Assembly (NCBI RefSeq): GCF_003568845.1
Contig: NZ_CP030126.1
Span: 895,001-959,000 of the forward strand
Direction: 5' to 3'
From: Indioceanicola profundi
GTDB lineage: Bacteria > Pseudomonadota > Alphaproteobacteria > Azospirillales > Azospirillaceae
Length of the DNA: 64,000 nucleotides
Part shown: positions 1-64,000 of the stretch, piece by piece
Numbering within the stretch: the stretch's first letter is position 1
Layout of the letters: each line of letters begins with the position of its first letter
Position numbers and translations under genes: made by a program
Notes under the pieces: model-generated
The model's database searches: none
What the model was told of the DNA's origin: nothing
The model's input: only the letters and a program-made list of their open reading frames with translations

Positions 1-956
1 ACGTGCCCGCGCAGCCCGTGCTGCTGGACATCACGACGGAGAACGGTCCCGTTCCGGCTCTGGTCGGCCCGACGAAGCAGGGCGACATCTATGTGCTGGA
101 TCGCCGCACGGGAGAGCCGATCATTCCGATCCGGGAGGTTCCGGCCCCGGGCGGCGCCATCCCGGAGGATTTCACGGCCCCGACGCAGCCCGTCTCCGGC
201 CTCACCTTCATGCCCGAGCCCCTTGAGGGGAAGGACATGTGGGGCGCCAGCCTGTTCGATCAGCTCGCCTGCCGCATCCAGTTCCGCTCCCTGCGCTATG
301 AGGGGCGGTACACCCCGCCCTCGCTGGAGGGAACGCTGGTCTACCCCGGCAATTTCGGCGTCTTCAACTGGGGTTCGATAGCTGTCGATCCGGTGCGGCA
401 GGTGATGTTCGGCATGCCGACATATCTGGCCTTCACCTCGCAACTCATTCCGCGAGAGGAAATCGATCCGGACCAGCGGGCCAATGCGGGCGAGGCCGGG
501 CTGAACCTCAATGTCGGTGGACCCTATGGCGTGATCATGCAGCCCTTCACCTCGCCCTTGGGGTTCCCCTGCCAAGCCCCGCCCTGGGGGTATGTCGCCG
601 GCGCGAACCTGCGCACAGGGGAGATTGTCTGGATGCACAAGAACGGGACCATCCGGGACGCCGGACCTGTGGCGCTGCCCCCGATCAAGCTGGGCGTTCC
701 AGGCATCGGCGGGCCGATCATCACGGCCGGCGGGGTAGCCTTCCTGGCAGCCAGTATCGACAATTATCTCCGCGCCTACGATGTCAGCACGGGCGAGCAG
801 CTCTGGCAGCAGCGCCTGCCAGCCGGCGGACAGGCCACACCGATGACCTATACGGCGGGCGACCGGCAGTTCGTTGTCCAGGTCGCAGGAGGCCATGGCT
901 CGATCGGTACCGATCCAGGCGATTATGTGATCGCCTATACGCTGCCACGCCCCTGA
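1..956 (+). CDS. gcd: PQQ-dependent membrane glucose dehydrogenase, C-terminal part (truncated by window start)
   Basis: Open from the window edge in the frame beginning at base 3; the true start lies upstream, so the GTG at base 3 is not a start. The 317 visible residues match the C-terminal beta-propeller of quinoprotein glucose dehydrogenases: repeated PQQ-enzyme blades (GDIYVLDRRTGE, NLRTGEIVW, DVSTGEQLW) and the end of the propeller (GGHGSIGTDPGDYVIAYTLP). Family role: oxidation of glucose or other aldoses to lactones in the periplasm, passing electrons to ubiquinone. The N-terminal membrane anchor that separates Gcd from other quinoproteins is outside the window, so a quinate or polyol dehydrogenase of the same family cannot be fully excluded. 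Confidence 0.85.
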   Translation, partial: VPAQPVLLDITTENGPVPALVGPTKQGDIYVLDRRTGEPIIPIREVPAPGGAIPEDFTAPTQPVSGLTFMPEPLEGKDMWGASLFDQLACRIQFRSLRYEGRYTPPSLEGTLVYPGNFGVFNWGSIAVDPVRQVMFGMPTYLAFTSQLIPREEIDPDQRANAGEAGLNLNVGGPYGVIMQPFTSPLGFPCQAPPWGYVAGANLRTGEIVWMHKNGTIRDAGPVALPPIKLGVPGIGGPIITAGGVAFLAASIDNYLRAYDVSTGEQLWQQRLPAGGQATPMTYTAGDRQFVVQVAGGHGSIGTDPGDYVIAYTLPRP

Positions 957-1149
957 CGGCCGGTCCTTTTCGCTACCAGCTCCGTGGGACAGGGGCTGGT
1001 CCAGGTCTGCAATCGCACTATCCTCGATTACGTGGAGAGCCCTCCACAGTCGAACTAATCCCGACGAATGCAGCCGCGCGGGTCACGTCCTAAGGGTCTG
1101 GTAACCCAGGCGTGTCCAGTATGGCGCAGGTGTTGGAAGCCGCGCCGCC

Positions 1150-2406
1150 ATGGCGACACGGCTCGGTCTATGGCAGTGCGAGATGCAGATCGGAAAGCAG
1201 AAGTTTCTGAAGCTCGGCCTCGGCGGCGTGCTGGCGCTGGTGGGCGGATATATCCTCCTCAGCGAAGGCATCGCTGTGGTGAGCGCCGATGCAGTGGTGA
1301 ATGCACGCGTGGCGCTGGTGCGGGCCCCGATCGACGGCGTCCTGTCGCTTCAGCCCCGGCAGATCGGCGAGGCGGTTCGGCAGGGGGAGCCGTTGGGCAG
1401 TCTCAATGACGTCCGAGCCGATACGGCCCGCCTGCTCGACCTGCAGCAGATGGAATCCGAACTGGCAGCCGATGTGCAGCGCGCCGGCTCCCAACTGGAA
1501 AGCGTACAGGGCAGCCTTGGCCAGCTTCAGGGGCGGAGCGATGCCTACCGCACCGGCCGCATCGCCCAGCTCGAGGCGGAGATCGACGTCGCCCGTGCCC
1601 TGCGGTCTGCCGCCCTGGCGCGGCTGGAGGAGAGCGGCGCGTCGCTGAAGCGGGCTCAGGAGCTGCGGGACAAGGGCAGCCAGTCCATCGCCTCGCTGGA
1701 CAAGGCGCGGACGGCGCGCGACGTCGATATGAAGGATGCGGAGGCGGCCGAGGCGCGTCTGCGGTCATTGGAGATCCAGCTTGCCGCCGCCCGCGAAGGC
1801 ACCTTCCTCGGCGACAGCTTCAACGACACGCCCTTCAGCAGCCAGCGTGCCTTCGATCTGGAATTGCGAGAGGCGGAGCTCAGGTCCATGCTGGCCGACT
1901 ACCAGCAGCGGCTGGTAGCGGTTCGGGGGCAGATCGAGGCGGAGCGGGCGCGTGTGGCCCAGCTCCGCGATGCATTCCTGACCAGCCCGGTGGACGGGCT
2001 TGTCTGGGAGGCGCCGCTGGGCAACGCCGAGTATGCCCGCAAGGGGCAGGATCTTCTGCGTCTCCTCGACTGCTCGACCGTCATCGTCACGGCCAGCGTC
2101 GGGGAGAGCGACTACAACCGGCTGAAGGTCGGCGATGCAGCGCGGTTCCGCCTGTCCGGCACCTCCAAGGTGTTCGATGGCGTGATCCTGCGCCTCGCAG
2201 GGTCGGGCGCTGCGACGGTCTACAACAATCTGGCCATCGCACCGGGTGAGAAGCATCTCGAGCGCTTCGACGTAGCGCTCCGATTCCCCGATCTGCTGTC
2301 CGATCCGGAGGCCGGGTGCGCCGTCGGGCGGACGGGACGGGTCGTATTCACCGGAGCCCCGCGGGATATCTTCCGCTTCATCGGTCGCTGGCTCGGTTTC
2401 GCCTGA
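1150..2406 (+). CDS. HlyD/membrane-fusion-type protein of a polysaccharide synthase pair
   Basis: 418 residues. One N-terminal membrane helix (about 18-37), a first lipoyl-like half (APIDGVLSL), a long alpha-helical coiled-coil hairpin (about 100-270), then the second lipoyl half (SPVDGLVWE) and a beta-barrel region. This is the periplasmic adaptor architecture of HlyD proteins, but there is no ABC transporter next to it. The stop TGA shares its final A with the ATG of the GT2 synthase downstream, so the two are almost certainly co-translated. That pairing resembles the BgsB-BgsA glucan pair of Sinorhizobium and Alg44 of alginate systems. Likely role: carrying the nascent polysaccharide across the periplasm. 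Start could also be the ATG at 1183. Confidence 0.75.
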   Translation: MATRLGLWQCEMQIGKQKFLKLGLGGVLALVGGYILLSEGIAVVSADAVVNARVALVRAPIDGVLSLQPRQIGEAVRQGEPLGSLNDVRADTARLLDLQQMESELAADVQRAGSQLESVQGSLGQLQGRSDAYRTGRIAQLEAEIDVARALRSAALARLEESGASLKRAQELRDKGSQSIASLDKARTARDVDMKDAEAAEARLRSLEIQLAAAREGTFLGDSFNDTPFSSQRAFDLELREAELRSMLADYQQRLVAVRGQIEAERARVAQLRDAFLTSPVDGLVWEAPLGNAEYARKGQDLLRLLDCSTVIVTASVGESDYNRLKVGDAARFRLSGTSKVFDGVILRLAGSGAATVYNNLAIAPGEKHLERFDVALRFPDLLSDPEAGCAVGRTGRVVFTGAPRDIFRFIGRWLGFA

Positions 2407-4370
2407 TGATCCTCTCCGCGCTGCAGTCGAGTGTCGCGCTATCGCTGTTGCTCGGCGGCTTGGCGCTTGCGGTTCTGCCGTTCCTGGACCGGATGAACAC
2501 GCGGGTGCGCGTGGGCCTGTTCGGCCTGTCGGCGCTGCTGGGCCTGCGGTACTTATTGTGGCGGGTGACGGAGACGGTGCCATCGCCGGCCCTCACCGCG
2601 GACGTGCTGTTCTCCTATCTCTTCGTGGCGCTGGAGGGGCTGGCGGTGGTCAGCTCCTGCCTGTCCTTCCTGATCCTCTCGCGGGTCCGGGACCGACGGA
2701 GGGAAGCGACGGACCATGGCGGCTGGTGGGGCGCGGAGCCGCCCCAGGTCGATGTGTTGATCGCCACATACAATGAGGAGGAGGCGATCCTGGCCCGCAC
2801 CATCGCGGGCGCCGCAGGCATGGACCATACGCGCCTCAGGGTCTGGGTGCTGGATGACGGAAAGCGGGATTGGCTGCGGGACCTGTGTGCCGCAAAGGGC
2901 GTCGGCTATCTGCGCCGTCCCGACAACAAACATGCCAAGGCCGGCAACATCAATCACGCCCTGAACCATCTGGCCGGACTGGAAAGGTCGCCGGACTTCG
3001 TGGCGGTTCTGGATGCCGACTTCGTGCCGCACCGGAACTTCGTCAGCCGGGCGTTGGCTCTGTTCCACGATCCGGGCGTGGGACTTGTGCAGACGCCGCA
3101 GCACTTCTTCAACCCCGACCCGATCCAGGCCAACCTGAACATCAATCATGCCTATCCGGATGAGCAGCGCTTCTTCTTCGACCATGTGATGGCATCGAGG
3201 GATGCCTGGGGCATCGCCTTCTGCTGCGGCACCTCCTCCATGATCCGCTGGTCCGGGCTGCAGGCCATCGGCGGTTTCCCGACAGACAGCGTGACGGAGG
3301 ATTTTCTTGTCACGCTGAAGCTGAAGCAGATGGGGCTGCGCACCGTCTATCTGAATGAAAGGCTGAGCGATGGTCTGGCGCCAGAAGGGCTGAAGGAATA
3401 CATCACCCAGCGCGGACGCTGGTGTCTGGGGCTGGTCCAGATCATCCGCGGGCAAAACGGGCCGTTCGCCCGCAACCCTTTGACCTTCATGGACCGGCTG
3501 GGGTTGGTGGACAGCTTCCTCTACTGGTCGATCACCTTTTCCTTCCGGCTCGCCTGTTTCCTGGCGCCTCCGCTCTACTGGTTCCTGGGCGTCACGGTGG
3601 TGAATGCCACCCTGCCGGACGTGGTGGCCTATTTCCTGCCGTACTTCCTGATGGTGATGATCGCCCTGAACTGGACGACGCGGGGGCAGGTAGTCCCGAT
3701 CCTGACCGATGTCGGCCAGATGCTGACCATGTTCGAGATCAACCGCGCCGTGGTCACCGGGCTGCTGAAACCCAAGGGGCATGCCTTCAAGGTCACGGCC
3801 AAGGGCGGCGAGCGGGGACAGGTGGTGGTCCAGTGGGGGCTGCTGCGGCGCTTCGGCTGGCTGTTCGCGGCCAATCTGGGCGGCATGCTGTATGGCAGCC
3901 TGGCCGATTACGGGATCGAGGGCGGGGCAGGGGACGGCAAATGGATCGTTCTGTTCTGGACCTTCTACAATCTGGCCGCCCTGGCGCTTGCCATCATTGT
4001 CTGCATCGAACTGCCCCGCTACCGGCGGGATGAGCGCTTCGCCAGCAGCGAGGTGGTGCACATCGACATCGGCCACGCGCGGGACCGGGCTTTGCACCTG
4101 TTGGACATCTCCCTCGGCGGTGCGCGCGTGCAGGGCACCGCCGACTTGGCGCCGGGCGACGGCATGACCGTGAAGCTGGAGGGCGTCGGGGCGGTTCCGG
4201 CCACTCTGGTGGCGCAGCACGACGGCTTCTTCGCCGTTGCCTTCGCCAATGACCCGGAGCTGCGCGACCGGCTGATCCGTAAGCTCTATGCCGACGAATA
4301 TACGGGCGGCACCCCGAACGTCCGGATCACGGGCGTGCTGACGGGATTGGCGGAGCGGCTGTTCAGGTAG
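2406..4370 (+). CDS. Family 2 glycosyltransferase with C-terminal PilZ domain (c-di-GMP-responsive polysaccharide synthase)
   Basis: 654 residues, BcsA-like. N-terminal membrane helices, a cytosolic GT-A domain with DDG (150-152), the metal-binding DAD (203-205), TED with the catalytic base (297-299) and QRGRW (335-339), then more membrane helices and a C-terminal PilZ domain. Both c-di-GMP motifs are intact: RRDER (540-544) and DISLGG (567-572). The start at 2406 overlaps the stop of the adaptor gene by one base. No bcsB, bcsC or bcsZ accompanies it, so it is probably not a standard cellulose operon; mixed-linkage or beta-1,3-glucan synthases are closer in organisation. Substrate (UDP-glucose?) is inference. 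The 3' end overlaps the convergent Cache-HAMP gene by 8 bases. Confidence 0.85.
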   Translation: MILSALQSSVALSLLLGGLALAVLPFLDRMNTRVRVGLFGLSALLGLRYLLWRVTETVPSPALTADVLFSYLFVALEGLAVVSSCLSFLILSRVRDRRREATDHGGWWGAEPPQVDVLIATYNEEEAILARTIAGAAGMDHTRLRVWVLDDGKRDWLRDLCAAKGVGYLRRPDNKHAKAGNINHALNHLAGLERSPDFVAVLDADFVPHRNFVSRALALFHDPGVGLVQTPQHFFNPDPIQANLNINHAYPDEQRFFFDHVMASRDAWGIAFCCGTSSMIRWSGLQAIGGFPTDSVTEDFLVTLKLKQMGLRTVYLNERLSDGLAPEGLKEYITQRGRWCLGLVQIIRGQNGPFARNPLTFMDRLGLVDSFLYWSITFSFRLACFLAPPLYWFLGVTVVNATLPDVVAYFLPYFLMVMIALNWTTRGQVVPILTDVGQMLTMFEINRAVVTGLLKPKGHAFKVTAKGGERGQVVVQWGLLRRFGWLFAANLGGMLYGSLADYGIEGGAGDGKWIVLFWTFYNLAALALAIIVCIELPRYRRDERFASSEVVHIDIGHARDRALHLLDISLGGARVQGTADLAPGDGMTVKLEGVGAVPATLVAQHDGFFAVAFANDPELRDRLIRKLYADEYTGGTPNVRITGVLTGLAERLFR

Positions 4371-5553
4371 ATTTCGCCCTGACGGGGGCGGCCGGCTCCA
4401 TCTCCGCCAGTCGCGCCTCCAGATCGACCAGGGTTGCGGACAAGGTGGCGACCTCCGCATAGGCGCGGGTATAGGGCACATGGGCGGTCAGGTCGCCCTG
4501 GCGCACCCGCTCCGCAGCGGCAGCAACATCCGTCAACGGTCTGGTCACACGCCGTGCCAGCCATAGGCCCACCGCCAGGGCCAGGAGAGCGGCCGCAAGC
4601 CCGACGGTCGCCAGTTGCCAGCGGATGGCGCGGGCCGGGGCGAAGGCAACGTCGGCATCCTGGCGGACCACCACGATCCACCCCAGGCCGGGATAATCCC
4701 GGTAGCCATCAGATGGCGTGACGGCGGTCAAATATTCACGGCCATCGGGCCAGGTCTCCACCGAGGTGCGGCGCACCCCCTGGGCGGCGGCCTGCGTGCT
4801 GGGCAGCGTGAGCTGGCTGCCCAGCAGGTCAGGCGGGCCGAGCAGGACGGTTCCATTTTTCGCCAGGACCAGGCCCTCCGCGCCGCTGCCGCCCTGGGTG
4901 ATCGTGCCGAGGATGGAACGCTGCACCTCATCCGCCCAGGTCCAGCTCAGATGTCCGCCAAGGACGGCAACGGGAACGCCATCGGGGCGGGTTACCGGGG
5001 CGGCCACATCTACGAAGCGAACGGGGCTGCCGTCCGGCGCGGGGCCGAGAAGTTTGGCCAGAAGGACCGCATCATGCACATCGCCGACGAAGGGACCTTG
5101 CAGTGCGCCGCGGAACCAGGGGCGGTTGGAGACGTCCTGCCCCTCCAGCATGGAATCGGTTGCGACCAGGACCTGGCCGGCGGAGGCGGCCAGCCCGATC
5201 CAGCCATATTCCGGGGCCGAGGCCTGCATAGCCTCGATTGCCGCCCGTAGCCGTGACTGAGCGTCGGGCGACAGGTCCGAACCGAGTACGGCAGCAAGGG
5301 AGCGGACATCCGCCAAACGTTCCTGAAGGCCCTGGTCCAGCCGTTCCGTCACCCGGTCCGCCAGATTCTGGAAACGGCCGCTGACATAGGCCTCGACGCG
5401 TGCCGTGGCCGTTCCGCCTACGATCACGCTGACCCCGATGATGGGAACCGCGGTGACTGCGGCGACGGCCAGTGAGACAAGGCGGAAGAGGGATGGGGGG
5501 CGGCTCGGCATTTTGGCAATCTTCGGAAACAGGCTTCGCAAGCCTGCTGTCAT
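4363..5553 (-). CDS. Membrane sensor protein with periplasmic dCache-type domain and HAMP, no output domain
   Basis: 396 residues. Transmembrane helix about 24-47, a large periplasmic region with dCache features (YGWIGLAASAGQVLVATD, the NRPWFRGAL motif, DYPGLGWIVVVRQD), second helix about 313-333, a HAMP domain (RRVTRPLTDVAAAAERVRQGDL) and then only a short tail ending in KST. Typical relatives continue into a histidine kinase, GGDEF or chemoreceptor module; here translation stops right after HAMP. The stop lies inside the last codons of the convergent GT2-PilZ gene. Possible role: ligand-sensing partner acting through protein contact on the adjacent synthase or a separate cyclase (inference). 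Truncation of a larger gene is the alternative, but no remnant output module is seen downstream. Confidence 0.7.
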   Translation of the reverse strand: MTAGLRSLFPKIAKMPSRPPSLFRLVSLAVAAVTAVPIIGVSVIVGGTATARVEAYVSGRFQNLADRVTERLDQGLQERLADVRSLAAVLGSDLSPDAQSRLRAAIEAMQASAPEYGWIGLAASAGQVLVATDSMLEGQDVSNRPWFRGALQGPFVGDVHDAVLLAKLLGPAPDGSPVRFVDVAAPVTRPDGVPVAVLGGHLSWTWADEVQRSILGTITQGGSGAEGLVLAKNGTVLLGPPDLLGSQLTLPSTQAAAQGVRRTSVETWPDGREYLTAVTPSDGYRDYPGLGWIVVVRQDADVAFAPARAIRWQLATVGLAAALLALAVGLWLARRVTRPLTDVAAAAERVRQGDLTAHVPYTRAYAEVATLSATLVDLEARLAEMEPAAPVRAKST

Positions 5554-5611
5554 AGCCGGCCCATTGTAAAGGATCGGTTGCGCTGCCGACCTTTCAAGTG
5601 CGCATGGATTG

Positions 5612-6139
5612 TCATCCGCCCCAATGGCGCAACAGGGGACCGGTCGGGCCGAACAGCGGGTCTGTCCCGGGAAGCGGAACGGCGCGCACCTTGTCCAGCA
5701 GGGCCGGCTTTACTGGTCGGTCGTCCCGGTTCATGTCCGGCTCCTGACCGTCCGGATAGCTTCCAATCACCAGGAAGTCGCTGCTGGCACCAAGATTCTT
5801 GTGCCCGACTCCTGCGGGAATCACGACCATGTCGCCGGCCGCCACCTCCGCCACGACCCCGTCTGGCCCGCCGAAGCAGACCCTGGCCGTGCCGGCGGCG
5901 ATGCCAAGCGCCTCATGGGCCGTCGTGTGGAAATGGTGATAGCTGTAGATGCCGTCCCGCCAGCTTCCACCCCAGCCATTGCGATCGAACAGCTCCTCGA
6001 AGCCGCTGGCGGCATCGGACGCGCCGGATAGCGCGCCGCGGTAGATCACCAGCGGCAGCCGGTCATTGTTGGGCACGTTCGTGCCGGGCGGCAGAAGGTG
6101 GGTTTCAATACGGGGATCGGGTGTGGGCGTCGTCGTCAT
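5612..6139 (-). CDS. Cupin-domain protein
   Basis: About 175 residues with a single central cupin fold: YHHFHTTAHEALGIAAG fits the metal-binding cupin motif 1 with clustered histidines and a Glu, followed by GDMVVIPAGVGHKNLG as motif 2 with the last His. Similar short proteins are YjlB-like cupins of unknown substrate. The ATG at 6139 is chosen over the TTG at 6145 because a clear ATAGGAGC ribosome site lies 7-8 bases upstream. It stands alone between the Cache-HAMP gene (same strand) and a divergent DsrE-like gene. Enzyme or sensor role is not determinable. Confidence 0.7.
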   Translation of the reverse strand: MTTTPTPDPRIETHLLPPGTNVPNNDRLPLVIYRGALSGASDAASGFEELFDRNGWGGSWRDGIYSYHHFHTTAHEALGIAAGTARVCFGGPDGVVAEVAAGDMVVIPAGVGHKNLGASSDFLVIGSYPDGQEPDMNRDDRPVKPALLDKVRAVPLPGTDPLFGPTGPLLRHWGG

Positions 6140-6264
6140 GCGCAAGCTCCTATCCTGGTGTCGAATCCCGATGCAACAGTCATGGCCGGCGGCGGGTGCC
6201 CGTTGGGATTTGCCCTGTCCGCCCCGACACGGGCATGATGGCGGAAGCTCCTATTCGAAAGCGG

Positions 6265-6729
6265 ATGAAGCCCATGCCCCTGTTGCGGTCGATGACTGTG
6301 TTGTTGCTGGTCGGGCTCATGGGCTGCGCCGGCGCGCGGGCGGCTGAGACGGTGCTGGCCGACCCGCCGCCGAGTTTCGACAATCCCCGTCACATCATGC
6401 TGCAACTCACCAGCAGCGATCCGCAGATGATCAACAACATCCTCTACAACGCCGTGAACCTGCAGAAATTCTATGGGCAGGACAATGTGCGGATCGCCAT
6501 CGTGGCTTTCGGCGCCGGAATGGAGGCGCTTTATGAGAAGACCACGCCGGTGAAGGACCGCATCACCAGCCTTCAACAGTATGATGTGGAGTTCGTGGCC
6601 TGCGGCAACACGCTGGAAACGACCGGCCACACGGAAGATGAGCTGATCGATGGCGTGACCCTGGTTACTGCTGGCATCGCGGAGATCGTGGAGCGGCAGT
6701 TGCGCGGCTGGATCTATGTCCGGCCGTAG
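6265..6729 (+). CDS. Secreted DsrE-family protein
   Basis: 154 residues. N-terminal signal sequence (hydrophobic 11-19, then CAGARAAE; LMGC at 18-21 is a poor lipobox, so cleavage after ARAA is more likely). The body carries the hallmarks of the periplasmic DsrE family found near sulfur genes: MLQLTSSDP, INNILYNAVNLQKFYGQDNV and VEFVACGNT, with the conserved Cys at 113, and the ending GWIYVRP. DsrE-like proteins handle sulfane sulfur as persulfide carriers; a link to the sox cluster 1 kb away is inference. It converges on the secreted unknown at 6739. Start ATG 6265 was chosen because it begins the signal peptide; 6238 is an in-frame alternative. Confidence 0.75.
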   Translation: MKPMPLLRSMTVLLLVGLMGCAGARAAETVLADPPPSFDNPRHIMLQLTSSDPQMINNILYNAVNLQKFYGQDNVRIAIVAFGAGMEALYEKTTPVKDRITSLQQYDVEFVACGNTLETTGHTEDELIDGVTLVTAGIAEIVERQLRGWIYVRP

Positions 6730-6738
6730 GGCCACGGG

Positions 6739-7536
6739 TCAGGGAGCCGCCGGAGGTTCCATCGTGTCGGGCAGCCCCGCAAAGTGGCGGTACAGTGCGG
6801 CAGCGCGGTTGACCAGGCTTTCCGGCTGGCTGGTCACCAACCCCATGCTGCCCAGCCCGGTGCGGGAAAGCAGGCGGTAGGCCCAGCCTTCTTCCCGGCG
6901 CTCCAGCACATGCAGGGACTGAAGCGCGCCGGCATCGGCGATGGTCAGGAACAGCTTGCGGATCGGGGTCGCATTCTCGACCGTCAAGGCGATCCGATCC
7001 GGCTTCGCCTCCAGCAGCCGCATCCGGTAGATCACGGGATTGCCGGCCCGGTTGTCGGCCTGAACAAAATATTGTTCCGGTTCCGAAACCAGCTCCTCCG
7101 CCGTGAAATCCCCGCGCCGCGCCTCGTCATCGGGGCTGGAAAGAGCGGAGGAGTCGATGACCAGGATCTGCCATGCCTGATCGCTGACCGACCAGTATTT
7201 CAGGCCGCGCATCCCGGATACGGCGCCAAGCTGCGCCAGCAGCGCGTCCGTGTCCCCGTCGGCGGGGATGGTGCCGGTCAGCTCGACGAGAACGCGGTAT
7301 CCCGGCTCCGTCCAGCCGGTGCAGGGCGGCGGAATCCAGTCATCCGCATCCTCGCCCTCCATCCAGAGCCGCACGGTCGGGGCGGCGGTTGCCGACGGGG
7401 CCGGGCCGACATCGCAGGAAACGGGCGGAGGCTCCGTTGTCGGCTCGACCGCTGTGGCAGGGAGAGGGGTGGCGAGAGCCAGGCAGCAGAGAAGCAGCGC
7501 GCCGCAAGAGCAGGCGTGGCGGGGAAGCCGGATCAT
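6739..7536 (-). CDS. Secreted protein of unknown function at the end of the sox-hydrolase transcription unit
   Basis: 265 residues, not recognised. It has a signal peptide (about 1-28, ending TPLPATA), a proline-rich linker, and a mature domain with a Cys at PPPCTGW. The text GYRVLVELTG, GLKYWSVSDQAWQILVID and EQYFVQADNR suggests a beta-rich periplasmic domain. A GGGAG-type ribosome site precedes the ATG. It starts only 11 bases after the stop of the alpha/beta hydrolase gene, so both probably belong to one transcript. No catalytic motif could be named. Confidence 0.6.
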   Translation of the reverse strand: MIRLPRHACSCGALLLCCLALATPLPATAVEPTTEPPPVSCDVGPAPSATAAPTVRLWMEGEDADDWIPPPCTGWTEPGYRVLVELTGTIPADGDTDALLAQLGAVSGMRGLKYWSVSDQAWQILVIDSSALSSPDDEARRGDFTAEELVSEPEQYFVQADNRAGNPVIYRMRLLEAKPDRIALTVENATPIRKLFLTIADAGALQSLHVLERREEGWAYRLLSRTGLGSMGLVTSQPESLVNRAAALYRHFAGLPDTMEPPAAP

Positions 7537-7547
7537 GCGCCGCTCCC

Positions 7548-8393
7548 TTACTGGGCCAGGAAGGCGTCTATGGCATCGGCAGCATCGTCGGCTGCGAAGT
7601 CACGGAAGAAGTGATCGCCTTCGATCACCTGGAACGTCACCTTCTCCGCTGTGACCGCCTGCATCCGCTCCGGCAGGTCGGGCACCATGCTGTCGTCGCT
7701 GGCGGCCAGCATCAGCACCGGTATGTCGATCTGCGTCAGCAGGGCCGGCGTGTCATAGCGGCCGTCATCCTGGTAATAACCGCGGATCGCCCCGGCGCTG
7801 ACATGGGTGTCCGTACAGTTCAGGAATTTGGGCGCGGTCAACATGGCATCGTCCGGCTGCTCCGCCGCCAACTCCAGGAGGGGCTCGACCTCATCGCCCT
7901 GCGGCAGGCCTGTCGGCGCCACCAGGATGGCTTTGGTGACCAGCGGGTCCGGCGCCTCAGCCAGATAGCGGGCGACCTGATTGCCGCCGCGGCTGTGCCC
8001 CAGCAGCGCCACCGGACCGGCATCCTGGCTTTTCAGCCACTCGATCCAGCCGGCAAGTTCGGCCAGGGCATCCACCTGCCGGTGGGTGCTGGGTTCGGCG
8101 CAGTCATAGAAGCCCTCCCGCCCGTTCAGCCCCAGTGACAGTGTCACGGCCAGACTGCTGTGCCCGCGTTCGGCGAGACGCTCCTGGAACGCCTGCATGA
8201 TCTCCATGCCGCTGTGGCCCATCGTGCCGTGGAGCATGAGCGTGAGCCCGTCAGTCAGGCTCTTGCCCTCCGCCAGTTCAAGTTCCCCATAAACCGTCAG
8301 ACCATCCTGGTCGCGCGACACCTGCTCCGCCCCGGCGGGGAGGCCGCCGGCGAGCATGGCGAAAAGGGCGGCGCTGGCGGCGAAGGGGCGCAT
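7548..8393 (-). CDS. Secreted alpha/beta-hydrolase downstream of soxB
   Basis: 281 residues with a signal peptide (about 1-22, AGGLPAGAE). Alpha/beta-hydrolase core: oxyanion region LMLHGTMGHSG, nucleophile elbow GHSRGG, an acid residue near MLAASDDSMVPD and the catalytic His in EGDHFFRDFA. Likely an esterase or lipase-like enzyme in the periplasm, substrate unknown. It lies 63 bases after the soxB 3' end on the same strand; a weak stem (8431-8449) sits in that gap. The relation to sulfur oxidation is only by position. Confidence 0.75.
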   Translation of the reverse strand: MRPFAASAALFAMLAGGLPAGAEQVSRDQDGLTVYGELELAEGKSLTDGLTLMLHGTMGHSGMEIMQAFQERLAERGHSSLAVTLSLGLNGREGFYDCAEPSTHRQVDALAELAGWIEWLKSQDAGPVALLGHSRGGNQVARYLAEAPDPLVTKAILVAPTGLPQGDEVEPLLELAAEQPDDAMLTAPKFLNCTDTHVSAGAIRGYYQDDGRYDTPALLTQIDIPVLMLAASDDSMVPDLPERMQAVTAEKVTFQVIEGDHFFRDFAADDAADAIDAFLAQ

Positions 8394-8456
8394 GGAGACT
8401 TCCTGATGGTTTTTCCTAGGGTGCTATAACCCATTTGACGGGAAAATGGCCTGCCC

Positions 8457-10147
8457 TTATGCGCCCTGGATGCGAACGGACTGGTTTTCCCGGACCTGGA
8501 TGATTTTCTGCTTCTGGATGTGCCCGGCGACCAGATCCCAGATCGCGGGGCCTTCCGTGCCCTCGTTCACGCTGGCCCAGCCGGCGACAACGTAATTGCG
8601 GGACGCATCCACCGGCTGGCCCGTCTTCAGCATGGTCATGCCGCTAATCCGGCTGCCGATCGGCTTCGAGATGTCGATGCTGTAGCCCATCCCGCCGACA
8701 CGCACCATATCGCCGCCCTGCTGGTAATAGGGGTCGGGATTGAACAGGTTGTCGGCCACGTCCTCCAGGATGTCCTTGATCTGCTGACCGCTCATCTCGT
8801 TCCGGTAGGCGGCGGGGTAGGTGATGGCGGTCTGGTTCCAGACATCCTCCATGGTGATGGGGGTGTCCGGCAGCAGGGAGCTGCCCCAGCGGAAGCCGGG
8901 CGACAGCGCAATCTCCGCATCCCGCTCCGCCAACAGGGCGTCGCAGATCAGGTCGTCCCAGGTGCCGTTGAAGTTGCCGCGGCGGTACAGCAGCCCGTCG
9001 GCGGCGCCCAGCACCCTGGCATACTGTTCCTCGAAGGGCTGGCGCAGCTCCCGGACCAGGGAGATCATCTCCGGGTCCGGCGCGATGGCATCCGCGAAGA
9101 CCGGAATCAGACGGTACTCGAACCCTTTCACCTCGCCGCCCGGACATCCAGGTCCAGGCGGGACAGGTACTTGCCATGGCTGCCCGACGCGATCAGCAGC
9201 GTCTTCCCCTCCCGCACCGCGACGGGCAGGGCGTCATGGGTATGGGCGGTCAGGATGACGTCGATTCCCTCCACCCGGCTCGCCAGCTTGCGGTCCACGT
9301 CGAAGCCGTTGTGGGACAGCAGCACGACAAGCTCCGCCCCGGCGGCGCGGGCCTTCTCCACCCGCTCCCGCACCAGCTCCTCCCGGATGCCGAAGGACCA
9401 TTCCGGGATCATCCAGCGCGGGTTTGCGACGGGGGTATAGGGGAAGGCCTGGCCGATCACGGCGATCTTCACGCCGCCGCGCTCGAAACTCGCCGTGCCC
9501 TCGAAGACATCCTCCTCCCACTCCGTATCGCGGACGTTACCGCACAGGAAGGGGCAACCCAGCTCCTCCGCCAGCTCCGGCACGCGGTCGGCGCCATAGG
9601 TGAATTCCCAATGGCCTGTACTGGCCTCCACGCCCAGCGCCTTCAGCGCCCGGGCCATGTCGCCGCCCCGGGTCTGGAGCGCACCCCAGGAGCCCTGCAG
9701 GCTGTCGCCGCCATCCAGCAGCAGCACCTTGTCCCCACGCTCCGCCCGGATTGCCTTGACCAGCGTGGCCAGCCGGTCCAACCCGCCGACCTTTCCGTAG
9801 TGGCGGGCAAGCTGAACGAAATCCTCGGAGGTGAGGGCATAGGCTTCCGGGCTGCCGGCCTTGATCTCGAACTTCTCCAGGAAATCCCGCCCGGTGAGAT
9901 GGGGCGGCAGGCCCGCCGCCTCGCCGACTCCGAGATTGACTGCCGGCTCCCGGAAATAGAGCGGGTTCAACTGGCCGTGAATGTCGGTGACATGCAGCAG
10001 GGTGACATTGCCCAGGGCCGGAAACCGCAGCAGCCCGTCCTGCGTGATGGCGCCCGCGGCCGCGGCGCGGGCCAGACCGCCCGCACCGGTGCCCATCAGG
10101 GTCGCCGCGGCGGCCGCCACCTGCAGGAAGTCGCGTCGGTTCAGCAT
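8457..10147 (-). pseudogene. soxB: Thiosulfohydrolase SoxB, reading frame broken by a one-base loss
   Basis: Two abutting frames together make a full SoxB. The 5' part (10147-9128) gives 339 residues: Tat signal with NRRDFLQ, metallophosphoesterase motifs LLHVTDIHGQL, LLDGGDSLQGS, GHWEFTYG, LSHNGFDVD and LTAHTHDALP. The 3' part (9131-8457) begins KGFEYRLIPVFADAIAPDPEM, the usual C-terminal substrate domain, without a gap in homology. Adding one C to the CCC run at 9139-9141 (plus strand) restores DVRGGEVKGFEYRL and a single 563-residue protein, the normal SoxB length. SoxB hydrolyses the terminal sulfate from SoxY-bound S-sulfocysteine in the periplasm. Either a real pseudogene or a base-calling error; a GTG overlapping the TGA (GTGA, 9131-9128) could in theory let the second half be translated. 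Confidence 0.9.
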
Positions 10148-10250
10148 GAAGGGTCCAGCAGAAGGTAAGTGGGCGGGAAAGGGCGGCCAGTGCTCTTAAG
10201 CCCCCCCTTCCGCCGGGATGACGGCTCCGGTGGAACAGCCGTCAATGTAC

Positions 10251-10571
10251 TCAGCCGACGGTGATGTCGGCCGTTTCCTTGGTCACGGTGCCGTCATCGT
10301 CGGTCCAGGTGAACTCGAATGTCCCGCTCTCCTCCACCTTGGTGAAAAAGGAGATATAGGGATTGGCCGAGATGCCGGGATGGAGGGTCGCGTTCAGGAC
10401 TTCCTTCCCGTTGAAGGTGGCCGTCATCTTGTTGAGGATCTTGCGCGGGATCACGTTGCCGGCGCTGTCCTTGCGCTGGCCGCTTTCCATGGCGTGGTTC
10501 ACCAGCGTCTTGATCTCGATGACCTCGCCCTTCTTGGCCGAGGACGGCAGGCGAATGCGTGCTTTTGCCAT
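10251..10571 (-). CDS. soxZ: Sulfur carrier complex subunit SoxZ
   Basis: 106 residues, normal SoxZ length, no signal peptide (SoxZ is exported with SoxY). Recognisable blocks: KGEVIEIKTLVNHAMESGQR, GNVIPRKILNKM, LHPGISANPYISFFTKV and the Ig-like C terminus. SoxZ pairs with SoxY to form the periplasmic carrier to which thiosulfate is attached. Ribosome site GAGGAACAG precedes the ATG; the gene starts 20 bases after soxY ends, in one operon running soxXA-soxY-soxZ-soxB. Confidence 0.95.
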   Translation of the reverse strand: MAKARIRLPSSAKKGEVIEIKTLVNHAMESGQRKDSAGNVIPRKILNKMTATFNGKEVLNATLHPGISANPYISFFTKVEESGTFEFTWTDDDGTVTKETADITVG

Positions 10572-10591
10572 TGTCTGTTCCTCCTACCCGC

Positions 10592-11068
10592 TCAGCCGCC
10601 GCAGCCGCCGATGGTGACCTTGACTTCGGTCTTCGCCATCCAGGCGGACCCGTCGCTCATCTCCGCCACGGCCCAGATGTTCTGGGTCTTGGCCATGCGC
10701 ATGCGGGTGGAAATTTCGGCCTTGCCGGCCTGGGGCGTGAAGCCGAAGGTGGCGACCGCCGGTTCCGGATTGCCGTCGGCCAGGATGTGCACGGCCTTCA
10801 CATAGTCCTTTTCCGTCATCGGGCTTTCGACCGACACGGTCAGGGGCACGGTGTTCCCGTTCTCCGCGATCTGCGGCATGGTCAGGGTGACCCGGCCTTC
10901 CTTGGCCGTCTTGCCGCCGATCAACTTGCCCATCACCTCCGCCGTCTTCTCCGGCGTGGCATGGGCCGGGCGCAGCGTCAGGACGACGGTGCCGGCGGCG
11001 GCCATCGCTGCGGCTCCCCGCAGCACGTCCCGGCGCCCGAGCGTTCGCGCTGTGCTCAACTGGTTCAT
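10592..11068 (-). CDS. soxY: Thiosulfate oxidation carrier protein SoxY
   Basis: 158 residues. Twin-arginine signal with GRRDVLRG and a hydrophobic stretch, an Ig-like domain, and the diagnostic C terminus GGCGG whose Cys is the swinging-arm attachment site for sulfur intermediates. SoxY forms the SoxYZ carrier in the periplasm: SoxXA loads thiosulfate onto this Cys and SoxB releases sulfate. Ribosome site GAGGAGAG lies upstream of the ATG. It follows soxXA by 60 bases. Confidence 0.95.
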   Translation of the reverse strand: MNQLSTARTLGRRDVLRGAAAMAAAGTVVLTLRPAHATPEKTAEVMGKLIGGKTAKEGRVTLTMPQIAENGNTVPLTVSVESPMTEKDYVKAVHILADGNPEPAVATFGFTPQAGKAEISTRMRMAKTQNIWAVAEMSDGSAWMAKTEVKVTIGGCGG

Positions 11069-11128
11069 GGTCCAACTCTCCTCTGTCGGGCGGCGGGGCT
11101 GGCCCGCCGCGGGACGTTCATTCCAGAC

Positions 11129-12421
11129 CTAGTGCCGGATGCCCGGCGATTCCATGGGCAGCCCGTTGCTGGCTGCTGTGACGTAGAGTTCTAGGTCCGC
11201 ATATTCCTTGGCGTCGGGCGGTAGCTCATCGGCGCGGACCTGGATGTTGCACCATTGCAGGCGCTTGCGGATGTCCCAGATCTCGTTCCGGCTGGTGCGC
11301 CAGGTCGGGAAGTGCGGAATCTGCCCGGCGGTCTCACCCAGATACTGGCCGCGAATCCACTTGTTGGCGCCCTTGTCCGGGCTGTGGCAGTCCACGCAGG
11401 CGAAATTCAACTGGCCGACCTTGGTGTTCACCATCTTCGTCGCGCGCTCCATGGCCGCCTTCGGACCCAGGCTCGACACGTCGACCTTGATCGGCATGCC
11501 GTTGGAGAGCGACCGCAGATAGATGGACATATGCAGGTTCTCGCTGGTCTGCATGATCCAGTCCGCGCCGGTCGTGGCCTTGGCATGCCGGGCCACGAAT
11601 TCCTCCACCCCGATCATCTTGTCCATGCCCTTGTGGTACTTGGGCATGGTCACGGCCCAGCCCTTCAGGGCATCGGGATTGGCGTGGCAGCTCGCACAGG
11701 ATTTGCCGTTCGGCCCATCCATGGCGAACAGCTCGGGCCCCGTATCGAACGCCTCCGCCGCCGGGTTCACGAACGGGTCGGTCCAGTCGCGGTCCTCGAC
11801 GGGCAGGGGGCGCTTTGACGGGTCGTCCAGCTCGTTCTTGAAGGTGGCCGGCGTCTTCAGCGTCTTCAGGAAGGCCACCATGTCGGCGACCTCCTGCTCC
11901 GAATAGAAGCCGTGCGCACCCCAGGGCGGCATCACGGACTCGGGGTTGTAGGCGCGCGGGTCCCAGATGTAGTTGAACAGATACTCCTCATCCGGGTTGG
12001 TGGCCCCGATCTGGGACAGGTCCACGCCGACATTGCCCGGCAGTTCCGCAGTCTCCGGCCCCATCACATGGCAGGCAAGGCAGCCGCCGCCGCGGGAGCG
12101 GTCGAAGGCCAGCTTCTTGCCATTGGCGGCATCGCCGTTCAGCGGCGCATCGATCTCTTTCACCGGGCCGGCGGGCGGGGCGGGGGTGCGGCTGGTATCC
12201 GCCAGGGTGTTGTACTTATCCCAACTGTTGTTGGTCCAACCCTTGTAGCGCGTCCAGGGGGCCTGGGCGGCCGAGCCCTCCGTCACCATGGGAACCTCGC
12301 CGAGGTCCTTGGCCACGGCCGAACCCGCCAGCCCGACCGGGCCAAGGGCGAGAAGGGTGACGGCCGACGCCTGCAGCGCCTTTCGGAACGCCACGCCAAT
12401 CGAGCGCGTATGTGGGTGCAT
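11129..12421 (-). CDS. soxXA: Fused SoxX-SoxA c-type cytochrome (one polypeptide)
   Basis: 430 residues. Sec signal peptide (about 1-37, LAGSAVAKD). The N-terminal half is SoxX: GGGCLACH haem site (114-118), GNVGVDLSQIG, and the distal Met region NPESVMPPWG (Met164). After a proline-rich linker (about 190-215) comes a complete diheme SoxA: CASCH (242-246), CVDCH (342-346), IRGQYLGETAGQIPHFPTWR and the active-site Cys391 in WCNIQVRA with the family ending ADLELYVTAASNG. SoxXA joins thiosulfate oxidatively to SoxY Cys. X and A are usually two proteins from separate genes; here one uninterrupted frame holds both. The ATG at 12421 has a GGAAGG site 6 bases upstream; the longer in-frame start at 12496 would put 25 residues ahead of the signal peptide. 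Confidence 0.9.
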   Translation of the reverse strand: MHPHTRSIGVAFRKALQASAVTLLALGPVGLAGSAVAKDLGEVPMVTEGSAAQAPWTRYKGWTNNSWDKYNTLADTSRTPAPPAGPVKEIDAPLNGDAANGKKLAFDRSRGGGCLACHVMGPETAELPGNVGVDLSQIGATNPDEEYLFNYIWDPRAYNPESVMPPWGAHGFYSEQEVADMVAFLKTLKTPATFKNELDDPSKRPLPVEDRDWTDPFVNPAAEAFDTGPELFAMDGPNGKSCASCHANPDALKGWAVTMPKYHKGMDKMIGVEEFVARHAKATTGADWIMQTSENLHMSIYLRSLSNGMPIKVDVSSLGPKAAMERATKMVNTKVGQLNFACVDCHSPDKGANKWIRGQYLGETAGQIPHFPTWRTSRNEIWDIRKRLQWCNIQVRADELPPDAKEYADLELYVTAASNGLPMESPGIRH

Positions 12422-12651
12422 GGACGCCTTCCAAACCTGCAACCCCGGCGCGGCACCGTAGCCAGGGGGAAAATCACCTTCGGCCGCATTCCACACCTGT
12501 GCCCGTGCGGTTCCAAGCCAGCCAAGACTGCCACTTTAGAACAGCCCTCGGCCCGTGCTCAATGCGAAAACTACAACGCGCCGGTGGATTTATCGCATGC
12601 CGCAGCTTATTCTACACATCGGTGCAGTATTATTTACCAGCGCCCGGCGCA

Positions 12652-15096
12652 TCAACGCCGGCCCGGCTTCCACCGGCGGAGCAGCAGCGCGTTCGTCACC
12701 ACGCTGACGCTGGAAAAGGCCATCGCCGCACCGGCCAGCACCGGCGAGAGCAGGCCCAGGGCGGCCAGCGGAATGCCCAGCGCATTGTAGACGAAGGCCC
12801 AGAACAGGTTCTGCCGGATCTTCGCATAGGTGCGGCGGGAGATGGCGAGCGCATCCGGCACCAGCGCCGGATCGCCCCGCATCAGGGTGATGCCGGCCGC
12901 ATGCATGGCCACGTCCGTACCGCTGCCCATGGCAAGGCCGACATGGGCGGCTGCAAGCGCCGGGGCGTCGTTGACGCCGTCGCCCACCATGCCGACCGTG
13001 CGCCCCTCCGCCTTCAGCCGCTCCACCGTCGCCGCCTTGTCCTCCGGCAGCACCTCCGCGATCACCTCCGCGATGCCCAGCGTGCGGGCGGCGGCGGCGG
13101 CGCTGCCCTTGTTGTCGCCGGTCAGCAGCACCGTGCGGATGCCGTCGGCGTTCAGGCGCGCCACCGCCTCCGCGGCTCCCGCCTTCACCGCGTCGCCGAA
13201 TCCCATCAGGCCCAGCAGCCGGTTGCTCCCGGCTTCCGCCAGCCAGGAGACGGTACGGCCATCGGCGGCCAGCCTGTCGGCCTCGGCCCGTAACGGCGAC
13301 AGCTCGACGCCCATCTCCTCCATCAGCCGGGTGCTGCCGAGACGCAGTTCACGGCCATCCACCAAAGCGGAAACGCCGCGGCCGGGAAGCGCCTTCAGGT
13401 CGGTGGCGGACGGCAGGGCGACGCCTTCCGCGCTTGCGGTGCGGCGCACGGCGTCGGCCAGCGGATGCTCGCTGCCGGACTGGACGGCGCCGGCGAGGCG
13501 CAGAAGCTCCGCCCGCTCCAGCCCGGGGGCGGGGAGCAGGGCGACCAGGGAGGGCTTGCCTTCCGTCAGGGTGCCGGTCTTGTCGAAGACGATGGTGTCC
13601 ACCGCCTGCGCCCGTTCCAGCGCCTCCGCATCCTTGATCAGCACGCCGGCCCGCGCGGCCACGCCGGTGCCGGCCATGATGGCGGTGGGGGTGGCAAGGC
13701 CAAGGGCGCAGGGGCAGGCGATGACCAGCACGCTGACGGCGGCCACGATGGCGAACTCCGCCGTCGCCCCGGCCATCAACCAGCCCAGCAGGGTCAGGGC
13801 GGCGATGCCCAGGACCACCGGCACGAACACCGCGCTGACCCGGTCCACCAGCCGCTGAAGCGGGGCCTTGGCGGCCTGGGCGCTTTCCACCAGCCGGATG
13901 ATGCGGGACAGCATCGTCTCCGCCCCGATGGCGGTGGTCTCCACCACCAGCCGGCCCTCGCCATTGACGGCACCGCCGGCCACCTTGGAACCGGCCTCCT
14001 TCGCCACCGGCAGGCTCTCGCCGGTCAGCATGCTTTCATCCACATGGGAGGCTCCCTCCACGACGGCTCCGTCCACGGGAATGCGCTCACCGGGGCGGAT
14101 CAGCACGCGGTCGCCGATGCGGACCTCGCCCACGGGCACCTCCACCTCCGCCCCGCCGCGCAGGATGCGGGCCCGGTCGGGCCGGAGGGCCGCCAGGGCG
14201 CGGATGGCGGCCGTGGTCTGCCGCTTGGCCCGCCCCTCCAGATACTTGCCCAGCAGCACCAGCGTGATGACGACGGCGGAGGCCTCGTAATAGAGGTGGG
14301 GCAGCATGGCGCCGGGGCTGGGCAGGGTGGCCGCCAGCTCCCAGGTGGACAGGCCCCAGGCCGCACTGGTGCCGATGGCGACCAGCAGGTCCATGTTGCC
14401 GGCCCCCGCGCGCACCGCCTTCCAGCCGGCCACATAGAAGCGCCAGCCCAGCCAGAACTGCACCGGTGTCGCCAGCAGGAACTGCAGCCAGCCCGGCGGC
14501 ATGACATGGATGCCCACGGCCTGCAGCAGCATGGGCAGGGCCAGCGGGGCGGTCAGCAGGGCGGCAAGGATGACATGGTTCCGCTCCGCCGTGACACGGC
14601 GCCGGTCCTCCGCATCCTCGGACGCGTCGGCATCGGGTGCGACCGGGGCCGCTTCGTAGCCGGCCTTCTCCACCGCGCGGATCAGGGCGTCCGGATCGGT
14701 GCCGAGCATTGTGACCGTGGCGGTCTCGGTTGCGAGATTCACCTGCGCGTCCAGCACGCCGGGAACCCTTTTCAGGGCCTTTTCCACCCGGCCCACGCAG
14801 GAGGTGCAGGTCATGCCGCGCACCTTCAGCTCGACCATGCTGTTTACCGGCGTGTAGCCGGCCTTGGTCACGGCGGCCGCCAGACCGGCGGGATCGGCCT
14901 GCGACCGTTCGACGGCGACGGAGGCATGTTCGGTCGCGATGTTCACCGCGGCCTCCGTCACGCCGGGAACCTTCCTCAGCGCCTTCTCCACCCGCCCGGC
15001 GCAGGAGGCGCAGGTCATTCCTTGGACCGCGAAGTCCAGTCGGACAGGATCGGGGGCCGCGTGTCTTACGGCGGTATCGGCGGGCATGGCGGACAT
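12652..15096 (-). CDS. copA: Copper-exporting P1B-type ATPase
   Basis: 814 residues. Two N-terminal heavy-metal domains with GMTCASC (about 26-32) and GMTCTSC (about 93-99), eight predicted membrane helices, TGES actuator loop, the CPC metal site (Cys461, Cys463), phosphorylated Asp505 in DKTGT, SEHPL and GDGVNDAP. This is the full set for Cu(+) export from the cytosol. ATG 15096 is favoured over 15129 because GGAGG sits 8 bases upstream. It lies on the same strand as, and 230 bases ahead of, soxXA; a regulatory tie is not evident, though copper and haem proteins in the periplasm often share neighbourhoods. No CueR-type regulator is adjacent. Confidence 0.93.
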
Positions 15097-15277
15097 GATC
15101 TCGTCCTCCGGGCTTGAGGCTGTTTCCACTGCCCATGACAGATGGGGCTTCCAGCAACTGGAAGGTCAAGGGGGTAAACTGCCGGGCGACCCGGCGCGTT
15201 GCGCTGGATCAGTTCCCATGGCCGGGATCATCCCGACACGCTATAAGCGGCACCTGTCCCGCCCTGCAGGTTCCCCG

Positions 15278-15979
15278 ATGCCCTATACCGCGGAGGAGAT
15301 GCGCGCCCGCATCCTCCACCTCGATCCCGAGACGATGATCTTCGACAAGCCGCCCGGCCTGCCGGTTCATTTCGGTACCAAAACGGTCGAGCATCTGGAG
15401 GAATATCTGCCCCTGATCGCCTTCGACAGCCCGGAACCGCCGCGGCTGGCCCACCGGCTGGACAAGGATACCAGCGGCTGCCTGGTGCTGGCGCGCAGTG
15501 CCGCGGCCGCCAACCGGCTGGGGCATCTGTTCATGCGCGGGTTGGTGGACAAGACCTACTGGGCGGTGGTGGTGGGGCGTCCGGCGGGGCGGGAGGGCCA
15601 GATCGACATGCCGCTGCTGAAGGTCACCATCCCCGGCTGCTCCAAGGTCGTGGTGACGCCGGAGGGCAAGCCCTCCCTCACCGACTGGCGGCTGATGGGC
15701 ACGGATGGCAGGCTGTCCTGGCTGGAGCTGAAGCCGCGGACGGGGCGCATGCACCAGATCCGAGCGCATTGCGCCTATGCCGGCTTCCCGATCCTGGGCG
15801 ATCCGATCTACGGGCCGGAGCAGCCGCCGCCCGTGCCGCTGCATCTGCTGGCGCGTGAGGTCAGCCTGCCAGACGGCCCGCCCGGCACCCCGCCGGTAAA
15901 CGCAAAAGCCCCGCCGCCGCCGCATATGGCGGCAGCGCTGGCGGGGCTGGGATGGGAGACGCCGGGAACGCTCGAATAA
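15278..15979 (+). CDS. RluA-family RNA pseudouridine synthase
   Basis: 233 residues. The catalytic motif HRLDKDTSG with its Asp, the opening DKPPGLPVHFG, KTYWAVVVG and the conserved LKPRTGRMHQIRAH plus GDPIYG identify the RluA/RluC/RluD group. The protein has no S4 domain, so it is a short member. Substrate RNA (23S rRNA or tRNA) cannot be told. The upstream in-frame extension runs through the copA 5' region without a sensible start, so ATG 15278 is used. It stands divergent from copA. Confidence 0.85.
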   Translation: MPYTAEEMRARILHLDPETMIFDKPPGLPVHFGTKTVEHLEEYLPLIAFDSPEPPRLAHRLDKDTSGCLVLARSAAAANRLGHLFMRGLVDKTYWAVVVGRPAGREGQIDMPLLKVTIPGCSKVVVTPEGKPSLTDWRLMGTDGRLSWLELKPRTGRMHQIRAHCAYAGFPILGDPIYGPEQPPPVPLHLLAREVSLPDGPPGTPPVNAKAPPPPHMAAALAGLGWETPGTLE

Positions 15980-15996
15980 TGCCCGGCTGACCCCTG

Positions 15997-16356
15997 TTAC
16001 TTCGCGCGGGCCTTGCGGGCGGCGTAGCGCGCATCCCTGGCGGCCTTCTGCTCGGCCAGCAACGCTTCGGCCTTCGCTGCGCTGTCGGCCGCTTCGGCCG
16101 CGCGCGCTGCGGCTTCCGCCGCCTGGGCAGCTTCGAGGCGGGCGGCTTCGGCAGCCTGTGCCTCGGCACGGGCGATCCGCCGGGCCTTGGCCTCTTCCTC
16201 ACGCGCGGCGCGCTTGGCCTGGCGTTCGGCCTGACGCGCCAGCAGCGCCGGGTCGTCGGCGCGGGGCATGCTGCCGATGCGCTCCATCACGGCCTTGCGG
16301 GCCTGGGCGGCGGCGTTCAGACGGTCATTGAAATTCGAATTAGGCGCGTTCTTCAA
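15997..16356 (-). CDS. DUF6481-like alanine/arginine-rich small protein
   Basis: About 119 residues. After NFNDRLNAAAQARKAVMERI comes a long highly charged helical stretch rich in Ala, Arg and Glu, ending KARAK; this matches the short alphaproteobacterial DUF6481 family, known to me only as conserved and often beside cold-shock genes. No ATG fits: the TTG at 16356 has an AGGA site 11 bases upstream and gives the expected N terminus; an earlier in-frame TTG at 16443 would overlap the next small gene. Probably basic and cytosolic, nucleic-acid binding is a guess. It follows the 64-residue protein gene and cspA on the same strand. Confidence 0.6.
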   Translation of the reverse strand: MKNAPNSNFNDRLNAAAQARKAVMERIGSMPRADDPALLARQAERQAKRAAREEEAKARRIARAEAQAAEAARLEAAQAAEAAARAAEAADSAAKAEALLAEQKAARDARYAARKARAK

Positions 16357-16411
16357 GTCAGACAGTTTCCTGTTCGCGCGTCCTGCCAGCGCAGGCGCAG
16401 GTGGGGAGGCT

Positions 16412-16606
16412 TCAGCCTCGGTGCAGCTGGCTTTCGCGGACAACCCGCTCCTGGCCGCTGCCGGTGTTCTTGACCCGGTACTGGAGTTCCGTGCCTTCCG
16501 CGGGAAGCAGGCGTGTCACCTCGAACAGGTCCGAGCCCTTCTGATGTTCGAACCGGCCGGGCGTGAAAACCAGACTCTGTCCGACTTGGAACTTGTGCAT
16601 GTTCAT
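16412..16606 (-). CDS. Small conserved protein, 64 residues
   Basis: Starts MNMHKFQVGQSLVFTPGRFE and ends RVVRESQLHRG. The middle, EVTRLLPAEGTELQYRVKN, is a compact beta-rich pattern that I associate with a short conserved alphaproteobacterial protein of unknown function seen near cold-shock genes. It sits between cspA and the DUF6481-like gene on the same strand; the three may share a transcript although a strong terminator follows cspA. No catalytic residue is apparent. Confidence 0.6.
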   Translation of the reverse strand: MNMHKFQVGQSLVFTPGRFEHQKGSDLFEVTRLLPAEGTELQYRVKNTGSGQERVVRESQLHRG

Positions 16607-16659
16607 GACGGGCCTTTCGCTTGGGTGCGGTCATGGCGACCACTGTAGGCGGTGTTTCC

Positions 16660-16693
16660 CGGAACGAAACGGGGCGGCCAAGGCCGCCCCGTC
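16660..16693 (-). terminator. Rho-independent terminator of cspA
   Basis: Perfect inverted repeat ACGGGGCGGCC / GGCCGCCCCGT around an AA centre (16670-16692); read on the minus strand it is followed by TTTCGTT. It lies just past the cspA stop. Confidence 0.8.
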
Positions 16694-16721
16694 GGATCAG
16701 CACCAATAGGCGCCGATATAC

Positions 16722-16931
16722 TCAGACGGCGCGCAGATTCTCTGCGGCGGACTTGCCCCGGCGGGAGTCCATCACGGCGTCGAAGGAAACCTTCTGGCCT
16801 TCGCTCAGATTTCCCAGCCCGGCGCGCTCAACCGCGGAGATGTGGACGAACACGTCGGCCGATCCATCTTCCGGCTGAATGAAACCGAAGCCCTTGGTGG
16901 AATTGAAAAACTTTACAGTGCCGATTGTCAT
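16722..16931 (-). CDS. CspA-family cold-shock protein
   Basis: 69 residues, a single OB-fold cold-shock domain with both RNA-binding motifs: KGFGFI (RNP1) and VFVHIS (RNP2). The start [17 protein letters not shown] and the end [11 protein letters not shown] are typical. RNA chaperone in the cytosol. A ribosome site AGGGGAAAG precedes the ATG and a small hairpin (CTGGC/GCCAG, 16959-16974) lies in the leader, as often seen in cold-regulated csp mRNAs. A terminator follows. Confidence 0.95.
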
Positions 16932-17251
16932 GGCGGCTTTCCCCTGAAGGAGGTGTTCCTGGCGATCCTGCCAGTCGCATCAAATCACGTCGGGAAAAGA
17001 ATCGGCGCCAGAGGGACCGAAAACATTTAGCCGTCAGCAGGTTCGACGGCAGGACATATAGTCCTTTTCTGCGGAATATTCAATCGTGTCGGCTCGGGAA
17101 TTTAGGAGGGGGCGTTCCGCAGCCGCCCCAACCCGTCCAGCCGTCGCACGGCACGGCCGTCCGCCCCGGCCGGGCAAATTCGTGGTGTCGGTTCCGCGGC
17201 ACGCCTGTTGAACAAGCAGAGGATTGTGCCAGCAGGAAAGGATGTCGGCGG
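16932..17251. promoter_or_regulatory. Divergent intergenic region between cspA and the Rieske-hemerythrin gene
   Basis: 320 bases. Holds the cspA leader with its small hairpin on the minus strand and, presumably, the promoter of the DUF2231-Rieske-hemerythrin gene on the plus strand. The AT-rich part at about 17040-17110 is the likeliest promoter area. No operator could be named. Confidence 0.4.
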
Positions 17252-18742
17252 ATGGCGAACCCAGCACGGATCGGTGACAGCATCATCGAGCGCATCGAAC
17301 GCGCGCGGAGCCTCGACCGGCTCAGCCACAGCCTGGGAGAGGCGGTGGCGCTTCCGTTCCGGCTGATGGGCGGGCGTGGGAAGGAGGTCCGGACCGTGCT
17401 GCACGGGACCCGCTACGGCCATTCCCTCCACCCGACGGTCGTCACCGTTCCGATCGGGTCCTGGGCGGCATCGGTGCTGTTCGACCTGATGGACAGCATG
17501 CAGAGAGGAAAAGAAGGGCCGGCCTATGCCGATGCGGCGGACCTGACGCTCAAGGTCGGCTGCGCGGGGGCGGCGGGCGCGATCGCCACCGGGCTCGTCG
17601 ACTGGGAGAAGACGCATGGGGAGCCTCGGCGGCTTGGGCTTGTCCATGCCGCGACGAATGCGACGGCGTTGGCGCTGTTCCTGTCGTCGCTCTCCATGCG
17701 GCGGCGCGGGCAGCGCTCCAGCGCCAAGGCGGTGTCGGCCCTGGCGTTCGGGACCATGTTCGCGGGCGGTTATATGGGCGGGCATCTGGTCCACCGCCGC
17801 AATGTCAGCGCCGACCACGCCGACCGGAATCCGGCCCCGCGGGAGTTCGTGCCGGTGATGCGCGACGCCGAGCTGCGGGAAGGGCAGCCCCGCCTGGTGG
17901 AGGCGGATGGCGTGCGGATCGCGCTGGTGCGCAACAAGGGCAAGGTCCATGCGCTGGGCGACCGTTGTTCCCATTTCGGCGGACCGTTGTCGGAAGGCTG
18001 GGTGTTCCGGGACGGGCTGGTCTGCCCCTGGCACGGCTCGCGCTACTGCCTGAAGACCGGGCGCCCCATCGACGGACCGGCCACAGGCGTGCAGCCGCGC
18101 TTCGACGTTCGGGTGATGGACGGGATGATCGAGGTGCGGAAGCCCGAAACCCGCCGGCCGAACACGCCTCCACCCCGCGACCAGAGGGAACCGGCCCCGC
18201 CGCGCACTGCCCGGAAGGCGGATGAGGTGCTGTTCGAGCATCACCAGATCATGCGCAGCCTGTTCGACCGCATCGCCCTGACCGAACGGAACGACCCGCG
18301 CCGGCTTGAGCTGGTGGACGAGCTGGCTGGGGAGATGGACATGCATGAGAAGATCGAGCACGAAATCTTCTATCCCGCCGTTCGGCGGGTCACCGACTCC
18401 ATCCCGATCGCTGGAGCGGAGCATCAGCAGCTTGCCGACCAGCTTGCCATCACGCTGACCCTCGATCCGTCCACCGCGGAGTTCGATGACCATCTCCGCG
18501 CCCTCCGGTCCGCCCTGGAGCATCATGCCGGGTCGGAGGAGCGGGAGATGTTCCCGGATGCCCAGAATCTGGGGGACACAGAGCTGCGGCGGCTGGGCAT
18601 GCGGATGGAACGGCGGCTGGAGGATTTGCGCCGCTCCCGCGTGCAGAACCTGATCCGGCTTGGCCGTCAGCTCATGCTGGAGCGGGGGCGCGGGCGGATG
18701 GGAAGGGCGATGAGCGGGTCGCTGATGTCGGCCGAACGCTGA
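17252..18742 (+). CDS. DUF2231 membrane domain - Rieske [2Fe-2S] - hemerythrin fusion protein
   Basis: 496 residues, three modules. About 45-190: DUF2231-type membrane domain (HPTVVTVPIGSWAASVLFDLM, then several helices). About 205-290: Rieske domain with exact ligands Cys239-x-His241 and Cys258-x2-His261. About 325-470: HHE hemerythrin domain with His330, His365, His370, Glu371, His391 and His424 in the expected order. A basic helical tail ends the protein. DUF2231-Rieske pairs are known as haem/redox-type membrane proteins; adding hemerythrin suggests O2 or NO sensing, or iron handling coupled to electron transfer (inference). ATG 17252 follows AGGAAAGG; a longer frame reaches into the csp leader without support. 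Confidence 0.8.
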   Translation: MANPARIGDSIIERIERARSLDRLSHSLGEAVALPFRLMGGRGKEVRTVLHGTRYGHSLHPTVVTVPIGSWAASVLFDLMDSMQRGKEGPAYADAADLTLKVGCAGAAGAIATGLVDWEKTHGEPRRLGLVHAATNATALALFLSSLSMRRRGQRSSAKAVSALAFGTMFAGGYMGGHLVHRRNVSADHADRNPAPREFVPVMRDAELREGQPRLVEADGVRIALVRNKGKVHALGDRCSHFGGPLSEGWVFRDGLVCPWHGSRYCLKTGRPIDGPATGVQPRFDVRVMDGMIEVRKPETRRPNTPPPRDQREPAPPRTARKADEVLFEHHQIMRSLFDRIALTERNDPRRLELVDELAGEMDMHEKIEHEIFYPAVRRVTDSIPIAGAEHQQLADQLAITLTLDPSTAEFDDHLRALRSALEHHAGSEEREMFPDAQNLGDTELRRLGMRMERRLEDLRRSRVQNLIRLGRQLMLERGRGRMGRAMSGSLMSAER

Positions 18743-18813
18743 CCGGCGCTGCACCGCAACATGGGCCCCTGTCCGCTGTTTGGTGACAGACAACCCCAGC
18801 GGACAGGTGGCCC

Positions 18814-19983
18814 ATGCCCCCGGTAATCGGCATCTCAGGCTCCTACGGCGGCTTGAACCTGGGGGATGAGGCGATCCTCTCCTCCGCTATCCAGCAGCTC
18901 CGCGCCGCATGTCCAGGGGTGGAGATCGTGGTGTTCTCCCGCAATGCGGAGCATACAAGGCGGCACCATGATGTGGACCGGGCGCTGAACGCCCGCACCT
19001 CCATGCGCCAGCAGATCCTGCCGGAAGTACAGCGGCTGAACCTGCTGCTGCTGGGCGGGGGCGGCATCCTCTATGACACGGAGGCCCAGGCCTATCTGCG
19101 GGAGGTGGAGCTGGCCCATGAGCTGGGCATCCCGACCTTCGCCTTCGCCGTCGGCATCGGCCCGCTGAAGGACCGGGATGAACGGATCGCCGTTCGCAAC
19201 GGCCTGAACCGGATGGCCGGCATCACCGTGCGCGAGGTCACGGCCAAGCGGCTGTGCGAGGATATCGGCGTGCAGGTTCCGGTGGAGGTCACCGCCGACC
19301 CGGCCCTGCTGCTGAGGCCGGAGCCCTTCACCGACGAGATGCTGGCGGCGGAGGGCATTCCAACCGACCGGCCGCTGGTGGGCATTTCCGTGCGGGAGCG
19401 GGGGGCCGCGGCTCCCGGCCTGACAGCGTCCGACTATCACGATCTGGTGGCCGATGTGGCCGACTTCATGATCCAGCGCTTCGATGCCGAACCGGTGTTC
19501 GTTCCGATGGAGCGGGTGGACCGCAACGAATCCCACCGGGTGATCTCCCGCATGGCGCATCCGGACCGCGCCTATGTGCTGAAGCGTGATTACAGGCCGC
19601 AGCAGATCATGGGGTTGGCGCAACGGCTGGAACTGGTGGCCGGGATGCGGTTGCACTTCCTGATCTTCGCCGCTGTCACAGGCACGCCGCTGATCGCGCT
19701 GCCCTATGCGTCCAAGGTACAGGATCTGGTGTCCAGCCTGGGCATCGAACACATGCCGGTCGAAACGGCAAAGGCCGGAGCATTCCTGGCGCGGCTGGAT
19801 CGGCTGTGGGACACGCGCAAGGACCAGAAGGCCGTCATCGCCGAACGTCTGGGGCAGGTGCAGCAGTTGGCGCGACGGACTGTTCCCCTGGCGCTGGCGA
19901 CCATCGGCCATGGGCCGGGCGCCAACAGCATCCAGGTACAGCGCGTGGGAGAAGACCTTGCCAATCCTCCAGTCGCCTTCTGA
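18814..19983 (+). CDS. Polysaccharide pyruvyl transferase family protein (CsaB-like)
   Basis: 389 residues. N-terminal GSYGGLNLGDEAIL loop and the LLLLGGGGILYD stretch, then the second Rossmann-like half with VGISVRERG, EPVFVPME and AGMRLHFLIFAA, all characteristic of the pyruvyl-transferase fold. Members ketalise sugars of exopolysaccharides or cell-wall polymers with pyruvate from phosphoenolpyruvate. Its partner glycan is unknown; two glucan-type synthases lie elsewhere in this window. The last 26 bases overlap the next gene, suggesting translational coupling with the FAD oxidoreductase. Confidence 0.8.
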   Translation: MPPVIGISGSYGGLNLGDEAILSSAIQQLRAACPGVEIVVFSRNAEHTRRHHDVDRALNARTSMRQQILPEVQRLNLLLLGGGGILYDTEAQAYLREVELAHELGIPTFAFAVGIGPLKDRDERIAVRNGLNRMAGITVREVTAKRLCEDIGVQVPVEVTADPALLLRPEPFTDEMLAAEGIPTDRPLVGISVRERGAAAPGLTASDYHDLVADVADFMIQRFDAEPVFVPMERVDRNESHRVISRMAHPDRAYVLKRDYRPQQIMGLAQRLELVAGMRLHFLIFAAVTGTPLIALPYASKVQDLVSSLGIEHMPVETAKAGAFLARLDRLWDTRKDQKAVIAERLGQVQQLARRTVPLALATIGHGPGANSIQVQRVGEDLANPPVAF

Positions 19984-21370
19984 GGTTGAAACCGTTCAGC
20001 TCCCGGCGCGGGAGGCGCCTGTCCTGGCAAGCTGTGACGTGCTGGTGGTCGGCGGCGGCCCCTCCGGCATGGGGGCGGCCATGGGGGCCGCCTGGGCCGG
20101 GGCGGATACGATCCTGACGGAGCGGTTCGGATTCCTTGGCGGCAATCCCACAGCCAGTCTCGTGAACCCGCTGATGTCCTGGCACACCAGCAATGGCAAG
20201 CCGCTGCTGAACGAGGACAAGACCCGCCTGCTGCCCCAAGACCACGGGCCCGGAGACCCGGTGGTGGCGGGGGCCATGCTGCATTTCGTGAACCTGCTGC
20301 TGGAGGCGGGCGGCGCCATTCCGCCCAGCATCACCACCGGCTACACGGTTCCGTTCGATCCGGAAACCTACAAGGCCGTGGCGCTGGAAGCGGTGGATGC
20401 CGCCGGGGCCAGGGTGCTGCTGCACGCCTTCGCCACCGGCCCGCTGGGGCCGCGCTGCAAGCCGGAGGGTGTGGTCTATGAGGGGAAGGCCGGGCCTTAC
20501 GTGATCAAGGCCAGAGCCATCGTGGACGGGTCCGGCGATGGCGACATCGCGGCCAAGGCGGGGGCAGACTACCATGTGGGACGGGAGGGCGACGGGCTGG
20601 TCCAGCCCATGACGCTGATGTTCCGGATCGGCGATTTCGACCGCGACGCCTTCGCCGACTATGTGCGGGATCACCCGGACCAGTGGCGCGGGGTGCATGG
20701 CCTCTGGGATCTGGTGCGGCAGGCGACGGAGGCCGGCGACCTCACCATGCCGCGCGAGGACATCCTGTTCTTCGCCACCCCGCATCCGCGGGAGCTGTCG
20801 GTGAACTGCACCCGTGTCACCGGCGGGCTCGCCACCAACGTGCTGGACATCTCCCGTGCCGAGATCGAGGCCCGGCGGCAGATGCGGGAGATCATGGCCT
20901 TCCTGGTCAAATATGTGCCGGGCTTCAAGGACGCCTATGTGATCCAGGCCGGCGTGAATATCGGCGTCAGGGAGACGCGGCGCATCGTCGGCGACTACAC
21001 GCTGACGGCGGAGGATGTGCTGGGGGCGGCCAAGTTCCCGGACGCCATCGCGCGCGCCAGCTATCCGGTGGATATCCACAATCCCACCGGCAAGGGCACC
21101 GTGCTGAAGCGGCTGCCGCCCGGCGAATGGTACGAGGTGCCTTATCGCTGCCTGTTGCCCAAAGGCGTCGACAACCTTCTGGTCGCTGGCCGCAGCATCA
21201 GCGGCACGCACGAGGCCCATTCCAGCTATCGGGTCACGCCGACTGCCGTGGCAACCGGGCAGGCTGCCGGCGTGGCCGCCGCGCTGGCGGTGCGGACCGG
21301 CCGGACCCCGCGGGACGTTCCGGTGGAGGAGGTCAGGGCGGAGCTGCGGCGGCAGGGAGCGATCATCTAG
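19958..21370 (+). CDS. FAD-dependent oxidoreductase
   Basis: 470 residues. Dinucleotide-binding loop DVLVVGGGPSGMGAAMGAAWAGA close to the N terminus, FLGGNPTASLVNPLMSWH, IVDGSGDGDIAAKAGADY and a C-terminal FAD-contacting segment NLLVAGRSISGTHEAHSSYRV; this is the FAD_oxidored (PF12831-like) group, whose substrates are mostly unknown. No ATG fits: the TTG at 19958 is preceded by GGAG at a 7-8 base distance and leaves a 26-base overlap with the pyruvyl-transferase gene. It is convergent with egtB, 20 bases away. Confidence 0.8.
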   Translation: MPILQSPSEVETVQLPAREAPVLASCDVLVVGGGPSGMGAAMGAAWAGADTILTERFGFLGGNPTASLVNPLMSWHTSNGKPLLNEDKTRLLPQDHGPGDPVVAGAMLHFVNLLLEAGGAIPPSITTGYTVPFDPETYKAVALEAVDAAGARVLLHAFATGPLGPRCKPEGVVYEGKAGPYVIKARAIVDGSGDGDIAAKAGADYHVGREGDGLVQPMTLMFRIGDFDRDAFADYVRDHPDQWRGVHGLWDLVRQATEAGDLTMPREDILFFATPHPRELSVNCTRVTGGLATNVLDISRAEIEARRQMREIMAFLVKYVPGFKDAYVIQAGVNIGVRETRRIVGDYTLTAEDVLGAAKFPDAIARASYPVDIHNPTGKGTVLKRLPPGEWYEVPYRCLLPKGVDNLLVAGRSISGTHEAHSSYRVTPTAVATGQAAGVAAALAVRTGRTPRDVPVEEVRAELRRQGAII

Positions 21371-21390
21371 CGCCGCAAGGCCGGCTCATC

Positions 21391-22731
21391 TCACGCATCC
21401 TCCGCCAGCCGGATGCAGGTCATCTGCCAGCGGCTGCCGGGGGCGAGGTGGTGGCGGTAGGTGGCGCGGATCATCTCGCCGGGCGTGAGGGCGCTGCCGC
21501 CGCGCAGGACCATGTGGCCGGCGCCCAGCCGCGGCATGGCGAACTCGCCCACTGCGAACGGTCCCGGTTTGTGGCGGGGGTAGGGGGTCAGGGGGCTCTG
21601 CGTCCATTCCCAGCCGTCGCCATACATCTGCCAGGGACCCTCGCCGGCACAGGCGGCAGTGACGGGATGCAGCCGCCCATAGTCCAGCAGATTGCCGGTA
21701 CGGCGATGGCCGGCGGCCATCACCTCCCATTCCATCTCCGTCGGCAGGCGCTTGCCGGACCAGCGGGCGAAGGCGTCGGCCTCGAACCAGCTCAGATGGC
21801 AGACCGGTTCCTCCCCATCGACCAGCCGCATGCCGGACAGGGTGAACTGGTGCCAGAGGCCGCCATGCTTGAACCAGTAGAGCGGAGCCTTCCAGCCCTC
21901 CTGCTGGGCCAAGGCCCAGCCTTCCGGCCGCCAGAAGGAAGCGGTGGAATAGCCCCCATCCTCCATGAATTCCTGGTACTCGGTGCAGGTGACCAGCCGG
22001 CCGGCCATGCGGAAGGGCGGCAGGATGACGGGATGCCGCGGCTGCTCCAGGTCGAAGCTGAAGCCGGCGCCGCCATATCCGATTTCGGCTGTGCCTCCCG
22101 GATGGGCGATCCAACTCTGCCCAGGGGCGGAAGTCAGCGGCGTCGGCTGGCTTTCCTGATAGGCGGGACGCAGCGGGTTGGACCAGAAGGCATGCTTGAT
22201 GTCGGATAGGATCAGTTCCTGATGCTGCTCCTCATGGGTGAGGGCGAGTTCGATCCAGCCGGCGATCTGGGGCCAGATGCCCGTCGACGCTTCTTCGATC
22301 AGTCTCATCACCGCCGCGTTCACATGTTCCCGCCAGCGGCTGACGTCGCTCAGGGCCGGGCGGCTCAGCAGATGGCGGGAGGCGGCCGGGTGGGCGGTTT
22401 CCGCTGGTTCCTTCAAGGCGTTGAACAGATAGGTGAACCGGTCGTCGAAAGCGGTGTAGCCGACCAGGAAGCGTTCCAGCACCAGCTTCTCCAGAAGCCA
22501 GCAGGTGTGTCCGAGATGCCATTTGACCGGGCTGGCCTCTGGCATGGACTGGACGAGTTGATCCTCGGGCGTCAGGCGCGACGCCAGCAGTCCGCTGTTG
22601 CCGCGCACCCGGCGGAAGCGGGCGGCCAGGACCGACCGATCCGGTGTTGCGGTTCCTCCGGCGTCGCCGGACATGCCGGGACCTACCGCGCCCTGGCGGC
22701 TTGCGTGCCGATCCGGTCTGGCGCCGAGCAT
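21391..22731 (-). CDS. egtB: Ergothioneine biosynthesis protein EgtB (sulfoxide synthase)
   Basis: 446 residues. N-terminal DinB-like domain with iron-binding His residues in SPVKWHLGHTCWLLE and THEEQHQEL, followed by the formylglycine-generating-type domain (GKRLPTEMEWEVMAA, GDGWEWTQSP, VLRGGSALTP, RATYRHHLAP). EgtB couples trimethylhistidine to gamma-glutamylcysteine or cysteine using O2 and Fe(II). The methyltransferase EgtD normally lies next door but is absent here. Start 22731 is chosen for its AGGGAGAAG site; 22674 is a possible shorter start. Confidence 0.88.
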   Translation of the reverse strand: MLGARPDRHASRQGAVGPGMSGDAGGTATPDRSVLAARFRRVRGNSGLLASRLTPEDQLVQSMPEASPVKWHLGHTCWLLEKLVLERFLVGYTAFDDRFTYLFNALKEPAETAHPAASRHLLSRPALSDVSRWREHVNAAVMRLIEEASTGIWPQIAGWIELALTHEEQHQELILSDIKHAFWSNPLRPAYQESQPTPLTSAPGQSWIAHPGGTAEIGYGGAGFSFDLEQPRHPVILPPFRMAGRLVTCTEYQEFMEDGGYSTASFWRPEGWALAQQEGWKAPLYWFKHGGLWHQFTLSGMRLVDGEEPVCHLSWFEADAFARWSGKRLPTEMEWEVMAAGHRRTGNLLDYGRLHPVTAACAGEGPWQMYGDGWEWTQSPLTPYPRHKPGPFAVGEFAMPRLGAGHMVLRGGSALTPGEMIRATYRHHLAPGSRWQMTCIRLAEDA

Positions 22732-22926
22732 CGGGCTTCTCCCTGCCTGCGTACCCCGCTTGGATTCTCCGGTCGTCGAGCCGGTCCGCGGTTCACACCA
22801 TTGAACGGCAGCGCCAAACCGCAGTTCCACGGCGCACATTAGCTGGCGCTCAAGCTCTTGGAGGTAGGGTCCGACCACCCAGGCGGAGCAGACGAGACGG
22901 GTAAGGCTTCGAGCGGTTATCCAGAG

Positions 22927-23913
22927 ATGACCGCTGATATCCTTTTTCCGCGCCGGGCTGGTTCCGGCATCCCGCGCATTTCCGGACGCTCAGCCTTCAT
23001 AGCCGGCATTCTTGCGGGTCTCTGGCTCGATACCGCTCGTCGGACACGACAGGCGGAACGACGCCATCCTCCGGAAGGAAGGTTCGTGCAGGTCGGGGGC
23101 GGGAGGCTGCACTATGTGGAGCAGGGAAGCGGCCCGCCGCTGGTCCTGTTCCATGGCGCCGCCTACCTGCATGGCGACATGTCGAAAGGACCGCTGGGCG
23201 CGCGGCTGCGCCGGCGCTACCGCTGCATCAGCTTCGACCGGCCGGGGCACGGGTACAGCAGCGAATATCCCTTCCACATGGCCCCGCAGCATCAGGCCGA
23301 CCTGCTGCGCGAAGCGGTGCGGCGGCTGGGCATCCAGCGGCCGATCCTGATGGGCCATTCGTTTGGCGGAGCCGTGGCGCTGGCCTATGCGGCCCGCTAC
23401 CCGGACGAGGTCGCAGGCGTCGTCACCCTGGCGCCGCAGGCATTCCCCAAGGCGACGGCGGCCACGGTCGGGTTCGGCCTGCTCGGCCTTCTCCAGGGAC
23501 TTCCGGTGTTGAACCGGACGATTTCCCCCGTGCTGGGGCGGATGGGAATGGGGAAGGTGATCGAAGAGGCATTCCGACCGCAGAAAGTGCCGCGGAGCTT
23601 TCTCGCGGCGACCCCGGCCGGGCTTCTGGCGCGCCCGGTGCAGATCCGCTCCACGTCGCAGGAAATCCTGACAGACCTGCCCTCCATGGCGGCATTGCCG
23701 CGACAGTACCGGCTGATCAGAGCGCCGATGGCGACCATCGCCGGAACAGGCGACATCGTGCTCGATGCCCACGACCAGGCGGAGCGGCTGGCCCGGACGG
23801 TGCCTGGAACCCAGCTACACCTGCTGCCCGGACTCGGGCACATGCTGCATTACTTTGCGCCGGACATTGTGATGTCGGCGCTGGACGAGGTGCGGGATAG
23901 GGCGGGCCTGTAG
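22927..23913 (+). CDS. Alpha/beta-fold hydrolase, membrane-anchored
   Basis: 328 residues. A hydrophobic N-terminal segment (SAFIAGILAGLWL) may anchor it. Catalytic layout: LVLFHGAAYLHGD oxyanion region, nucleophile elbow GHSFGG, acid near IAGTGDIVLD and the His in LPGLGHMLHYF. Resembles hydrolases of the haloperoxidase/lipase type; substrate unknown. The stop codon sits in the loop of a perfect stem-loop shared with the convergent glucan synthase gene. The start is uncertain: no strong ribosome site was found for the ATG at 22927. Confidence 0.75.
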   Translation: MTADILFPRRAGSGIPRISGRSAFIAGILAGLWLDTARRTRQAERRHPPEGRFVQVGGGRLHYVEQGSGPPLVLFHGAAYLHGDMSKGPLGARLRRRYRCISFDRPGHGYSSEYPFHMAPQHQADLLREAVRRLGIQRPILMGHSFGGAVALAYAARYPDEVAGVVTLAPQAFPKATAATVGFGLLGLLQGLPVLNRTISPVLGRMGMGKVIEEAFRPQKVPRSFLAATPAGLLARPVQIRSTSQEILTDLPSMAALPRQYRLIRAPMATIAGTGDIVLDAHDQAERLARTVPGTQLHLLPGLGHMLHYFAPDIVMSALDEVRDRAGL

Positions 23914-23928
23914 CGGCCCGCCCTATCC
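23895..23928. terminator. Perfect 14-bp stem-loop between convergent genes
   Basis: GGATAGGGCGGGCC (23895-23908), loop TGTAGC containing the hydrolase stop codon, then GGCCCGCCCTATCC (23915-23928). The stem has no T-tract on either side. It lies two bases from the end of the glucan synthase gene, so it probably serves both transcripts as a terminator or 3'-end stabiliser. Confidence 0.65.
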
Positions 23929-23929
23929 G

Positions 23930-26587
23930 TCAGTCGGCGCCGAGCTTCGGCATTGCCGCGTCCGGGACCATTTCCTCCTGCCGGCCGAGCGGCAGGACGT
24001 TCAGACAGCTCACCGCCAGGGCGGCTATATAAGGCAGCGACTGCACGACCAGCATCGCCGACCAGATATAGGCGTCGCGGTTTTCGCCGCCGATCCACCA
24101 AGCGACCAGCCCGGCCGTCACCCACAGGCCCAGCATCAGCAAGGTCTCTTCCTTGGCGTTCTGGAAGCCTTGCACAAGAGCCGGCTGATTTTCGCACTTC
24201 GGCGTGCGGACGAAGGGCCGGCCCTCCGTGAACAGGCCTTGCCAGACGGCGCGGCCGACCGTGTGGGTCAGCGCCATGCCGGCCACGGCGGCCCCGACCT
24301 TGTCCAGGAAGGAGCAGTTGACCCGCGCCTCGTACAGCCACAGCCCGCAGATCACCTTGAAGAAGAAGACCGAGAGGGTAGGGAACAGGAACACGGTGGG
24401 CGGCAGCTCGAACATGCCGGCGGCATAGCGCGCCAGATTGTCGGGCAGCCAGTAGGGCAGCAGCAGACCGATGGACCAGATGATGCCGCCGACGACGAAG
24501 GCCATGTGGGCGGCGTCCGCGAACCAGGGCAGCCAGCCGGTGACGAAATGGTACTTCTGCCCGAAGGTCAGCTTCTTGCCGCTGGGCAGGAATTCCCGCC
24601 AGTGCCGCTTGATGATCTGCACGGCGCCATAGGCCCAGCGGAAGCGCTGGGTCTTGTAGCCGGCAAAGCTATCGGGGACGAGGCCCTGGCCGAAGCTGTC
24701 CGGCATGTAGACGCTCTCATACCCCTCCTCGAACAGGCGCAGGCCAAGCTCCGCATCCTCGCAGATGCACCACTCCGCCCACATGCCCACATCCATCAGA
24801 ACCTTCTTCCGGATCTGGGTCATGGTGCCGTGCTGGATGATCGCGTTGCGCTCATTCCGCTGGATCATGCCGATATGGAAGAAGCCCTGGTACTCCCAGT
24901 TGATCATCCGCTGGAAGGGATGGCCGTTCCACTCGCGATAATCCTGGGGCGACTGGACAAAGGCGATGTTCGGGTTCTGGAAGTAGGGAACCGTGGCGCA
25001 CAGCCAGTCCGGCTTGACCTGATAGTCGCTGTCGATGACCGCCACGATCTCCGCGTCCGGGGCGGTGACCTGCAGGCCGAAATTCAGCGCGCCGGCCTTG
25101 TAGCCTGGCCATTTCGGCAGGTGGAAGAAGCGGAAATGCGGGCCGAGCTTGCGGCAATGCTCCTCCACCGGCTTCCAGACCTCCTCATCCTTGGTATTGT
25201 TGTCGATCACCAGGACTTCGAAGTTCGAATAGCCCATGGCGGCCAGCGCGTTCAGCGTCTGGATCACCATGTGCGGCGGTTCGTTGTAGCAGGGAATGTG
25301 GATAGAGACCTTGGGCGTATAGCCCGATATGTCCCCGCGAACCGGCTGGAACTTGCGCCGCCAGTTCGCGGACCACACCACCTCCGTCAGCTCGAGCCCG
25401 TCGATCAGCATCACCGCCAGCAGGATCACCTGCGCGGTCAGCAGGATGGAGAAGGCGACCGTGGACATGGTGCCCATGCCGGCCGTCATGGCCTCCGCCC
25501 CCGTCCAGACCAGCGCGGACGCCGTGGCCTGGATCAGCGCGCCGTAGAAGAGCTGTCCGCCGGGCTTGAGGTCATCCCGCCGCAGCACGAACCAGAACAG
25601 GGGCAGGGCCGCCAGAAGGGTGGAGATGGCGGCCAGCACCGGCCAGCTCGGCACCTCGAAGACGCCGCCCTGCATCGGGAACTTCAGGTTCCGATTGGTA
25701 TCCCAGATGCCCCAGTTCGCCTCGACGGGGCCGCCCAGAACCCGTTTCCAGGGCTGGTCGAAGGCCTCCATGATGTAGAAGTCCCAGCGCTGCTCCCCCG
25801 CCAGGTTCAGGAAGCCGCGGATGAAGCCGGCCTGGTTCACCAGACTGGGCTCGGACCCGCCGCGATAGGCGCCGTCGGACGGCCAGCCCACCTCGCCGAT
25901 CAGCACATGCTTGTCGGGGTAGAGCGCCTTGATCTCATTGTAGCTGTTCTGGACAGCATCAAGCGCCTCGGAGATCGGCACCTTCTCCCAGTAGGGCAGC
26001 AGGTGGATGGTGATGAAATCCACCGCCTCCGCCAGCTCCGGATGCTCCTTCCAGACATAGGGCGGTTCGGCCGTGGAGACTGGAACGTCCACCTGCCGCT
26101 TCACGCGCCCGATATACTCGATCAGATCCTCGACCGGGATATCGTCGCGGAACAGCACCTCATTGCCCACCATCAGGCGGCGGACATTCTCATTGCCACG
26201 GGCAATGCGGACGACGCTGTTGATTTCCGCCTCGTTGGCGCCGCGGTCGCCGGAAATCCAGGCGCCTGCCGTCACCAGCAGGCCGCGTTCGGCCGCCAGC
26301 TCGGGGACCTGTTCCAGACCGTTCAGGGCGGAATAGGTGCGCACCGATTTCACGTAGGGCGCAACCACGTCCAGGTCCCTGGCGATGTCCTCGCGCGAGG
26401 GGTGCCGCCCTTCCTGCGGGTTCTGGTCCGTCTGGTACGGTGTGAAGCCGACGCCCGCGATAATGCCTGACCACGGCCGCTCCGGCGTGGAGGGACGGTT
26501 GCTCAGAGCCCAGGCAAGCATATTGCCGGCCAGCAGAAGGAACAGCACGGCCCATGCCGTCGCCCGCAACGCCATTATCTTACGCAT
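23930..26587 (-). CDS. GH17-GT2 beta-glucan synthase (NdvB-like)
   Basis: 885 residues. N-terminal membrane helix, then a periplasmic GH17 domain (about 40-310) with acid/base Glu143 in VGNEV and nucleophile Glu232 in IGEVGWPSDG. After two to four helices comes a cytosolic GT2 domain: DSD (519-521), CEDAELG (Glu610, Asp611) and QRFRW (647-651), then further membrane helices. This fits the NdvB family of Bradyrhizobium and Pseudomonas, which makes cyclic beta-1,3(/1,6)-glucans: the GT2 half polymerises UDP-glucose and the GH17 half transglycosylates the chain outside the membrane. Osmoprotectant or cell-envelope role is inferred. No PilZ domain is present. Confidence 0.85.
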   Translation of the reverse strand: MRKIMALRATAWAVLFLLLAGNMLAWALSNRPSTPERPWSGIIAGVGFTPYQTDQNPQEGRHPSREDIARDLDVVAPYVKSVRTYSALNGLEQVPELAAERGLLVTAGAWISGDRGANEAEINSVVRIARGNENVRRLMVGNEVLFRDDIPVEDLIEYIGRVKRQVDVPVSTAEPPYVWKEHPELAEAVDFITIHLLPYWEKVPISEALDAVQNSYNEIKALYPDKHVLIGEVGWPSDGAYRGGSEPSLVNQAGFIRGFLNLAGEQRWDFYIMEAFDQPWKRVLGGPVEANWGIWDTNRNLKFPMQGGVFEVPSWPVLAAISTLLAALPLFWFVLRRDDLKPGGQLFYGALIQATASALVWTGAEAMTAGMGTMSTVAFSILLTAQVILLAVMLIDGLELTEVVWSANWRRKFQPVRGDISGYTPKVSIHIPCYNEPPHMVIQTLNALAAMGYSNFEVLVIDNNTKDEEVWKPVEEHCRKLGPHFRFFHLPKWPGYKAGALNFGLQVTAPDAEIVAVIDSDYQVKPDWLCATVPYFQNPNIAFVQSPQDYREWNGHPFQRMINWEYQGFFHIGMIQRNERNAIIQHGTMTQIRKKVLMDVGMWAEWCICEDAELGLRLFEEGYESVYMPDSFGQGLVPDSFAGYKTQRFRWAYGAVQIIKRHWREFLPSGKKLTFGQKYHFVTGWLPWFADAAHMAFVVGGIIWSIGLLLPYWLPDNLARYAAGMFELPPTVFLFPTLSVFFFKVICGLWLYEARVNCSFLDKVGAAVAGMALTHTVGRAVWQGLFTEGRPFVRTPKCENQPALVQGFQNAKEETLLMLGLWVTAGLVAWWIGGENRDAYIWSAMLVVQSLPYIAALAVSCLNVLPLGRQEEMVPDAAMPKLGAD

Positions 26588-26926
26588 GTGGATCAGCGTT
26601 CCCTTGACCTTTTTGCCCCTGCCGGTCGCATTCCCCCGGCCGCCTTCCGCACATCCGTCCCACCGATGCTGCGGTGCGAACGCCCGGTCTGGACGGCGGA
26701 TATAGGCGCCGTTTACGGTGATAATGTGGAACCTGCATGGCGATTATCGCCGGATCCAGCCATAAGGCAGCATCCGGCGCTCTCGCCGAACAGACTAATA
26801 CTTATGCACCCAGATCAATGCGTCCAGCGGGACTTCTCTGCGCCAGTCTTGCGTTTTTCGCACTCCGAAAAGAAAAAACCCGGACAGCTGCGCAGCCCAA
26901 CTGGACAGGACGTAGAATTGGCGATC
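26588..26926. promoter_or_regulatory. Divergent intergenic region between the glucan synthase and HIT genes
   Basis: 339 bases with a lower GC content than the genes. It should hold both promoters. A small inverted repeat (TTTTTCG / CGAAAA, about 26854-26871) is the only structure seen. No named operator. Confidence 0.35.
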
Positions 26927-27382
26927 ATGACATCACAATCCAACAATGTGCCGAATGACCAGAATGGGACAAGTTTCGCACTGCACCCAAGGCTCGCGGC
27001 CGACACGCTGTTCGTTGCGGATCTGGCCCTTTGCCGGGTTCTGCTGATGCATAACGCGGCCTTTCCCTGGTTGATCCTTGTCCCCCGCCGCGTCGCTGCC
27101 ACAGAAATCCACCATTTGCCTGCGGCCGACCGCTTCAGGCTGATGGAAGAAATGGCCCTGGCGGCGCAGGCGCTGGAGCGGCTGGCGGCGCCGGACAAGA
27201 TGAATGTCGGGGCGCTGGGCAATGTGGTTCCGCAGCTGCACGTGCATGTCGTCGCCCGCCGCAGGGATGATCCCGCATGGCCCGGACCCGTCTGGGGCAG
27301 CGGCGTTCACCGGGATTACGGGGCGGGGGAGGCGGAAGCCTTCGCGATGCGGATAAGTGAGGCTCTGGCCGCCCCGGCATGA
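26927..27382 (+). CDS. HIT-domain protein (QxHxH variant)
   Basis: 151 residues. Ends in the signature NVGALGNVVPQLHVHVVARR, followed by DPAWPGPVWG, which marks a common proteobacterial HIT subfamily. The triad here reads Gln-Leu-His-Val-His, so the first His is Gln while the central His that attacks nucleotide phosphates in HIT enzymes is kept. A nucleotide hydrolase or transferase activity is expected, substrate unknown. It is convergent with the PHA synthase-like gene, 4 bases away. Confidence 0.8.
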   Translation: MTSQSNNVPNDQNGTSFALHPRLAADTLFVADLALCRVLLMHNAAFPWLILVPRRVAATEIHHLPAADRFRLMEEMALAAQALERLAAPDKMNVGALGNVVPQLHVHVVARRRDDPAWPGPVWGSGVHRDYGAGEAEAFAMRISEALAAPA

Positions 27383-27386
27383 CCAG

Positions 27387-28622
27387 TCAGGAAGCAAGCC
27401 AGCGATGCAGAGGCTCCCAGATCGTCTGCGGTGCGTTGCCGCTGACGATCATGCCGATGTGCCCCAGGTTGGGCTGCCATATCTCCGCCTCCGGGATCAG
27501 CGCGCCCAGCGCCGCGGCGGAGGCTGGCGGTACGATGCGGTCTCGCGACGGTACGACTACCAGACTCCGCATACGCAACTGCTCCGGGCGTACCGGGCGA
27601 CCTGCGATCTTCCACATCCCCCGGCCGGGCGTGTTTTGACCGTACCAACCTTCCATGCAATCCCGCGCGACATCGGCCGGAAGGGCGATCCCGTCGTTCA
27701 GCCAGTCCTCCAGGGCCACGAACTCCTCCGCTTCCGGCGATGCGGGATCGAGCCGAGCGAAGCGGCTGAACTTCTTCAGAACCAGCAACGGGTCCAGGGC
27801 CGCAAACAGTGTCTGGATGGCGTCCACCGGTAGCTCTCCGGCAAGGCGCAGAGCAGGTTCCAGCGCCGGCAGCATCGCGGCAACGCGCGTGGCGGCGGCC
27901 GGGTCGTCGGCGTGGAAGTCCCAGGGGGTCGCCAGGGCCACGAAAGACCTAAACAGGTCCGGCCGCTGCTGTACCGCCGCGAGCGCCAGCAGACCGCCCA
28001 TGCAGTAGCCTACCGCCGCCAGTGTCTGACCTTCGGCCGCGTCCTTGGCGGCCGCGGCCGCGCGCAGCAGCCGTCCGGCGATGAATTCGTCCAGTCCGGC
28101 CGGTCGTTCGTCCGGTCCCGGCGCACCCCAGTCCAGCACGAATACCCGCATGCCGCGCCCCGTCAGCCACCGCGCCAGACTTTTCCTGGCGGAAAGGTCC
28201 AGGATGTAGCCGCGGTTCACCAGGGACGGAACGAACAGCACGGGCATCCCGCCGGCTCCCCCGATTCCGCCGAAATCCAGCAGCCTGCTCCGCCCCTCCT
28301 GCCAGATGGCGGGAGGGTCCTCCACGTTCCTGCGATAGGTATGGCGGCGGTACCGCTCAACTCCGGTCAGCAGCAGGTCGAGCCGTCGCCGCATCTCGCG
28401 GTCGACGACGCGGGCCAGCTCATCCGGGTCGCTTGCCGCGAGGTCGCTTGCCAGCTCCTGCGCCCGCTGGCGCAGGCTGGGCGGCAAGGGAAGCGATCCG
28501 TTCCTCAAGAAGGGCAATCCGGCGGGCGAGCTCAGCAGCACGGTCAGCGCCGTCGTCAGATGCAGCCCCAGCGGGCGCGGTCCCTGCCGTCGAGGTGGCT
28601 GGCCGCCCGGCTGCATCGTCAT
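27387..28622 (-). CDS. PHA synthase-like alpha/beta hydrolase (PhaC family)
   Basis: 411 residues. The nucleophile elbow is GYCMGG with Cys207 in place of Ser, the mark of PHA synthases; the Asp is in PSRDRIVPP and the general-base His in NLGHIGMIV. VLFVPSLVNRGYILDL and FVLDWGAPG are also typical. It is shorter than class I PhaC and resembles the class III type, which needs a PhaE partner. ATG 28622 has an AGGAG site 8 bases upstream. That start makes the gene overlap the preceding PhaE-like gene by 203 bases in another frame. Polymerises hydroxyacyl-CoA into polyester, or a granule-associated relative. Confidence 0.8.
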   Translation of the reverse strand: MTMQPGGQPPRRQGPRPLGLHLTTALTVLLSSPAGLPFLRNGSLPLPPSLRQRAQELASDLAASDPDELARVVDREMRRRLDLLLTGVERYRRHTYRRNVEDPPAIWQEGRSRLLDFGGIGGAGGMPVLFVPSLVNRGYILDLSARKSLARWLTGRGMRVFVLDWGAPGPDERPAGLDEFIAGRLLRAAAAAKDAAEGQTLAAVGYCMGGLLALAAVQQRPDLFRSFVALATPWDFHADDPAAATRVAAMLPALEPALRLAGELPVDAIQTLFAALDPLLVLKKFSRFARLDPASPEAEEFVALEDWLNDGIALPADVARDCMEGWYGQNTPGRGMWKIAGRPVRPEQLRMRSLVVVPSRDRIVPPASAAALGALIPEAEIWQPNLGHIGMIVSGNAPQTIWEPLHRWLAS

Positions 28623-28878
28623 CGGAAACGCTCCTGTCGCGCGGTGAGGGGGTCGCGCCCGGCGTAAATCCGGGGGGCCAGCCCGGCGGCTTGCCCGCAG
28701 CGCCGGCCAGGAAAGGGTTCATCATCAATGCGGTCTGTCCAAGACCCTGCACCGTCCTGGCGATGGCATCGGCCATGCCGCCATCGGCGTACATGGCGGC
28801 CCACTGGTCCTGCCACAGGTCCAGATAACGCCGGGCCAGTTCCTCCATCGAGGGGGGATCGCGATCTTGTCCAGTCAT
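28420..28878 (-). CDS. PhaE-like small protein upstream of and overlapping the PHA synthase-like gene
   Basis: 152 residues. N-terminal helical segment ELARRYLDLWQDQWAAMY, a hydrophobic FLAGAAGKPPGWPPGF linker rich in Pro, Gly and Ser, then a short coiled-coil-like AELARRIALLEERIASL and a basic end KRPRGKRPG. The layout is like short PhaE/PhaR-type partner subunits, but I do not assign the family firmly. It runs ahead of the PhaC-like gene with a 203-base overlap in a different phase. The upstream region contains PhaR-type motifs and is shared with phaR. Confidence 0.6.
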   Translation of the reverse strand: MTGQDRDPPSMEELARRYLDLWQDQWAAMYADGGMADAIARTVQGLGQTALMMNPFLAGAAGKPPGWPPGFTPGATPSPRDRSVSDDDAAGRPATSTAGTAPAGAASDDGADRAAELARRIALLEERIASLAAQPAPAGAGAGKRPRGKRPG

Positions 28879-28956
28879 GTGAATAGCTTAGCATTCCGTT
28901 GGTGGCTGCGCAGCATTAGCGAAACTGCTGAAATTCAAGGCACTCCTGCGCAATGC

Positions 28957-28975
28957 TTGCACTGCAATGGTGCAA
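28957..28975. promoter_or_regulatory. Putative PhaR operator between phaR and the PhaE/PhaC-like pair
   Basis: TTGCAC-N7-GTGCAA inverted repeat that also contains TGCACTGCA (28958-28966). TGC-rich dyads of the CTGC-N3/4-GCAG kind are the reported PhaR targets in Paracoccus and Rhodobacter. The same 9-mer occurs, reverse-complemented, ahead of the phasin gene. Confidence 0.6.
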
Positions 28976-29025
28976 TAGCGTAATTCTATAGGTCGCACCA
29001 TGCACATGCTGGGGGAAACGCCTTC

Positions 29026-29664
29026 ATGGCTGATAAAGAAGAATCCAAACCCGCACCGGTGACAATCAAGAAGTACGCCAATCGGCGCCTCTATAACACA
29101 GCCACCAGCAGCTACGTCACTCTTGACCATCTCTGCCAGATGGTGAAGGACGGGACCGATTTTGTGGTCTACGACGCGAAGACCGGAGACGACATCACCC
29201 GCTCCGTCCTTACCCAGATCATCGTGGAAGAAGAGGCAAAGGGCCAGAACCTGCTGCCGATTCCGTTCCTGCGTCAGCTCATCAGCTTCTACGGCGACAA
29301 CATGCAGTGGCTGGTGCCTCGGTATCTGGAACACTCCATGCAATCCTTCACCTCGAATCAGGAGAAGATGCGGGATTATTTCCAGAATGCGTTCGGCGGG
29401 ATGTTCCCGTTCGGCACGTTCGAGGAGATGAGCAAGCAGAACATCGCCATGTTCGAGCGCGCCATGCGCATGTTCAGCCCCTTCAGCGGGGTGGAAGGCG
29501 CGATGAAGGAGGCCGGACGTGATTCCGCTGCTTCCGCGGCGGCATCAGATGTCTCGCGTAAGGCGGCCGGCTCCCAGGCGGAAGAGAAGTTCGACGAGCT
29601 GCAGAAGCGCCTGGACGAGTTGCAGCAGCAGCTCGAGGGGCTGACCAAGCGCAAGGTCGAATAG
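29026..29664 (+). CDS. phaR: Polyhydroxyalkanoate synthesis repressor PhaR
   Basis: 212 residues. The N-terminal DNA-binding domain opens IKKYANRRLYNTATSSYVTLDHL, diagnostic of PhaR, followed by the PHB-accumulation regulatory repeat region (LPIPFLRQLISFYGDNMQ) and a C-terminal coiled coil (EKFDELQKRLDELQQQLEGL). PhaR binds DNA upstream of phasin and its own gene, and leaves DNA when it binds nascent PHA granules. Two TGC-rich palindromes lie in its own leader. A strong terminator follows. Confidence 0.95.
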   Translation: MADKEESKPAPVTIKKYANRRLYNTATSSYVTLDHLCQMVKDGTDFVVYDAKTGDDITRSVLTQIIVEEEAKGQNLLPIPFLRQLISFYGDNMQWLVPRYLEHSMQSFTSNQEKMRDYFQNAFGGMFPFGTFEEMSKQNIAMFERAMRMFSPFSGVEGAMKEAGRDSAASAAASDVSRKAAGSQAEEKFDELQKRLDELQQQLEGLTKRKVE

Positions 29665-29688
29665 ACCGGAACGTAGCCATTCAACTCG

Positions 29689-29728
29689 AAAGGGGCACCG
29701 CCGGACGGCGGTGCCCCTTTTCGTTTTC
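29689..29728 (+). terminator. Rho-independent terminator of phaR
   Basis: AAAGGGGCACCGCC, loop GGAC, GGCGGTGCCCCTTTT, then CGTTTT: a long GC stem followed by T-rich sequence just past the phaR stop. Confidence 0.9.
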
Positions 29729-29976
29729 ATGCAGCGCATGAGGACGCCGGGCCGATATTTCCACCGGATCGGGTGGTTGGATGCGGGTATTCGCCAATTG
29801 GATCGATGTAAGCCAGGGCGGGCGAGGCGAGCTGGATTTATCCCATCCTGCCGGGGTGCCACCCCGAAAGATGGGAACTCATGCCCTGATGTGGTGGTTC
29901 ATGGCACGAGGCACGGCGCACCCGAAAGGAGCGGCGCGTGTCAGCAATGAGACTCACCCACTCGGAGGAACACCCC
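29729..29976. other. Gap before the OmpA-like gene
   Basis: Part of a 312-base gap. It contains a short hairpin (GGGGTGCCACCCC, about 29853-29865) and the ribosome site GGAGGA just before the next gene. A GGAAC with a GGTT 17 bases later is too weak to call a promoter. Confidence 0.3.
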
Positions 29977-30519
29977 ATGCGTGTCCCGAAGCAACTCTGC
30001 GCGACCGTGCCGGCCGCCATGCTGTCCGGTCTGGTGCTTTTCGCGGCGGGCAGCGCCGCTGCGCAACAGTCCGGTCAGCAGTCCGGCAACTACTCCTACT
30101 CCGCCGGCTATGACGCGGCCCTGCGTCAGGGGCAAGCGCAGGCAGCTCCGGCTCAGGACGTGCTCGAACAGGTTTATTTCGACTTCGACAGCGCCGAGCT
30201 GCGCTCCGATGCGCGGACCAAGCTGAACGACCTCGCCAGCATGGTCCGGGAGAACGACATCGGTCAAGTGAATGTCGTCGGCCACACCGACACGGCCGGC
30301 CCTGCCGATTACAACATGGGCCTCTCCCAGCGTCGGGCCGAGGCGGTATCGCAGGCACTGACCGACCTGGGCATCCAGAACCAGATCATCGACCTCTCCT
30401 GGGAGGGCGAGCAGGACCCGGCGGTGCCGACCGGCGACGGCGTTCCGGAGCAGCAGAACCGGCGCGTGGCGATCACGATTCCCGCCGCCGGCGGGTTCCA
30501 GGCCGCGAGCGCCCAGTAA
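29977..30519 (+). CDS. OmpA-family peptidoglycan-binding protein
   Basis: 180 residues. Signal peptide (about 1-31, FAAGSAAAQQ), a short Gln/Ser-rich linker, then a C-terminal OmpA domain: VYFDFDSAELRSDA, VNVVGHTDTAGPADYNMGLSQRRAEAV and the ending NRRVAITI. Periplasmic or outer-membrane associated, binding the diaminopimelate of peptidoglycan through the conserved Asp/Arg residues. No beta-barrel or lipobox is seen, so it is a stand-alone domain. Start ATG 29977 follows GGAGGA. It is followed by another secreted protein gene. Confidence 0.85.
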   Translation: MRVPKQLCATVPAAMLSGLVLFAAGSAAAQQSGQQSGNYSYSAGYDAALRQGQAQAAPAQDVLEQVYFDFDSAELRSDARTKLNDLASMVRENDIGQVNVVGHTDTAGPADYNMGLSQRRAEAVSQALTDLGIQNQIIDLSWEGEQDPAVPTGDGVPEQQNRRVAITIPAAGGFQAASAQ

Positions 30520-30573
30520 CCGCCAGTTGGATGCACCGAACCGGATCGATGCCGGATGATGAGGAGCAGAACC

Positions 30574-31110
30574 ATGCGCAAACAGATTCTTCTTCTGACT
30601 TCGCTCGCCGCTCTCGCGGCGGCGCCCGCCATGGCCCAGGATCAGCCGGAGGCGATTGCCAACCTGTCCTCCCAGGGCCGGGACGCCTTCACCGTCTACA
30701 GCCAGTTCTCCAACCCGAAGGCTTTCGCCGTCGCTTCCGACGGGGCCTACGGATTCTATGGCGGGCAGGGCAGCGCCGATCAGGCGATGTCGGAAGCCGT
30801 TCGCCGTTGCCAGAGCGTCAGCAACACCGGCGACTGCCAAGTCGTGTCCATGAATGATGAGCCCATGGTCGCCGCCGGCCCGGGCGTGGCAGAGGCCCTG
30901 CGCAGCATGAACACCTCCACGATGGGCGGGCTGCGCGAGGAGGCGGTCCAGGATTTCCGTCAGGCGCAGTCGCCCAAGGCGCTCGCCACCTCCCAGGACG
31001 GCGCCTGGGGCTGGGTCGCCGGCGCCTCCAGCATTGAGGCCGCCCGGTCCGAAGCGCTGCGTCACTGCAGCGAGTGGGGCCAGGGCTGTGAGGTGACCGA
31101 GGCCCAGTGA
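30574..31110 (+). CDS. Secreted protein with two tandem DUF4189-like repeats
   Basis: 178 residues. Signal peptide (about 1-22, AAAPAMAQD). The mature part has two similar units: first DAFTVYSQFSNPKAFAVASDGAYGFYGG with Cys residues at RRCQS and GDCQV; second EAVQDFRQAQSPKALATSQDGAWGWVAG with Cys at RHCSE and QGCEV. Each unit thus has a pair of Cys that could form a disulfide. The pattern recalls DUF4189-type domains. Start ATG 30574 follows GAGGAG; co-transcribed with the OmpA-like gene (54-base gap). A terminator follows. Confidence 0.7.
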   Translation: MRKQILLLTSLAALAAAPAMAQDQPEAIANLSSQGRDAFTVYSQFSNPKAFAVASDGAYGFYGGQGSADQAMSEAVRRCQSVSNTGDCQVVSMNDEPMVAAGPGVAEALRSMNTSTMGGLREEAVQDFRQAQSPKALATSQDGAWGWVAGASSIEAARSEALRHCSEWGQGCEVTEAQ

Positions 31111-31140
31111 TTCTTCAGCAGGATCACAGATCGGCCAGAT

Positions 31141-31175
31141 CCCCCGGCGTCGCGAGCGCCGGGGGCTTTTCTTTT
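31141..31175 (+). terminator. Rho-independent terminator after the tandem-repeat protein gene
   Basis: CCCCCGGCG, loop TCGCGAG, CGCCGGGGG and then CTTTTCTTTT. Strong GC stem with a T tract. Confidence 0.92.
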
Positions 31176-31347
31176 CCGGTTGCAAGAAGGGGGTGGTGCA
31201 GCAGCGGGGGAGATAGGAATTGCATGCTCCCTTTGCGCCTCCTATCCCACAGTAACGCCGGCACCCATGGCAGTGGTGCCGCGCCTTCGCTCCTCGCTAA
31301 GGCCCCCGCGCCGGCCCGGTTGCGGCCGCACCGGCTAAGCTTCCTGC
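31176..31347. other. Gap with inverted repeats, no gene
   Basis: Contains two hairpin-like repeats: GATAGGA / TCCTATC (about 31213-31250) and GGCACC / GGTGCC (about 31260-31280). No gene recognised. A small RNA is possible but unsupported. Confidence 0.3.
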
Positions 31348-31626
31348 ATGGAAAATCACGAAGACTGGAAAAGGCGGCTCCCGGTGCCTGTCGCCAGCTG
31401 TCGGGCAGTGGCGGTGTGGGAGGCCCCTGAACGGATTGAATATTCCGCCCCGACCGCGGAGGGCGTCGCCGTGCCCGCGTGCGTTCCTGCAAACCCGTCC
31501 GGCCGCGCCCTCGTGCCGCTTCCTGGTCAGAAGGCGGCGGCCCAGGCTTTTGCCGAAGCCGACCGCGCTTATCGGAGGACAATGGGGGACGAGGTCCCGG
31601 CCAACACATTCGATGTAACGGTATGA
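31348..31626 (+). CDS. Hypothetical 92-residue protein
   Basis: Frame from MENHEDWKRRLPVPVA to TFDVTV, not recognised. It has a plausible start and no rare amino-acid bias, but no obvious ribosome site and no known domain. The C-terminal part AAAQAFAEADRAYRRT could be a helix. It fills part of a 670-base gap before the first short-chain dehydrogenase; an antisense frame of similar length exists, so the call is weak. Confidence 0.3.
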   Translation: MENHEDWKRRLPVPVASCRAVAVWEAPERIEYSAPTAEGVAVPACVPANPSGRALVPLPGQKAAAQAFAEADRAYRRTMGDEVPANTFDVTV

Positions 31627-31782
31627 GGCGCGTCCAATAGGCTTTCAGGCCTTCCTGCCATGTTATAAGGTGCGTTGGGGGATATTCGAACGGACGCCAT
31701 GCCGCTCAGCCCCAGCTCCGCCAACCGGTTCTCCTGGAGCCGGGCAGGCGGAAATTACAAGATGGCAGGGGAGAAGGCGCTC

Positions 31783-32547
31783 ATGACGGGGCGGGTACAG
31801 GACAAGGTCATTCTGGTGACGGGCGCTGCTTCGGGCATCGGCCTTGCTACGTCTAGGCTGCTGGCGGAACAGGGCGCAAAGGTCATCATGACTGACCGTA
31901 ATGCCGATGGCGGCGCTGCCGCGCTTGAGCAGGTCGGGAACGGCGTCGAGTTCCACGCCCAGGACGTAACGGATGAGCGGCGGTGGGAGGAGATCGTCGC
32001 CGACGTCGTGGCGCGGCACGGCCGACTGGACGGGCTGGTCAACAATGCCGGCGTCGGCTCGATGAACACGATTGAGCAGATCACCATTGAGGAGATGCGC
32101 TTCGTCAATTCCGTGAATGTCGAAGCCGTGGCCATCGGCTGCAAGCACGCCATCCTGGCGATGAAGAAGACAGGCGGCGGCAGCATCGTGAACCTGTCCT
32201 CCGTCGCTGGCCTGATCGGCGCTCCGACCCTGCCGGCCTATTGCGCCTCCAAGGGAGCGGTGCGGCTGCTGACCAAGTCCATCGCCGTCTACTGCGCCCA
32301 GGCCAAGTACGAGATCCGCTGCAACTCCGTGCATCCGTCCTTCCTGCGGACGGCCATGGTACAGAGCATGATCGACGGCGCGCCCGATCCGGCCCGCATG
32401 GAACGGGCATTGGAAAGCGCCTCGGCGCTGGGCCGCATGGGGGAGCCGGAGGATGCCGGCCACATCATCGTCTATCTCTGCTCCGACGAGAGCCGGTTCG
32501 TGACCGGCGCCGAGTTCGTCGTGGATGGCGGGCTGACGGCGCGGTAA
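31783..32547 (+). CDS. Short-chain dehydrogenase/reductase (SDR)
   Basis: 254 residues, classical SDR. Cofactor loop TGAASGIG, NNAG motif (LVNNAGVG), catalytic Ser in NLSSVAG, and the Tyr/Lys pair in YCASKGA; the substrate loop follows. Asp in MTDRN after the second strand favours NAD. Likely oxidises or reduces a hydroxyl/keto group; substrate unknown. GGAGAAGG lies just upstream of ATG 31783. First of three genes (SDR, SDR, phosphotransferase) that seem to form one unit. Confidence 0.85.
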   Translation: MTGRVQDKVILVTGAASGIGLATSRLLAEQGAKVIMTDRNADGGAAALEQVGNGVEFHAQDVTDERRWEEIVADVVARHGRLDGLVNNAGVGSMNTIEQITIEEMRFVNSVNVEAVAIGCKHAILAMKKTGGGSIVNLSSVAGLIGAPTLPAYCASKGAVRLLTKSIAVYCAQAKYEIRCNSVHPSFLRTAMVQSMIDGAPDPARMERALESASALGRMGEPEDAGHIIVYLCSDESRFVTGAEFVVDGGLTAR

Positions 32548-32601
32548 CGGCTGCGGACGCGTACAGAAAAGAAGAAACTATCCAGGAAGGAACGCTCAGA
32601 C

Positions 32602-33381
32602 ATGCATCCGCTTTTCGACCTTACCGGCAAGGTGGCGCTGATCACCGGCTCCTCGCGGGGAATCGGCAAATCCATCGCCGAGGAATATGCGAAGGTTGGC
32701 GCCAAGGTGGTGATCTCGTCGCGCAAGCAGGATGCCTGCGACCGGGTGCGGGATGAGATCATTGCGGCTGGCGGCGAGGCCATCTCCGTCCCCTGCAACA
32801 TCGGCCGCAAGGAAGAGCTGGAGCGGTTGGTAGCTGCTACGATGGAGGCCTGGGGCCGGATCGACATCCTGGTCGCCAATGCCGCCATCAACCCGGTCTA
32901 CGGTCCGCTGGGCAGCGTCACGGATGAGGCCTGGGACAAGATCATGGGCACCAACCTGCGCAGCACCTGGCAGATCTGCAACATGGTGATGCCGCAGATG
33001 GCGGAGCGGAAGGACGGGTCCGTGATCGTGCTTTCCTCCATCGCCGGGGTGCGCGGCAATCCGGTAATCGGCGCCTATGGCGTGTCCAAGGCGGCGGAGG
33101 CGGCGCTGGTGAAGAATCTGGCGGTGGAGTACGGACGGTACAATGTGCGCGTCAACGCCGTCGCCCCCGGCATCATCGAGACGGATTTCGCCAAGGCCCT
33201 GACCGACAATCCGGATATCGCCAAAGCGGTGATGAGCCGGGCTCCGCTGGGCCGCTTCGGCAAGCCGGTGGAAATCGCCGGCGTCGCCCTGATGCTGGCG
33301 GGAGACGCAGGGCGCTTCGTCACCGGGCAGCTCATCATGGTGGATGGCGGCGCCACCATCGCCGACCCGACCGTGATCTGA
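32602..33381 (+). CDS. Short-chain dehydrogenase/reductase (SDR)
   Basis: 259 residues, classical SDR with TGSSRGIG, the NAAINP variant of NNAG, Ser in VLSSIAG and YGVSKAA for the Tyr/Lys pair, ending VTGQLIMVDGGATI. The Arg/Lys after the second strand (SSRKQ) suggests NADP. The gene lies 54 bases after the first SDR and 13 before the phosphotransferase. Beta-oxidation or 3-ketoacyl-type reduction is a plausible role given the acyl-CoA-linked neighbour, but unproven. Confidence 0.88.
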   Translation: MHPLFDLTGKVALITGSSRGIGKSIAEEYAKVGAKVVISSRKQDACDRVRDEIIAAGGEAISVPCNIGRKEELERLVAATMEAWGRIDILVANAAINPVYGPLGSVTDEAWDKIMGTNLRSTWQICNMVMPQMAERKDGSVIVLSSIAGVRGNPVIGAYGVSKAAEAALVKNLAVEYGRYNVRVNAVAPGIIETDFAKALTDNPDIAKAVMSRAPLGRFGKPVEIAGVALMLAGDAGRFVTGQLIMVDGGATIADPTVI

Positions 33382-33394
33382 AAGGGAAGCAGGG

Positions 33395-34447
33395 ATGAGC
33401 AGCGCCGTCCTGATCGACATCCTGGACCAGCACCGATTCGACCAGGGAGCCCTGGAAGCCTACCTATCTCGCCATCTGGAGGGCTTCCGCACGCCGGCTT
33501 CGATCCGCCAGTTCCAGGGCGGGCAGAGCAACCCGACCTTCCTGATCGAGGATGCGGCGGGGGCGAAATTCGTGCTCCGCAAGAAGCCGCCCGGCAAGCT
33601 GCTGCCCAGCGCCCATCTGGTGGAGCGGGAATATCAGGCCATGCGCGCCCTGGCCGGCACGCCGGCGCCGGTACCGAAAGCCCGGCTGCTGTGCGAGGAC
33701 GCGTCGGTCACCGGCACGGCCTTCTACGTCATGGATTTCATCGACGGCCGCGTCTTCGCGGACGTGACCCTGCCCGGCATGCGGCCGGCCGAGCGCGCCG
33801 CGATCTTCGACGCCATGAACGCCACTCTGGCGGCCCTGCACTCCGTGGACTGGAGGGCGGTGGGGCTGGAGGGGTTCGGCAAGCCGGAGAACTACATCGC
33901 CCGTCAGGTGGATCGCTGGTCGAAGCAGTATGTCGCGGCCAAGACGGATGAAATCCCGGCCATGGACAGGCTCATGGCCTGGCTGCCGGAGCACATCCCG
34001 GCGGGGAACGAGACCACCATCGCCCATGGCGACTACCGGCTGGGGAATCTGATGTTCCACAGCTCGGAGCCGCAGGTCGCCGCCATCCTGGACTGGGAGC
34101 TGGCGACGCTGGGCCACCCGCTGGGCGATCTCGCCTACAACTGCATGGCCTATCACCTGCCGGCCGGCGTCAAGGAGTTTCCCGGCCTGATGGGCATCGA
34201 CCTCAAGGCGGAGGGCATCCCGTCGGAGGATGAGTATCTGGACGCCTATTGCCGCCGCACCGGCCGTAGCGGCATTCCGGACTGGAACTTCTTCCTGGCC
34301 TTCAGCTTCTTCCGTATCGCCAGCATCTGCCAGGGCGTCTATGCCCGCGCCCTGGCCGGCAATGCCGCCGACAGGCGGGCGCAACGTTATGGCCAGGTCG
34401 CGCAGGCAACGGCGGAGATCGGCTGGAGCCTGGCCCAGAAGAGCTGA
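33395..34447 (+). CDS. Phosphotransferase family protein (ACAD10/11-like kinase domain)
   Basis: 350 residues, aminoglycoside-phosphotransferase fold. Glycine-rich start FQGGQSNPTF, KFVLRKKPPGKLLPSAH, the catalytic loop IAHGDYRLGN and metal-binding ILDWELATLGHPLGDLAY. Such proteins are typically found with acyl-CoA dehydrogenases, where they phosphorylate 4-hydroxyacyl-CoA intermediates in ACAD10/11-like pathways. Here the neighbours are two SDRs rather than a dehydrogenase flavoprotein. Function therefore inferred only at family level. Confidence 0.85.
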   Translation: MSSAVLIDILDQHRFDQGALEAYLSRHLEGFRTPASIRQFQGGQSNPTFLIEDAAGAKFVLRKKPPGKLLPSAHLVEREYQAMRALAGTPAPVPKARLLCEDASVTGTAFYVMDFIDGRVFADVTLPGMRPAERAAIFDAMNATLAALHSVDWRAVGLEGFGKPENYIARQVDRWSKQYVAAKTDEIPAMDRLMAWLPEHIPAGNETTIAHGDYRLGNLMFHSSEPQVAAILDWELATLGHPLGDLAYNCMAYHLPAGVKEFPGLMGIDLKAEGIPSEDEYLDAYCRRTGRSGIPDWNFFLAFSFFRIASICQGVYARALAGNAADRRAQRYGQVAQATAEIGWSLAQKS

Positions 34448-34583
34448 GCGCCACGGCGCTTCGCGGGGCTCAGGGCGGGGAGACGGCTGGGGCCGACCCT
34501 CCCGCCCGATTGCCACATCCGGCCATGTGGGGTAAGGACGGGGACCGGCCCCGGGCCATGCTCCACGAAGACCAGATTGATCG

Positions 34584-35651
34584 ATGTTTTCACTGCCCCG
34601 CGCCATGAGAATGGTGGCGGCTGCCCTTCTGCTCGCGGCTCTCGCCGCCTGCGGGAAGCATCCGACACCGGCGCCATTGCCCCAGCTTGCAACCAGGACC
34701 CCGGAAATCATCCAGGACTCCGGGACGGGGCGCCGGAAGACGACCCTGTCCGTCCTGATCTACAATGTCGCGGGTCTGCCCTGGCCGGTGCGATGGGGTC
34801 GGGGCTGGGCGTTGGACCGCATCGGCGACGATCTGCGCCGGTTGCAGCTTGAGGGCAGAGCGCCGGACCTCCTGCTCCTACAAGAGGCGTTCACGTCGCA
34901 GGCCGGCCATATCGGCATTCGGGGGCTCTATCCCAACTGGGTGCGGGGACCCAAGGCGGGCGACGACTTGACCATCGAAACCCCGCTGCAGAATCCTGAG
35001 TTCATGGCCGGTCGCCGGTTCTGGAAGGGGGAGGGAATCGGCAAGCTCGTGTCCAGCGGCCTCTATATCTACAGCAACTACCCGATCCAGGCTGTCGAGA
35101 TGACGCCGTTCGGCCGGAACAGTTGCGCCGGCTATGACTGTCTGGCGAACAAGGGCGTGATGATGGCGACCATCGCCATTCCTGGCGTGCCCGAACCGAT
35201 CCAGGTGATGAACACGCACCTGAATGCGAGAGGGGCTTCCCGCGTCCCCATCGACCGGACCCACAAAGCCCACGCCCGCCAGCTCGATGAGATCCACATC
35301 TTCCTGGGCCGGCATCTCCGTCCGGACTGGCCCTTTATCTATGGCGGGGATTTCAACACCCGGGGCTCCGACCTGCGCTATGCGCGCAAGACCATGAACG
35401 TGCCTGGCACCGTTGTCCGCTACTACTGCACCGTCATCACCACGGATTGCGATGTCCGCATGTCCTGGGACGGGGACGCGCCATGGCTGGACACGCAGGA
35501 CCTTCAGGGCTTCGCAGATGGCGTCGGCGTCCATGTGCGCCCGGTGCGGGTGGAGGCGATGTTCGATGTACCGTTTGACGGGGAAAAGCTGTCCGACCAT
35601 GACGGCTACCTGGTCACCTACGAACTGTCGTGGGACGCCGCCGGGCCCTGA
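34584..35651 (+). CDS. Endonuclease/exonuclease/phosphatase-family lipoprotein
   Basis: 355 residues. Lipoprotein signal with lipobox ALAAC at about 18-22. The EEP fold motifs are in place: LLLQEAF, MNTHLNARG, IYGGDFNTRG and KLSDHDGYLVTYE, matching secreted neutral sphingomyelinase-type or DNase-like phosphodiesterases. Cell-surface or periplasmic hydrolase, substrate unknown. The stop abuts the convergent lrp stop with no base between. Start could also be the ATG at 34605. Confidence 0.78.
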   Translation: MFSLPRAMRMVAAALLLAALAACGKHPTPAPLPQLATRTPEIIQDSGTGRRKTTLSVLIYNVAGLPWPVRWGRGWALDRIGDDLRRLQLEGRAPDLLLLQEAFTSQAGHIGIRGLYPNWVRGPKAGDDLTIETPLQNPEFMAGRRFWKGEGIGKLVSSGLYIYSNYPIQAVEMTPFGRNSCAGYDCLANKGVMMATIAIPGVPEPIQVMNTHLNARGASRVPIDRTHKAHARQLDEIHIFLGRHLRPDWPFIYGGDFNTRGSDLRYARKTMNVPGTVVRYYCTVITTDCDVRMSWDGDAPWLDTQDLQGFADGVGVHVRPVRVEAMFDVPFDGEKLSDHDGYLVTYELSWDAAGP

Positions 35652-36134
35652 TCAGCCCTCATCCGAAAAGATCGGCAGGGGGGCCAGCTCACGGACGGGG
35701 CGGAGCACGATGTTGCTGGTGACGCGGGAGACGCCGAGCTCCCCGTCATCGATCCAGCCCTGGGTCAGCGCCTGATAGGCGTCCACGTCCGGACAGACCA
35801 GCTTGGCGATGTAGTCGAACTCTCCGCTGACTTCAAAGCACTCCACCACCTCCGGCGTATCGGCAAGGCGGCGTTCGAAGATCTGGCGATGGGCCTGGCC
35901 CTGCCGCTCCATGGCGATCTGGGCCAGCACAGTGATGCAGGATTGAAGCTTCCGCAGGTCCAACATGGCCTGATAGCGGAGGATCAGCCCGTCCCGCTCC
36001 AGCCGCCGCACACGCTCAAGGCAGGGACGGGGTGACAGGCCCACCCGTTCGGACAGGGCCTGATTGGTGATCCGGCCGTCCTGCTGAAGTTCCTTCAGGA
36101 TCCGGATATCGATCTGGTCGAGCTTTCGCCGCAT
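35652..36134 (-). CDS. Lrp/AsnC-family transcriptional regulator
   Basis: 160 residues. N-terminal helix-turn-helix (ILKELQQDGRITNQALSERVGLSPRPCLERVRRLE) and C-terminal RAM ligand domain (VVECFEVSGEFDYIAKLVCPD). Located at the end of an operon with the arginine-deaminating enzyme and ornithine aminotransferase, it is probably the local arginine- or ornithine-responsive activator, as with AsnC/Lrp relatives (inference). The longer in-frame extension upstream lacks a plausible start; the ATG at 36134 begins MRRKLDQIDIRIL. Confidence 0.9.
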   Translation of the reverse strand: MRRKLDQIDIRILKELQQDGRITNQALSERVGLSPRPCLERVRRLERDGLILRYQAMLDLRKLQSCITVLAQIAMERQGQAHRQIFERRLADTPEVVECFEVSGEFDYIAKLVCPDVDAYQALTQGWIDDGELGVSRVTSNIVLRPVRELAPLPIFSDEG

Positions 36135-36222
36135 GGGCGGGACACTAGCACGAAGGAGGCTTCGGGCACACGAAATGGACGGCGGAAGCCTTCCGCCGTC
36201 CTTCGCCTGCCCGTGCAACCGG

Positions 36223-37140
36223 TCAGTCGCCGGCCTCCGCCAGTTCAAGCTGCGCGGCCCGTGCTCCACGCTTGGAATGACGGTCCAGGCGCAGGACAAG
36301 GCACCAAGCGGAGCCTCCGGACATGCCAAAGCTGCGGATCGGCACCTCATGGGTCGTGTAGCCGTGCTCCGCCACCATGGACCTCATGCGCTGTGACGCC
36401 TCGGCCAGCACGATATCGTCGCCCAGATTGACGGCGTTGCAGGCCAGCTTCTCCGCATCCTCCATTGGAACCTCAATCAGGTTCTCGTCGCCGACGATCT
36501 CCCGGATCAGGCCCTGTCCCTGACGGCTGAAGGCGCAGGGCACCCACATCACATGGCCGCGGGACAGCGGGTTCAGGCAGGTGTCCATGTGGTAGAAGCG
36601 CGGGTCAACCAGTTCCAGCGGCACGACCTGCTCCCCGAACAGCTCCGCCACCACCGGCGCTGCCTCCCGGTCTGAGCGGAAGCCGTAGCCGAGGAAGAAG
36701 GTCTCCCGATTGATGTCGTGCACGCAATCCCCGGCTCCCTCCAGATGCACCCCGGCGGGCATGTCATGCACCTCCGTCAGGATGCCGCGGGCGGCCAGTT
36801 GATCGAAGGCCTTCCGGAACAGGGGCGTTTCGCCCTGCCGCTCCGGAAAGCGGAAGGTGGCGTTCAGGGCCTTGCCGTCCAGGATGACGGCGGCATTGGC
36901 GGTGAACACCATGTCCGGCAGACCGTCGGCCGGCGGCACCAGCTCGATGGCGGCGCCGAGCTGTTCCAGCTTATGGCGCAGGAGCGACCAGCCGTCGGCG
37001 GAGCGGCCCGTCAGCTCGTCGCGCCGGCTGTTCCAGTCGTCGGGATGCATCCAAGGATTGATGCTGTAGCTGACTTCGAAATAGTCGGGCGCGCACATCA
37101 TGATGCGGGCGCGCGGGGCGGCGTGCCTTGTGTCTGCCAT
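36223..37140 (-). CDS. Arginine dihydrolase / dimethylargininase-like amidohydrolase
   Basis: 305 residues, pentein fold. N-terminal SYSINPWMHPDDW (Asn28) and DMVFTANAAV (Asn82), acidic VHLEGAGDCVHD, HMDTCLNPL and the C-terminal nucleophile in GGSAWCLV. The NPWM plus FTAN pair is the pattern of ArgZ/AgrE arginine dihydrolases, which convert arginine to ornithine, CO2 and two ammonia; dimethylarginine hydrolases (DDAH) are the alternative and lack NPWM as I recall. The downstream product ornithine is the substrate of the adjacent ornithine aminotransferase, supporting the arginine reading. Same strand, 57-base gap from that gene. Confidence 0.7.
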   Translation of the reverse strand: MADTRHAAPRARIMMCAPDYFEVSYSINPWMHPDDWNSRRDELTGRSADGWSLLRHKLEQLGAAIELVPPADGLPDMVFTANAAVILDGKALNATFRFPERQGETPLFRKAFDQLAARGILTEVHDMPAGVHLEGAGDCVHDINRETFFLGYGFRSDREAAPVVAELFGEQVVPLELVDPRFYHMDTCLNPLSRGHVMWVPCAFSRQGQGLIREIVGDENLIEVPMEDAEKLACNAVNLGDDIVLAEASQRMRSMVAEHGYTTHEVPIRSFGMSGGSAWCLVLRLDRHSKRGARAAQLELAEAGD

Positions 37141-37196
37141 GGTCCCTCCTGGGGCTCAGCCTTCGTCTGGTGTCGTGTCTTTGTTGGTTGGGCGCC

Positions 37197-38441
37197 CTAG
37201 GCGGGCACCTTTGCATCCGCCAGGAAGAGGGCGCTCAGCGTCTCCTCGAAGCGGTTGATCGCCCAGTCCAGCTCCTCTGCCGAAATGACCAGGGGCGGAG
37301 CGAAGCGGATGACGGTGTCGTGGGTTTCCTTCGAGAGGACGCCGTTGCGCATCAGCGCCTCGCAGACCGACCGCGCGGTGGCGAGGGTCGGGTTGATCTC
37401 TACCCCGACCCAGAGGCCGCGGCCGCGCACGCCGGCGATCAGCGGGGAGTTGATGGCGGACAGCCGCGTCATCATGTGCGCGCCCAGTTCCGCGGAACGC
37501 TCCACCAGCTTCTCGTCGGCAATGGTATTCAGCGCTTCCAGCCCCACGGCGGCGGCCAACGGGTTGCCGCCGAAAGTGGAGCCGTGGTTGCCCGGCACGA
37601 ACTGGGAGATCACATCCCGGCGCGCCACGAAGGCGGAAACCGGCAGCACCCCGCCGCCCAGCGCCTTGCCGAGGCAGAGGCCGTCCGGGCGGATATCCTC
37701 ATGCTGATAGGCGAACCATTTGCCGGTGCGGCCAAGGCCGGACTGGATTTCGTCCAGGATCATCAGGACATTCTGTCGGTCGCAGATTTCGCGGACCCGG
37801 CGCAGATAGCCCGTCGGCGGAACGACAATCCCAGCCTCGCCCTGGATGGGCTCGATCAGGATCGCGGCAGTATCGGGCGTGATGGCAGCTTCGAGCGCGT
37901 CGGCATCGCCATAATCCACCAGCCGAAATCCGGGGGCGAAGGGGCCGAAGCCGTCCTGATACTCCGCCTCGCTGGAGAAGCCGACAATGGTGGTGGTGCG
38001 GCCATGGAAGTTGCCCCTGGCGACAATGATCTCCGCCCGGCCCTCAGGGATGTTCTTGACCCGGTAGCCCCACCGGCGGGCGGCTTTGATCGCGGTTTCC
38101 ACCGCTTCCGCCCCGGTGTTCATCGGGCAGGCGCCGTCGAGCCCGGTCAGCTCGCACAGCTTCGCCAGGAATGGACCCAGCCGATCAGTATGGAAGGCGC
38201 GGGAAACAACGGCGACCTTGGCGGCCTGCTCCGTCAGGGCGTGCAGAATGCGCGGATGGGAATGGCCGAGATTAACGGCCGAATAGGCGCTCATCATGTC
38301 CAGGTAGCGGGTGCCGTCGGCATCCCACATCCACACGCCTTCGGCGCGGCTGATCACCACTGGGAGCGGCTTGTAGTTCCGGGCGCACCAGCGCTCTTCC
38401 ACCGCAATCGCATCGGCCACGACGTTCGCGCGCATGTCCAT
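37197..38441 (-). CDS. rocD: Ornithine aminotransferase
   Basis: 414 residues, class III aminotransferase. Substrate-binding NYKPLPVVISRAEGVWMWD, PLP-binding NTGAEAVE, LIEPIQGEAGI, DEIQSGLGRTGKW and the Schiff-base lysine in CLGKALGGG, with HGSTFGGNPLA; this is the ornithine aminotransferase signature rather than acetylornithine. Converts ornithine plus 2-oxoglutarate to glutamate semialdehyde, which spontaneously forms pyrroline-5-carboxylate. A GGGGGGATC site precedes ATG 38441. First gene of the unit rocD-arginine dihydrolase-lrp. Confidence 0.9.
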   Translation of the reverse strand: MDMRANVVADAIAVEERWCARNYKPLPVVISRAEGVWMWDADGTRYLDMMSAYSAVNLGHSHPRILHALTEQAAKVAVVSRAFHTDRLGPFLAKLCELTGLDGACPMNTGAEAVETAIKAARRWGYRVKNIPEGRAEIIVARGNFHGRTTTIVGFSSEAEYQDGFGPFAPGFRLVDYGDADALEAAITPDTAAILIEPIQGEAGIVVPPTGYLRRVREICDRQNVLMILDEIQSGLGRTGKWFAYQHEDIRPDGLCLGKALGGGVLPVSAFVARRDVISQFVPGNHGSTFGGNPLAAAVGLEALNTIADEKLVERSAELGAHMMTRLSAINSPLIAGVRGRGLWVGVEINPTLATARSVCEALMRNGVLSKETHDTVIRFAPPLVISAEELDWAINRFEETLSALFLADAKVPA

Positions 38442-38770
38442 GTGATCCCCCCGTTCCGACCCTTGTTCAGGCTCCATTATTTCGAGTCTGGCACGGAGCA
38501 GGCAGCCGAAACGGCCGAAGAGGAGGGCATGGCCGACAGAAAGCGGTCCTGAACGGTACGCGGCTCAGCCGAACCGGACAGGCTGAGCCCGCTGCGGGCT
38601 CATCCGATTGCGCGGCGGGGCAGGCAAGATTTCCTTAACCCTGGGGCCGCTTAGGTGGAGGGGTTATTCATATCGGTGCAACGATCCCCGGATGACGTGG
38701 GGCACCGACGGCCCTATCATGGCATCGCGCGCCAGCAGAGTTGCCGGACGTAGCGGATTCAGGACGGCGG
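38442..38770. promoter_or_regulatory. Gap between rocD and the murein-hydrolase activator, with a 9-bp palindrome
   Basis: 329 bases between divergent genes. At 38584-38602 lies TGAGCCCGC-T-GCGGGCTCA, a perfect dyad that could be an operator or a short terminator. No gene recognised in it. Confidence 0.4.
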
Positions 38771-40078
38771 ATGGGCAGGATTCCGGACCAGGGTATAAGG
38801 CGGAGACGGCGGGGAAATGGCGAACGCCATCCTGGACGCTTCCCTGTCCCCGGTCCGTTTGTCATGGCGGTGGCCCTGGCTGCCGGCATCCATTCGATGA
38901 GCGTCGCCAACGCTGCTCCAGCTGTCGATACGCAGGACCGGCTCCGCCAAGTTGAGCGGGATCTTCAGGCCGGGGAGAAGGAAAGGGCCAAGCTGGACGC
39001 CAGGGCCGAGGCGCTGGAGCAGGAACTCGCGGAACTGCGCGCATCCCTGATTTCCGCCGCCGCGGAGGCCCGCGCCAAGGGAGAGGAGCTGGACCGGCTG
39101 GAGACCGAGCTGGCCCGGCTTGACGCGGACGAGGCGGCGCGCAGTGCCCGGATCGAAGCGGACCGCGCCGCCCTGGCAGAGCTGCTGGCGGCCCTGCAAC
39201 GCCTGTCCCGCATGCCGCCGGAAGCGATGATCGCGCGGCCGGAACCGCCATCCCGAACACTGAAGAGCGCGCTGCTTCTGCGCGCCGCGGTGCCGCAACT
39301 GAAGGAGCGGGCGGACGCGCTTGCGGCGGAACTGGAACAGTTGGCCAGTCTGCGCACGGAACTGGCTGCACAGCGGGAAGAGGTGGCCGCGGCCGCGGCG
39401 GCATTGGACCGCAGGCATGCGGAGACGGCCAAGCTGGCCGCGCGGCGCGAGGAACTGTACAGAAGCACCGACAGTGAGCGGCAGGCCCTGTCCACCCGGC
39501 TCGCGGCGCTGGCCGGGCAAGCGGGCGATCTGAAGGAACTGATCGACAAGGTCGAGGCGGAGCGGCGTGCCGCCGCCGAGCGGCAGCGCGCCGAAGAGGC
39601 TGCGCGGCAAGCCCAGGCGCAGGCCGAGCGGGAACGCCGGGCAAAAGAACGCGCCGAGGCGATGAAACGTGCCCCCGGAATGTCCAAATCCGGAGGAATG
39701 ATCCTGCCCGTGGGCGGAGACGTCGTGACGCGCTATGGCGAGCAGGACAGATTCGGGGTGACCAGCCGCGGCCTTACGCTGAAGGGACGCGCTGGCGCGG
39801 ATGTCGTCGCCCCGCTGGAGGGATCGGTGATGTTTGCCGGACCTTTCAAGGGCTACGGGCTTATCTTGATCCTGGAACATGCCGGTGGATATCATTCCCT
39901 GCTGGCAGGTCTGGGGCGGATCGATGGTCAGGTGGGTCAGCATGTGCTGGCGGGGGAACCCCTGGGAGCGCTGTCATCGGACGGCACGCCCACCATGTAT
40001 TTCGAATTGCGGCGGGGTGGTCAGCCGATCAACCCCATGCACGGTGTCTCGTCCTCCGACGGCAAAGGGCAAAGTTGA
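38771..40078 (+). CDS. Murein hydrolase activator, EnvC-like (degenerate LytM domain)
   Basis: 435 residues. Signal-like N terminus, a long coiled-coil (about 60-300) and a C-terminal LytM (M23) domain. The metal ligands are missing: the HxxxD region reads SRGLTLKGR and the HxH region reads MYFELR. That matches EnvC-like activators that open amidases at the division site instead of cutting peptidoglycan themselves. The tail RRGGQPINPM is typical of M23. The start is uncertain (ATG 38771 or 38864). The stop lies two bases before the ctpA ATG, in the usual envC-ctpA order. Confidence 0.85.
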   Translation: MGRIPDQGIRRRRRGNGERHPGRFPVPGPFVMAVALAAGIHSMSVANAAPAVDTQDRLRQVERDLQAGEKERAKLDARAEALEQELAELRASLISAAAEARAKGEELDRLETELARLDADEAARSARIEADRAALAELLAALQRLSRMPPEAMIARPEPPSRTLKSALLLRAAVPQLKERADALAAELEQLASLRTELAAQREEVAAAAAALDRRHAETAKLAARREELYRSTDSERQALSTRLAALAGQAGDLKELIDKVEAERRAAAERQRAEEAARQAQAQAERERRAKERAEAMKRAPGMSKSGGMILPVGGDVVTRYGEQDRFGVTSRGLTLKGRAGADVVAPLEGSVMFAGPFKGYGLILILEHAGGYHSLLAGLGRIDGQVGQHVLAGEPLGALSSDGTPTMYFELRRGGQPINPMHGVSSSDGKGQS

Positions 40079-40079
40079 T

Positions 40080-41483
40080 ATGAAGAAGCTCCTCTCATCG
40101 GTCGCAACGGTCTCGCTGCTCATGCTTGCTCCGGCCTGCGCCGGCGCGCAGGGCAAGCAGGCGGTCCAGTCAGACACCTACAAGCAGCTTGACCTGTTCG
40201 CCGACGTGTTCGAGCGCGTACGCTCCGAGTATGTCGAGCAGGTCACGGACGAGGAGCTGATCGAGGCGGCCATCTCCGGCATGCTGACCTCGCTGGACCC
40301 GCATTCCAGCTTCCTGAACAAGGACAGCTTCCAGGATATGCAGGTGCAGACCCGCGGCGAGTTCGGCGGGCTGGGCATCGAGGTCACGACGGAGGAGGGG
40401 GTCGTCCGCGTCGTTTCCCCCATTGATGATACCCCGGCCTACCGGGCCGGCGTCCTGCCGGGCGACTACATCGTCGCCATCGATGACGAGAGCATCGTCG
40501 GCCTGCCGCTGAACGAGGCGGTGGAGAAGATGCGCGGTCCCGTCGGCACCAGCATCAAGGTCACCATCCGCCGTCCCGAGGTGCAGGAGCCGATCGACTA
40601 CAATCTGACCCGCGCCGTGGTGAAGGTGCAGTCCGTCCGCTATCGCGTGGAAGCCGGGAACGTCGGCTATATCCGCATTTCGAGCTTCAACGAGCAGACC
40701 CAGCCCGGCCTGGAAAAGGCCATCGCGAAGCTGGAGGAGGATCTGGGGGATGATCTGGTCGGCTATGTGCTGGACCTTCGCAATAATCCCGGCGGCCTGC
40801 TGAACGAGGCGATCAGCGTCTCCGATACCTTCCTGGAGCGCGGCGAGATCGTCTCCACCCGCGGGCGGGACAGCGCCGACAGTGAGCGCGCCAATGCCAA
40901 GCCGGGTGACCTCGCGAAAGGCAAGCCTGTCGTCGTTCTGATCAATGGCGGCTCCGCCTCCGCGTCGGAGATCGTGGCCGGGGCGTTGCAGGACCATCGC
41001 CGCGCCATCGTTCTGGGTACCCAGAGCTTCGGCAAGGGGTCGGTCCAGACGATCATTCCGCTACAGGGCAACGGCGCCATGCGGCTGACCACGGCGCGCT
41101 ACTACACGCCGTCCGGCCGGTCCATCCAGCAGCTCGGCATCACCCCGGACATCGAGGTGCATCCGGCCAAGCTGGAAGAGATCGCCGAGGGGCAGCGCCG
41201 CCGCGAAGCAGACCTCCGCCATTCCCTGAGCAATCCGGAGCGGCAGGGGACGCCGCCCGCGCAGGGCGAAGTTCAGCCGCAAACGCAGACTCCCGCTCCC
41301 GGCCCGACTTCCGAGGTGCAGCCGCCAGCTCCGACGGGCGGTGAGGTGGAAGCGCCAGCGGCGCCCGAGGCGACGACCGCCCAGGGGCAGCCCAACGAGC
41401 CGCCCTTCGACTACCAGCTGGCGCGTGCCGTGGACCTGCTGCGCGGGGTCAGCCTGTTCGCGCAGGCGAAGCCGCTGAACTGA
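40080..41483 (+). CDS. ctpA: Carboxyl-terminal processing protease (S41)
   Basis: 467 residues. Signal peptide (about 1-22), PDZ domain (GEFGGLGIEVTTEEG ... GVLPGDYIVAIDDESI), then the S41 catalytic core with LDLRNNPGGLLNEA, GGSASASEIVAGAL (290-303, nucleophile Ser) and FGKGSVQ (general-base Lys). The C terminus is a low-complexity Pro/Gln-rich tail after residue 385. Cleaves periplasmic substrates at their C termini, possibly tail-specific regulation of peptidoglycan hydrolases. Follows the EnvC-like gene without a gap. Confidence 0.93.
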   Translation: MKKLLSSVATVSLLMLAPACAGAQGKQAVQSDTYKQLDLFADVFERVRSEYVEQVTDEELIEAAISGMLTSLDPHSSFLNKDSFQDMQVQTRGEFGGLGIEVTTEEGVVRVVSPIDDTPAYRAGVLPGDYIVAIDDESIVGLPLNEAVEKMRGPVGTSIKVTIRRPEVQEPIDYNLTRAVVKVQSVRYRVEAGNVGYIRISSFNEQTQPGLEKAIAKLEEDLGDDLVGYVLDLRNNPGGLLNEAISVSDTFLERGEIVSTRGRDSADSERANAKPGDLAKGKPVVVLINGGSASASEIVAGALQDHRRAIVLGTQSFGKGSVQTIIPLQGNGAMRLTTARYYTPSGRSIQQLGITPDIEVHPAKLEEIAEGQRRREADLRHSLSNPERQGTPPAQGEVQPQTQTPAPGPTSEVQPPAPTGGEVEAPAAPEATTAQGQPNEPPFDYQLARAVDLLRGVSLFAQAKPLN

Positions 41484-41497
41484 TATCGGTCTGAGAA

Positions 41498-42820
41498 TTG
41501 GCCCGCTTTCAGTTCAGACGCAAGGCGGCAGCCGGAGCGGCGTTCGATCCGGGTGATCCGGATCTGGCGCTTTCCGGCAGCGCCGCGGTGCTCGCCCAAC
41601 GCTTCGGCGTGCGTCGCGGAACCGCCGAGCATTCCGCCCTGGACGATGTCCCGCCGGCTGCCCCCAGGTGTGGCCGGCAATCGTCGTTCAACCCGTTGAA
41701 GCTCCTCCGCAGACGCAAGCCGGCCGCGCCGGACGGTTATCTGGCCCTGGAAGCCCCGGGGAGGCGCAAGAGCCGGCGTCTCAGCGCCGTTTCGCTCGCC
41801 TTCGGTATGGTTATGCTGTCCGGCGCCGGACTGCTGGTCTGGCTGGCACTCACGGCGGAGGAGACTGTCAGCCGGCTCGATCCCTTGCCGCCGGTTGTGG
41901 CTCCAGTACTGCTTCCTGACGGGACGCCGCGCTTCCAGGAACCGGTGGCTGCTACGGTGGTCCCCCCCGAGGTTGCGCCGGCAGAGGAGGTGGACCCCGT
42001 CGATCTGCCGGTTGAACTGGCGCCCTCGCGCAATGAGGCGATGTTGGAGCGCGGTCCGGCCGGACTGCTGCCCGTTGTGGCGGCGGACGGCACCGCTCCC
42101 TGGCAGCACTATGCCCGGCCCTTCCCGCAGGAGGATGGCCGCCCGCGGGTCGCCATCGTCGTGGCGGAACTGGGTTTGTCTTCCAAGGCAACCGATAGCG
42201 CCGTCGCCCGGCTGCCTGGCGCGGTGACCATGGCATTCGTGCCGGGGACCGCCGATCTGCAGGCGCAGATCGACAAGGCGCGGGCGGACGGGCATGAGGT
42301 GTTGCTGTCAGTTCCCATGGAGCCGGTTGGCTTTCCCGCCAACGACCCCGGGCCGGGCACACTCCTGACCAATCTAGGGGATGAGCGGAACATCAGCCGG
42401 CTTGAGACCGCGATGACGGCGGCCACCGGGTATGTCGGGCTGACCAGTACCACCGGTAGCTATTTCCTGACGCGTCAGGAGAATCTGCGGCCGATCCTGA
42501 ACCAGGTTCAGCGGCGAGGGCTGCTGTATGTGGACAGTCGGCCAGTGGCTGAAAGCCAAGCCACCCGGATCGCGACGGAGATCAAGCTTCCACGGGCGGT
42601 GGCTGACATCCAGGTGGACCGGATGGCCTCGCCCGCCGGGATTGACGCACAGCTGGCGGAACTGGAACGGCTGGCCAAGGCCAACGGAGCTGCCGTCGGC
42701 TTCGCGCAGGCGCTGCCGGTTACGATGGAGCGCCTGGTCCTCTGGGCCGAAGGGCTGCGGGAGCGTGGAGTCGTGCTGGCGCCGGTCAGCGCCGTGGTGA
42801 ACCGTCAAGCTGACCGCTGA
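41498..42820 (+). CDS. Divergent polysaccharide deacetylase family protein (YibQ/DUF610)
   Basis: 440 residues. N-terminal disordered segment, one membrane helix (about 97-119), a Pro-rich periplasmic linker, then the DUF610-type deacetylase fold: RVAIVVAELGLSSKATDSAVARLPGAVTMAFVPGT, HEVLLSVPMEP, TATGYVGLTSTTGSYFL and VDSRPVAESQAT. The usual Asp-His metal motifs of active deacetylases are only partly present. Normally third in the envC-ctpA-yibQ order, as here. The TTG start at 41498 is required because no ATG precedes the conserved region; the ribosome site is weak. Confidence 0.8.
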   Translation: MARFQFRRKAAAGAAFDPGDPDLALSGSAAVLAQRFGVRRGTAEHSALDDVPPAAPRCGRQSSFNPLKLLRRRKPAAPDGYLALEAPGRRKSRRLSAVSLAFGMVMLSGAGLLVWLALTAEETVSRLDPLPPVVAPVLLPDGTPRFQEPVAATVVPPEVAPAEEVDPVDLPVELAPSRNEAMLERGPAGLLPVVAADGTAPWQHYARPFPQEDGRPRVAIVVAELGLSSKATDSAVARLPGAVTMAFVPGTADLQAQIDKARADGHEVLLSVPMEPVGFPANDPGPGTLLTNLGDERNISRLETAMTAATGYVGLTSTTGSYFLTRQENLRPILNQVQRRGLLYVDSRPVAESQATRIATEIKLPRAVADIQVDRMASPAGIDAQLAELERLAKANGAAVGFAQALPVTMERLVLWAEGLRERGVVLAPVSAVVNRQADR

Positions 42821-42832
42821 CGGAATGAGCCG

Positions 42833-43291
42833 TCAGGCTCTGTGATAGGGGTGACCAGCCAGTATCTGCTGCGCGCGGTAGAGTTGCTCGGCCAGCATGC
42901 CCCGCACCATCATGTGCGGCCATGTCATGGGGCCAAAGGCGAGCAGAAGGTCGGCCCGGCGGCGGACCTCCTCTGCCAAACCATCCGCTCCGCCGATGAC
43001 GAAGGCGATGTCCGCCGTGCCCTGGTCGCGCCAAGCGCCGATGCGGGCGGCAAAATCCGATGAGGGCAACGCACGGCCCCGCTCATCCAGGGCAACCAGT
43101 TTGGCGCCGGCAGGTATCGCGGCGAGGAGAAGCTCGGCTTCCAGCCGCTTCAGCTCCTCCCCTTCCACGCGTTTCTTGACCTCGACCTCCCGCAGGGTCA
43201 GGGGCCAGCCGAGGCGGCCCTGATACTCCTCGAACAGGTCGCGCGCAGGGCCGGGCTTGGCCCGCCCGACGGCGGCAAGCCACAGGCGCAT
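42833..43291 (-). CDS. rlmH: 23S rRNA (pseudouridine1915-N3) methyltransferase RlmH
   Basis: 152 residues, SPOUT fold. Opening [14 protein letters not shown], the SAM-binding [34 protein letters not shown] and [15 protein letters not shown]-like stretch ([18 protein letters not shown]) are conserved. Methylates Psi1915 of 23S rRNA in the assembled 70S ribosome. Last gene of proA-nadD-rsfS-rlmH; convergent with the YibQ-like gene. Confidence 0.95.
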
Positions 43292-43316
43292 GCATCGTTC
43301 CCCGTCCGCGGCCCCG

Positions 43317-43757
43317 TCAGGTGGGCAGGTATTCCGACGGGCCGGCGTTCAGAAGCGAAGCCGGCGGCTCCACGCCCCACATCTTCTCGATGTTGTAGAA
43401 GGCGCGGACCTCGGGGCGGAACAGATGCACGATGACGTCGCCTGCGTCAATCAGCACCCAGTCGCACTGGGGCGCACCCTCGGCCTCCACGCCGGCAACG
43501 CCGAGCGCCTTCAGCTTCTCCAGCAAGTGGTCGGCCATGGACCCCACCTGACGCGCGGAGCGGCCAGTGGTCACCACCATGAAGTCTGCGAGGCTGGTCT
43601 TGCCCTGGAGGTCGATGACGACGGTGTCTTCCGCCTTGTCATCTTCGAGAGACTGGACGACGAGATCGCGAATGCGCTCCGGCAGGTCGGCCGCGAGATG
43701 CGGCATCGGGGACCCCATGTTGGTGCCGGTGTCGTGTGCGGTAGTTATGGTTCTCAC
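43317..43757 (-). CDS. rsfS: Ribosome silencing factor RsfS
   Basis: 146 residues, RsfS/Iojap domain: [29 protein letters not shown] and [23 protein letters not shown]. Binds L14 of the 50S subunit and blocks subunit joining when nutrients run low. The GTG at 43757 overlaps the nadD stop (GTGA) and has an AAGGA site, which favours it over the ATG at 43718; this gives an N-terminal extension of 13 residues. Confidence 0.92.
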
Positions 43758-44410
43758 CTCTGATCCTTGCGTTTCGAAATCCAGGCACGGGCATCGCCTG
43801 TGCGTCGGATTTCGGTGGCCGAAGCCGGGTGCAACGGACCGTCCAGGAAAACCCAGGCCGGCGGCTCCATCAAGGGAAGCCGACGCGACCGATCCGCGTC
43901 CACCCGGTATCGGGCGAAGAGCCTGGCAGCCTTTCCGCCAAGCGCCCGAATAGAATAGGGATGGCGGGGAAGGACTGCAACCGGCACCATCCCAAAGATT
44001 GAGCGCCATCCTTTCCACCGCGGAACCTGCAGCAGATTGTCCGCCCCCATCAGCCAGACGAAGCGGGTGCGGGGATAGAGCTGTTTCAATTGAGCCAACG
44101 TCTCCGCCGTATAGCGTGTTCCCAGCTCCGTCTCCAGCGCCGTGACAATAATGCGCGGATCGCCGGCCCTGGCCTGGGCCGTCTCGATCCGGACATCGAG
44201 CGCCGCCATGTCCGCAGCCGACTTCAGCGGGTTCTGCGGGCTGACCAGCCACCAGACCTGGTCCAGGCCAAGCCGCTGCAGGGCCAACTCGCTCATGCGC
44301 CGGTGGCCGGCATGGGCGGGGTTGAACGATCCTCCCAGCAGGCCGACCGTCCGCCCGGCCCAGGCCCGGCCGGTCAGGCGGCGTGGACGTATCCAGATGT
44401 GACTGTTCAT
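43754..44410 (-). CDS. nadD: Nicotinate-nucleotide adenylyltransferase
   Basis: 218 residues. GLLGGSFNPAHAGHRRM nucleotide-binding loop with its His pair, MGADNLLQVPRWKGW and SATEIRRTGDA at the ISSTxxR position. Makes NaAD in NAD synthesis. The true start is ATG 44410; the frame upstream runs into proA. Stop overlaps the rsfS start (GTGA). Confidence 0.93.
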   Translation of the reverse strand: MNSHIWIRPRRLTGRAWAGRTVGLLGGSFNPAHAGHRRMSELALQRLGLDQVWWLVSPQNPLKSAADMAALDVRIETAQARAGDPRIIVTALETELGTRYTAETLAQLKQLYPRTRFVWLMGADNLLQVPRWKGWRSIFGMVPVAVLPRHPYSIRALGGKAARLFARYRVDADRSRRLPLMEPPAWVFLDGPLHPASATEIRRTGDARAWISKRKDQR

Positions 44411-44420
44411 GCCAGCGCTG

Positions 44421-45701
44421 TCAGGGCCGGACCTGGCCGCTGCCGCGGACGACGTATTTGTAGCTGGTGAGCTGCTCCGCCCCGACCGGGCCGCGGGCGT
44501 GGAGCTTGCCGGTGGAGATGCCGATCTCCGCCCCGAAGCCGAACTCGCCGCCATCTGCGAACTGGGTGGAGGCGTTCCAGAGGACGATACCACTATCCAC
44601 GCGGGTCTGGAAACGCGCCGCCGTATCGGCGTCCTCCGTCACGATGCTGTCGGTGTGATGGCTGCCATGGCGGCCGATATGGACGATGGCCTCGTCAATG
44701 CCGTCCACCACGCGCACGGACAGGATGGCGTCCAGATACTCGGTATCCCAATCTTCCTCCGTGGCGGGCTTCACCCGCGTGTCCATGGCCTGCACGGTTT
44801 CGTCGCCGCGGATTTCGCAGCCATTGGCAATCAGATCGTCCAGGATCGGCCGCAGATGGCTGTCCGCCACGGGGCGGTCCACCAGCAGCGTTTCCATGGC
44901 TCCGCAGATGCCGGTGCGGCGCATCTTGCTGTTCAGCGCGATGTTCCGGGCCATCTTCAGATCCGCCGCACGGTCCACATAGACGTGGCAGATGCCGTCC
45001 AGATGGTAGATCACCGGCACCCGGCTTTCCGCCGCGACACGGCCGGTCAGGGATTTGCCGCCGCGCGGGATCACCACGTCCACATGCTCCGTCATGGTCA
45101 GCAGTCGGCCGACGGCGGCGCGGTCGGTGGTGGGCACGGCTTGCACCGCATCCTCCGGCAGTCCCGCCGCGCGCAACCCTTCGTGCACCGCGGCCAGGAT
45201 AGCACGGGAGGATTGGAAACTTTCCGACCCGCCGCGGAGGATGGCGGCATTGCCCGACTTCAAGCAGAGGGCTGCGGCGTCGGCCGTCACGTTGGGACGG
45301 CTCTCATAGATGATGGCGATAACGCCCAGCGGCACGCGCACCTTGGAAATCTCAAGGCCGTTGGGGCGGGTCCAGCGCTCCAGCACGGCGCCGATGGGAT
45401 CGGGTCGGGCAGCGATTTCCTCCAGCCCGGCGGCCATCGCCTCCACGCGCTTGCCGTCCAGCATCAGCCGGTCCAGCAGGGCGGAGGACAGGTCCTTGGC
45501 TCGGGCAGCCCGCATATCCTCGGCATTGGCGGCCTGAATCTGTTCCGAACCGGCGCGGATCGCCGCGGCGGCGGCACGCAGAGCCTTGTCCTTCGCGTCG
45601 GACGGGGCAATGGCGAGCCGTGTCGAGGCGGCGCGTGCACGCCGACCAAGCTCATCCATCATCTCGTTCAGCGCCTGTGCGCCACGGTCCATGCTGTCCA
45701 C
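44421..45701 (-). CDS. proA: Gamma-glutamyl phosphate reductase
   Basis: 426 residues. Typical ProA motifs: [54 protein letters not shown] with the catalytic Cys, and [22 protein letters not shown]. Converts gamma-glutamyl phosphate to glutamate semialdehyde in proline synthesis; proC lies 9 kb away and rocD also yields P5C. First gene of the proA-nadD-rsfS-rlmH unit. Confidence 0.96.
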
Positions 45702-45802
45702 GGCCTCTACCTCCGATCCGGAAGGGGCGAGAGTTTAGCACGGTTCGGGGAAAGGAGATGGGGAGCGGGCGCATGGCGCGCCGCCCGATCCGGTATGGAC
45801 AT

Positions 45803-47029
45803 CTATGCCACGGGGCTGGGGGGGACCGCCGGCACAGTGATGCGGAAGCGGGTTCCGGTGCCCGGGCAGGTATCCAATTCGATCTCACCGGCCAGAGCGC
45901 GCCGGACCAGGTTGTGCACGGTCGCGAGCCCCAGGCCGATATGCCCCTGACCACGGGCGGTGGTGAAGAACGGCTCGAACAGCCGCGATTGCACTTCGCC
46001 GCTGATTCCACGCCCGTCATCCGCCACTTCGATCCGCACCATCCCGACGGGATAGGGTCTGGCGGATATGGTGATCACGCCGGAGCGCCGGTGCGGATAT
46101 GCATGGGCGATCGCGTTCTGCACCAGTTGGGCCAGCACGCGGGTCAAAGCGCCCGGCGGGGTGATCAGCTCCAACTCCTCCCGACACTGCAGGACGAGCC
46201 GGTGGCCGCCCTTCGCCAGTTCCGAGGCGAAGGCGATATGCAGGTCCTCAAGATGGTCGCGCAGCATCAGCCGGCGCGGCTCGTCCGTCGTACTGTCGGC
46301 GGCGATCTGCTTGAAGGCCTGAACGATACGCGCCGTCCGCTCCACATTGGCGCGGACAAGCTGCGTGACCTCGCCGGCCTCCTCCAGAAAATCGGCCAGT
46401 TCGGTGCGGCGCAGTTGGCCCGCGGCCAGATCCTCCTTCATCCGCGCCGCCCGGTCGGCGGTCCAGGTGATGGAGGTCAGGGCGTTGCCGATCGGCGTGT
46501 TGATCTCATGCGCCACGCCGGCCACCAGACTGCCGAGCGCGGCGAGCTTCTCCGTCTGGACAAGCTGATCCTGGGCGGAGCGGAGATCGGCCAGGGCCGC
46601 CTCCGCCCGGGCGCGGGCTTCCTCCAGCGAACGGTTGGTTTCCCGCAAATCCAGGGAGCGGCGGCGCAGGCGCAGCATATTGGCCGTACGGGCGCGCAGC
46701 TCGATGGGGTCCACCGGCTTGGCCAGGAAGTCGTTGGCGCCGAGAGTCAGGGCCTTCAGGCGGACCTCTTTCTCCTCCACTCCGGAGACCATGACCACGG
46801 GCATGTCCTCCAGGCTGGGGTCCTCCCGCAAAGCGCCGACGACCTGAAGCCCATCCATCTCCGGCATGTCGTAATCGACGAAGACCAGGTCCGGCCGCTC
46901 CGCCCGAATCCACTCCACAGCTTCCGCACCGCGTTCGAACGACACGATCTCCAGCCCAGCCTCGCCACGGAGGCTGGCTTCAAGAATCGCGATGTTCAGA
47001 CGCTGGTCATCGATGATGACGATCCGCAT
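45803..47029 (-). CDS. Hybrid response regulator-histidine kinase (REC then HisKA/HATPase)
   Basis: 408 residues. REC domain first (VIIDDQRLN, phospho-acceptor Asp in FVDYDMPEMDGL, Lys in AKPVDPIEL), then a helical coiled linker (RRRSLDLRETNRSLEEARARAEAAL), HisKA with His in GVAHEINTPIGNALT, and a HATPase with ADDGRGISGEVQSRLFEPFFTTARGQGHIGLGLATV. The receiver-before-kinase order is typical for cytosolic relays. No membrane segment; stimulus is unknown and no downstream partner is adjacent. Start is ATG 47029 (MRIVIID). Confidence 0.88.
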   Translation of the reverse strand: MRIVIIDDQRLNIAILEASLRGEAGLEIVSFERGAEAVEWIRAERPDLVFVDYDMPEMDGLQVVGALREDPSLEDMPVVMVSGVEEKEVRLKALTLGANDFLAKPVDPIELRARTANMLRLRRRSLDLRETNRSLEEARARAEAALADLRSAQDQLVQTEKLAALGSLVAGVAHEINTPIGNALTSITWTADRAARMKEDLAAGQLRRTELADFLEEAGEVTQLVRANVERTARIVQAFKQIAADSTTDEPRRLMLRDHLEDLHIAFASELAKGGHRLVLQCREELELITPPGALTRVLAQLVQNAIAHAYPHRRSGVITISARPYPVGMVRIEVADDGRGISGEVQSRLFEPFFTTARGQGHIGLGLATVHNLVRRALAGEIELDTCPGTGTRFRITVPAVPPSPVA

Positions 47030-47200
47030 GGGACCCGTGGGGAGGAGGGCGCGGGAGGCCCGGTTACGCGAGGATGCAGAAGACGCTACCACGGCTTCGC
47101 GCCGGGATCACCAGCCGTATCGTGAAGCTGGCCTGAACCGCCTGTTCGGGTCAGAGCGGAGACGCAATGCCGCCATATCGATATTCCGGCCTGAACCGGG

Positions 47201-47830
47201 CTATTCGTCCGTGGAAGCGGCGGGATCGCCCTTAGCAGCCTTCGGCGCTTTCGGGGGTTTGGGCGGCTGGATCAGCAGGGCGACGCGGCTTGCGAACTTT
47301 TCCGGCTCACCCGCGGCGACCAGCGGAAACTCCCGCGTCATCGCGTCAAGGAGCGGCTCGAGCCACGCCTCATCGGATTTGGCGAAGTTCGACAGCACCC
47401 AGCCATGTACCTTTTCCTTGGAGCCGGGATGGCCGATGCCGACGCGGACGCGCCAGTAATCCTTGCCGATATGGTCGTCGATGGAGCGCAGGCCATTGTG
47501 CCCGCCATGGCCGCCGCCGCGCTTGACGCGGATTCGACCGGCCGGAAGGTCCAGCTCGTCATGGAAGACGACGACCTGGTCGGGAATCATCTTGTAGAAG
47601 CGCATGGCCTCGCCGACGGCTTGGCCGGAGAGGTTCATGAAAGTCTGGGGCTTGAGGGCCAGGATCTTCTCCCCGCCCACTGTCCCCTCGGCGGACAGCC
47701 CCTGGAAGCGACGCCTCCAGGGGCTGAAGCCGAACCGGCGGTGGACATCGTCCACCGCCATGAAGCCGACATTGTGCCGGTGACGTTCGTACTCCGGGCC
47801 GGGATTGCCCAGGCCGACCACCAGCATCAT
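47201..47830 (-). CDS. pth: Peptidyl-tRNA hydrolase
   Basis: 209 residues. [18 protein letters not shown] with the catalytic His, [42 protein letters not shown] with the catalytic Asp. Releases peptides from stalled peptidyl-tRNA. The C-terminal tail after residue 175 is low-complexity and Lys/Ala/Pro-rich. It starts 5 bases after rplY ends, in the classic rplY-pth order. Confidence 0.96.
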
Positions 47831-47835
47831 GCCGC

Positions 47836-48447
47836 TCAGCCCTCGGCGGTGGCGGCTTCGTCAGCGCCTTCGGACCGCAGACCCGACGGAACGGCAATCG
47901 TCGCAACGGTAAAGTCGCGGTCCGTGATCGTCAGGCGCACATTCTCCGGCAGTGCGACCGCGGAGATGTGAATGCTCTCGTTCAGATTCGCGGTCTCCAG
48001 ATCCACCACGAACTTCTCCGGGATGGAGTTGGCGCGGCAGATGACCTCGATTTCATGGCGGACGATGTTCAGCACGCCGCCGCGCTTCAGGCCCGGGGAC
48101 TTGTCACCATTGGCGAATTCGACCGGCACCTTCACGGTGATCTCGGTGGTGTCGCTGACGCGCAGGAAGTCGGCATGGATCGGGCGATCCGTGACCGGGT
48201 CGAGCTGCAGGTCGCGGGCCAGCACGCGGTGCGCGGTGCCGTCCACCGTGATGTCATAGAGATGCGTGAAGAAGCCCGGCTTGTTGATGAGCTTCCAGAA
48301 CCCATTGTAGTCCAGGGAGATCATCAACGGCTTCTCTTTGTTGCCGTAGATGACAGCGGGAATGCGGCCTGCACGACGCGTGGTCCGGGCGGTCCCCTTT
48401 CCGGCCCGGTCGCGCGGCTCGGCGGCGAGCGCGATGATCTGGGTCAT
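47836..48447 (-). CDS. rplY: 50S ribosomal protein L25/general stress protein Ctc
   Basis: 203 residues. N-terminal L25 domain ([55 protein letters not shown]), then the Ctc-type TL5 domain with a beta-rich half ([14 protein letters not shown]). Binds 5S rRNA. GAGGAG lies 7 bases before ATG 48447; the longer start adds MRSRT without support. Ahead of pth. Confidence 0.95.
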
Positions 48448-48468
48448 AGTCCTACTCCTCAAAGCAGA

Positions 48469-48502
48469 CGGACCCCGGTCGGCAGGATTGCCCCAGGGTC
48501 CG
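48469..48502 (-). terminator. Nested stem-loop between prs and rplY
   Basis: CGGACCC (48469-48475) pairs with GGGTCCG (48496-48502) and encloses GGCA/TGCC. It lies in the leader of rplY on the minus strand, downstream of prs. Could be a terminator for prs or a structured leader; there is no clear T-tract. Confidence 0.45.
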
Positions 48503-48591
48503 GTTCGGTACGCCAGCCTCCAGGGGTGCTGTACGCCCGATAGTGGCGCGGGTTTATGCCCGCGATTGGCTCAAGTCAAGTGCGGCCGTGC

Positions 48592-49524
48592 TCAGTCGAA
48601 CAGGCTGGACACCGACTTTTCATGGGTGATGCGCTCGATCGCCTCGGCGATCAGCGGAGCGATGCTGAGCTGGCGGATATTGCGGGACACCCGCACCGCC
48701 TCGGTCGCCAGGATGCTGTCGGTGGTCACCAGCTCGTCCAGCGGGCTGTCGGCCACGCGGGCAACGGCGCCGCCGGACAGAACGCCGTGGGTCACATAGG
48801 CGCGCACGGAAGTGGCCCCACGCTCCTTCAGCGCGACGGCGGCGTTGCAGAGCGTGCCGGCGCTGTCCACGATGTCGTCGATCAGGATGCAGTCGCGGCC
48901 CGCGACGTCGCCGATGACGTTCATCACCTCCGACACGCCGGCGCGCTCACGCCGCTTGTCGATGATGGCGAGGTCTGCGTCCAGACGCTTCGCGATGGCA
49001 CGGGCGCGCACCACGCCGCCGACGTCCGGCGACACGATGACAAGATTGCCGGTGTTCATCCGCTCCTTGATGTCGCGGGTGAAGACCGGGGCTGCGACCA
49101 GATTGTCGGTCGGGATATCGAAGAAGCCCTGAATCTGGCCGGCATGCAGGTCCATGGTCAGGACGCGATTTGCGCCGGCTTCCGTGATCAGGTTGGCCAC
49201 CAGCTTGGCGGAGATCGGCGTGCGGGGGCCGGTCTTGCGGTCCTGGCGGGCGTAGCCGTAGTAGGGGATGACGGCGGTGACGCGGCGGGCGGAGCCGCGG
49301 CGCAGCGCATCGATCATCACCAGCAGTTCCATCAGATTGTCGTTGGCCGGATAGCTCGTCGACTGGACGACGAACACGTCCTCGCCGCGCACATTTTCCA
49401 GGATTTCGACAAAGACCTCCATGTCGGAGAAGCGGCGGATGCTCGCCTTCGTCAGGGGAGTCTCCAGAACCACGGAAATGGCTTCGGCCAATGCCCGGTT
49501 GCTGTTCCCGGCAATGAGCTTCAT
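48592..49524 (-). CDS. prs: Ribose-phosphate pyrophosphokinase
   Basis: 310 residues, the usual class I Prs length. Metal site [20 protein letters not shown], flexible loop [16 protein letters not shown], and the PRPP loop [10 protein letters not shown]. Makes PRPP from ribose-5-phosphate and ATP for nucleotide, histidine and NAD synthesis. Start ATG 49524 ([10 protein letters not shown]); the upstream extension is not conserved. Genes rplY and pth follow on the same strand. Confidence 0.95.
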
Positions 49525-49712
49525 GGGTCGCGGCCCGTCACTGATGGTGGGAAAGGAACCCGCGCAGATGCCGCCAAGCATCCCGTCGGGGCACCCCTGT
49601 TCGGACCGCACGTCGCGGAACCTTCACAAAGGCGGGCGCACCATACCAATGCGCCAATGGCCTGTAAATCTTACCGGCCACCCGGAGGCATAACAGGAGA
49701 TGCGTGTCTGTG

Positions 49713-49781
49713 TCACACCGCGCACATGGCAAGCAGGGCCAGAATCATGAAAAACAGGAAAAACAGAATGATGTAGTGCAT
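49713..49781 (-). CDS. 22-residue membrane microprotein downstream of pgeF
   Basis: Short frame MHYIILFFLFFMILALLAMC-AV, almost all hydrophobic: a single predicted transmembrane helix. A good ribosome site, GAGGGAA, lies 8 bases upstream of the ATG. It starts 19 bases after the pgeF stop and runs the same way, so it is the likely last gene of the lgt-midA-pgeF unit. Function unknown; many single-helix microproteins bind membrane enzymes. Below the size usually annotated. Confidence 0.55.
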   Translation of the reverse strand: MHYIILFFLFFMILALLAMCAV

Positions 49782-49799
49782 CGGCCGGTTCCCTCGTCG

Positions 49800-50567
49800 T
49801 CATGGCGCCAGGGTTATGGCCGACAGGAAGCGCCCATAGTCCGGCTCTCCCCGCAGGGTGGATCGACGATAGCTGAAGAAGAGATCCTCTTCGGCCAGCG
49901 TGTCATGGGGCGCTCGTTCCACATGGCCGATGCCGGCGGCTGCAAGTCGGGACGCCACATAGCCGCCGAGATCGAACATCCAGTGTTCGGCCCGTTGGGA
50001 CGGCACGAACCAGCTTGCGTTCGCTTCCGCATCGGCCACGAGCCGTTCGCGGAACTCCGGCCCGACCTCATAGGAATTCCGGCTGATGTGCGGGCCGATA
50101 GCGGCCACGATGCGGGACGGCTCGGCTCCCAGCTTCTTCATGGCCGCGATGGTCGCCTCCAGCACCCCGCCGAACGCGCCCTTCCAGCCGGCATGGGCCG
50201 CGCCGATGACCTTCGCCGTCGGGTCGCAGAACAGTACCGGCGCGCAGTCGGCCGTCAGGATGCCCAGGGTGACGTCCGGAGCCCTGGTCACCATGGCGTC
50301 GGCCTTGGGCGCATCGGCGGGAACCCAGGGAGTTTCCGCCACGGCGACGTCCGGACTATGAATCTGGTGGACGGTGACGAGGCCCTGTGCCGGCCGGCCC
50401 AGCTTCTCCGCCACCCGGCGGCGATTCTCCGCCACCGCGTCAGCTGCGTCGTTGGAGCCGAACCCGCAGTTCAGCGAGGCATAGATTCCGGTGGAGACGC
50501 CGCCCTGGCGAGTGAAGAAGCCGTGGCGGATGCCGGGAATGTCGTTCAGGACGCCGAGCGTGATCAA
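49800..50567 (-). CDS. pgeF: Multicopper polyphenol oxidase/purine nucleoside-type protein PgeF (YfiH)
   Basis: 255 residues, laccase-domain protein. GIRHGFFTRQGGVSTGIYASLN, VTVHQIHSPD, LTADCAPVLFCD and AAHAGWKGAFGGVLEATI carry the zinc site residues (His, Cys, His). Family members remove misincorporated L-serine from peptidoglycan precursors or act on purine nucleosides. No ATG fits: TTG 50567, with AAGGA 7 bases upstream, gives the standard N terminus; a longer frame would overlap the methyltransferase by 77 bases. Confidence 0.88.
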   Translation of the reverse strand: MITLGVLNDIPGIRHGFFTRQGGVSTGIYASLNCGFGSNDAADAVAENRRRVAEKLGRPAQGLVTVHQIHSPDVAVAETPWVPADAPKADAMVTRAPDVTLGILTADCAPVLFCDPTAKVIGAAHAGWKGAFGGVLEATIAAMKKLGAEPSRIVAAIGPHISRNSYEVGPEFRERLVADAEANASWFVPSQRAEHWMFDLGGYVASRLAAAGIGHVERAPHDTLAEEDLFFSYRRSTLRGEPDYGRFLSAITLAP

Positions 50568-50589
50568 GGTGTCATCCTTGGAAGGAAAA

Positions 50590-51666
50590 TCATTCGAAGC
50601 CGGCAGGGGCGGAGGTGTCAGGACCGGTGACAGCCAGGGCTTTGAACAGCCGACCCATGCCGGCATCGCCGGTCAAACGGTCCAGGGCCGCGTCGATGCC
50701 ATCCGCTTGGTCCGGCGCGGCTACGCGCTTGAGGGAAGCGGCGCGGTGGGCGATGCCGAGGCTCTGAAGCAGGCTGCCCTGTTCGACCGGCCCCCAGCTC
50801 TTCGCACCGCCGGCGCGCGCCGCCTCCGCCAGGGCGGTGAAATCCACATGCGCCGTCAGGTCAGCCTCTCCCGGCGCTTCCAGCAGGGGGGCGTAGGCGT
50901 GGCCGCGCATCGCCTGCAGCGTGTCGCCCGCGGATGGCCCGGCGTAGCCGTAATCGATGAACAGTGCGGCTCCCCCGTGGGCAGCCAGCCGTTCTCCCGC
51001 CTCCCGCGCCACGGCCTGCCCGGCGGGGCAGATTTCCACCACAGCGCCGATATCCGCATTGCGCAGGGCAGGGGGGACCAGCGTGTCGCCAGGACGCGGA
51101 TCGAGCAGGAAGGTGAATGAGTCCTCCTCGTCCAGCCCCACCTTCCGCTCCGCCCAGCCGCGCGTCGTGCGCTCGAACTGGCGGATAGGCAGGGCGTCGA
51201 TGAACTCATTGGCCAGAAGCAGCAGCGGGCCGGCGGGCACCTCCGCCAGCCGGTCGTGCCATGTCACCTCCACGCCGGCCAGAGTCTGGCGCTGGCGCTC
51301 CCGCAGGGTGTGGCTGGTCTCCACCAGATGCACGCGCAAGGCCTGATGGAAGCCGGGCACCCGGCGGGTGGCGCGCAGGGCGTCCGCCATCAGCGTGCCG
51401 CGGCCGGGTCCAAGCTCCACCAGATGCACCGGGTCGGGCTGCCCGGACTGGAGCCAGCACTGGGCGGCCCACAGGCCCAGCAGCTCCCCGAACATCTGGC
51501 TGATCTCCGGGGCGGTGGTGAAATCACCGGCCGCACCCAAAGGGTCGCGCGTCATGTAGTAGCCGTGCCGGGGATGGCCCAGGCACAAGGCCATCCACTC
51601 CGCCACAGTCATCGGACCGGTCTGACGGATTTGGCGGCGCAGAAAGTCGGCCAGTTCCGTTCCCAT
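50590..51666 (-). CDS. SAM-dependent methyltransferase, NDUFAF7/MidA family
   Basis: 358 residues. MTVAEWMALCLGHPRHGYYM, GAAGDFTTAPEISQMFGELLGLW, LVELGPGRGTLMADAL (SAM site), LANEFIDALPIRQFE and FIDYGYAGPSAGDTLQAMRGHAY match the MidA family, which in mitochondria dimethylates an arginine of complex I subunit NDUFS2. Bacterial target presumably the equivalent Nuo subunit. AGGGAA precedes ATG 51666, 8 bases after the lgt stop. Confidence 0.9.
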   Translation of the reverse strand: MGTELADFLRRQIRQTGPMTVAEWMALCLGHPRHGYYMTRDPLGAAGDFTTAPEISQMFGELLGLWAAQCWLQSGQPDPVHLVELGPGRGTLMADALRATRRVPGFHQALRVHLVETSHTLRERQRQTLAGVEVTWHDRLAEVPAGPLLLLANEFIDALPIRQFERTTRGWAERKVGLDEEDSFTFLLDPRPGDTLVPPALRNADIGAVVEICPAGQAVAREAGERLAAHGGAALFIDYGYAGPSAGDTLQAMRGHAYAPLLEAPGEADLTAHVDFTALAEAARAGGAKSWGPVEQGSLLQSLGIAHRAASLKRVAAPDQADGIDAALDRLTGDAGMGRLFKALAVTGPDTSAPAGFE

Positions 51667-51673
51667 CGCTTCC

Positions 51674-52501
51674 CTACCGATCCGCATCCACTGCCTTGCC
51701 GAACGGCGCTGCGGACAGCATCCACAGCCCCAACAGGATCATGGGGATGGACAATAGCTGGCCCATGGTCACGCCGAAGGCCAGATAGCCCAACTGCACA
51801 TCCGGCTGGCGGAAGAACTCCGCCGTGATCCGGGCGATTCCGTAGCCGACCAGGAACGCGCCCGACAGCGTGCCGGTCCGCATCAGAACCGCCGGCCGCC
51901 GCGCCAGGATCGCCAGCACCACGAACAGCACCAGCCCTTCCAGCGCCGCCTCGTAGAGTTGGCTGGGATGGCGGGGAAGCTGGGCGGGGTCGGACGGAAA
52001 CACCATGGCCCAGGGGAAATCCGGCGCCGGCCGGCCCCACAGCTCCCCATTCACAAAGTTGGCGATACGGCCCAGGAACAACCCGATGGGCGCAGCCGCT
52101 GCGACGAGATCGCCAAGCGCGAAGGGGCTGAATCGGCGGGCGCGGGCGAACAGCAGGATGGAGATGACGACCCCCAGCATGCCGCCATGGAAGCTCATCC
52201 CCCCCTCCCAGATGACCAGCATCTGCGTGGGATTCGCCAGATAGTAATCAAGATTGTAGAAGAGGATGAAGCCGATCCGGCCGCCCAGGATCACGGCCAA
52301 AATCGCCCAGCTCAGGAAATCCGCCAGCTCATCCGGGGTGGGGTGGGCGGCAGGCATCAAGGCCAGCTTACGCTGCGCCAGCCTGGTGCAGTACCACCAC
52401 CCGCCGATGAAGCCGGCCAGATAGGCCAGGGCGTACCAGCGGATCACCAGCGGGCCGATTTCCAGCGCGACCGGATCGATATTCGGAAAGGCGAGGGCCA
52501 T
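51674..52501 (-). CDS. lgt: Prolipoprotein diacylglyceryl transferase
   Basis: 275 residues, seven membrane helices. The signature GRIANFVNGELWGR plus MSFHGGMLGVV (catalytic His) and YALAYLAGF are typical. Transfers diacylglycerol from phosphatidylglycerol to the lipobox Cys of prolipoproteins, such as the phosphodiesterase-like lipoprotein in this window. First gene of the lgt-midA-pgeF unit. Confidence 0.96.
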   Translation of the reverse strand: MALAFPNIDPVALEIGPLVIRWYALAYLAGFIGGWWYCTRLAQRKLALMPAAHPTPDELADFLSWAILAVILGGRIGFILFYNLDYYLANPTQMLVIWEGGMSFHGGMLGVVISILLFARARRFSPFALGDLVAAAAPIGLFLGRIANFVNGELWGRPAPDFPWAMVFPSDPAQLPRHPSQLYEAALEGLVLFVVLAILARRPAVLMRTGTLSGAFLVGYGIARITAEFFRQPDVQLGYLAFGVTMGQLLSIPMILLGLWMLSAAPFGKAVDADR

Positions 52502-52516
52502 CAGGGGGCGGTCCGG

Positions 52517-53503
52517 TCAGACATACGGGTCGGGGAGGGCAAGGTGGTCGCGCACATAGCGGCCGATCCCCTCTTCCAAGGTGGTGAAGGGGCGGTCGTA
52601 TCCGGCTGCGCGCAGGCGGTCCATCCGCGCCTCGGTGAAATACTGGTATTTGCCCTTCAGATGATCGGGCATGGGAATGTATTCGATCAGGGGCGGCCGG
52701 CCGCCGGAGGTATAAAGCGCCGTGGCGAGGTCGTGCCAACTCCGCGCCTGTCCGGTGCCCAGATTGAACAGACCGTTCACGCCCGGGTTCGCGTGCAGCC
52801 ACACCATCACGTCGACGCAGTCGCCGACCCAGACGAAATCCCGCATCTGGCCGCCATCCTCATAGTCCGGTCGGTCGGAGGCGAAGAGGCGAGCCGGCTC
52901 GCCGGCTTTGACGTGGGGCCAGAGCTTGGCTGGCACGCTCATCATGTCGCCCTTATGGTACTCGTTCGGGCCGTAGACGTTGAAGAACTTCAGCCCGGCC
53001 CACTGGCGCGGCCGCCGGTCGCCGGCATCCACCGCGGCCAGGATGCGCCGGTCGAACAGGTGCTTGGACCAGCCATAGGGGTTGAGCGGACGCAGGGCAG
53101 CGAGCGCTTCGGCCGAGGGATTATCGTCGAAGCCCGCCACTCCGTCCCCGTAGGTGGCTGCGGACGAGGCGTAGATCAGACGGGCATCCGTCCGCGTGCA
53201 CCAGTCCCAGAGGTCGAGCGAGAGACGGAAATTGTTGGCGACGATCAGATCGGCGTCCCGCTCCGTCGTGGCGGAGATGGCGCCGAGATGGAAAATGGTA
53301 TCGACCTCCCCGGCATGGCTGTCGAGGAAGGATGCCAGCGCCTCCGGCGGGATCAGGTCCCACAGCCGGCGCTTGGCGATGTTCTTCCACTTGTCGCCGC
53401 TGCCCATCCGGTCGCAGACCACGATGGGCCCGAGTCCCCGTGCCTCCAGCGCGGCGACGAGGTTGGAGCCGATGAAGCCGGCGCCGCCGGTGACGATCAG
53501 CAT
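52517..53503 (-). CDS. hldD: ADP-glyceromanno-heptose 6-epimerase
   Basis: 328 residues, extended SDR. NAD-binding GGAGFIGSN, SSAATYGDG, the catalytic Tyr/Lys in NPYGWSKHLFD and the HldD-specific stretch KFFNVYGPNEYHKGDMMSVP, with DYEDGGQMRDFVWVGDCVDV. Produces L-glycero-D-manno-heptose for LPS inner core. Start ATG 53503 begins MLIVTGGAGF; the longer frame adds an unconserved 17 residues. Confidence 0.92.
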   Translation of the reverse strand: MLIVTGGAGFIGSNLVAALEARGLGPIVVCDRMGSGDKWKNIAKRRLWDLIPPEALASFLDSHAGEVDTIFHLGAISATTERDADLIVANNFRLSLDLWDWCTRTDARLIYASSAATYGDGVAGFDDNPSAEALAALRPLNPYGWSKHLFDRRILAAVDAGDRRPRQWAGLKFFNVYGPNEYHKGDMMSVPAKLWPHVKAGEPARLFASDRPDYEDGGQMRDFVWVGDCVDVMVWLHANPGVNGLFNLGTGQARSWHDLATALYTSGGRPPLIEYIPMPDHLKGKYQYFTEARMDRLRAAGYDRPFTTLEEGIGRYVRDHLALPDPYV

Positions 53504-53759
53504 GGCGTGACTGCCCGCATGGCGTGCTTGCCTTTCCATCTCGGCTACCGGCATGTCCGGCGGCCGCCGCTGTTATAGGGGGAGTGGAGAGCGCCCCGCA
53601 AGCCAGGGACCGGTCTGTCGCCGGCACCGGTCCGCCGCCCCATGCCGCCGGTGAGAGCCGTGACCATGCATGGTGCGTCAAGGCGAACGGGGTACGGGGC
53701 GTGGACAGCGCCCGACGACCTCTCCATAATGCCGGCCTCTTTTTATCGGGATGGGGACT

Positions 53760-54182
53760 ATGCAGGTCGACAACAAGCTGCTGGATGATCTTGCGCGCGT
53801 CGCGGGCAGCGCCGTGGGGGCGCTGTCGGGCATCCGCAACGAGGTGGAAAACCAGTTCCGCCAGCAGTTCGAGCGAATCCTGTCGCAGATGGATGTCGTC
53901 TCCCGCGAGGAGTTCGAGGCGGTGAAGGCAATGGCCGCCCAGGCCCGCGCCCGGCAGGAGGAGCTGGAGGAGGAGTTGGCTGCCGCCAAGTCCGGCGCAC
54001 CCGCAGCCGGTGCCGCCGGCAGCACCGGCACGGAGGACCGCCTGACCCGGCTGGAGGCGCTGGTCGCCACCCTGACCGCCCAGATGGAACTGCTGCACCC
54101 CGACGTGCCGCCGCGCCGCCCGGCCCGTTCGCCGGAGTCGTCCGCGGAAAGCCCGGCCGGCACCCAGTCCGACCAGGGCTGA
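53760..54182 (+). CDS. ubiK: Ubiquinone biosynthesis accessory factor UbiK (BMFP/YqiC family)
   Basis: 140 residues. N-terminal DDLARVAGSAVGALSGIRNEVENQFRQQFERILSQMDVVSREEFEAVKAMAAQAR is the BMFP pattern; a C-terminal coiled coil (RLTRLEALVATL) and disordered tail follow. UbiK binds UbiJ and assists the aerobic ubiquinone hydroxylase complex. The ATG at 53760 is preferred over 53751, having a GGGATGGGG site upstream. Confidence 0.88.
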   Translation: MQVDNKLLDDLARVAGSAVGALSGIRNEVENQFRQQFERILSQMDVVSREEFEAVKAMAAQARARQEELEEELAAAKSGAPAAGAAGSTGTEDRLTRLEALVATLTAQMELLHPDVPPRRPARSPESSAESPAGTQSDQG

Positions 54183-54275
54183 TCCGTCGGAGCCATCACG
54201 CACATGCGGCCCAAGCCCTCTGCACAGGCCGTTTTCAAGAAAGAGTCACACCCAGGGCCGGGAATCCGGTTGCGC

Positions 54276-54307
54276 AAGGGAACGGGCTTCTGGCACCGTT
54301 CCCTTGT
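54276..54307 (+). terminator. 11-bp perfect stem-loop between ubiK and the YbjN gene
   Basis: CAAGGGAACGG, 10-base loop, CCGTTCCCTTG. Located about 95 bases after ubiK. No T-run follows directly, so it may be a factor-assisted terminator or a structured leader of the YbjN gene. Confidence 0.55.
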
Positions 54308-54402
54308 AGCTCCGCTGTCCTGGCCCACTAGATATCGTAGTCGCGCCGGGACTCGGGGGATGGTCAACCCTTCCCACCCGTGTGCGAGAGGAGGGCGCTT
54401 CC

Positions 54403-54906
54403 ATGACGGTCCTGTCCGTCGAGACCACGACTGCCACCCACAATCCGCTCGACATCGTCGAAGAGATCGTCATCGCCAACGAATGGGCCTTCGACCGGTC
54501 CAATGAGGACGAGATGATCGTGGAGATCGGCGGACGCTGGTGCGACTACCGCCTGTTCTTCGTCTGGCAGACCGAGATCAGCGCCATGCAGTTCTCCTGC
54601 CAGTTCGACATGAAGGTGCCCGGACCCCGCCGGTCGCAGATCAATGAGCTGCTGGCGGAGATCAACAACAAGATGTGGCTGGGCCATTTCGATGTCTGCT
54701 CCGACGAGCTGACGCCGATGTTCCGGCACACCGTTCTTCTTCGCGGCAGCCGTGGCGCCAGCGTGGAACAGGTTGAGGATCTGGTGGACATCGCCATGGC
54801 CGAGTGCGAGCGTTACTATCCTGCCTTCCAGTTCGTCATCTGGGGCGGGAAGACGGCGCAGGAGGCGGTGACCGCCGCAATCCTGGATACGGTCGGCGAG
54901 GCCTGA
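54403..54906 (+). CDS. YbjN-domain protein
   Basis: 167 residues. NPLDIVEEIVIANEWAFDRSNEDEMIVEIGGRWCDYRLFFVWQ and LLRGSRGASVEQVEDLVDIAMAECERYYPAFQFVIWGGK are the YbjN pattern (a tetraspanin-free sensory fold of unknown action, linked to stress and motility in E. coli). AGGAGGG lies before ATG 54403. Followed by proC on the same strand after 72 bases. Confidence 0.85.
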   Translation: MTVLSVETTTATHNPLDIVEEIVIANEWAFDRSNEDEMIVEIGGRWCDYRLFFVWQTEISAMQFSCQFDMKVPGPRRSQINELLAEINNKMWLGHFDVCSDELTPMFRHTVLLRGSRGASVEQVEDLVDIAMAECERYYPAFQFVIWGGKTAQEAVTAAILDTVGEA

Positions 54907-54978
54907 GGCCTGGGGCGGCCGCCATCTTCCCCGCATCCGACGGGCTGGGTCCCTGTGACGAAGCCTTCAGGATGCGTG

Positions 54979-55779
54979 ATGGGCACTACAGTGTTGCTCG
55001 TCGGGTGCGGAAAGATGGGCGGGGCCATGCTCTCCGGCTGGAGAGCGGCCCAGGCCGCCACCCGATTCGTTGTTGTCGATCCCAATGTGCAGGCAGGCAG
55101 CCTGCCGGAGGGAACCGAGCTGGTCGGGACCATGGCCGAACTTCCGGCCGATCTTAGGCCGGATGCGGTTGTCCTGGCTGTCAAGCCGCAGATGATGGAT
55201 CAGGCGCTGCCGGGCTGTGCCGGCTATGCGGCCGGGGCCGTGTATCTCTCCATCGCCGCCGGCAAGCCGATCTCCTATTTCGAGCGGCATCTCGGCGCGG
55301 ATGCGGCCATCGTGCGGGCCATGCCCAATACCCCGGCCGCCATTGGCCGGGGCATCAGCGTGGCGGTGCCCAATTCCAACGTGACGCCGGCCCAGCGGGA
55401 CCTCTGCCACGCGCTGCTCCAGGCTGCGGGAGAAGTGGCATGGACGGAGGACGAGGCGCAGATCGACGCGGTGACGGCGTTGTCCGGCAGTGGCCCCGCC
55501 TATGTGTTTCTGCTGGTGGAGGCGATGGCGAAGGCCGGTGTCGCAGCCGGCCTGCCGGGGGACCTCGCCATGCATCTCGCCCGCGCGACGGTCGCCGGTG
55601 CGGGGGAGTTGCTGCACCGGTCGCCCGAATCGGCGGAGCAGCTCCGCCGCAATGTGACAAGTCCCAATGGCACCACCCAGGCGGCGCTGGAGGTGTTGAT
55701 GGCCCCCGAGGGGCTGGAGCCGTTGATGGTGCGGGCGGTGGCTGCGGGGCAGCGCCGGTCGCGTGAACTGGCGGGCTGA
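54979..55779 (+). CDS. proC: Pyrroline-5-carboxylate reductase
   Basis: 266 residues. NADP-binding GCGKMGGAML, AVKPQMMDQAL, RAMPNTPAAIGRG and the ProC signature ALSGSGPAYVFLLVEAMAKAGVAAGLP. Final step of proline synthesis; P5C can come from ProA or from RocD, both in this window. AGGA precedes ATG 54979. Followed by ybaK after 3 bases. Confidence 0.95.
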   Translation: MGTTVLLVGCGKMGGAMLSGWRAAQAATRFVVVDPNVQAGSLPEGTELVGTMAELPADLRPDAVVLAVKPQMMDQALPGCAGYAAGAVYLSIAAGKPISYFERHLGADAAIVRAMPNTPAAIGRGISVAVPNSNVTPAQRDLCHALLQAAGEVAWTEDEAQIDAVTALSGSGPAYVFLLVEAMAKAGVAAGLPGDLAMHLARATVAGAGELLHRSPESAEQLRRNVTSPNGTTQAALEVLMAPEGLEPLMVRAVAAGQRRSRELAG

Positions 55780-55782
55780 TCC

Positions 55783-56277
55783 ATGGCGCGCGTGCTCAGC
55801 CCCAGCGCCCAGCGTATCCAGAACCTGCTGAACGATCTTGGACATCCGGTGCATGTGGTCGAGTACACCGTGATGACCCGTACGGCTGCTGAGGCGGCGG
55901 CGGTGATCGGCTGCGATGTCGGGCAGATCGCCAAATCCATCATCTTCCGGACCCGTGAATCCTCCCGCCCCGTGCTCGTGGTCGCCAGCGGCATGAACCG
56001 CGTGAACGAGGCGGTGGTTGGCCGTCGCCTAGCCGACCGGATCGGCGGGGAGCGGCTGGTCAAGGCGGACCCGGAGTTCGTGCGGACCAGCACCGGCTTT
56101 CCGATCGGGGGCGTGGCGCCGGTCGGCCACACCGTTCCGCCGATCACCCTCTTCGACCAGGATCTGTTGAAGTTCGAGACGGTCTACGCCGCTGCGGGAA
56201 CGCCCAACTCGATCTTCGCCATCACGCCGGAGGCGCTGCTGCGCCTGACCGGCGGCGTGACGGGAGAGGTGGTTTAG
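55783..56277 (+). CDS. YbaK/EbsC-type aminoacyl-tRNA deacylase
   Basis: 164 residues. ARVLSPSAQRIQNLLNDLGHPVHVVEYTVMTRTAAEAAAVIGCDVGQIAKSIIF with the conserved Lys, FVRTSTGFPIGGVAPVGH and the C-terminal GGVTGEVV. Hydrolyses mischarged Cys- or Ala-tRNAPro and related species. Directly after proC, so part of the same transcript. Confidence 0.92.
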   Translation: MARVLSPSAQRIQNLLNDLGHPVHVVEYTVMTRTAAEAAAVIGCDVGQIAKSIIFRTRESSRPVLVVASGMNRVNEAVVGRRLADRIGGERLVKADPEFVRTSTGFPIGGVAPVGHTVPPITLFDQDLLKFETVYAAAGTPNSIFAITPEALLRLTGGVTGEVV

Positions 56278-56321
56278 CCAGCGGGAGCCTCTTCCCCACC
56301 CGCCGCCGTTAATCCGGAAGC

Positions 56322-56954
56322 CTAGGCAGTCAGCCCGGCCGCGAGTTCGGCATCCTTTGCCATGGCGCGGGTCACGGACGGGCGGGCGGCGATCCTGGCC
56401 ACATAGTCCATCACCACCGGCGTCTCCGGCACCAGTTTGAAGGCGGTCGTCCACTTCAGCGCCATGCCCCAGAGCATGTCGGCGGCTGTGAACCTTTCGC
56501 CCAGAAGGTAAGGCCCCTTGGCAAGCTGGCCGGTCAAGGTGTCCAGCATCGTGTCATAGTCGCCATAGGGGCACATGGAGGGCGGCGCCGGTTCCCGCTT
56601 CATTGCGCGGTCCACAATCGCCGGCTCGAAGCTGGAGCCGTAGAAGACCATCCAGCGCAGATAGGGGCCGCGCAGGGGATCGCCGATGGAGGGCGCAAGC
56701 CCCGCCTCCGGAAACAGATCGGCCAGATAGAGATAGACCGCGGCCTGCTCCGTTATCATGGCATCGCCGTGCCGTACGGCTGGAACCTTGCCCATGGGAT
56801 TGACGGAAAGATAGTCGGGGCCGCGCGTCTCCCCCGCCTTCATGTTCAGCACCGTCATCTCATAGGGAGCGCCAATTTCCTCAAGCAGGGCCAGGGCGCC
56901 CGTGGATCGGGTATTCGGAGAATGGAAGAAGGTCACTCTGCGGTCGCCGGTCAT
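56322..56954 (-). CDS. Glutathione S-transferase family protein
   Basis: 210 residues. Thioredoxin-like N-terminal domain with HSPNTRSTGALALLEEIGAPYEMTVLNM (Ser/Thr rather than Cys at the active position), VPAVRHGDAMITEQAAVYLYLAD, and an all-helical C-terminal domain. GSH conjugation or peroxidase-like role is uncertain. The GGAGGTG site before ATG 56954 is excellent. It is divergent from the TetR regulator, 153 bases away. Confidence 0.9.
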   Translation of the reverse strand: MTGDRRVTFFHSPNTRSTGALALLEEIGAPYEMTVLNMKAGETRGPDYLSVNPMGKVPAVRHGDAMITEQAAVYLYLADLFPEAGLAPSIGDPLRGPYLRWMVFYGSSFEPAIVDRAMKREPAPPSMCPYGDYDTMLDTLTGQLAKGPYLLGERFTAADMLWGMALKWTTAFKLVPETPVVMDYVARIAARPSVTRAMAKDAELAAGLTA

Positions 56955-57107
56955 CGCTTCACCTCCATTGCCGCGGTCCCCGTTCCGGATGACCTGCTTC
57001 CAGTATGCCCAAAGGCGGCCGGAAATCGAGTCACCGCCTTCTTTGCACTGGCGGAACGCACGAAACCGCCCAAATCTTGAAGATATCCGGTGAGAGACAG
57101 GTGACTG

Positions 57108-57719
57108 ATGGCGAGGAAGGCGGAGGTGCAGCCGCAGATCATCGGGGCCGCCATGGCCCTGGCGGCGGAGAAGGGATGGCGGGAGACGACGCTGGCGGAA
57201 ATCGCGAAGCGGGCAAACGTCTCCCTGGCAGATGTATTCCGCAGCGTCGGCGGCAAGCAAGGCATCCTGGAAGCCCTGTCCCGCCATGCCGATGCCCAGG
57301 TTCTTGCGGGCGGAGCACCGGACATGGAGGAACGGCCGCGCGACCGGCTGTTTGATGTACTGATGCGCCGGTTCGATGCGTTGGCGCCCTATAAGCTCGG
57401 CCTGATGGCGGTAGCGGACGTAACTCCGCGCGATCCGTTCGCCGCCATCTGCACCGTTCGCCAGCTCCGCCGATCCATGGGCTGGATGCTGGAGGCCGCG
57501 GGGCTGACGTCGGACGGGTTGGAAGGTGCTGTGAAGTCCCGGGTGCTTGCCGGGATCTGGTTATCCTTGCTGCGGACCTGGTTCCAGGACGACAGCGAGG
57601 ATCTGGCCCGGACGATGGCGGCGTTGGATGCCCGTCTTCGTCGGGCGGAAGAGGCCTGGAATAGCCTGCCCGGACGGCGACGCCGGCCCTCCGCGCGGGC
57701 AGACGAGGTACATGCTTGA
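57108..57719 (+). CDS. TetR/AcrR-family transcriptional regulator
   Basis: 203 residues. N-terminal HTH (IIGAAMALAAEKGWRETTLAEIAKRANVSLADVFRSVGGKQGILEAL) and an all-helical ligand domain. The C-terminal helix region resembles COQ9-associated or phasin-adjacent TetR proteins. It may control the divergent GST gene and/or the phasin gene that follows (inference). AGGTG precedes ATG 57108. Confidence 0.9.
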   Translation: MARKAEVQPQIIGAAMALAAEKGWRETTLAEIAKRANVSLADVFRSVGGKQGILEALSRHADAQVLAGGAPDMEERPRDRLFDVLMRRFDALAPYKLGLMAVADVTPRDPFAAICTVRQLRRSMGWMLEAAGLTSDGLEGAVKSRVLAGIWLSLLRTWFQDDSEDLARTMAALDARLRRAEEAWNSLPGRRRRPSARADEVHA

Positions 57720-57735
57720 TTCCCCTTGTGCTTTG

Positions 57736-57808
57736 TGCAGTGCAGCAAGGAGATTGACTAGAAAAGCGGCAAACACCATTATGCGACAGGAATGCTGCGG
57801 TGCAGCAT
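57736..57808. promoter_or_regulatory. PhaR-type operators upstream of the phasin gene
   Basis: Two motifs. TGCAGTGCA at 57736-57744 is the exact reverse complement of the 9-mer ahead of phaR. ATGCTGC-GGT-GCAGCAT at 57792-57808 has perfect 7-bp arms and contains CTGC-N3-GCAG, the reported PhaR site. Placed 57-130 bases before the phasin ATG. Confidence 0.65.
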
Positions 57809-57864
57809 GCCCGCAGCGGTGGTGCCGCGGCCCAACTCACCAGACCAAAATAGGGAAGATCGCT

Positions 57865-58341
57865 ATGGCCAAGGACTACAGGAACCCGTTCATGGATTTC
57901 GATGTCACCAAGTTCATGGACCCGACGAAGTTCATGGACATGTCCCGGATGATGGCGGACTTCAAGGTCCCCGGCGTGGACATGGAAGGCATTCTGGCCA
58001 CCCAGCGCAAGAACATCGAGGCGCTGACCACGGCCAACCAACTTGCGGTCGAGGGGCTGCAGGCGGTGATGCGCCGTCAAGCCGAAATCATGCGCCAGAC
58101 CATGGAGGAAGCTTCCAGCACCATGTCGGACATGATGGCCGCCGGAACCCCGGAGGACAAGGTCAACAAGCAGGCCGAGTTGATCAAGGCTCAGTTCGAG
58201 AAGGCCATTGCCAACATGAAGGAACTGGCCGAGATGGTCGCCAAGGCCAATAACGAGGCCGCCGAGGTGCTCTCCTCCCGCGTGTCTGCGAGCATCGAGG
58301 AGATGAAGACCACCATCTCCAAGTCCATGCCGAAGCGCTGA
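57865..58341 (+). CDS. Phasin (PHA granule-associated protein)
   Basis: 158 residues. N-terminal region with FMDFDVTKFMDPTKFMDMSRMM, then the phasin domain: DMEGILATQRKNIEALTTANQLAVEGLQAVMRRQAEIMRQTMEEASS and a coiled-coil-like end KAIANMKELAEMVAKANNEAAEVLSSRVSASIEEM. Coats PHA granules. Two PhaR-type palindromes lie upstream, so its expression likely follows PHA presence. Start ATG 57865. A strong stem-loop follows. The in-frame extension further upstream is not conserved. Confidence 0.92.
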   Translation: MAKDYRNPFMDFDVTKFMDPTKFMDMSRMMADFKVPGVDMEGILATQRKNIEALTTANQLAVEGLQAVMRRQAEIMRQTMEEASSTMSDMMAAGTPEDKVNKQAELIKAQFEKAIANMKELAEMVAKANNEAAEVLSSRVSASIEEMKTTISKSMPKR

Positions 58342-58369
58342 GCGCTGTCCGGCAGGCTGAGAACTCTGG

Positions 58370-58398
58370 AAGGGCCTCCCCTGCTCGGGGCGGCCCTT
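58370..58398. terminator. Bidirectional stem-loop terminator between phasin and EnvZ-like kinase genes
   Basis: AAGGGCC-t-CCCC, loop TGCTC, GGGG-c-GGCCCTT. Stem interrupted by one mismatch. It serves the convergent phasin and kinase genes. Confidence 0.75.
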
Positions 58399-58403
58399 CT
58401 GCG

Positions 58404-59774
58404 TTACAGCGGCAGCCGTACGATGGCGCGCAGCCCGCCATGGGGACTGTCATCCAGTATGATGTCGCCGCCATGCCCGCGGGCGGCATCACGGGCGATG
58501 GTCAGCCCCAGGCCGACGCCGCCGGTCTCCGGATTGCGCGAGTTGTCCAGCCGGTAGAAGGGGCGGAACACCTCGTCCCGGCGCGCGGCGGGAATTCCGG
58601 GGCCGTCATCATCGATCAGGATTTCCACCGTCCTGGCGTTCTGGCGCAGGCCGATCCAGACATGTCCGCCATAGCGCCTGGCGTTCCCCACGAGGTTGGT
58701 CAGGCAGCGTTTGAAGATGTTGGGCCGCAGGGGGAGGACAGGGGCCTGCCCGTCCAGTTCCAGGCTGACCTTCGCTCCCTCCCGCCGGGCATTGGCCGCC
58801 ACTTCGGCGAGCAGGGCCGCAAGGTCCAACGGCTGAGGCTGTTCCGCGCCAGCCCCGCGGGCGAAGGCCAGATAGCCCTCGATCATCGTCTCCATGTCGG
58901 CCACATCGGCCTTCAACTCCTCCACACCCCCGCCTTCCGGCATCATGGCGAGTTCCAGCTTCATCCGCGTCAGCGGCGTGCGCAGGTCATGGCTGACGCC
59001 GGCCAGCATGTCCGTACGCTGCTGGATCTGGCGTTGGATGCGTTCCCGCATGGTCAGGAAGGCATGCGCGGCCTGGCGCACCTCCACCGCCCCTTCCGGC
59101 TTGAAGCCGGGGGCGTCGCGGCCTTTGCCGAAGGCGTCAGCGGCGATGGCCAGGCGGCGGATGGGGCGGATCTGGTTCCGCATGAAGACGATCGCAATGG
59201 TGAACAGCACCAGCGAGCTGCCGATCATCCAGGTGATGAAGAGATAGCTGGTGAAGCTGAACAGCCGCCGCTCCGGCGACATGATGGAGAGCACGCCGTT
59301 GGACATGCCCACGCGGATTTCGATCCATTCCTGGGCCACGCCTGTGTCGATGCGCCAGGGAAGCCGAACCCGTTCGTCCAGCGCCTTGGCCAGCGTGTTC
59401 TCCAGGATGCCGGAAAGTCGCTGCGGCTCCTGGGGAAGGCTGTCGCCGGGCATCCAGGTGATGTAGAGGTCCATGGTGCGGGCCGCCAGCGCCAGTGTCT
59501 CCGTCCGCGCCTCGTCCGACGGGTCGCGCTCCAACTGGTGGACGATCATGGCGATATCGCCGGCAACGCCGAAGGCCAGCCGGTTGGTCATGGTTTCCCA
59601 GTGCCGGTCGTAGAACACGAAGGTCGCGATCGCCTGGGCAAGCACCACCGGTGTCGCGATGATCATCAGCGACCGGCCGAACAGCGTGCGGGGCAGGAAC
59701 CGCTTCAGCCAGCGAAAGGGACGTGGCCGTTGCCAGCTCCAGCTCGGTCCGGCGCCATTCCTGGGAGACGGCAT
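58404..59774 (-). CDS. EnvZ-like sensor histidine kinase
   Basis: 456 residues. Transmembrane helix about 36-56, periplasmic region, second helix (about 185-205), HAMP (RPIRRLAIAADAFG), HisKA with His in GVSHDLRTPLTRMK, and HATPase with NLVGNARRYGG, DDDGPGIP and GVGLGLTIARDAARGHGGDI. The immediate neighbour upstream is an OmpR-family regulator, 17 bases away, so it is the probable cognate kinase. Start ATG 59774 begins MPSPRNGAG. Confidence 0.92.
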   Translation of the reverse strand: MPSPRNGAGPSWSWQRPRPFRWLKRFLPRTLFGRSLMIIATPVVLAQAIATFVFYDRHWETMTNRLAFGVAGDIAMIVHQLERDPSDEARTETLALAARTMDLYITWMPGDSLPQEPQRLSGILENTLAKALDERVRLPWRIDTGVAQEWIEIRVGMSNGVLSIMSPERRLFSFTSYLFITWMIGSSLVLFTIAIVFMRNQIRPIRRLAIAADAFGKGRDAPGFKPEGAVEVRQAAHAFLTMRERIQRQIQQRTDMLAGVSHDLRTPLTRMKLELAMMPEGGGVEELKADVADMETMIEGYLAFARGAGAEQPQPLDLAALLAEVAANARREGAKVSLELDGQAPVLPLRPNIFKRCLTNLVGNARRYGGHVWIGLRQNARTVEILIDDDGPGIPAARRDEVFRPFYRLDNSRNPETGGVGLGLTIARDAARGHGGDIILDDSPHGGLRAIVRLPL

Positions 59775-59790
59775 GGGGCGGTTTTCCCCC

Positions 59791-60486
59791 TCAGTCCGGG
59801 CGGAGCACATAGCCCTCGCCACGCACGGTCTGGAGGTGGCGCGGCTGGCGGGCATCCTCTTCCAGCTTGCGGCGCAGGCGGGTGACCTGCACGTCGATGG
59901 TCCGGGTGTTTCCGTCCACTCCAGCCCTCTCAACCAACTCCTCCCGACTGAAGACCATCCCGGGTTCCGCGGACAGCACCTTGAGCAGGGCGGATTCTGC
60001 GCTGGTGAGCTTCACCACCTCCGCCCCGCACCGCAGCTCTTCCCGCGTCGGGTCGAATATCCAACGGCCAAGGCGCATTTCCGCGGCGGGAGCGGCAGGG
60101 CGGGGCAGGCGGCGCAGGATGGACTGGATGCGGAGCAGCAGCTCCCGCGGTTCGAACGGCTTCGGCAGGTAGTCGTCGGCGCCGGCCTCCAATCCCTCTA
60201 TCCGGTCGTCCGGCTGGCCGCGGGCGGTGAGCAGCAGGACGGGGACGCGCGCCGCGGCCCGGTCCTGCCGAAGGGCACGGGTAAGGCTCAGCCCGTCCTC
60301 ACCGGGCATCATCACATCCAGCACGATGAGATCGAAGGCCAGCGAAGCCAACTTCGCGCGCGCGTCCGCCGCGTCCGTGGCCGTGGTCACCAGCATCCCA
60401 TTCTGGGTGAGATACCGGCGCAGGGCGTCTCGCAGACGGGTGTCGTCGTCCACGACCAGAATGTGGGGAAGGTCTTCCGTCGTCAT
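59791..60486 (-). CDS. petR: OmpR-family response regulator (PetR-like)
   Basis: 231 residues. REC domain (ILVVDDDTR, phospho-acceptor Asp in LIVLDVMMPGEDGLS, Lys in LPKPFEPREL) and a winged-helix domain (AGVDGNTRTIDVQVTRLRRKLEED). The next gene upstream is a MarR-type regulator and then divergent ilvE, the arrangement seen for petP-petR in Rhodobacter, where the pair controls cytochrome bc1. An EnvZ-like kinase follows. Start ATG 60486, the 60501 extension being unsupported. Confidence 0.85.
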   Translation of the reverse strand: MTTEDLPHILVVDDDTRLRDALRRYLTQNGMLVTTATDAADARAKLASLAFDLIVLDVMMPGEDGLSLTRALRQDRAAARVPVLLLTARGQPDDRIEGLEAGADDYLPKPFEPRELLLRIQSILRRLPRPAAPAAEMRLGRWIFDPTREELRCGAEVVKLTSAESALLKVLSAEPGMVFSREELVERAGVDGNTRTIDVQVTRLRRKLEEDARQPRHLQTVRGEGYVLRPD

Positions 60487-60550
60487 TGCAATCCGTCGCA
60501 CGCTGGAAAGCCCGGCGGCCCGATCCTAGCACGGGCGGGGCCGCTGCGCC

Positions 60551-61051
60551 TCAGCGCTTGCCGGGGCCGCGGGGGGAGGGGAATTTGGCTCGATCCTCCT
60601 CGTCGATGATGCCCAGCATGACGGTGCGGAATCCTTCCACCGCCTCGGCGCCAGCGGCCCGGTAGGCGCGGGCGAAACGGGCGCGCTGGGCGTCGGAAAG
60701 CTGCCGTTCCAGGTCCTGGCCTTTCTCCGTGAGCGTCAGCAACCGCTGCCGCCGGTCGCGGGTGCCCGGCTGCTGCTGCACATACCCTTCCGCCACCAGT
60801 TCCGATAGCACGCGGGCCAGGCTCTGCTTCGTTATGCGCAGAATGCCGAGCAGCTCTGTCACGTTGATGCCCGGGTAGCGGCCGACGAAATAGATCGTCC
60901 GGTGGTGCGCCCGTCCCAGACCAATTTTCGCAAGCATTGCATCGGGTTCGGCGGTAAAATCCCGGTAGGCGTAGAACAGCAGCTCAATGCCTTGGCGGAG
61001 CTCCTCCTCACGGAGGAACAGGGGATTCGGACCGGATTTTGCGTCAGCCAT
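60551..61051 (-). CDS. petP: MarR-family transcriptional regulator (PetP-like)
   Basis: 166 residues, winged-helix MarR fold: GIELLFYAYRDFTAEPDAMLAKIGLGRAHHRTIYFVGRYPGINVTELLGILRITKQSLARVLSELVAEGYV with LLTLTEKGQDLERQL. The N-terminal helix is typical of the PetP group. It is divergent from ilvE with 89 bases between, and precedes petR. Its start codon lies next to a -35-like box for ilvE. Confidence 0.85.
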   Translation of the reverse strand: MADAKSGPNPLFLREEELRQGIELLFYAYRDFTAEPDAMLAKIGLGRAHHRTIYFVGRYPGINVTELLGILRITKQSLARVLSELVAEGYVQQQPGTRDRRQRLLTLTEKGQDLERQLSDAQRARFARAYRAAGAEAVEGFRTVMLGIIDEEDRAKFPSPRGPGKR

Positions 61052-61052
61052 G

Positions 61053-61081
61053 TTGACTTTTTTCTGTAAGAATCCTAACTG
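61053..61081 (+). promoter_or_regulatory. Sigma-70-type promoter of ilvE
   Basis: TTGACT (61053-61058), 17-base spacer, TAACTG (61076-61081). Located 60-88 bases ahead of the ilvE ATG, immediately beside the petP start. Confidence 0.5.
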
Positions 61082-61140
61082 TGGAATCGCCCCGCGAGCA
61101 ATAAAATGTCTCGATACAAGGTGACAAGGAACGATCCGAC

Positions 61141-62043
61141 ATGTCCATCATTCCCTTCCATGACCGAGACGGCCTGATCTGGTTCGATGGCCAGATGGTG
61201 CCTTGGCGCGAAGCCCAGGTTCATGTGCTGACCCACGGACTGCACTACGCAAGCTGTGTATTCGAAGGGGAGAGGGTTTACAACGGGTCGATCTTCAAGC
61301 TGACCGAGCATTCGGAGCGGCTGGTCAAGTCCGGCGAACTGCTCGGCTTCACCATCCCCTACAGCGTGGCGGAAATCGATCAGGCAACCCGCGACGTGGT
61401 CAAGGCCGCCAACATGACCAACGGCTATATCCGCCCGGTTGCATGGCGCGGCAGCGAGATGATGGGCGTTTCCGCCCAGCACAATACGATCCATCTGGCG
61501 ATCGCCTGCTGGGAATGGCCAAGCTACTTCAGCCCGGAGGCCCGGATGAAGGGCATCCATCTGCAAATGTCCAAGTGGCGCCGCCCCGCCCCCGATACCG
61601 CCCCCACGGAGTCGAAGGCCGCGGGTCTCTACATGATCTGCACCTTGTCCAAGCATGCAGCGGAGAAGGCCGGTTTTCAGGACGCGCTGATGCTGGACTA
61701 CCGGGGGCAGGTCGCGGAGGCGACGGGCGCGAACTTCTTCATGGTCGACAAGGATCGGGTGATCCACACGCCGAAGCCGGATTGCTTCCTGGACGGCATC
61801 ACCCGTCGCACCGTGATCGATCTGGCCAAGCGCCGTGGCTACAAGGTCGTCGAGCGGGCGATCTTCCCGGAGGAGCTGAAAGACGCGGTGGAAATCTTCA
61901 TTACCGGCACGGCGGCGGAGGTGACCCCGGTCGGCCGGATCGAGGACATGATTTTCACCCCTGGCGAGGTCTGCAAGAATCTGATGCTGGACTACGATGC
62001 CCTGGTGAATGGCAGGTTGGAGAAGGCCGCCGCCGCGGAATAG
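61141..62043 (+). CDS. ilvE: Branched-chain amino acid aminotransferase
   Basis: 300 residues, class IV fold. Opening FHDRDGLIWFDGQMVPWREAQVHVLTHGLHYASCVFEGERVY, PLP lysine in ESKAAGLYM and the signature EATGANFFMVDKDRVIHTP, ITRRTVIDLAKRRGY. Final step of Leu, Ile and Val synthesis. Divergent from petP with a sigma-70-like promoter. A strong terminator lies 57 bases after the stop. Confidence 0.95.
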   Translation: MSIIPFHDRDGLIWFDGQMVPWREAQVHVLTHGLHYASCVFEGERVYNGSIFKLTEHSERLVKSGELLGFTIPYSVAEIDQATRDVVKAANMTNGYIRPVAWRGSEMMGVSAQHNTIHLAIACWEWPSYFSPEARMKGIHLQMSKWRRPAPDTAPTESKAAGLYMICTLSKHAAEKAGFQDALMLDYRGQVAEATGANFFMVDKDRVIHTPKPDCFLDGITRRTVIDLAKRRGYKVVERAIFPEELKDAVEIFITGTAAEVTPVGRIEDMIFTPGEVCKNLMLDYDALVNGRLEKAAAAE

Positions 62044-62099
62044 GGTCCGCCCCTCCCGGACTTGAGACCGGAAGTTCCAGGTGTCCGACGACGTTGGAG

Positions 62100-62129
62100 A
62101 TGCCCCGCAGGGTTCCGCCTGCGGGGCAT
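62100..62129 (+). terminator. Rho-independent terminator of ilvE
   Basis: ATGCCCCGCAGG, loop GTTCCG, CCTGCGGGGCAT with TCTGCTTTCT behind. Twelve-base perfect stem. Confidence 0.85.
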
Positions 62130-62592
62130 TCTGCTTTCTGGCCGCCTCTGCAGCTCCGCAGCCGCTCCGTTCCGCAGCCACCCAATGACGGCAGGGCTGG
62201 CTGGGACCATGCTCAACGACGTGCGACGGAGAGTTGCTTCATCAAGATGATCAGTTCGCGAGATTGAGTGTGAAGCCCGCGGTTCAGAAAACGCGCATGG
62301 TCCAGATTTTGCTTTTGAGCTGTGGCGGTCCATTCGGTATAAATCCGTGGACGCTCCGGGCACGTACCCTGGGCTCGAGCAAGATCGGTGCGCTTGTCCC
62401 GACGGCCGGAAGAATATCCGCTGCTCGCGATTACCAGTTCAGAAAATCCATGGGGCTAGCATGTAAGTACTCCTCGCAGATGTGAGATCTGCAGGGGGAT
62501 ATTCCATGCGGGCAGCAGTTCGGTGCAAAGATTTGCCTGAATGTTCTGCTGCCTTATGAGCTTGTGCAGACCGGGTCCGACACCTACGGCCC
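62130..62592. other. Gap of lower GC content with no recognised gene
   Basis: About 460 bases between the ilvE terminator and the promoter-like element of the anti-sigma-like gene. Base use is visibly less GC-rich than in the flanking genes (about 62210-62560), and frames are short. Could be acquired or decayed DNA; no transposon sequence was recognised. Confidence 0.35.
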
Positions 62593-62617
62593 GGAACGGC
62601 ATGAAGTGCTTTCCGTA
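62593..62617 (+). promoter_or_regulatory. ECF-type promoter-like element
   Basis: GGAAC (62593-62597), 16-base spacer, CGTA (62614-62617), close to the alphaproteobacterial EcfG/ECF consensus GGAAC-N16/17-CGTT. It lies 31 bases ahead of the anti-sigma-like start. Chance occurrence not excluded. Confidence 0.35.
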
Positions 62618-62647
62618 ACCGCTTGCGAGAGGCGGCACAGGGCGGAC

Positions 62648-62995
62648 ATGGACAAGCTGACCGATGAGTTGCTGGCTGCCTATCTGGATGGCGAGCTGAC
62701 CGAGGCGGAAATCCTCCAGGTCGAAGCGGAGCTGGAGCGAAATCCGGAAGCACGGGCAAGGTTGGAAGCATTCAGGCAGGTCACTTCGCTTGTCCGCGCC
62801 GTACATGCTCCGATGACGGCGGAAGCACCGTACAGGCCCGGAAAATCGGCGGATGCTAGCCATCAAGGTACCATGTCACGGCCTCCGCGTGCGCGGAGCA
62901 GGCGGGCTCTACAGGCGCTGCTGGCAGCGGCATCCTGCATGCTGCGGAGAATCGGAAAGCATGGGAGGACAGGAGGAGGGCCGCGAGATCGTTGA
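62648..62995 (+). CDS. Anti-sigma-factor-like small protein, perhaps truncated
   Basis: 115 residues. N-terminal DELLAAYLDGELTEAEILQVEAELERNPEARARLEAFRQVTSLVRAVHAPM matches the sigma-binding helix of anti-sigma factors. The rest is basic and low in membrane-helix character (only ALQALLAAASCML), so it may be a truncated relative lacking its membrane anchor and periplasmic domain. AGGGCGG lies before the ATG. No ECF sigma gene lies next to it in the window. Confidence 0.55.
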   Translation: MDKLTDELLAAYLDGELTEAEILQVEAELERNPEARARLEAFRQVTSLVRAVHAPMTAEAPYRPGKSADASHQGTMSRPPRARSRRALQALLAAASCMLRRIGKHGRTGGGPRDR

Positions 62996-63364
62996 AGATC
63001 TCCAGGTGCTGAAGGAACTTCCGGATCATGGCTGCTACAGGCTCCGGCTGTAGAAGCCTCCGAACTTACCCGGATGTGGAAATGTTCGCTTGGCGGTGGT
63101 GGATGTCGCGTGGTCTGCCACCATATCTGGGATGCTGCGCCTTCCGAACCCGAAACTTGACAACATCATGATCCCCAGAATCTGTGGATAAGCCTGGGGA
63201 CGACATCTGCGGAAGTGGTACCTAACGAGTGTTTCTCAGGGGGTTTCGGGCCTTGCTTAAAACTTAGGCACCGTAGAATTCTACGCAGAACCGGGCGGTT
63301 TGCGGGCTTCGTGGAAGGCGGCCGATTCGGTGCCGGGAGCTGATCTGGAAGGGCCGAAAGATGC
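62996..63364. other. Gap with palindromes between the anti-sigma-like gene and the histidine kinase
   Basis: 369 bases. A 14-base perfect palindrome CGTAGAATTCTACG lies at 63272-63285, and a stem CCCCAG/CTGGGG at 63173-63199. A short frame continues from 62960 (MGGQEEGREIVEDLQ) to about 63053 but has no support. Confidence 0.35.
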
Positions 63365-64000
63365 CTATCGGCCTGCGGCGACAGATGCTTCCGGCTGCGT
63401 TGCGCAATTGTTCCCCGCTGGCGGGTCTACCGGGAGTCTGACCGTTACAATGGTGCCGCGGCCCGGTTTGCTGGCGATGCTCATTTCACCTCCCAGCATT
63501 TCGATGAAGCGGCGGGTCAGGGGCAGGCCCAACCCTGTTCCTTTCGGATGGGCCCGGTCCAACTGACGGATTTGCCGAAAGGGCTTCATGGCGGTCGGAA
63601 TGTCGGCGGCAGCCATGCCGATGCCGGTGTCCCGGACAACCATAATGATTGCGCCCTGGGCCGCATCCGCCGCCACCTCCACCGTGACGCGACCGCCATG
63701 GGGCGTGAATTTGACCGCGTTCGACGCCAGGTTCAGAACAACCTGCCTGACCTTCTCCGGATCGGTGCGGATCATCAAAGGCTGGTCTGGAATGGTCACG
63801 TCCAGCCGCACCCCTGCGTTCGCAGCCATCTGGTTCAGCATGCGGACGCTGTCCTGGACAACGCGGCCGACATCGACCCGGCGGATTTCCAGCATCTCCA
63901 GCCCGGATTCGGCTTTGGCCAGATCAAGCGTCCCGTCGACGAGCGCCAGCATATGGCTGGCCGCGTGGTGGATGTCGTGGCTGTACTCGACATAGCGGGG
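63365..64000 (-). CDS. Sensor histidine kinase, C-terminal part (runs off the window)
   Basis: Open at the right edge; 212 residues visible. HisKA with His in RYVEYSHDIHHAASHMLALVDG, then HATPase with N box LNLASNAVKFTPHGG, G1 VRDTGIGM and G2 GTGLGLPLTRRFIEMLGGEM. A hybrid or PAS-containing kinase is possible; the N terminus lies beyond base 64000. Confidence 0.88.
   Translation of the reverse strand, partial: PRYVEYSHDIHHAASHMLALVDGTLDLAKAESGLEMLEIRRVDVGRVVQDSVRMLNQMAANAGVRLDVTIPDQPLMIRTDPEKVRQVVLNLASNAVKFTPHGGRVTVEVAADAAQGAIIMVVRDTGIGMAAADIPTAMKPFRQIRQLDRAHPKGTGLGLPLTRRFIEMLGGEMSIASKPGRGTIVTVRLPVDPPAGNNCATQPEASVAAGR

Follow-up and report, generated by a model that had tools for sequence, protein, structure and literature searches.

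A fused SoxX-SoxA protein of Indioceanicola profundi with a histidine in place of the usual haem-1 cysteine

A single open reading frame of 430 codons encoding both SoxX and SoxA, usually separate proteins of a bacterial thiosulfate-oxidising enzyme, was found on the minus strand (11129..12421) of the window, i.e., the whole 64,000-nucleotide stretch of Indioceanicola profundi DNA analysed here. Judged from its sequence, the product is likely to be a single-chain trihaem SoxXA in which SoxX is linked to the N-terminus of SoxA, with a SoxXA-like function, with haem 1 of the SoxA half ligated by His246 and His279, and encoded by an accessory copy. A fusion of SoxX to the N-terminus of SoxA has been described in thiosulfate-using Halorhodospira (PMC8877833), so the fusion as such, the main point of a first-pass annotation of this DNA, is not new. 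The Halorhodospira protein likewise has SoxX joined to the N-terminus of a dihaem SoxA in one polypeptide, but it belongs to another bacterial group, and the likeness concerns the published domain arrangement. The window SoxXA is a genuine fusion of this known kind plus a haem-ligand variant.

Both halves of the frame, which runs uninterrupted from an ATG, were searched against NCBIfam equivalog models, as the first-pass annotation had proposed, and both passed the curated cut-offs (SoxX profile TIGR04485, 78.1 bits over residues 111–188, cut-off 61; SoxA profile TIGR04484, 158.6 bits over residues 220–429, cut-off 110), which bears out the claim that one frame holds SoxX and SoxA. The solved SoxX and SoxA chains matched the fused protein in the same order, SoxX followed by SoxA. 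All features described below for the window are located on the minus strand. A probable Sec signal peptide, recognised by eye, comprises residues 1–37 and ends in SAVA before KD (12311..12421). The SoxX cytochrome domain covers about residues 95–190 (11852..12139; TIGR04485 and chain 1h31_B, E 2.5e-6 over residues 91–168) and includes the haem motif CLACH at residues 114–118 (12068..12082) and Met164 (11930..11932), which is expected to be the distal haem ligand; the haem Cys and His residues and the Met were invariant across five aligned fusions. The linker between the two halves, previously called proline-rich, consists of about 21 residues (193–213; 11783..11845), TFKNELDDPSKRPLPVEDRDW. It is indeed short, and it is conserved within the clade of the window protein, but its proline content is no more than moderate; the stretch that stands out for proline (TPAPPAGP, residues 79–86) is located N-terminal of the SoxX domain.

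The SoxA dihaem domain comprises residues 214–430 (11132..11782; TIGR04484 and chain 2c1d_A, E 1e-26). The match to 2c1d_A begins only at its residue 51, and no equivalent of the N-terminal stretch found in separate SoxA proteins can therefore be recognised in the fused protein. The haem-1 motif CASCH (residues 242–246; 11684..11698), the motif CVDCH of the catalytic haem 2 (residues 342–346; 11384..11398) and Cys391 (11249..11251), the active-site ligand of haem 2, were all found, together with CLACH and Met164 of the SoxX half, at the positions originally claimed. Cys391 was invariant in all 83 aligned SoxA domains, and Arg387 and Arg375 were also retained in the window protein. By alignment, these three residues appear to correspond to Cys123 and Arg119 of TsdA and to Arg232 of SoxA (PMC4423706). 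In TsdA, replacing the Cys ligand of the catalytic haem by His was reported to abolish activity (PMC9562282), which fits the pattern of a strictly retained haem-2 ligand (Cys391) and a variable haem-1 ligand. The SoxXA (SoxAX) of Paracoccus pantotrophus (2c1d) and Rhodovulum sulfidophilum (1h31) share with the window protein the two domains, the three haem motifs, the active-site Cys and the two arginines. They differ in consisting of two subunits encoded by two genes, whereas both copies in I. profundi are one uninterrupted frame, and in having a distal Cys at haem 1 where the window protein has His279.

His279 (11585..11587) was found by alignment in the column where other SoxA have the distal Cys of haem 1. 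Within the aligned stretch, the SoxA chains of 2c1d and 1h31 have, apart from the CXXCH cysteines, a single cysteine close to haem 1, which belongs to the segment VNAC/INAC, and we take haem 1 of both to be His/Cys-ligated; such ligation in SoxA of this type is supported by its agreement with the conservation of the Cys column. Among separate SoxA with a haem-1 motif, this column held Cys in 46 of 50, and the remaining four held Ser (two), His (one) and Met (one). As the distal Cys is missing from these four, its loss is not specific to fusions. SoxA without the haem-1 motif had kept the Cys in all cases (22/22). His was present in all eight members of the window's clade, and the three fusions outside this clade had Cys. 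The Starkeya novella type of SoxA (3oa8), which is presumably a SoxA without haem 1, likewise deviates at haem 1 from the His/Cys pattern of dihaem SoxA, but there the motif is lost and the Cys kept, whereas the window protein keeps the motif and has lost the Cys. The four separate SoxA that keep the motif and have another residue in place of the distal Cys are those of loci L011 (Met), L033 (Ser), L044 (Ser) and L047 (His).

The window protein contains seven cysteines, six for haem attachment and Cys391, and since none is spare, haem 1 cannot be His/Cys (thiolate) ligated. The description of a full diheme SoxA half thus held for the two haem motifs and failed for the usual thiolate ligand of haem 1. 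Because of its column, its invariance in 8/8 clade members and its distance of 33 residues from the His of CXXCH, which is identical in P. pantotrophus SoxA, His279 is the obvious replacement ligand, and haem 1 of the clade's SoxA is most likely ligated by His246 and His279 (His/His), as predicted from sequence. These same features, and the variability within the clade of the alternative His263, make a five-coordinate haem 1, or one bound by some other residue, unlikely, even though further histidines and methionines are present nearby and the structure prediction, run on four fused sequences, was unusable on this point (mean pLDDT 41.6, too poor to place His279). The result on TsdA in PMC9562282 concerns the other haem, yet it indicates that a Cys-to-His swap is not always neutral. 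With His/His ligation as the preferred reading, we tentatively suggest as a possibility that the window's clade represents a distinct SoxXA lineage, a fused trihaem enzyme with a bis-His haem 1 of shifted potential and perhaps a role in electron transfer; if true, this haem might carry electrons, a role absent from haem 1 of ordinary SoxA. No description of haem-1 Cys loss in a fused SoxXA was found in the literature searched, most of it outside subscription papers; this is weak evidence for novelty.

The fused sequence shows nothing at odds with the cycle proposed for SoxA-family enzymes (PMC4423706), which begins with attachment of thiosulfate to the cysteine that ligates the haem; the SoxY cysteine then resolves the resulting adduct. 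The fused chain would be exported as one polypeptide, thiosulfate would be oxidatively conjugated to Cys391 at haem 2, the adduct would be passed to the carrier cysteine of SoxY, and electrons would leave via the SoxX haem (His118/Met164). A 1:1 stoichiometry of SoxX and SoxA would be fixed by the fusion, and export would take one step only, both of which are reasonable architectural consequences. SoxAX has been called highly recalcitrant to mechanistic analysis (PMC4423706). A single-chain SoxXA may simplify production at a fixed subunit ratio, and one with a single His/Cys haem instead of two would make the haem-2 thiolate traceable spectroscopically without a second thiolate. The natural Cys-to-His change also poses the question of haem-1 function directly.

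Fused SoxX-SoxA frames were found in nine further genomes, and the fusion is rare but recurrent in the sampled genomes, with rates that are rough since the samples were limited and searched with differing cut-offs. Fused frames elsewhere showed 72, 60, and 53% identity to the window protein. Within its own family, one fused relative was found (G009, 72%), and, besides the window's own genome, 385 sampled genomes of its class yielded another (G148, 60%). A sample of 398 genomes of the phylum gave no match across both halves except the window's own. A genome scan detected three fused loci, in the Rhodospirillaceae MAG bin98, the Alphaproteobacteria MAG MAG-114 and the Rhodocyclaceae MAG S2_15, which do not measure the full spread as the scan patterns represented the N-terminal extension only. 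Their identical sequences suggest that bin98 and MAG-114 represent the G009 and G148 organisms. Of 369 genomes from the class to which the Rhodocyclaceae MAG belongs, 7 (S2_15 among them) encode both halves in one frame, and four of the seven (G783, G886, G1081, and G1105) carry a separate SoxA too. Among the fused frames at 72, 60, and 53% identity, the gene is followed by soxY-Z-B-C-D at L029 and L030 and sits between soxYZ and soxB at L031. For the five of the seven fusions in the Rhodocyclaceae relative's class that had more flanking sequence (L103–L106 and L108), no soxY, Z, or B like those of the window was found within roughly 6 kb on either side. Long frames around the SoxA matches at L011, L015, L039, L051, and L057 were rejected as fusions, the SoxX domain being absent. 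An apparent fusion in Allomeiothermus silvanus, seen as one tblastn piece, was also rejected, as its annotation gives soxX and soxA as two genes sharing a frame. These two genes (L062, 3758–5107) are adjacent with three bases between them, and such an in-frame pair may represent an intermediate on the way to fusion.

A tree of 83 SoxA domains, 11 of them from fused proteins, placed the fusion of the window and seven others in one clade (support 100/99). The fusions L074 and L075 were placed far from this clade among separate SoxA, and L073 was found on a long branch in an unsure position. A single origin of all 11 fusions was rejected (p-AU 3.5e-5, and 0.018 without the long-branched L073), a rejection that is weakened by long branches. 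Together with the placement of L074 and L075, this suggests that SoxX and SoxA have probably been joined at least twice.

Search of the whole genome located the window on contig C1 and a second fusion on contig C2. The two fused proteins are 92% identical, and the sox operon on C2 (L007, 5835–13453) shows 92–95% DNA identity to the window copy over soxXAYZB. The C2 operon is complete, with soxXA, soxY, soxZ, an intact soxB (563 aa), and genes for SoxC-like, SoxD-like and thioredoxin-like proteins, preceded by a soxR-like regulator gene (the "-like" names derive from sequence reading and similarity between loci, not from family models). The two fusions were the only SoxX matches above cut-off in the genome, which upholds the proposal that the fusion substitutes for individual soxX and soxA genes; SoxA/TsdA domain matches were the two fusions and one TsdA-like gene (C2:413643). 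The window copy contains soxXA, soxY (10592..11068; PF13501, 1.9e-41; TIGR04488, 157.8 bits, cut-off 125), soxZ (10251..10571; PF08770; TIGR04490, 109.6 bits, cut-off 76) and a split soxB, and soxC and soxD are absent beside it. Its SoxY also scored 168.6 bits with TIGR04487 (SoxY-related AACIE arm), below the cut-off of 172 and yet above its TIGR04488 score. The order soxXA-soxY-soxZ-soxB was as first annotated, but a one-base frameshift that breaks soxB had been overlooked. The N-terminal part (9128..10147; TIGR04486 positions 1–332, 465 bits) falls under the full-length cut-off of 550 because the gene is split, and the C-terminal part (8457..9131; positions 335–555, 337.5 bits) is in another frame. 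Pairwise alignment located the frameshift at 9139..9141, where the window has one G fewer than the intact C2 copy; it may represent a sequencing error, a recent mutation or translational coupling. As the stop of the upstream part overlaps with a potential GTG restart (GTGA), two polypeptides are possible in principle.

The fused gene showed a dN/dS of about 0.13 between the two copies over the shared part, which indicates that the fusion is maintained. dS was uneven between genes of the two copies (0.13 in soxY, 0.55 in soxZ), a pattern compatible with patchy gene conversion between them. We regard it as quite possible, though not as the favoured reading, that the window operon is a decaying duplicate made non-functional by the soxB frameshift, with the C2 copy alone working: soxB is split by the deletion of one G, and soxC, soxD and the soxR-like regulator adjoin the C2 copy, not that of the window. 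However, the fused gene is intact and under the low dN/dS given above, both parts of soxB also show low dN/dS (0.06 and 0.11), so that the frameshift would be recent, a sequencing error or tolerated, and SoxB could be supplied by the C2 copy. The window operon duplicates the complete operon on C2 and is an accessory copy. The soxB frameshift could itself be an error, which might cast doubt on the fusion as an assembly or sequencing artefact joining adjacent soxX and soxA; this explanation, to which we give practically no credence, is refuted by the independent fused copies, as the second copy in the same genome is fused as well and separate genomes at 53–72% identity have the fusion with a conserved linker and lack a second signal peptide. 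The same linker conservation within the clade and the lack of a second signal peptide make it very improbable that the chain is cut after export into SoxX and SoxA working as the usual heterodimer, although the linker could be exposed. The single-chain SoxXA is the preferred reading.

Fusion of a SoxA-family thiosulfate enzyme to an electron-accepting cytochrome has also been described for TsdA and TsdB of Marichromatium purpuratum (PMC9774590). That protein differs from the window SoxXA in interconverting thiosulfate and tetrathionate, in using no SoxY carrier and in having a different partner cytochrome. In the genome of I. profundi, a gene encoding a cytochrome with two CXXCH motifs followed by a TsdA-like gene was observed on C2 (L003, 181–2235), at a distance of about 13 kb from the sox operon of that contig, and the two genes possibly encode a thiosulfate dehydrogenase pair.

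Follow-up and report, generated by a model that had tools for sequence, protein, structure and literature searches.

The window, a 64,000-nucleotide stretch of the Indioceanicola profundi genome (NZ_CP030126.1, positions 895,001 to 959,000), carries on its forward strand an open reading frame which starts with ATG at 17252 and stops at 18740-18742, giving a product of 496 amino acids. Pfam assigns this chain a DUF2231, a Rieske and a Hemerythrin domain, each above its curated cut-off, in agreement with the first-pass annotation, which had placed a membrane DUF2231 domain, a Rieske cluster and a C-terminal hemerythrin in one chain. The features are as follows.

17252..18742, + strand, whole DUF2231-Rieske-hemerythrin gene (496 aa; ORF, Pfam and ortholog alignment)
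17417..17809, + strand, DUF2231 (PF09990) membrane domain (residues 56-186; Pfam)
17783..17785, + strand, H178 codon, late in the fourth of the predicted TM helices
17846..18091, + strand, Rieske [2Fe-2S] domain of ferredoxin type (residues 199-280; Pfam, NCBIfam and PDB search)
18152..18217, + strand, Pro/Arg-rich linker (residues about 301-322), variable between orthologs
18221..18556, + strand, hemerythrin-like (PF01814) di-iron domain (residues 324-435; Pfam)
18581..18730, + strand, basic C-terminal helix (residues about 444-493), overlapping the stretch that aligns with the C-terminal portion of the M. kansasii HLP

An artefact of composition is ruled out for each of the three domains by its score above cut-off and by the retention of the domains in orthologs. 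The ATG at 17252 is probably the start, because the orthologs begin at the same alignment column. Comparison with the copy in a family relative (G424) gave codon-position differences of 0.21/0.14/0.51 over 495 aligned codons, which indicates that the gene is under selection as a single chain. No obvious signal or twin-arginine sequence was seen by eye in the 496-residue protein. The AF2 model of the whole chain (mean pLDDT 45) was used solely for the rough order of helices and strands; in it, four long helices precede the Rieske strands and a helical bundle follows the linker.

The Rieske domain (PF00355, E 8e-19, 67.8 bits against a cut-off of 20.3) possesses all four ligands, as the annotation had stated; they are C239, H241, C258 and H261, and these are kept in the orthologs save for the positions at a frameshift in Caenispirillum salinarum. 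After the HLP described below, its best sequence match in the PDB is BphF (1fqt, E 3.1e-8). The C-x-H and C-x-x-H ligands are those of the soluble Rieske-type ferredoxins (BphF, HcaC, CarAc), and the HcaC model matches with an E-value of 4.3e-18 and 65.5 bits, under its cut-off of 150. Those ferredoxins are unfused and soluble, whereas the domain here is membrane-anchored and fused. The high-potential Rieske proteins of bc1/b6f complexes carry extra disulfide cysteines beside the ligands, in the pattern CTHLGC...CPCHGS; the protein here reads CSHFGG...CPWHGS and lacks them. A low or middling potential, with electrons supplied from NAD(P)H or a ferredoxin, would therefore be no less probable than reduction by quinol.

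The DUF2231 domain (PF09990, E 3.7e-18, 66.4 bits against a cut-off of 26.4) covers profile positions 1-136 of 139. Residues H60, D78, D117, W118, H132 and H178 are invariant in all ten DUF2231-Rieske proteins compared, with H57 present in nine and H51 in eight of them. In a 16-row alignment, H178 and W118 occur in all six Rieske-fused DUF2231 domains and in none of the ten unfused ones, the latter being a choice of ten among the fetched loci, two of them gapped at position 178; D78 is found in 16/16 rows and H60 in 14/16. The H178/W118 pattern suggests that the DUF2231 domain changed alongside the fusion to Rieske. Three helices stand out as clear peaks in a hydropathy scan (near residues 70, 107 and 138); a fourth, at about 155-191, is seen in the low-confidence AF2 model only (pLDDT 45). 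This model puts H60 at the start of the first long helix and H132 near that of the third, D117 toward the end of the second, and H178 past the midpoint of the fourth. Assuming a simple four-helix topology, H60, D117, H132 and H178 would share one face of the membrane, that from which the Rieske domain emerges. Perhaps the His/Asp cluster forms a heme, metal or quinone site, although this is a guess. The loop charges of the helices conflict and would fit either side of the membrane.

The third domain (PF01814, E 3.1e-12, 47.5 bits against a cut-off of 25.3) has a complete di-iron set, comprising H330/H331, H365-xxx-E369, H391 and H425-xxx-E429, which bears out the histidine set claimed in the annotation and is identical in both other three-part copies. 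It fits the H-HxxxE-H-HxxxE motif described for YtfE-type proteins (PMC12753109). By sequence, the nearest solved structure is 6q09, a hemerythrin-like protein (HLP) of Mycobacterium kansasii, with an E-value of 3e-25 for the whole protein; residues 314-496 gave 4.4e-26, and 6q09 was then the sole PDB match at E<=1e-5. Foldseek, run on an AF2 domain model with a mean pLDDT of 61, likewise placed 6q09 first (E 3.4e-5, 38% identity), as the sole match at E<=0.001. The matches listed by VIA-align 2 are mostly generic four-helix bundles; 6q09 stands at rank 30 among generic helical bundles (Z 11.7, rmsd 3.4, 148 aligned) and is the only row above 30% identity among the matches listed, the DcrH hemerythrin domain giving Z 12.5, rmsd 3.0 and 117 aligned residues at 13% identity. 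The M. kansasii HLP/Rv2633c class (6q09, 6tyj, 6u3l) has the same His/Glu set, and the alignment takes in the C-terminal helix as well as the four-helix bundle. On sequence grounds, then, the C-terminal domain is a relative of the HLPs outside mycobacteria, and it is nearer to an HLP with NO-peroxidase activity than to oxygen-carrying or DcrH-type sensor hemerythrins.

The M. kansasii HLP is reported to possess NO peroxidase and weak catalase activity, and the class is said to be confined to certain mycobacteria (PMC8913304). It consists of one soluble domain and has a tyrosine ligand, which is said to be unique to mycobacterial HLPs (PMC8913304), whereas the domain here is fused to a membrane Rieske protein. 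F373-Y374 aligns to the Tyr-Tyr pair of the M. kansasii protein, so that the special ligand may be missing, owing to Phe373 at one of the two adjacent tyrosine positions. Helix geometry suggests that the iron-binding tyrosine is the position occupied by Phe here.

Full-length relatives were found, using the whole protein as query, in two of 82 family genomes, that of the window included; the ortholog in the one positive genome among the other 81 is 72% identical. No full-length copy outside the window genome was detected in samples of the class (385 genomes) and the phylum (398 genomes), or outside C. salinarum among 297 genomes around that species; these samples and that of the family overlap. 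Short peptide patterns, run against 84,980 species genomes and able to detect close relatives only, added a single full-length copy, in Caenispirillum salinarum AK4 (L033:4986-6460). This copy lies in two frames, with the frameshift inside the Rieske domain. Its halves show third-position-biased codon differences of 0.30/0.23/0.48 (239 codons) and 0.28/0.20/0.47 (246 codons), so both still look selected, and the split would be a sequencing error or a recent break. C. salinarum (G821) has 22 hemerythrin-domain matches compared to four in the window genome. Among 72,556 plasmid records 135 match some part of the query and none covers 80% of it, and no relative of the fusion protein was found among viral contigs and phage records. 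A DUF2231-Rieske profile matches 50 of the 385 class genomes at E<=1e-15, but the matches listed outside the window genome all begin at model position 136 or later, that is, mainly in the Rieske part. The presence of copies in two members of one family and in a distant third genome suggests gene transfer or repeated loss.

The annotation had also held that DUF2231-Rieske pairs are known and that the three-part form is uncommon, and both statements agree with these surveys. The pairs are two-part proteins of actinomycetes (e.g. WP_266773471.1, on a plasmid of Streptomyces sp. NBC_00257) with the same domain order, about 34-38% identity, and the same invariant H60, D117, W118, H132, H178 and Rieske ligands; the three fetched whole have about 306-316 amino acids and end after the Rieske domain, lacking hemerythrin by Pfam. 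Next to this form the three-part protein is rare in the genome samples and plasmid records. In the literature searched we found no assigned function for DUF2231, no mention of COG4244 (which we take to be its COG number), no pairing of DUF2231 with Rieske or hemerythrin, and no Rieske-hemerythrin fusion. The main text of a survey of 56 hemerythrin architectures does not contain the terms Rieske or DUF (PMC4919030). As far as these searches go, the three-part fusion is a new and rare architecture, built from parts already known.

In three of six actinomycete plasmid records searched, the two-part gene has a hemerythrin gene no more than 8 kb away, at distances of 3.9, 4.4 and 7.0 kb. The chance of this is about 3e-4 if the records are independent, which they are not fully, two being near-identical Streptomyces loci; moreover, one hemerythrin match is partial, and the 8-kb cut-off was set after 8-kb flanks had been fetched. 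About 1-2 kb from a Streptomyces DUF2231-Rieske gene are genes for a CDGSH iron-sulfur protein and an iron-containing redox enzyme (L050:5684-6844), beside which a gas-vesicle cluster is located.

In the window the fusion gene lies between an opposite-strand DUF6481 gene and a pair coding for a polysaccharide pyruvyl transferase and an FAD oxidoreductase (18814-21370, + strand), which are a few bases apart. The G424 copy is near one unfused DUF2231 gene, several that are sorbosone-dehydrogenase-like, and genes for a diacylglycerol kinase and an alcohol dehydrogenase. That of C. salinarum is flanked by an acyl-CoA-synthetase-like gene and, as the next gene, a protoglobin chemoreceptor. The three loci have no neighbour in common, and therefore no electron donor is indicated. 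When 11 window genes were compared to 36 loci, including a 19-kb stretch of G424, only the fusion gene was matched well; one glycosyltransferase match of 28% was also recorded. The pyruvyl transferase and FAD oxidoreductase genes also adjoin each other in two relatives (G435 and G385); the 12-kb stretches searched there gave no hit to the fusion gene, and no full-length copy was detected genome-wide. An operon with this pair was therefore rejected, and the neighbourhood is uninformative on function.

A scan for sigma-70 promoters gave none. An EcfG-type general-stress promoter was considered and rejected, since the motif has no match upstream of 17252 and five matches in the window compared to 2.9 expected. 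A link to denitrification was likewise unsupported in two of the three genomes on the strength of the Cu-type nitrite reductase, the one enzyme looked for, which had no match at cut-off in the window genome or C. salinarum and is present in the third genome.

From these data we tentatively propose, as the best of several possible readings, that the protein is a membrane-tethered single-chain NO, peroxide or O2 reductase with an internal relay from Rieske to di-iron. The four-helix DUF2231 domain would anchor it in the membrane and may hold a redox or metal site, with H60, D117, H132 and H178 on the membrane face beside the Rieske domain. The ferredoxin-type cluster, on what may be the cytoplasmic side, would pass electrons on to the hemerythrin-like centre. 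If loaded with iron, that centre would consume NO, H2O2 or O2 by NO-peroxidase- or peroxidase-like turnover, as in the M. kansasii relative; unlike in the latter, the electron supply would be built in. This proposal is favoured by the three domains above their cut-offs, the kept ligands, the kinship with 6q09, the H178/W118 pattern and the co-location in three of six records, and it is weakened by Phe373, the lack of a common neighbour, the presence of Cu-nitrite-reductase in one of three genomes only, and the conflicting loop charges. The redox detoxification role suggested in the annotation thereby gains support and is sharpened, since the C-terminal domain appears closest to the NO-peroxidase HLP. 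A more ambitious version, which we consider rather doubtful, is that of a self-contained membrane NO/peroxide reductase in which a redox-active DUF2231 domain takes electrons from the membrane pool and hands them through Rieske to the HLP-type di-iron centre, making NO-peroxidase chemistry catalytic and respiration-linked.

The annotation had alternatively suggested a sensor. In a membrane-bound O2, NO or redox sensor the di-iron site would bind gas and relay the change through Rieske and DUF2231, or to a partner. Chemoreceptors and c-di-GMP enzymes are known to use hemerythrin domains for sensing (PMC9388753), and the protoglobin chemoreceptor next to the C. salinarum copy is in keeping with this; however, that neighbour is absent from the other two loci, Pfam finds no output domain in the chain, no conserved neighbour points to signalling, and the solved structure closest to the domain is that of an enzyme rather than DcrH. 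The sensor proposal thus fared less well, and we regard it as unlikely. A still less probable role is that of a DUF2231-Rieske electron carrier, in which the hemerythrin merely stores O2 or protects the cluster and a partner oxygenase or dehydrogenase does the work. The match to BphF puts the Rieske domain with the soluble ferredoxins that supply dioxygenases, and near the G424 copy an unfused DUF2231 adjoins a sorbosone-dehydrogenase-like gene, but no oxygenase gene is conserved beside the three loci.

Two further roles seem quite improbable. The ligand motif shared with YtfE-type proteins would suit RIC/YtfE-like repair, in which the di-iron domain donates iron to, or protects, the Rieske or other membrane Fe-S proteins, and RIC members are reported as iron donors to Fe-S clusters (PMC3989283, PMC8117158); the match to the NCBIfam RIC model (TIGR03652), however, is negligible, covering residues 406-440 only (E 0.0049, 16.7 bits against a cut-off of 204.7). 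With similarly low probability the protein may be a membrane-tethered, stress-induced dormancy factor like PA2171 of Pseudomonas aeruginosa, a persister protein for which five helices, binding to ribosomes and to FtsZ, and repression of translation are described (PMC13041383). The PA2171 family model (NF053874) matches residues 323-462 (E 4.8e-18), and the C-terminal tail is basic, but at 65.4 bits the match is far below the cut-off of 190, which places the domain outside the family by that model, and the Rieske ligands and the DUF2231 histidine set would be needless.

DUF2231 is found in many bacteria, and its fusion to Rieske and di-iron domains, together with a histidine confined to the Rieske-fused form, hints directly at a part in electron transfer. 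Were the respiration-linked reductase with a redox-active DUF2231 domain borne out, DUF2231 would gain a first assigned function, that of a membrane redox carrier; should the di-iron domain act like its mycobacterial relative, HLP-type removal of NO or peroxide would be coupled to an electron carrier outside mycobacteria. In G424 the unfused DUF2231 gene stands directly before the sorbosone-dehydrogenase-like gene (L052:9797-11592), shortly upstream of the three-part gene, which may be another hint that DUF2231 pairs with redox enzymes.

Elsewhere in the window, a SoxA/TsdA-type cytochrome c is encoded at 11132-12496 (- strand), adjoining a metal P-type ATPase with two HMA domains (12655-15129, - strand). 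At 21394-22878 (- strand) there is a gene for a DinB_2 and FGE-sulfatase protein, presumably the domain pair of EgtB-like ergothioneine enzymes.
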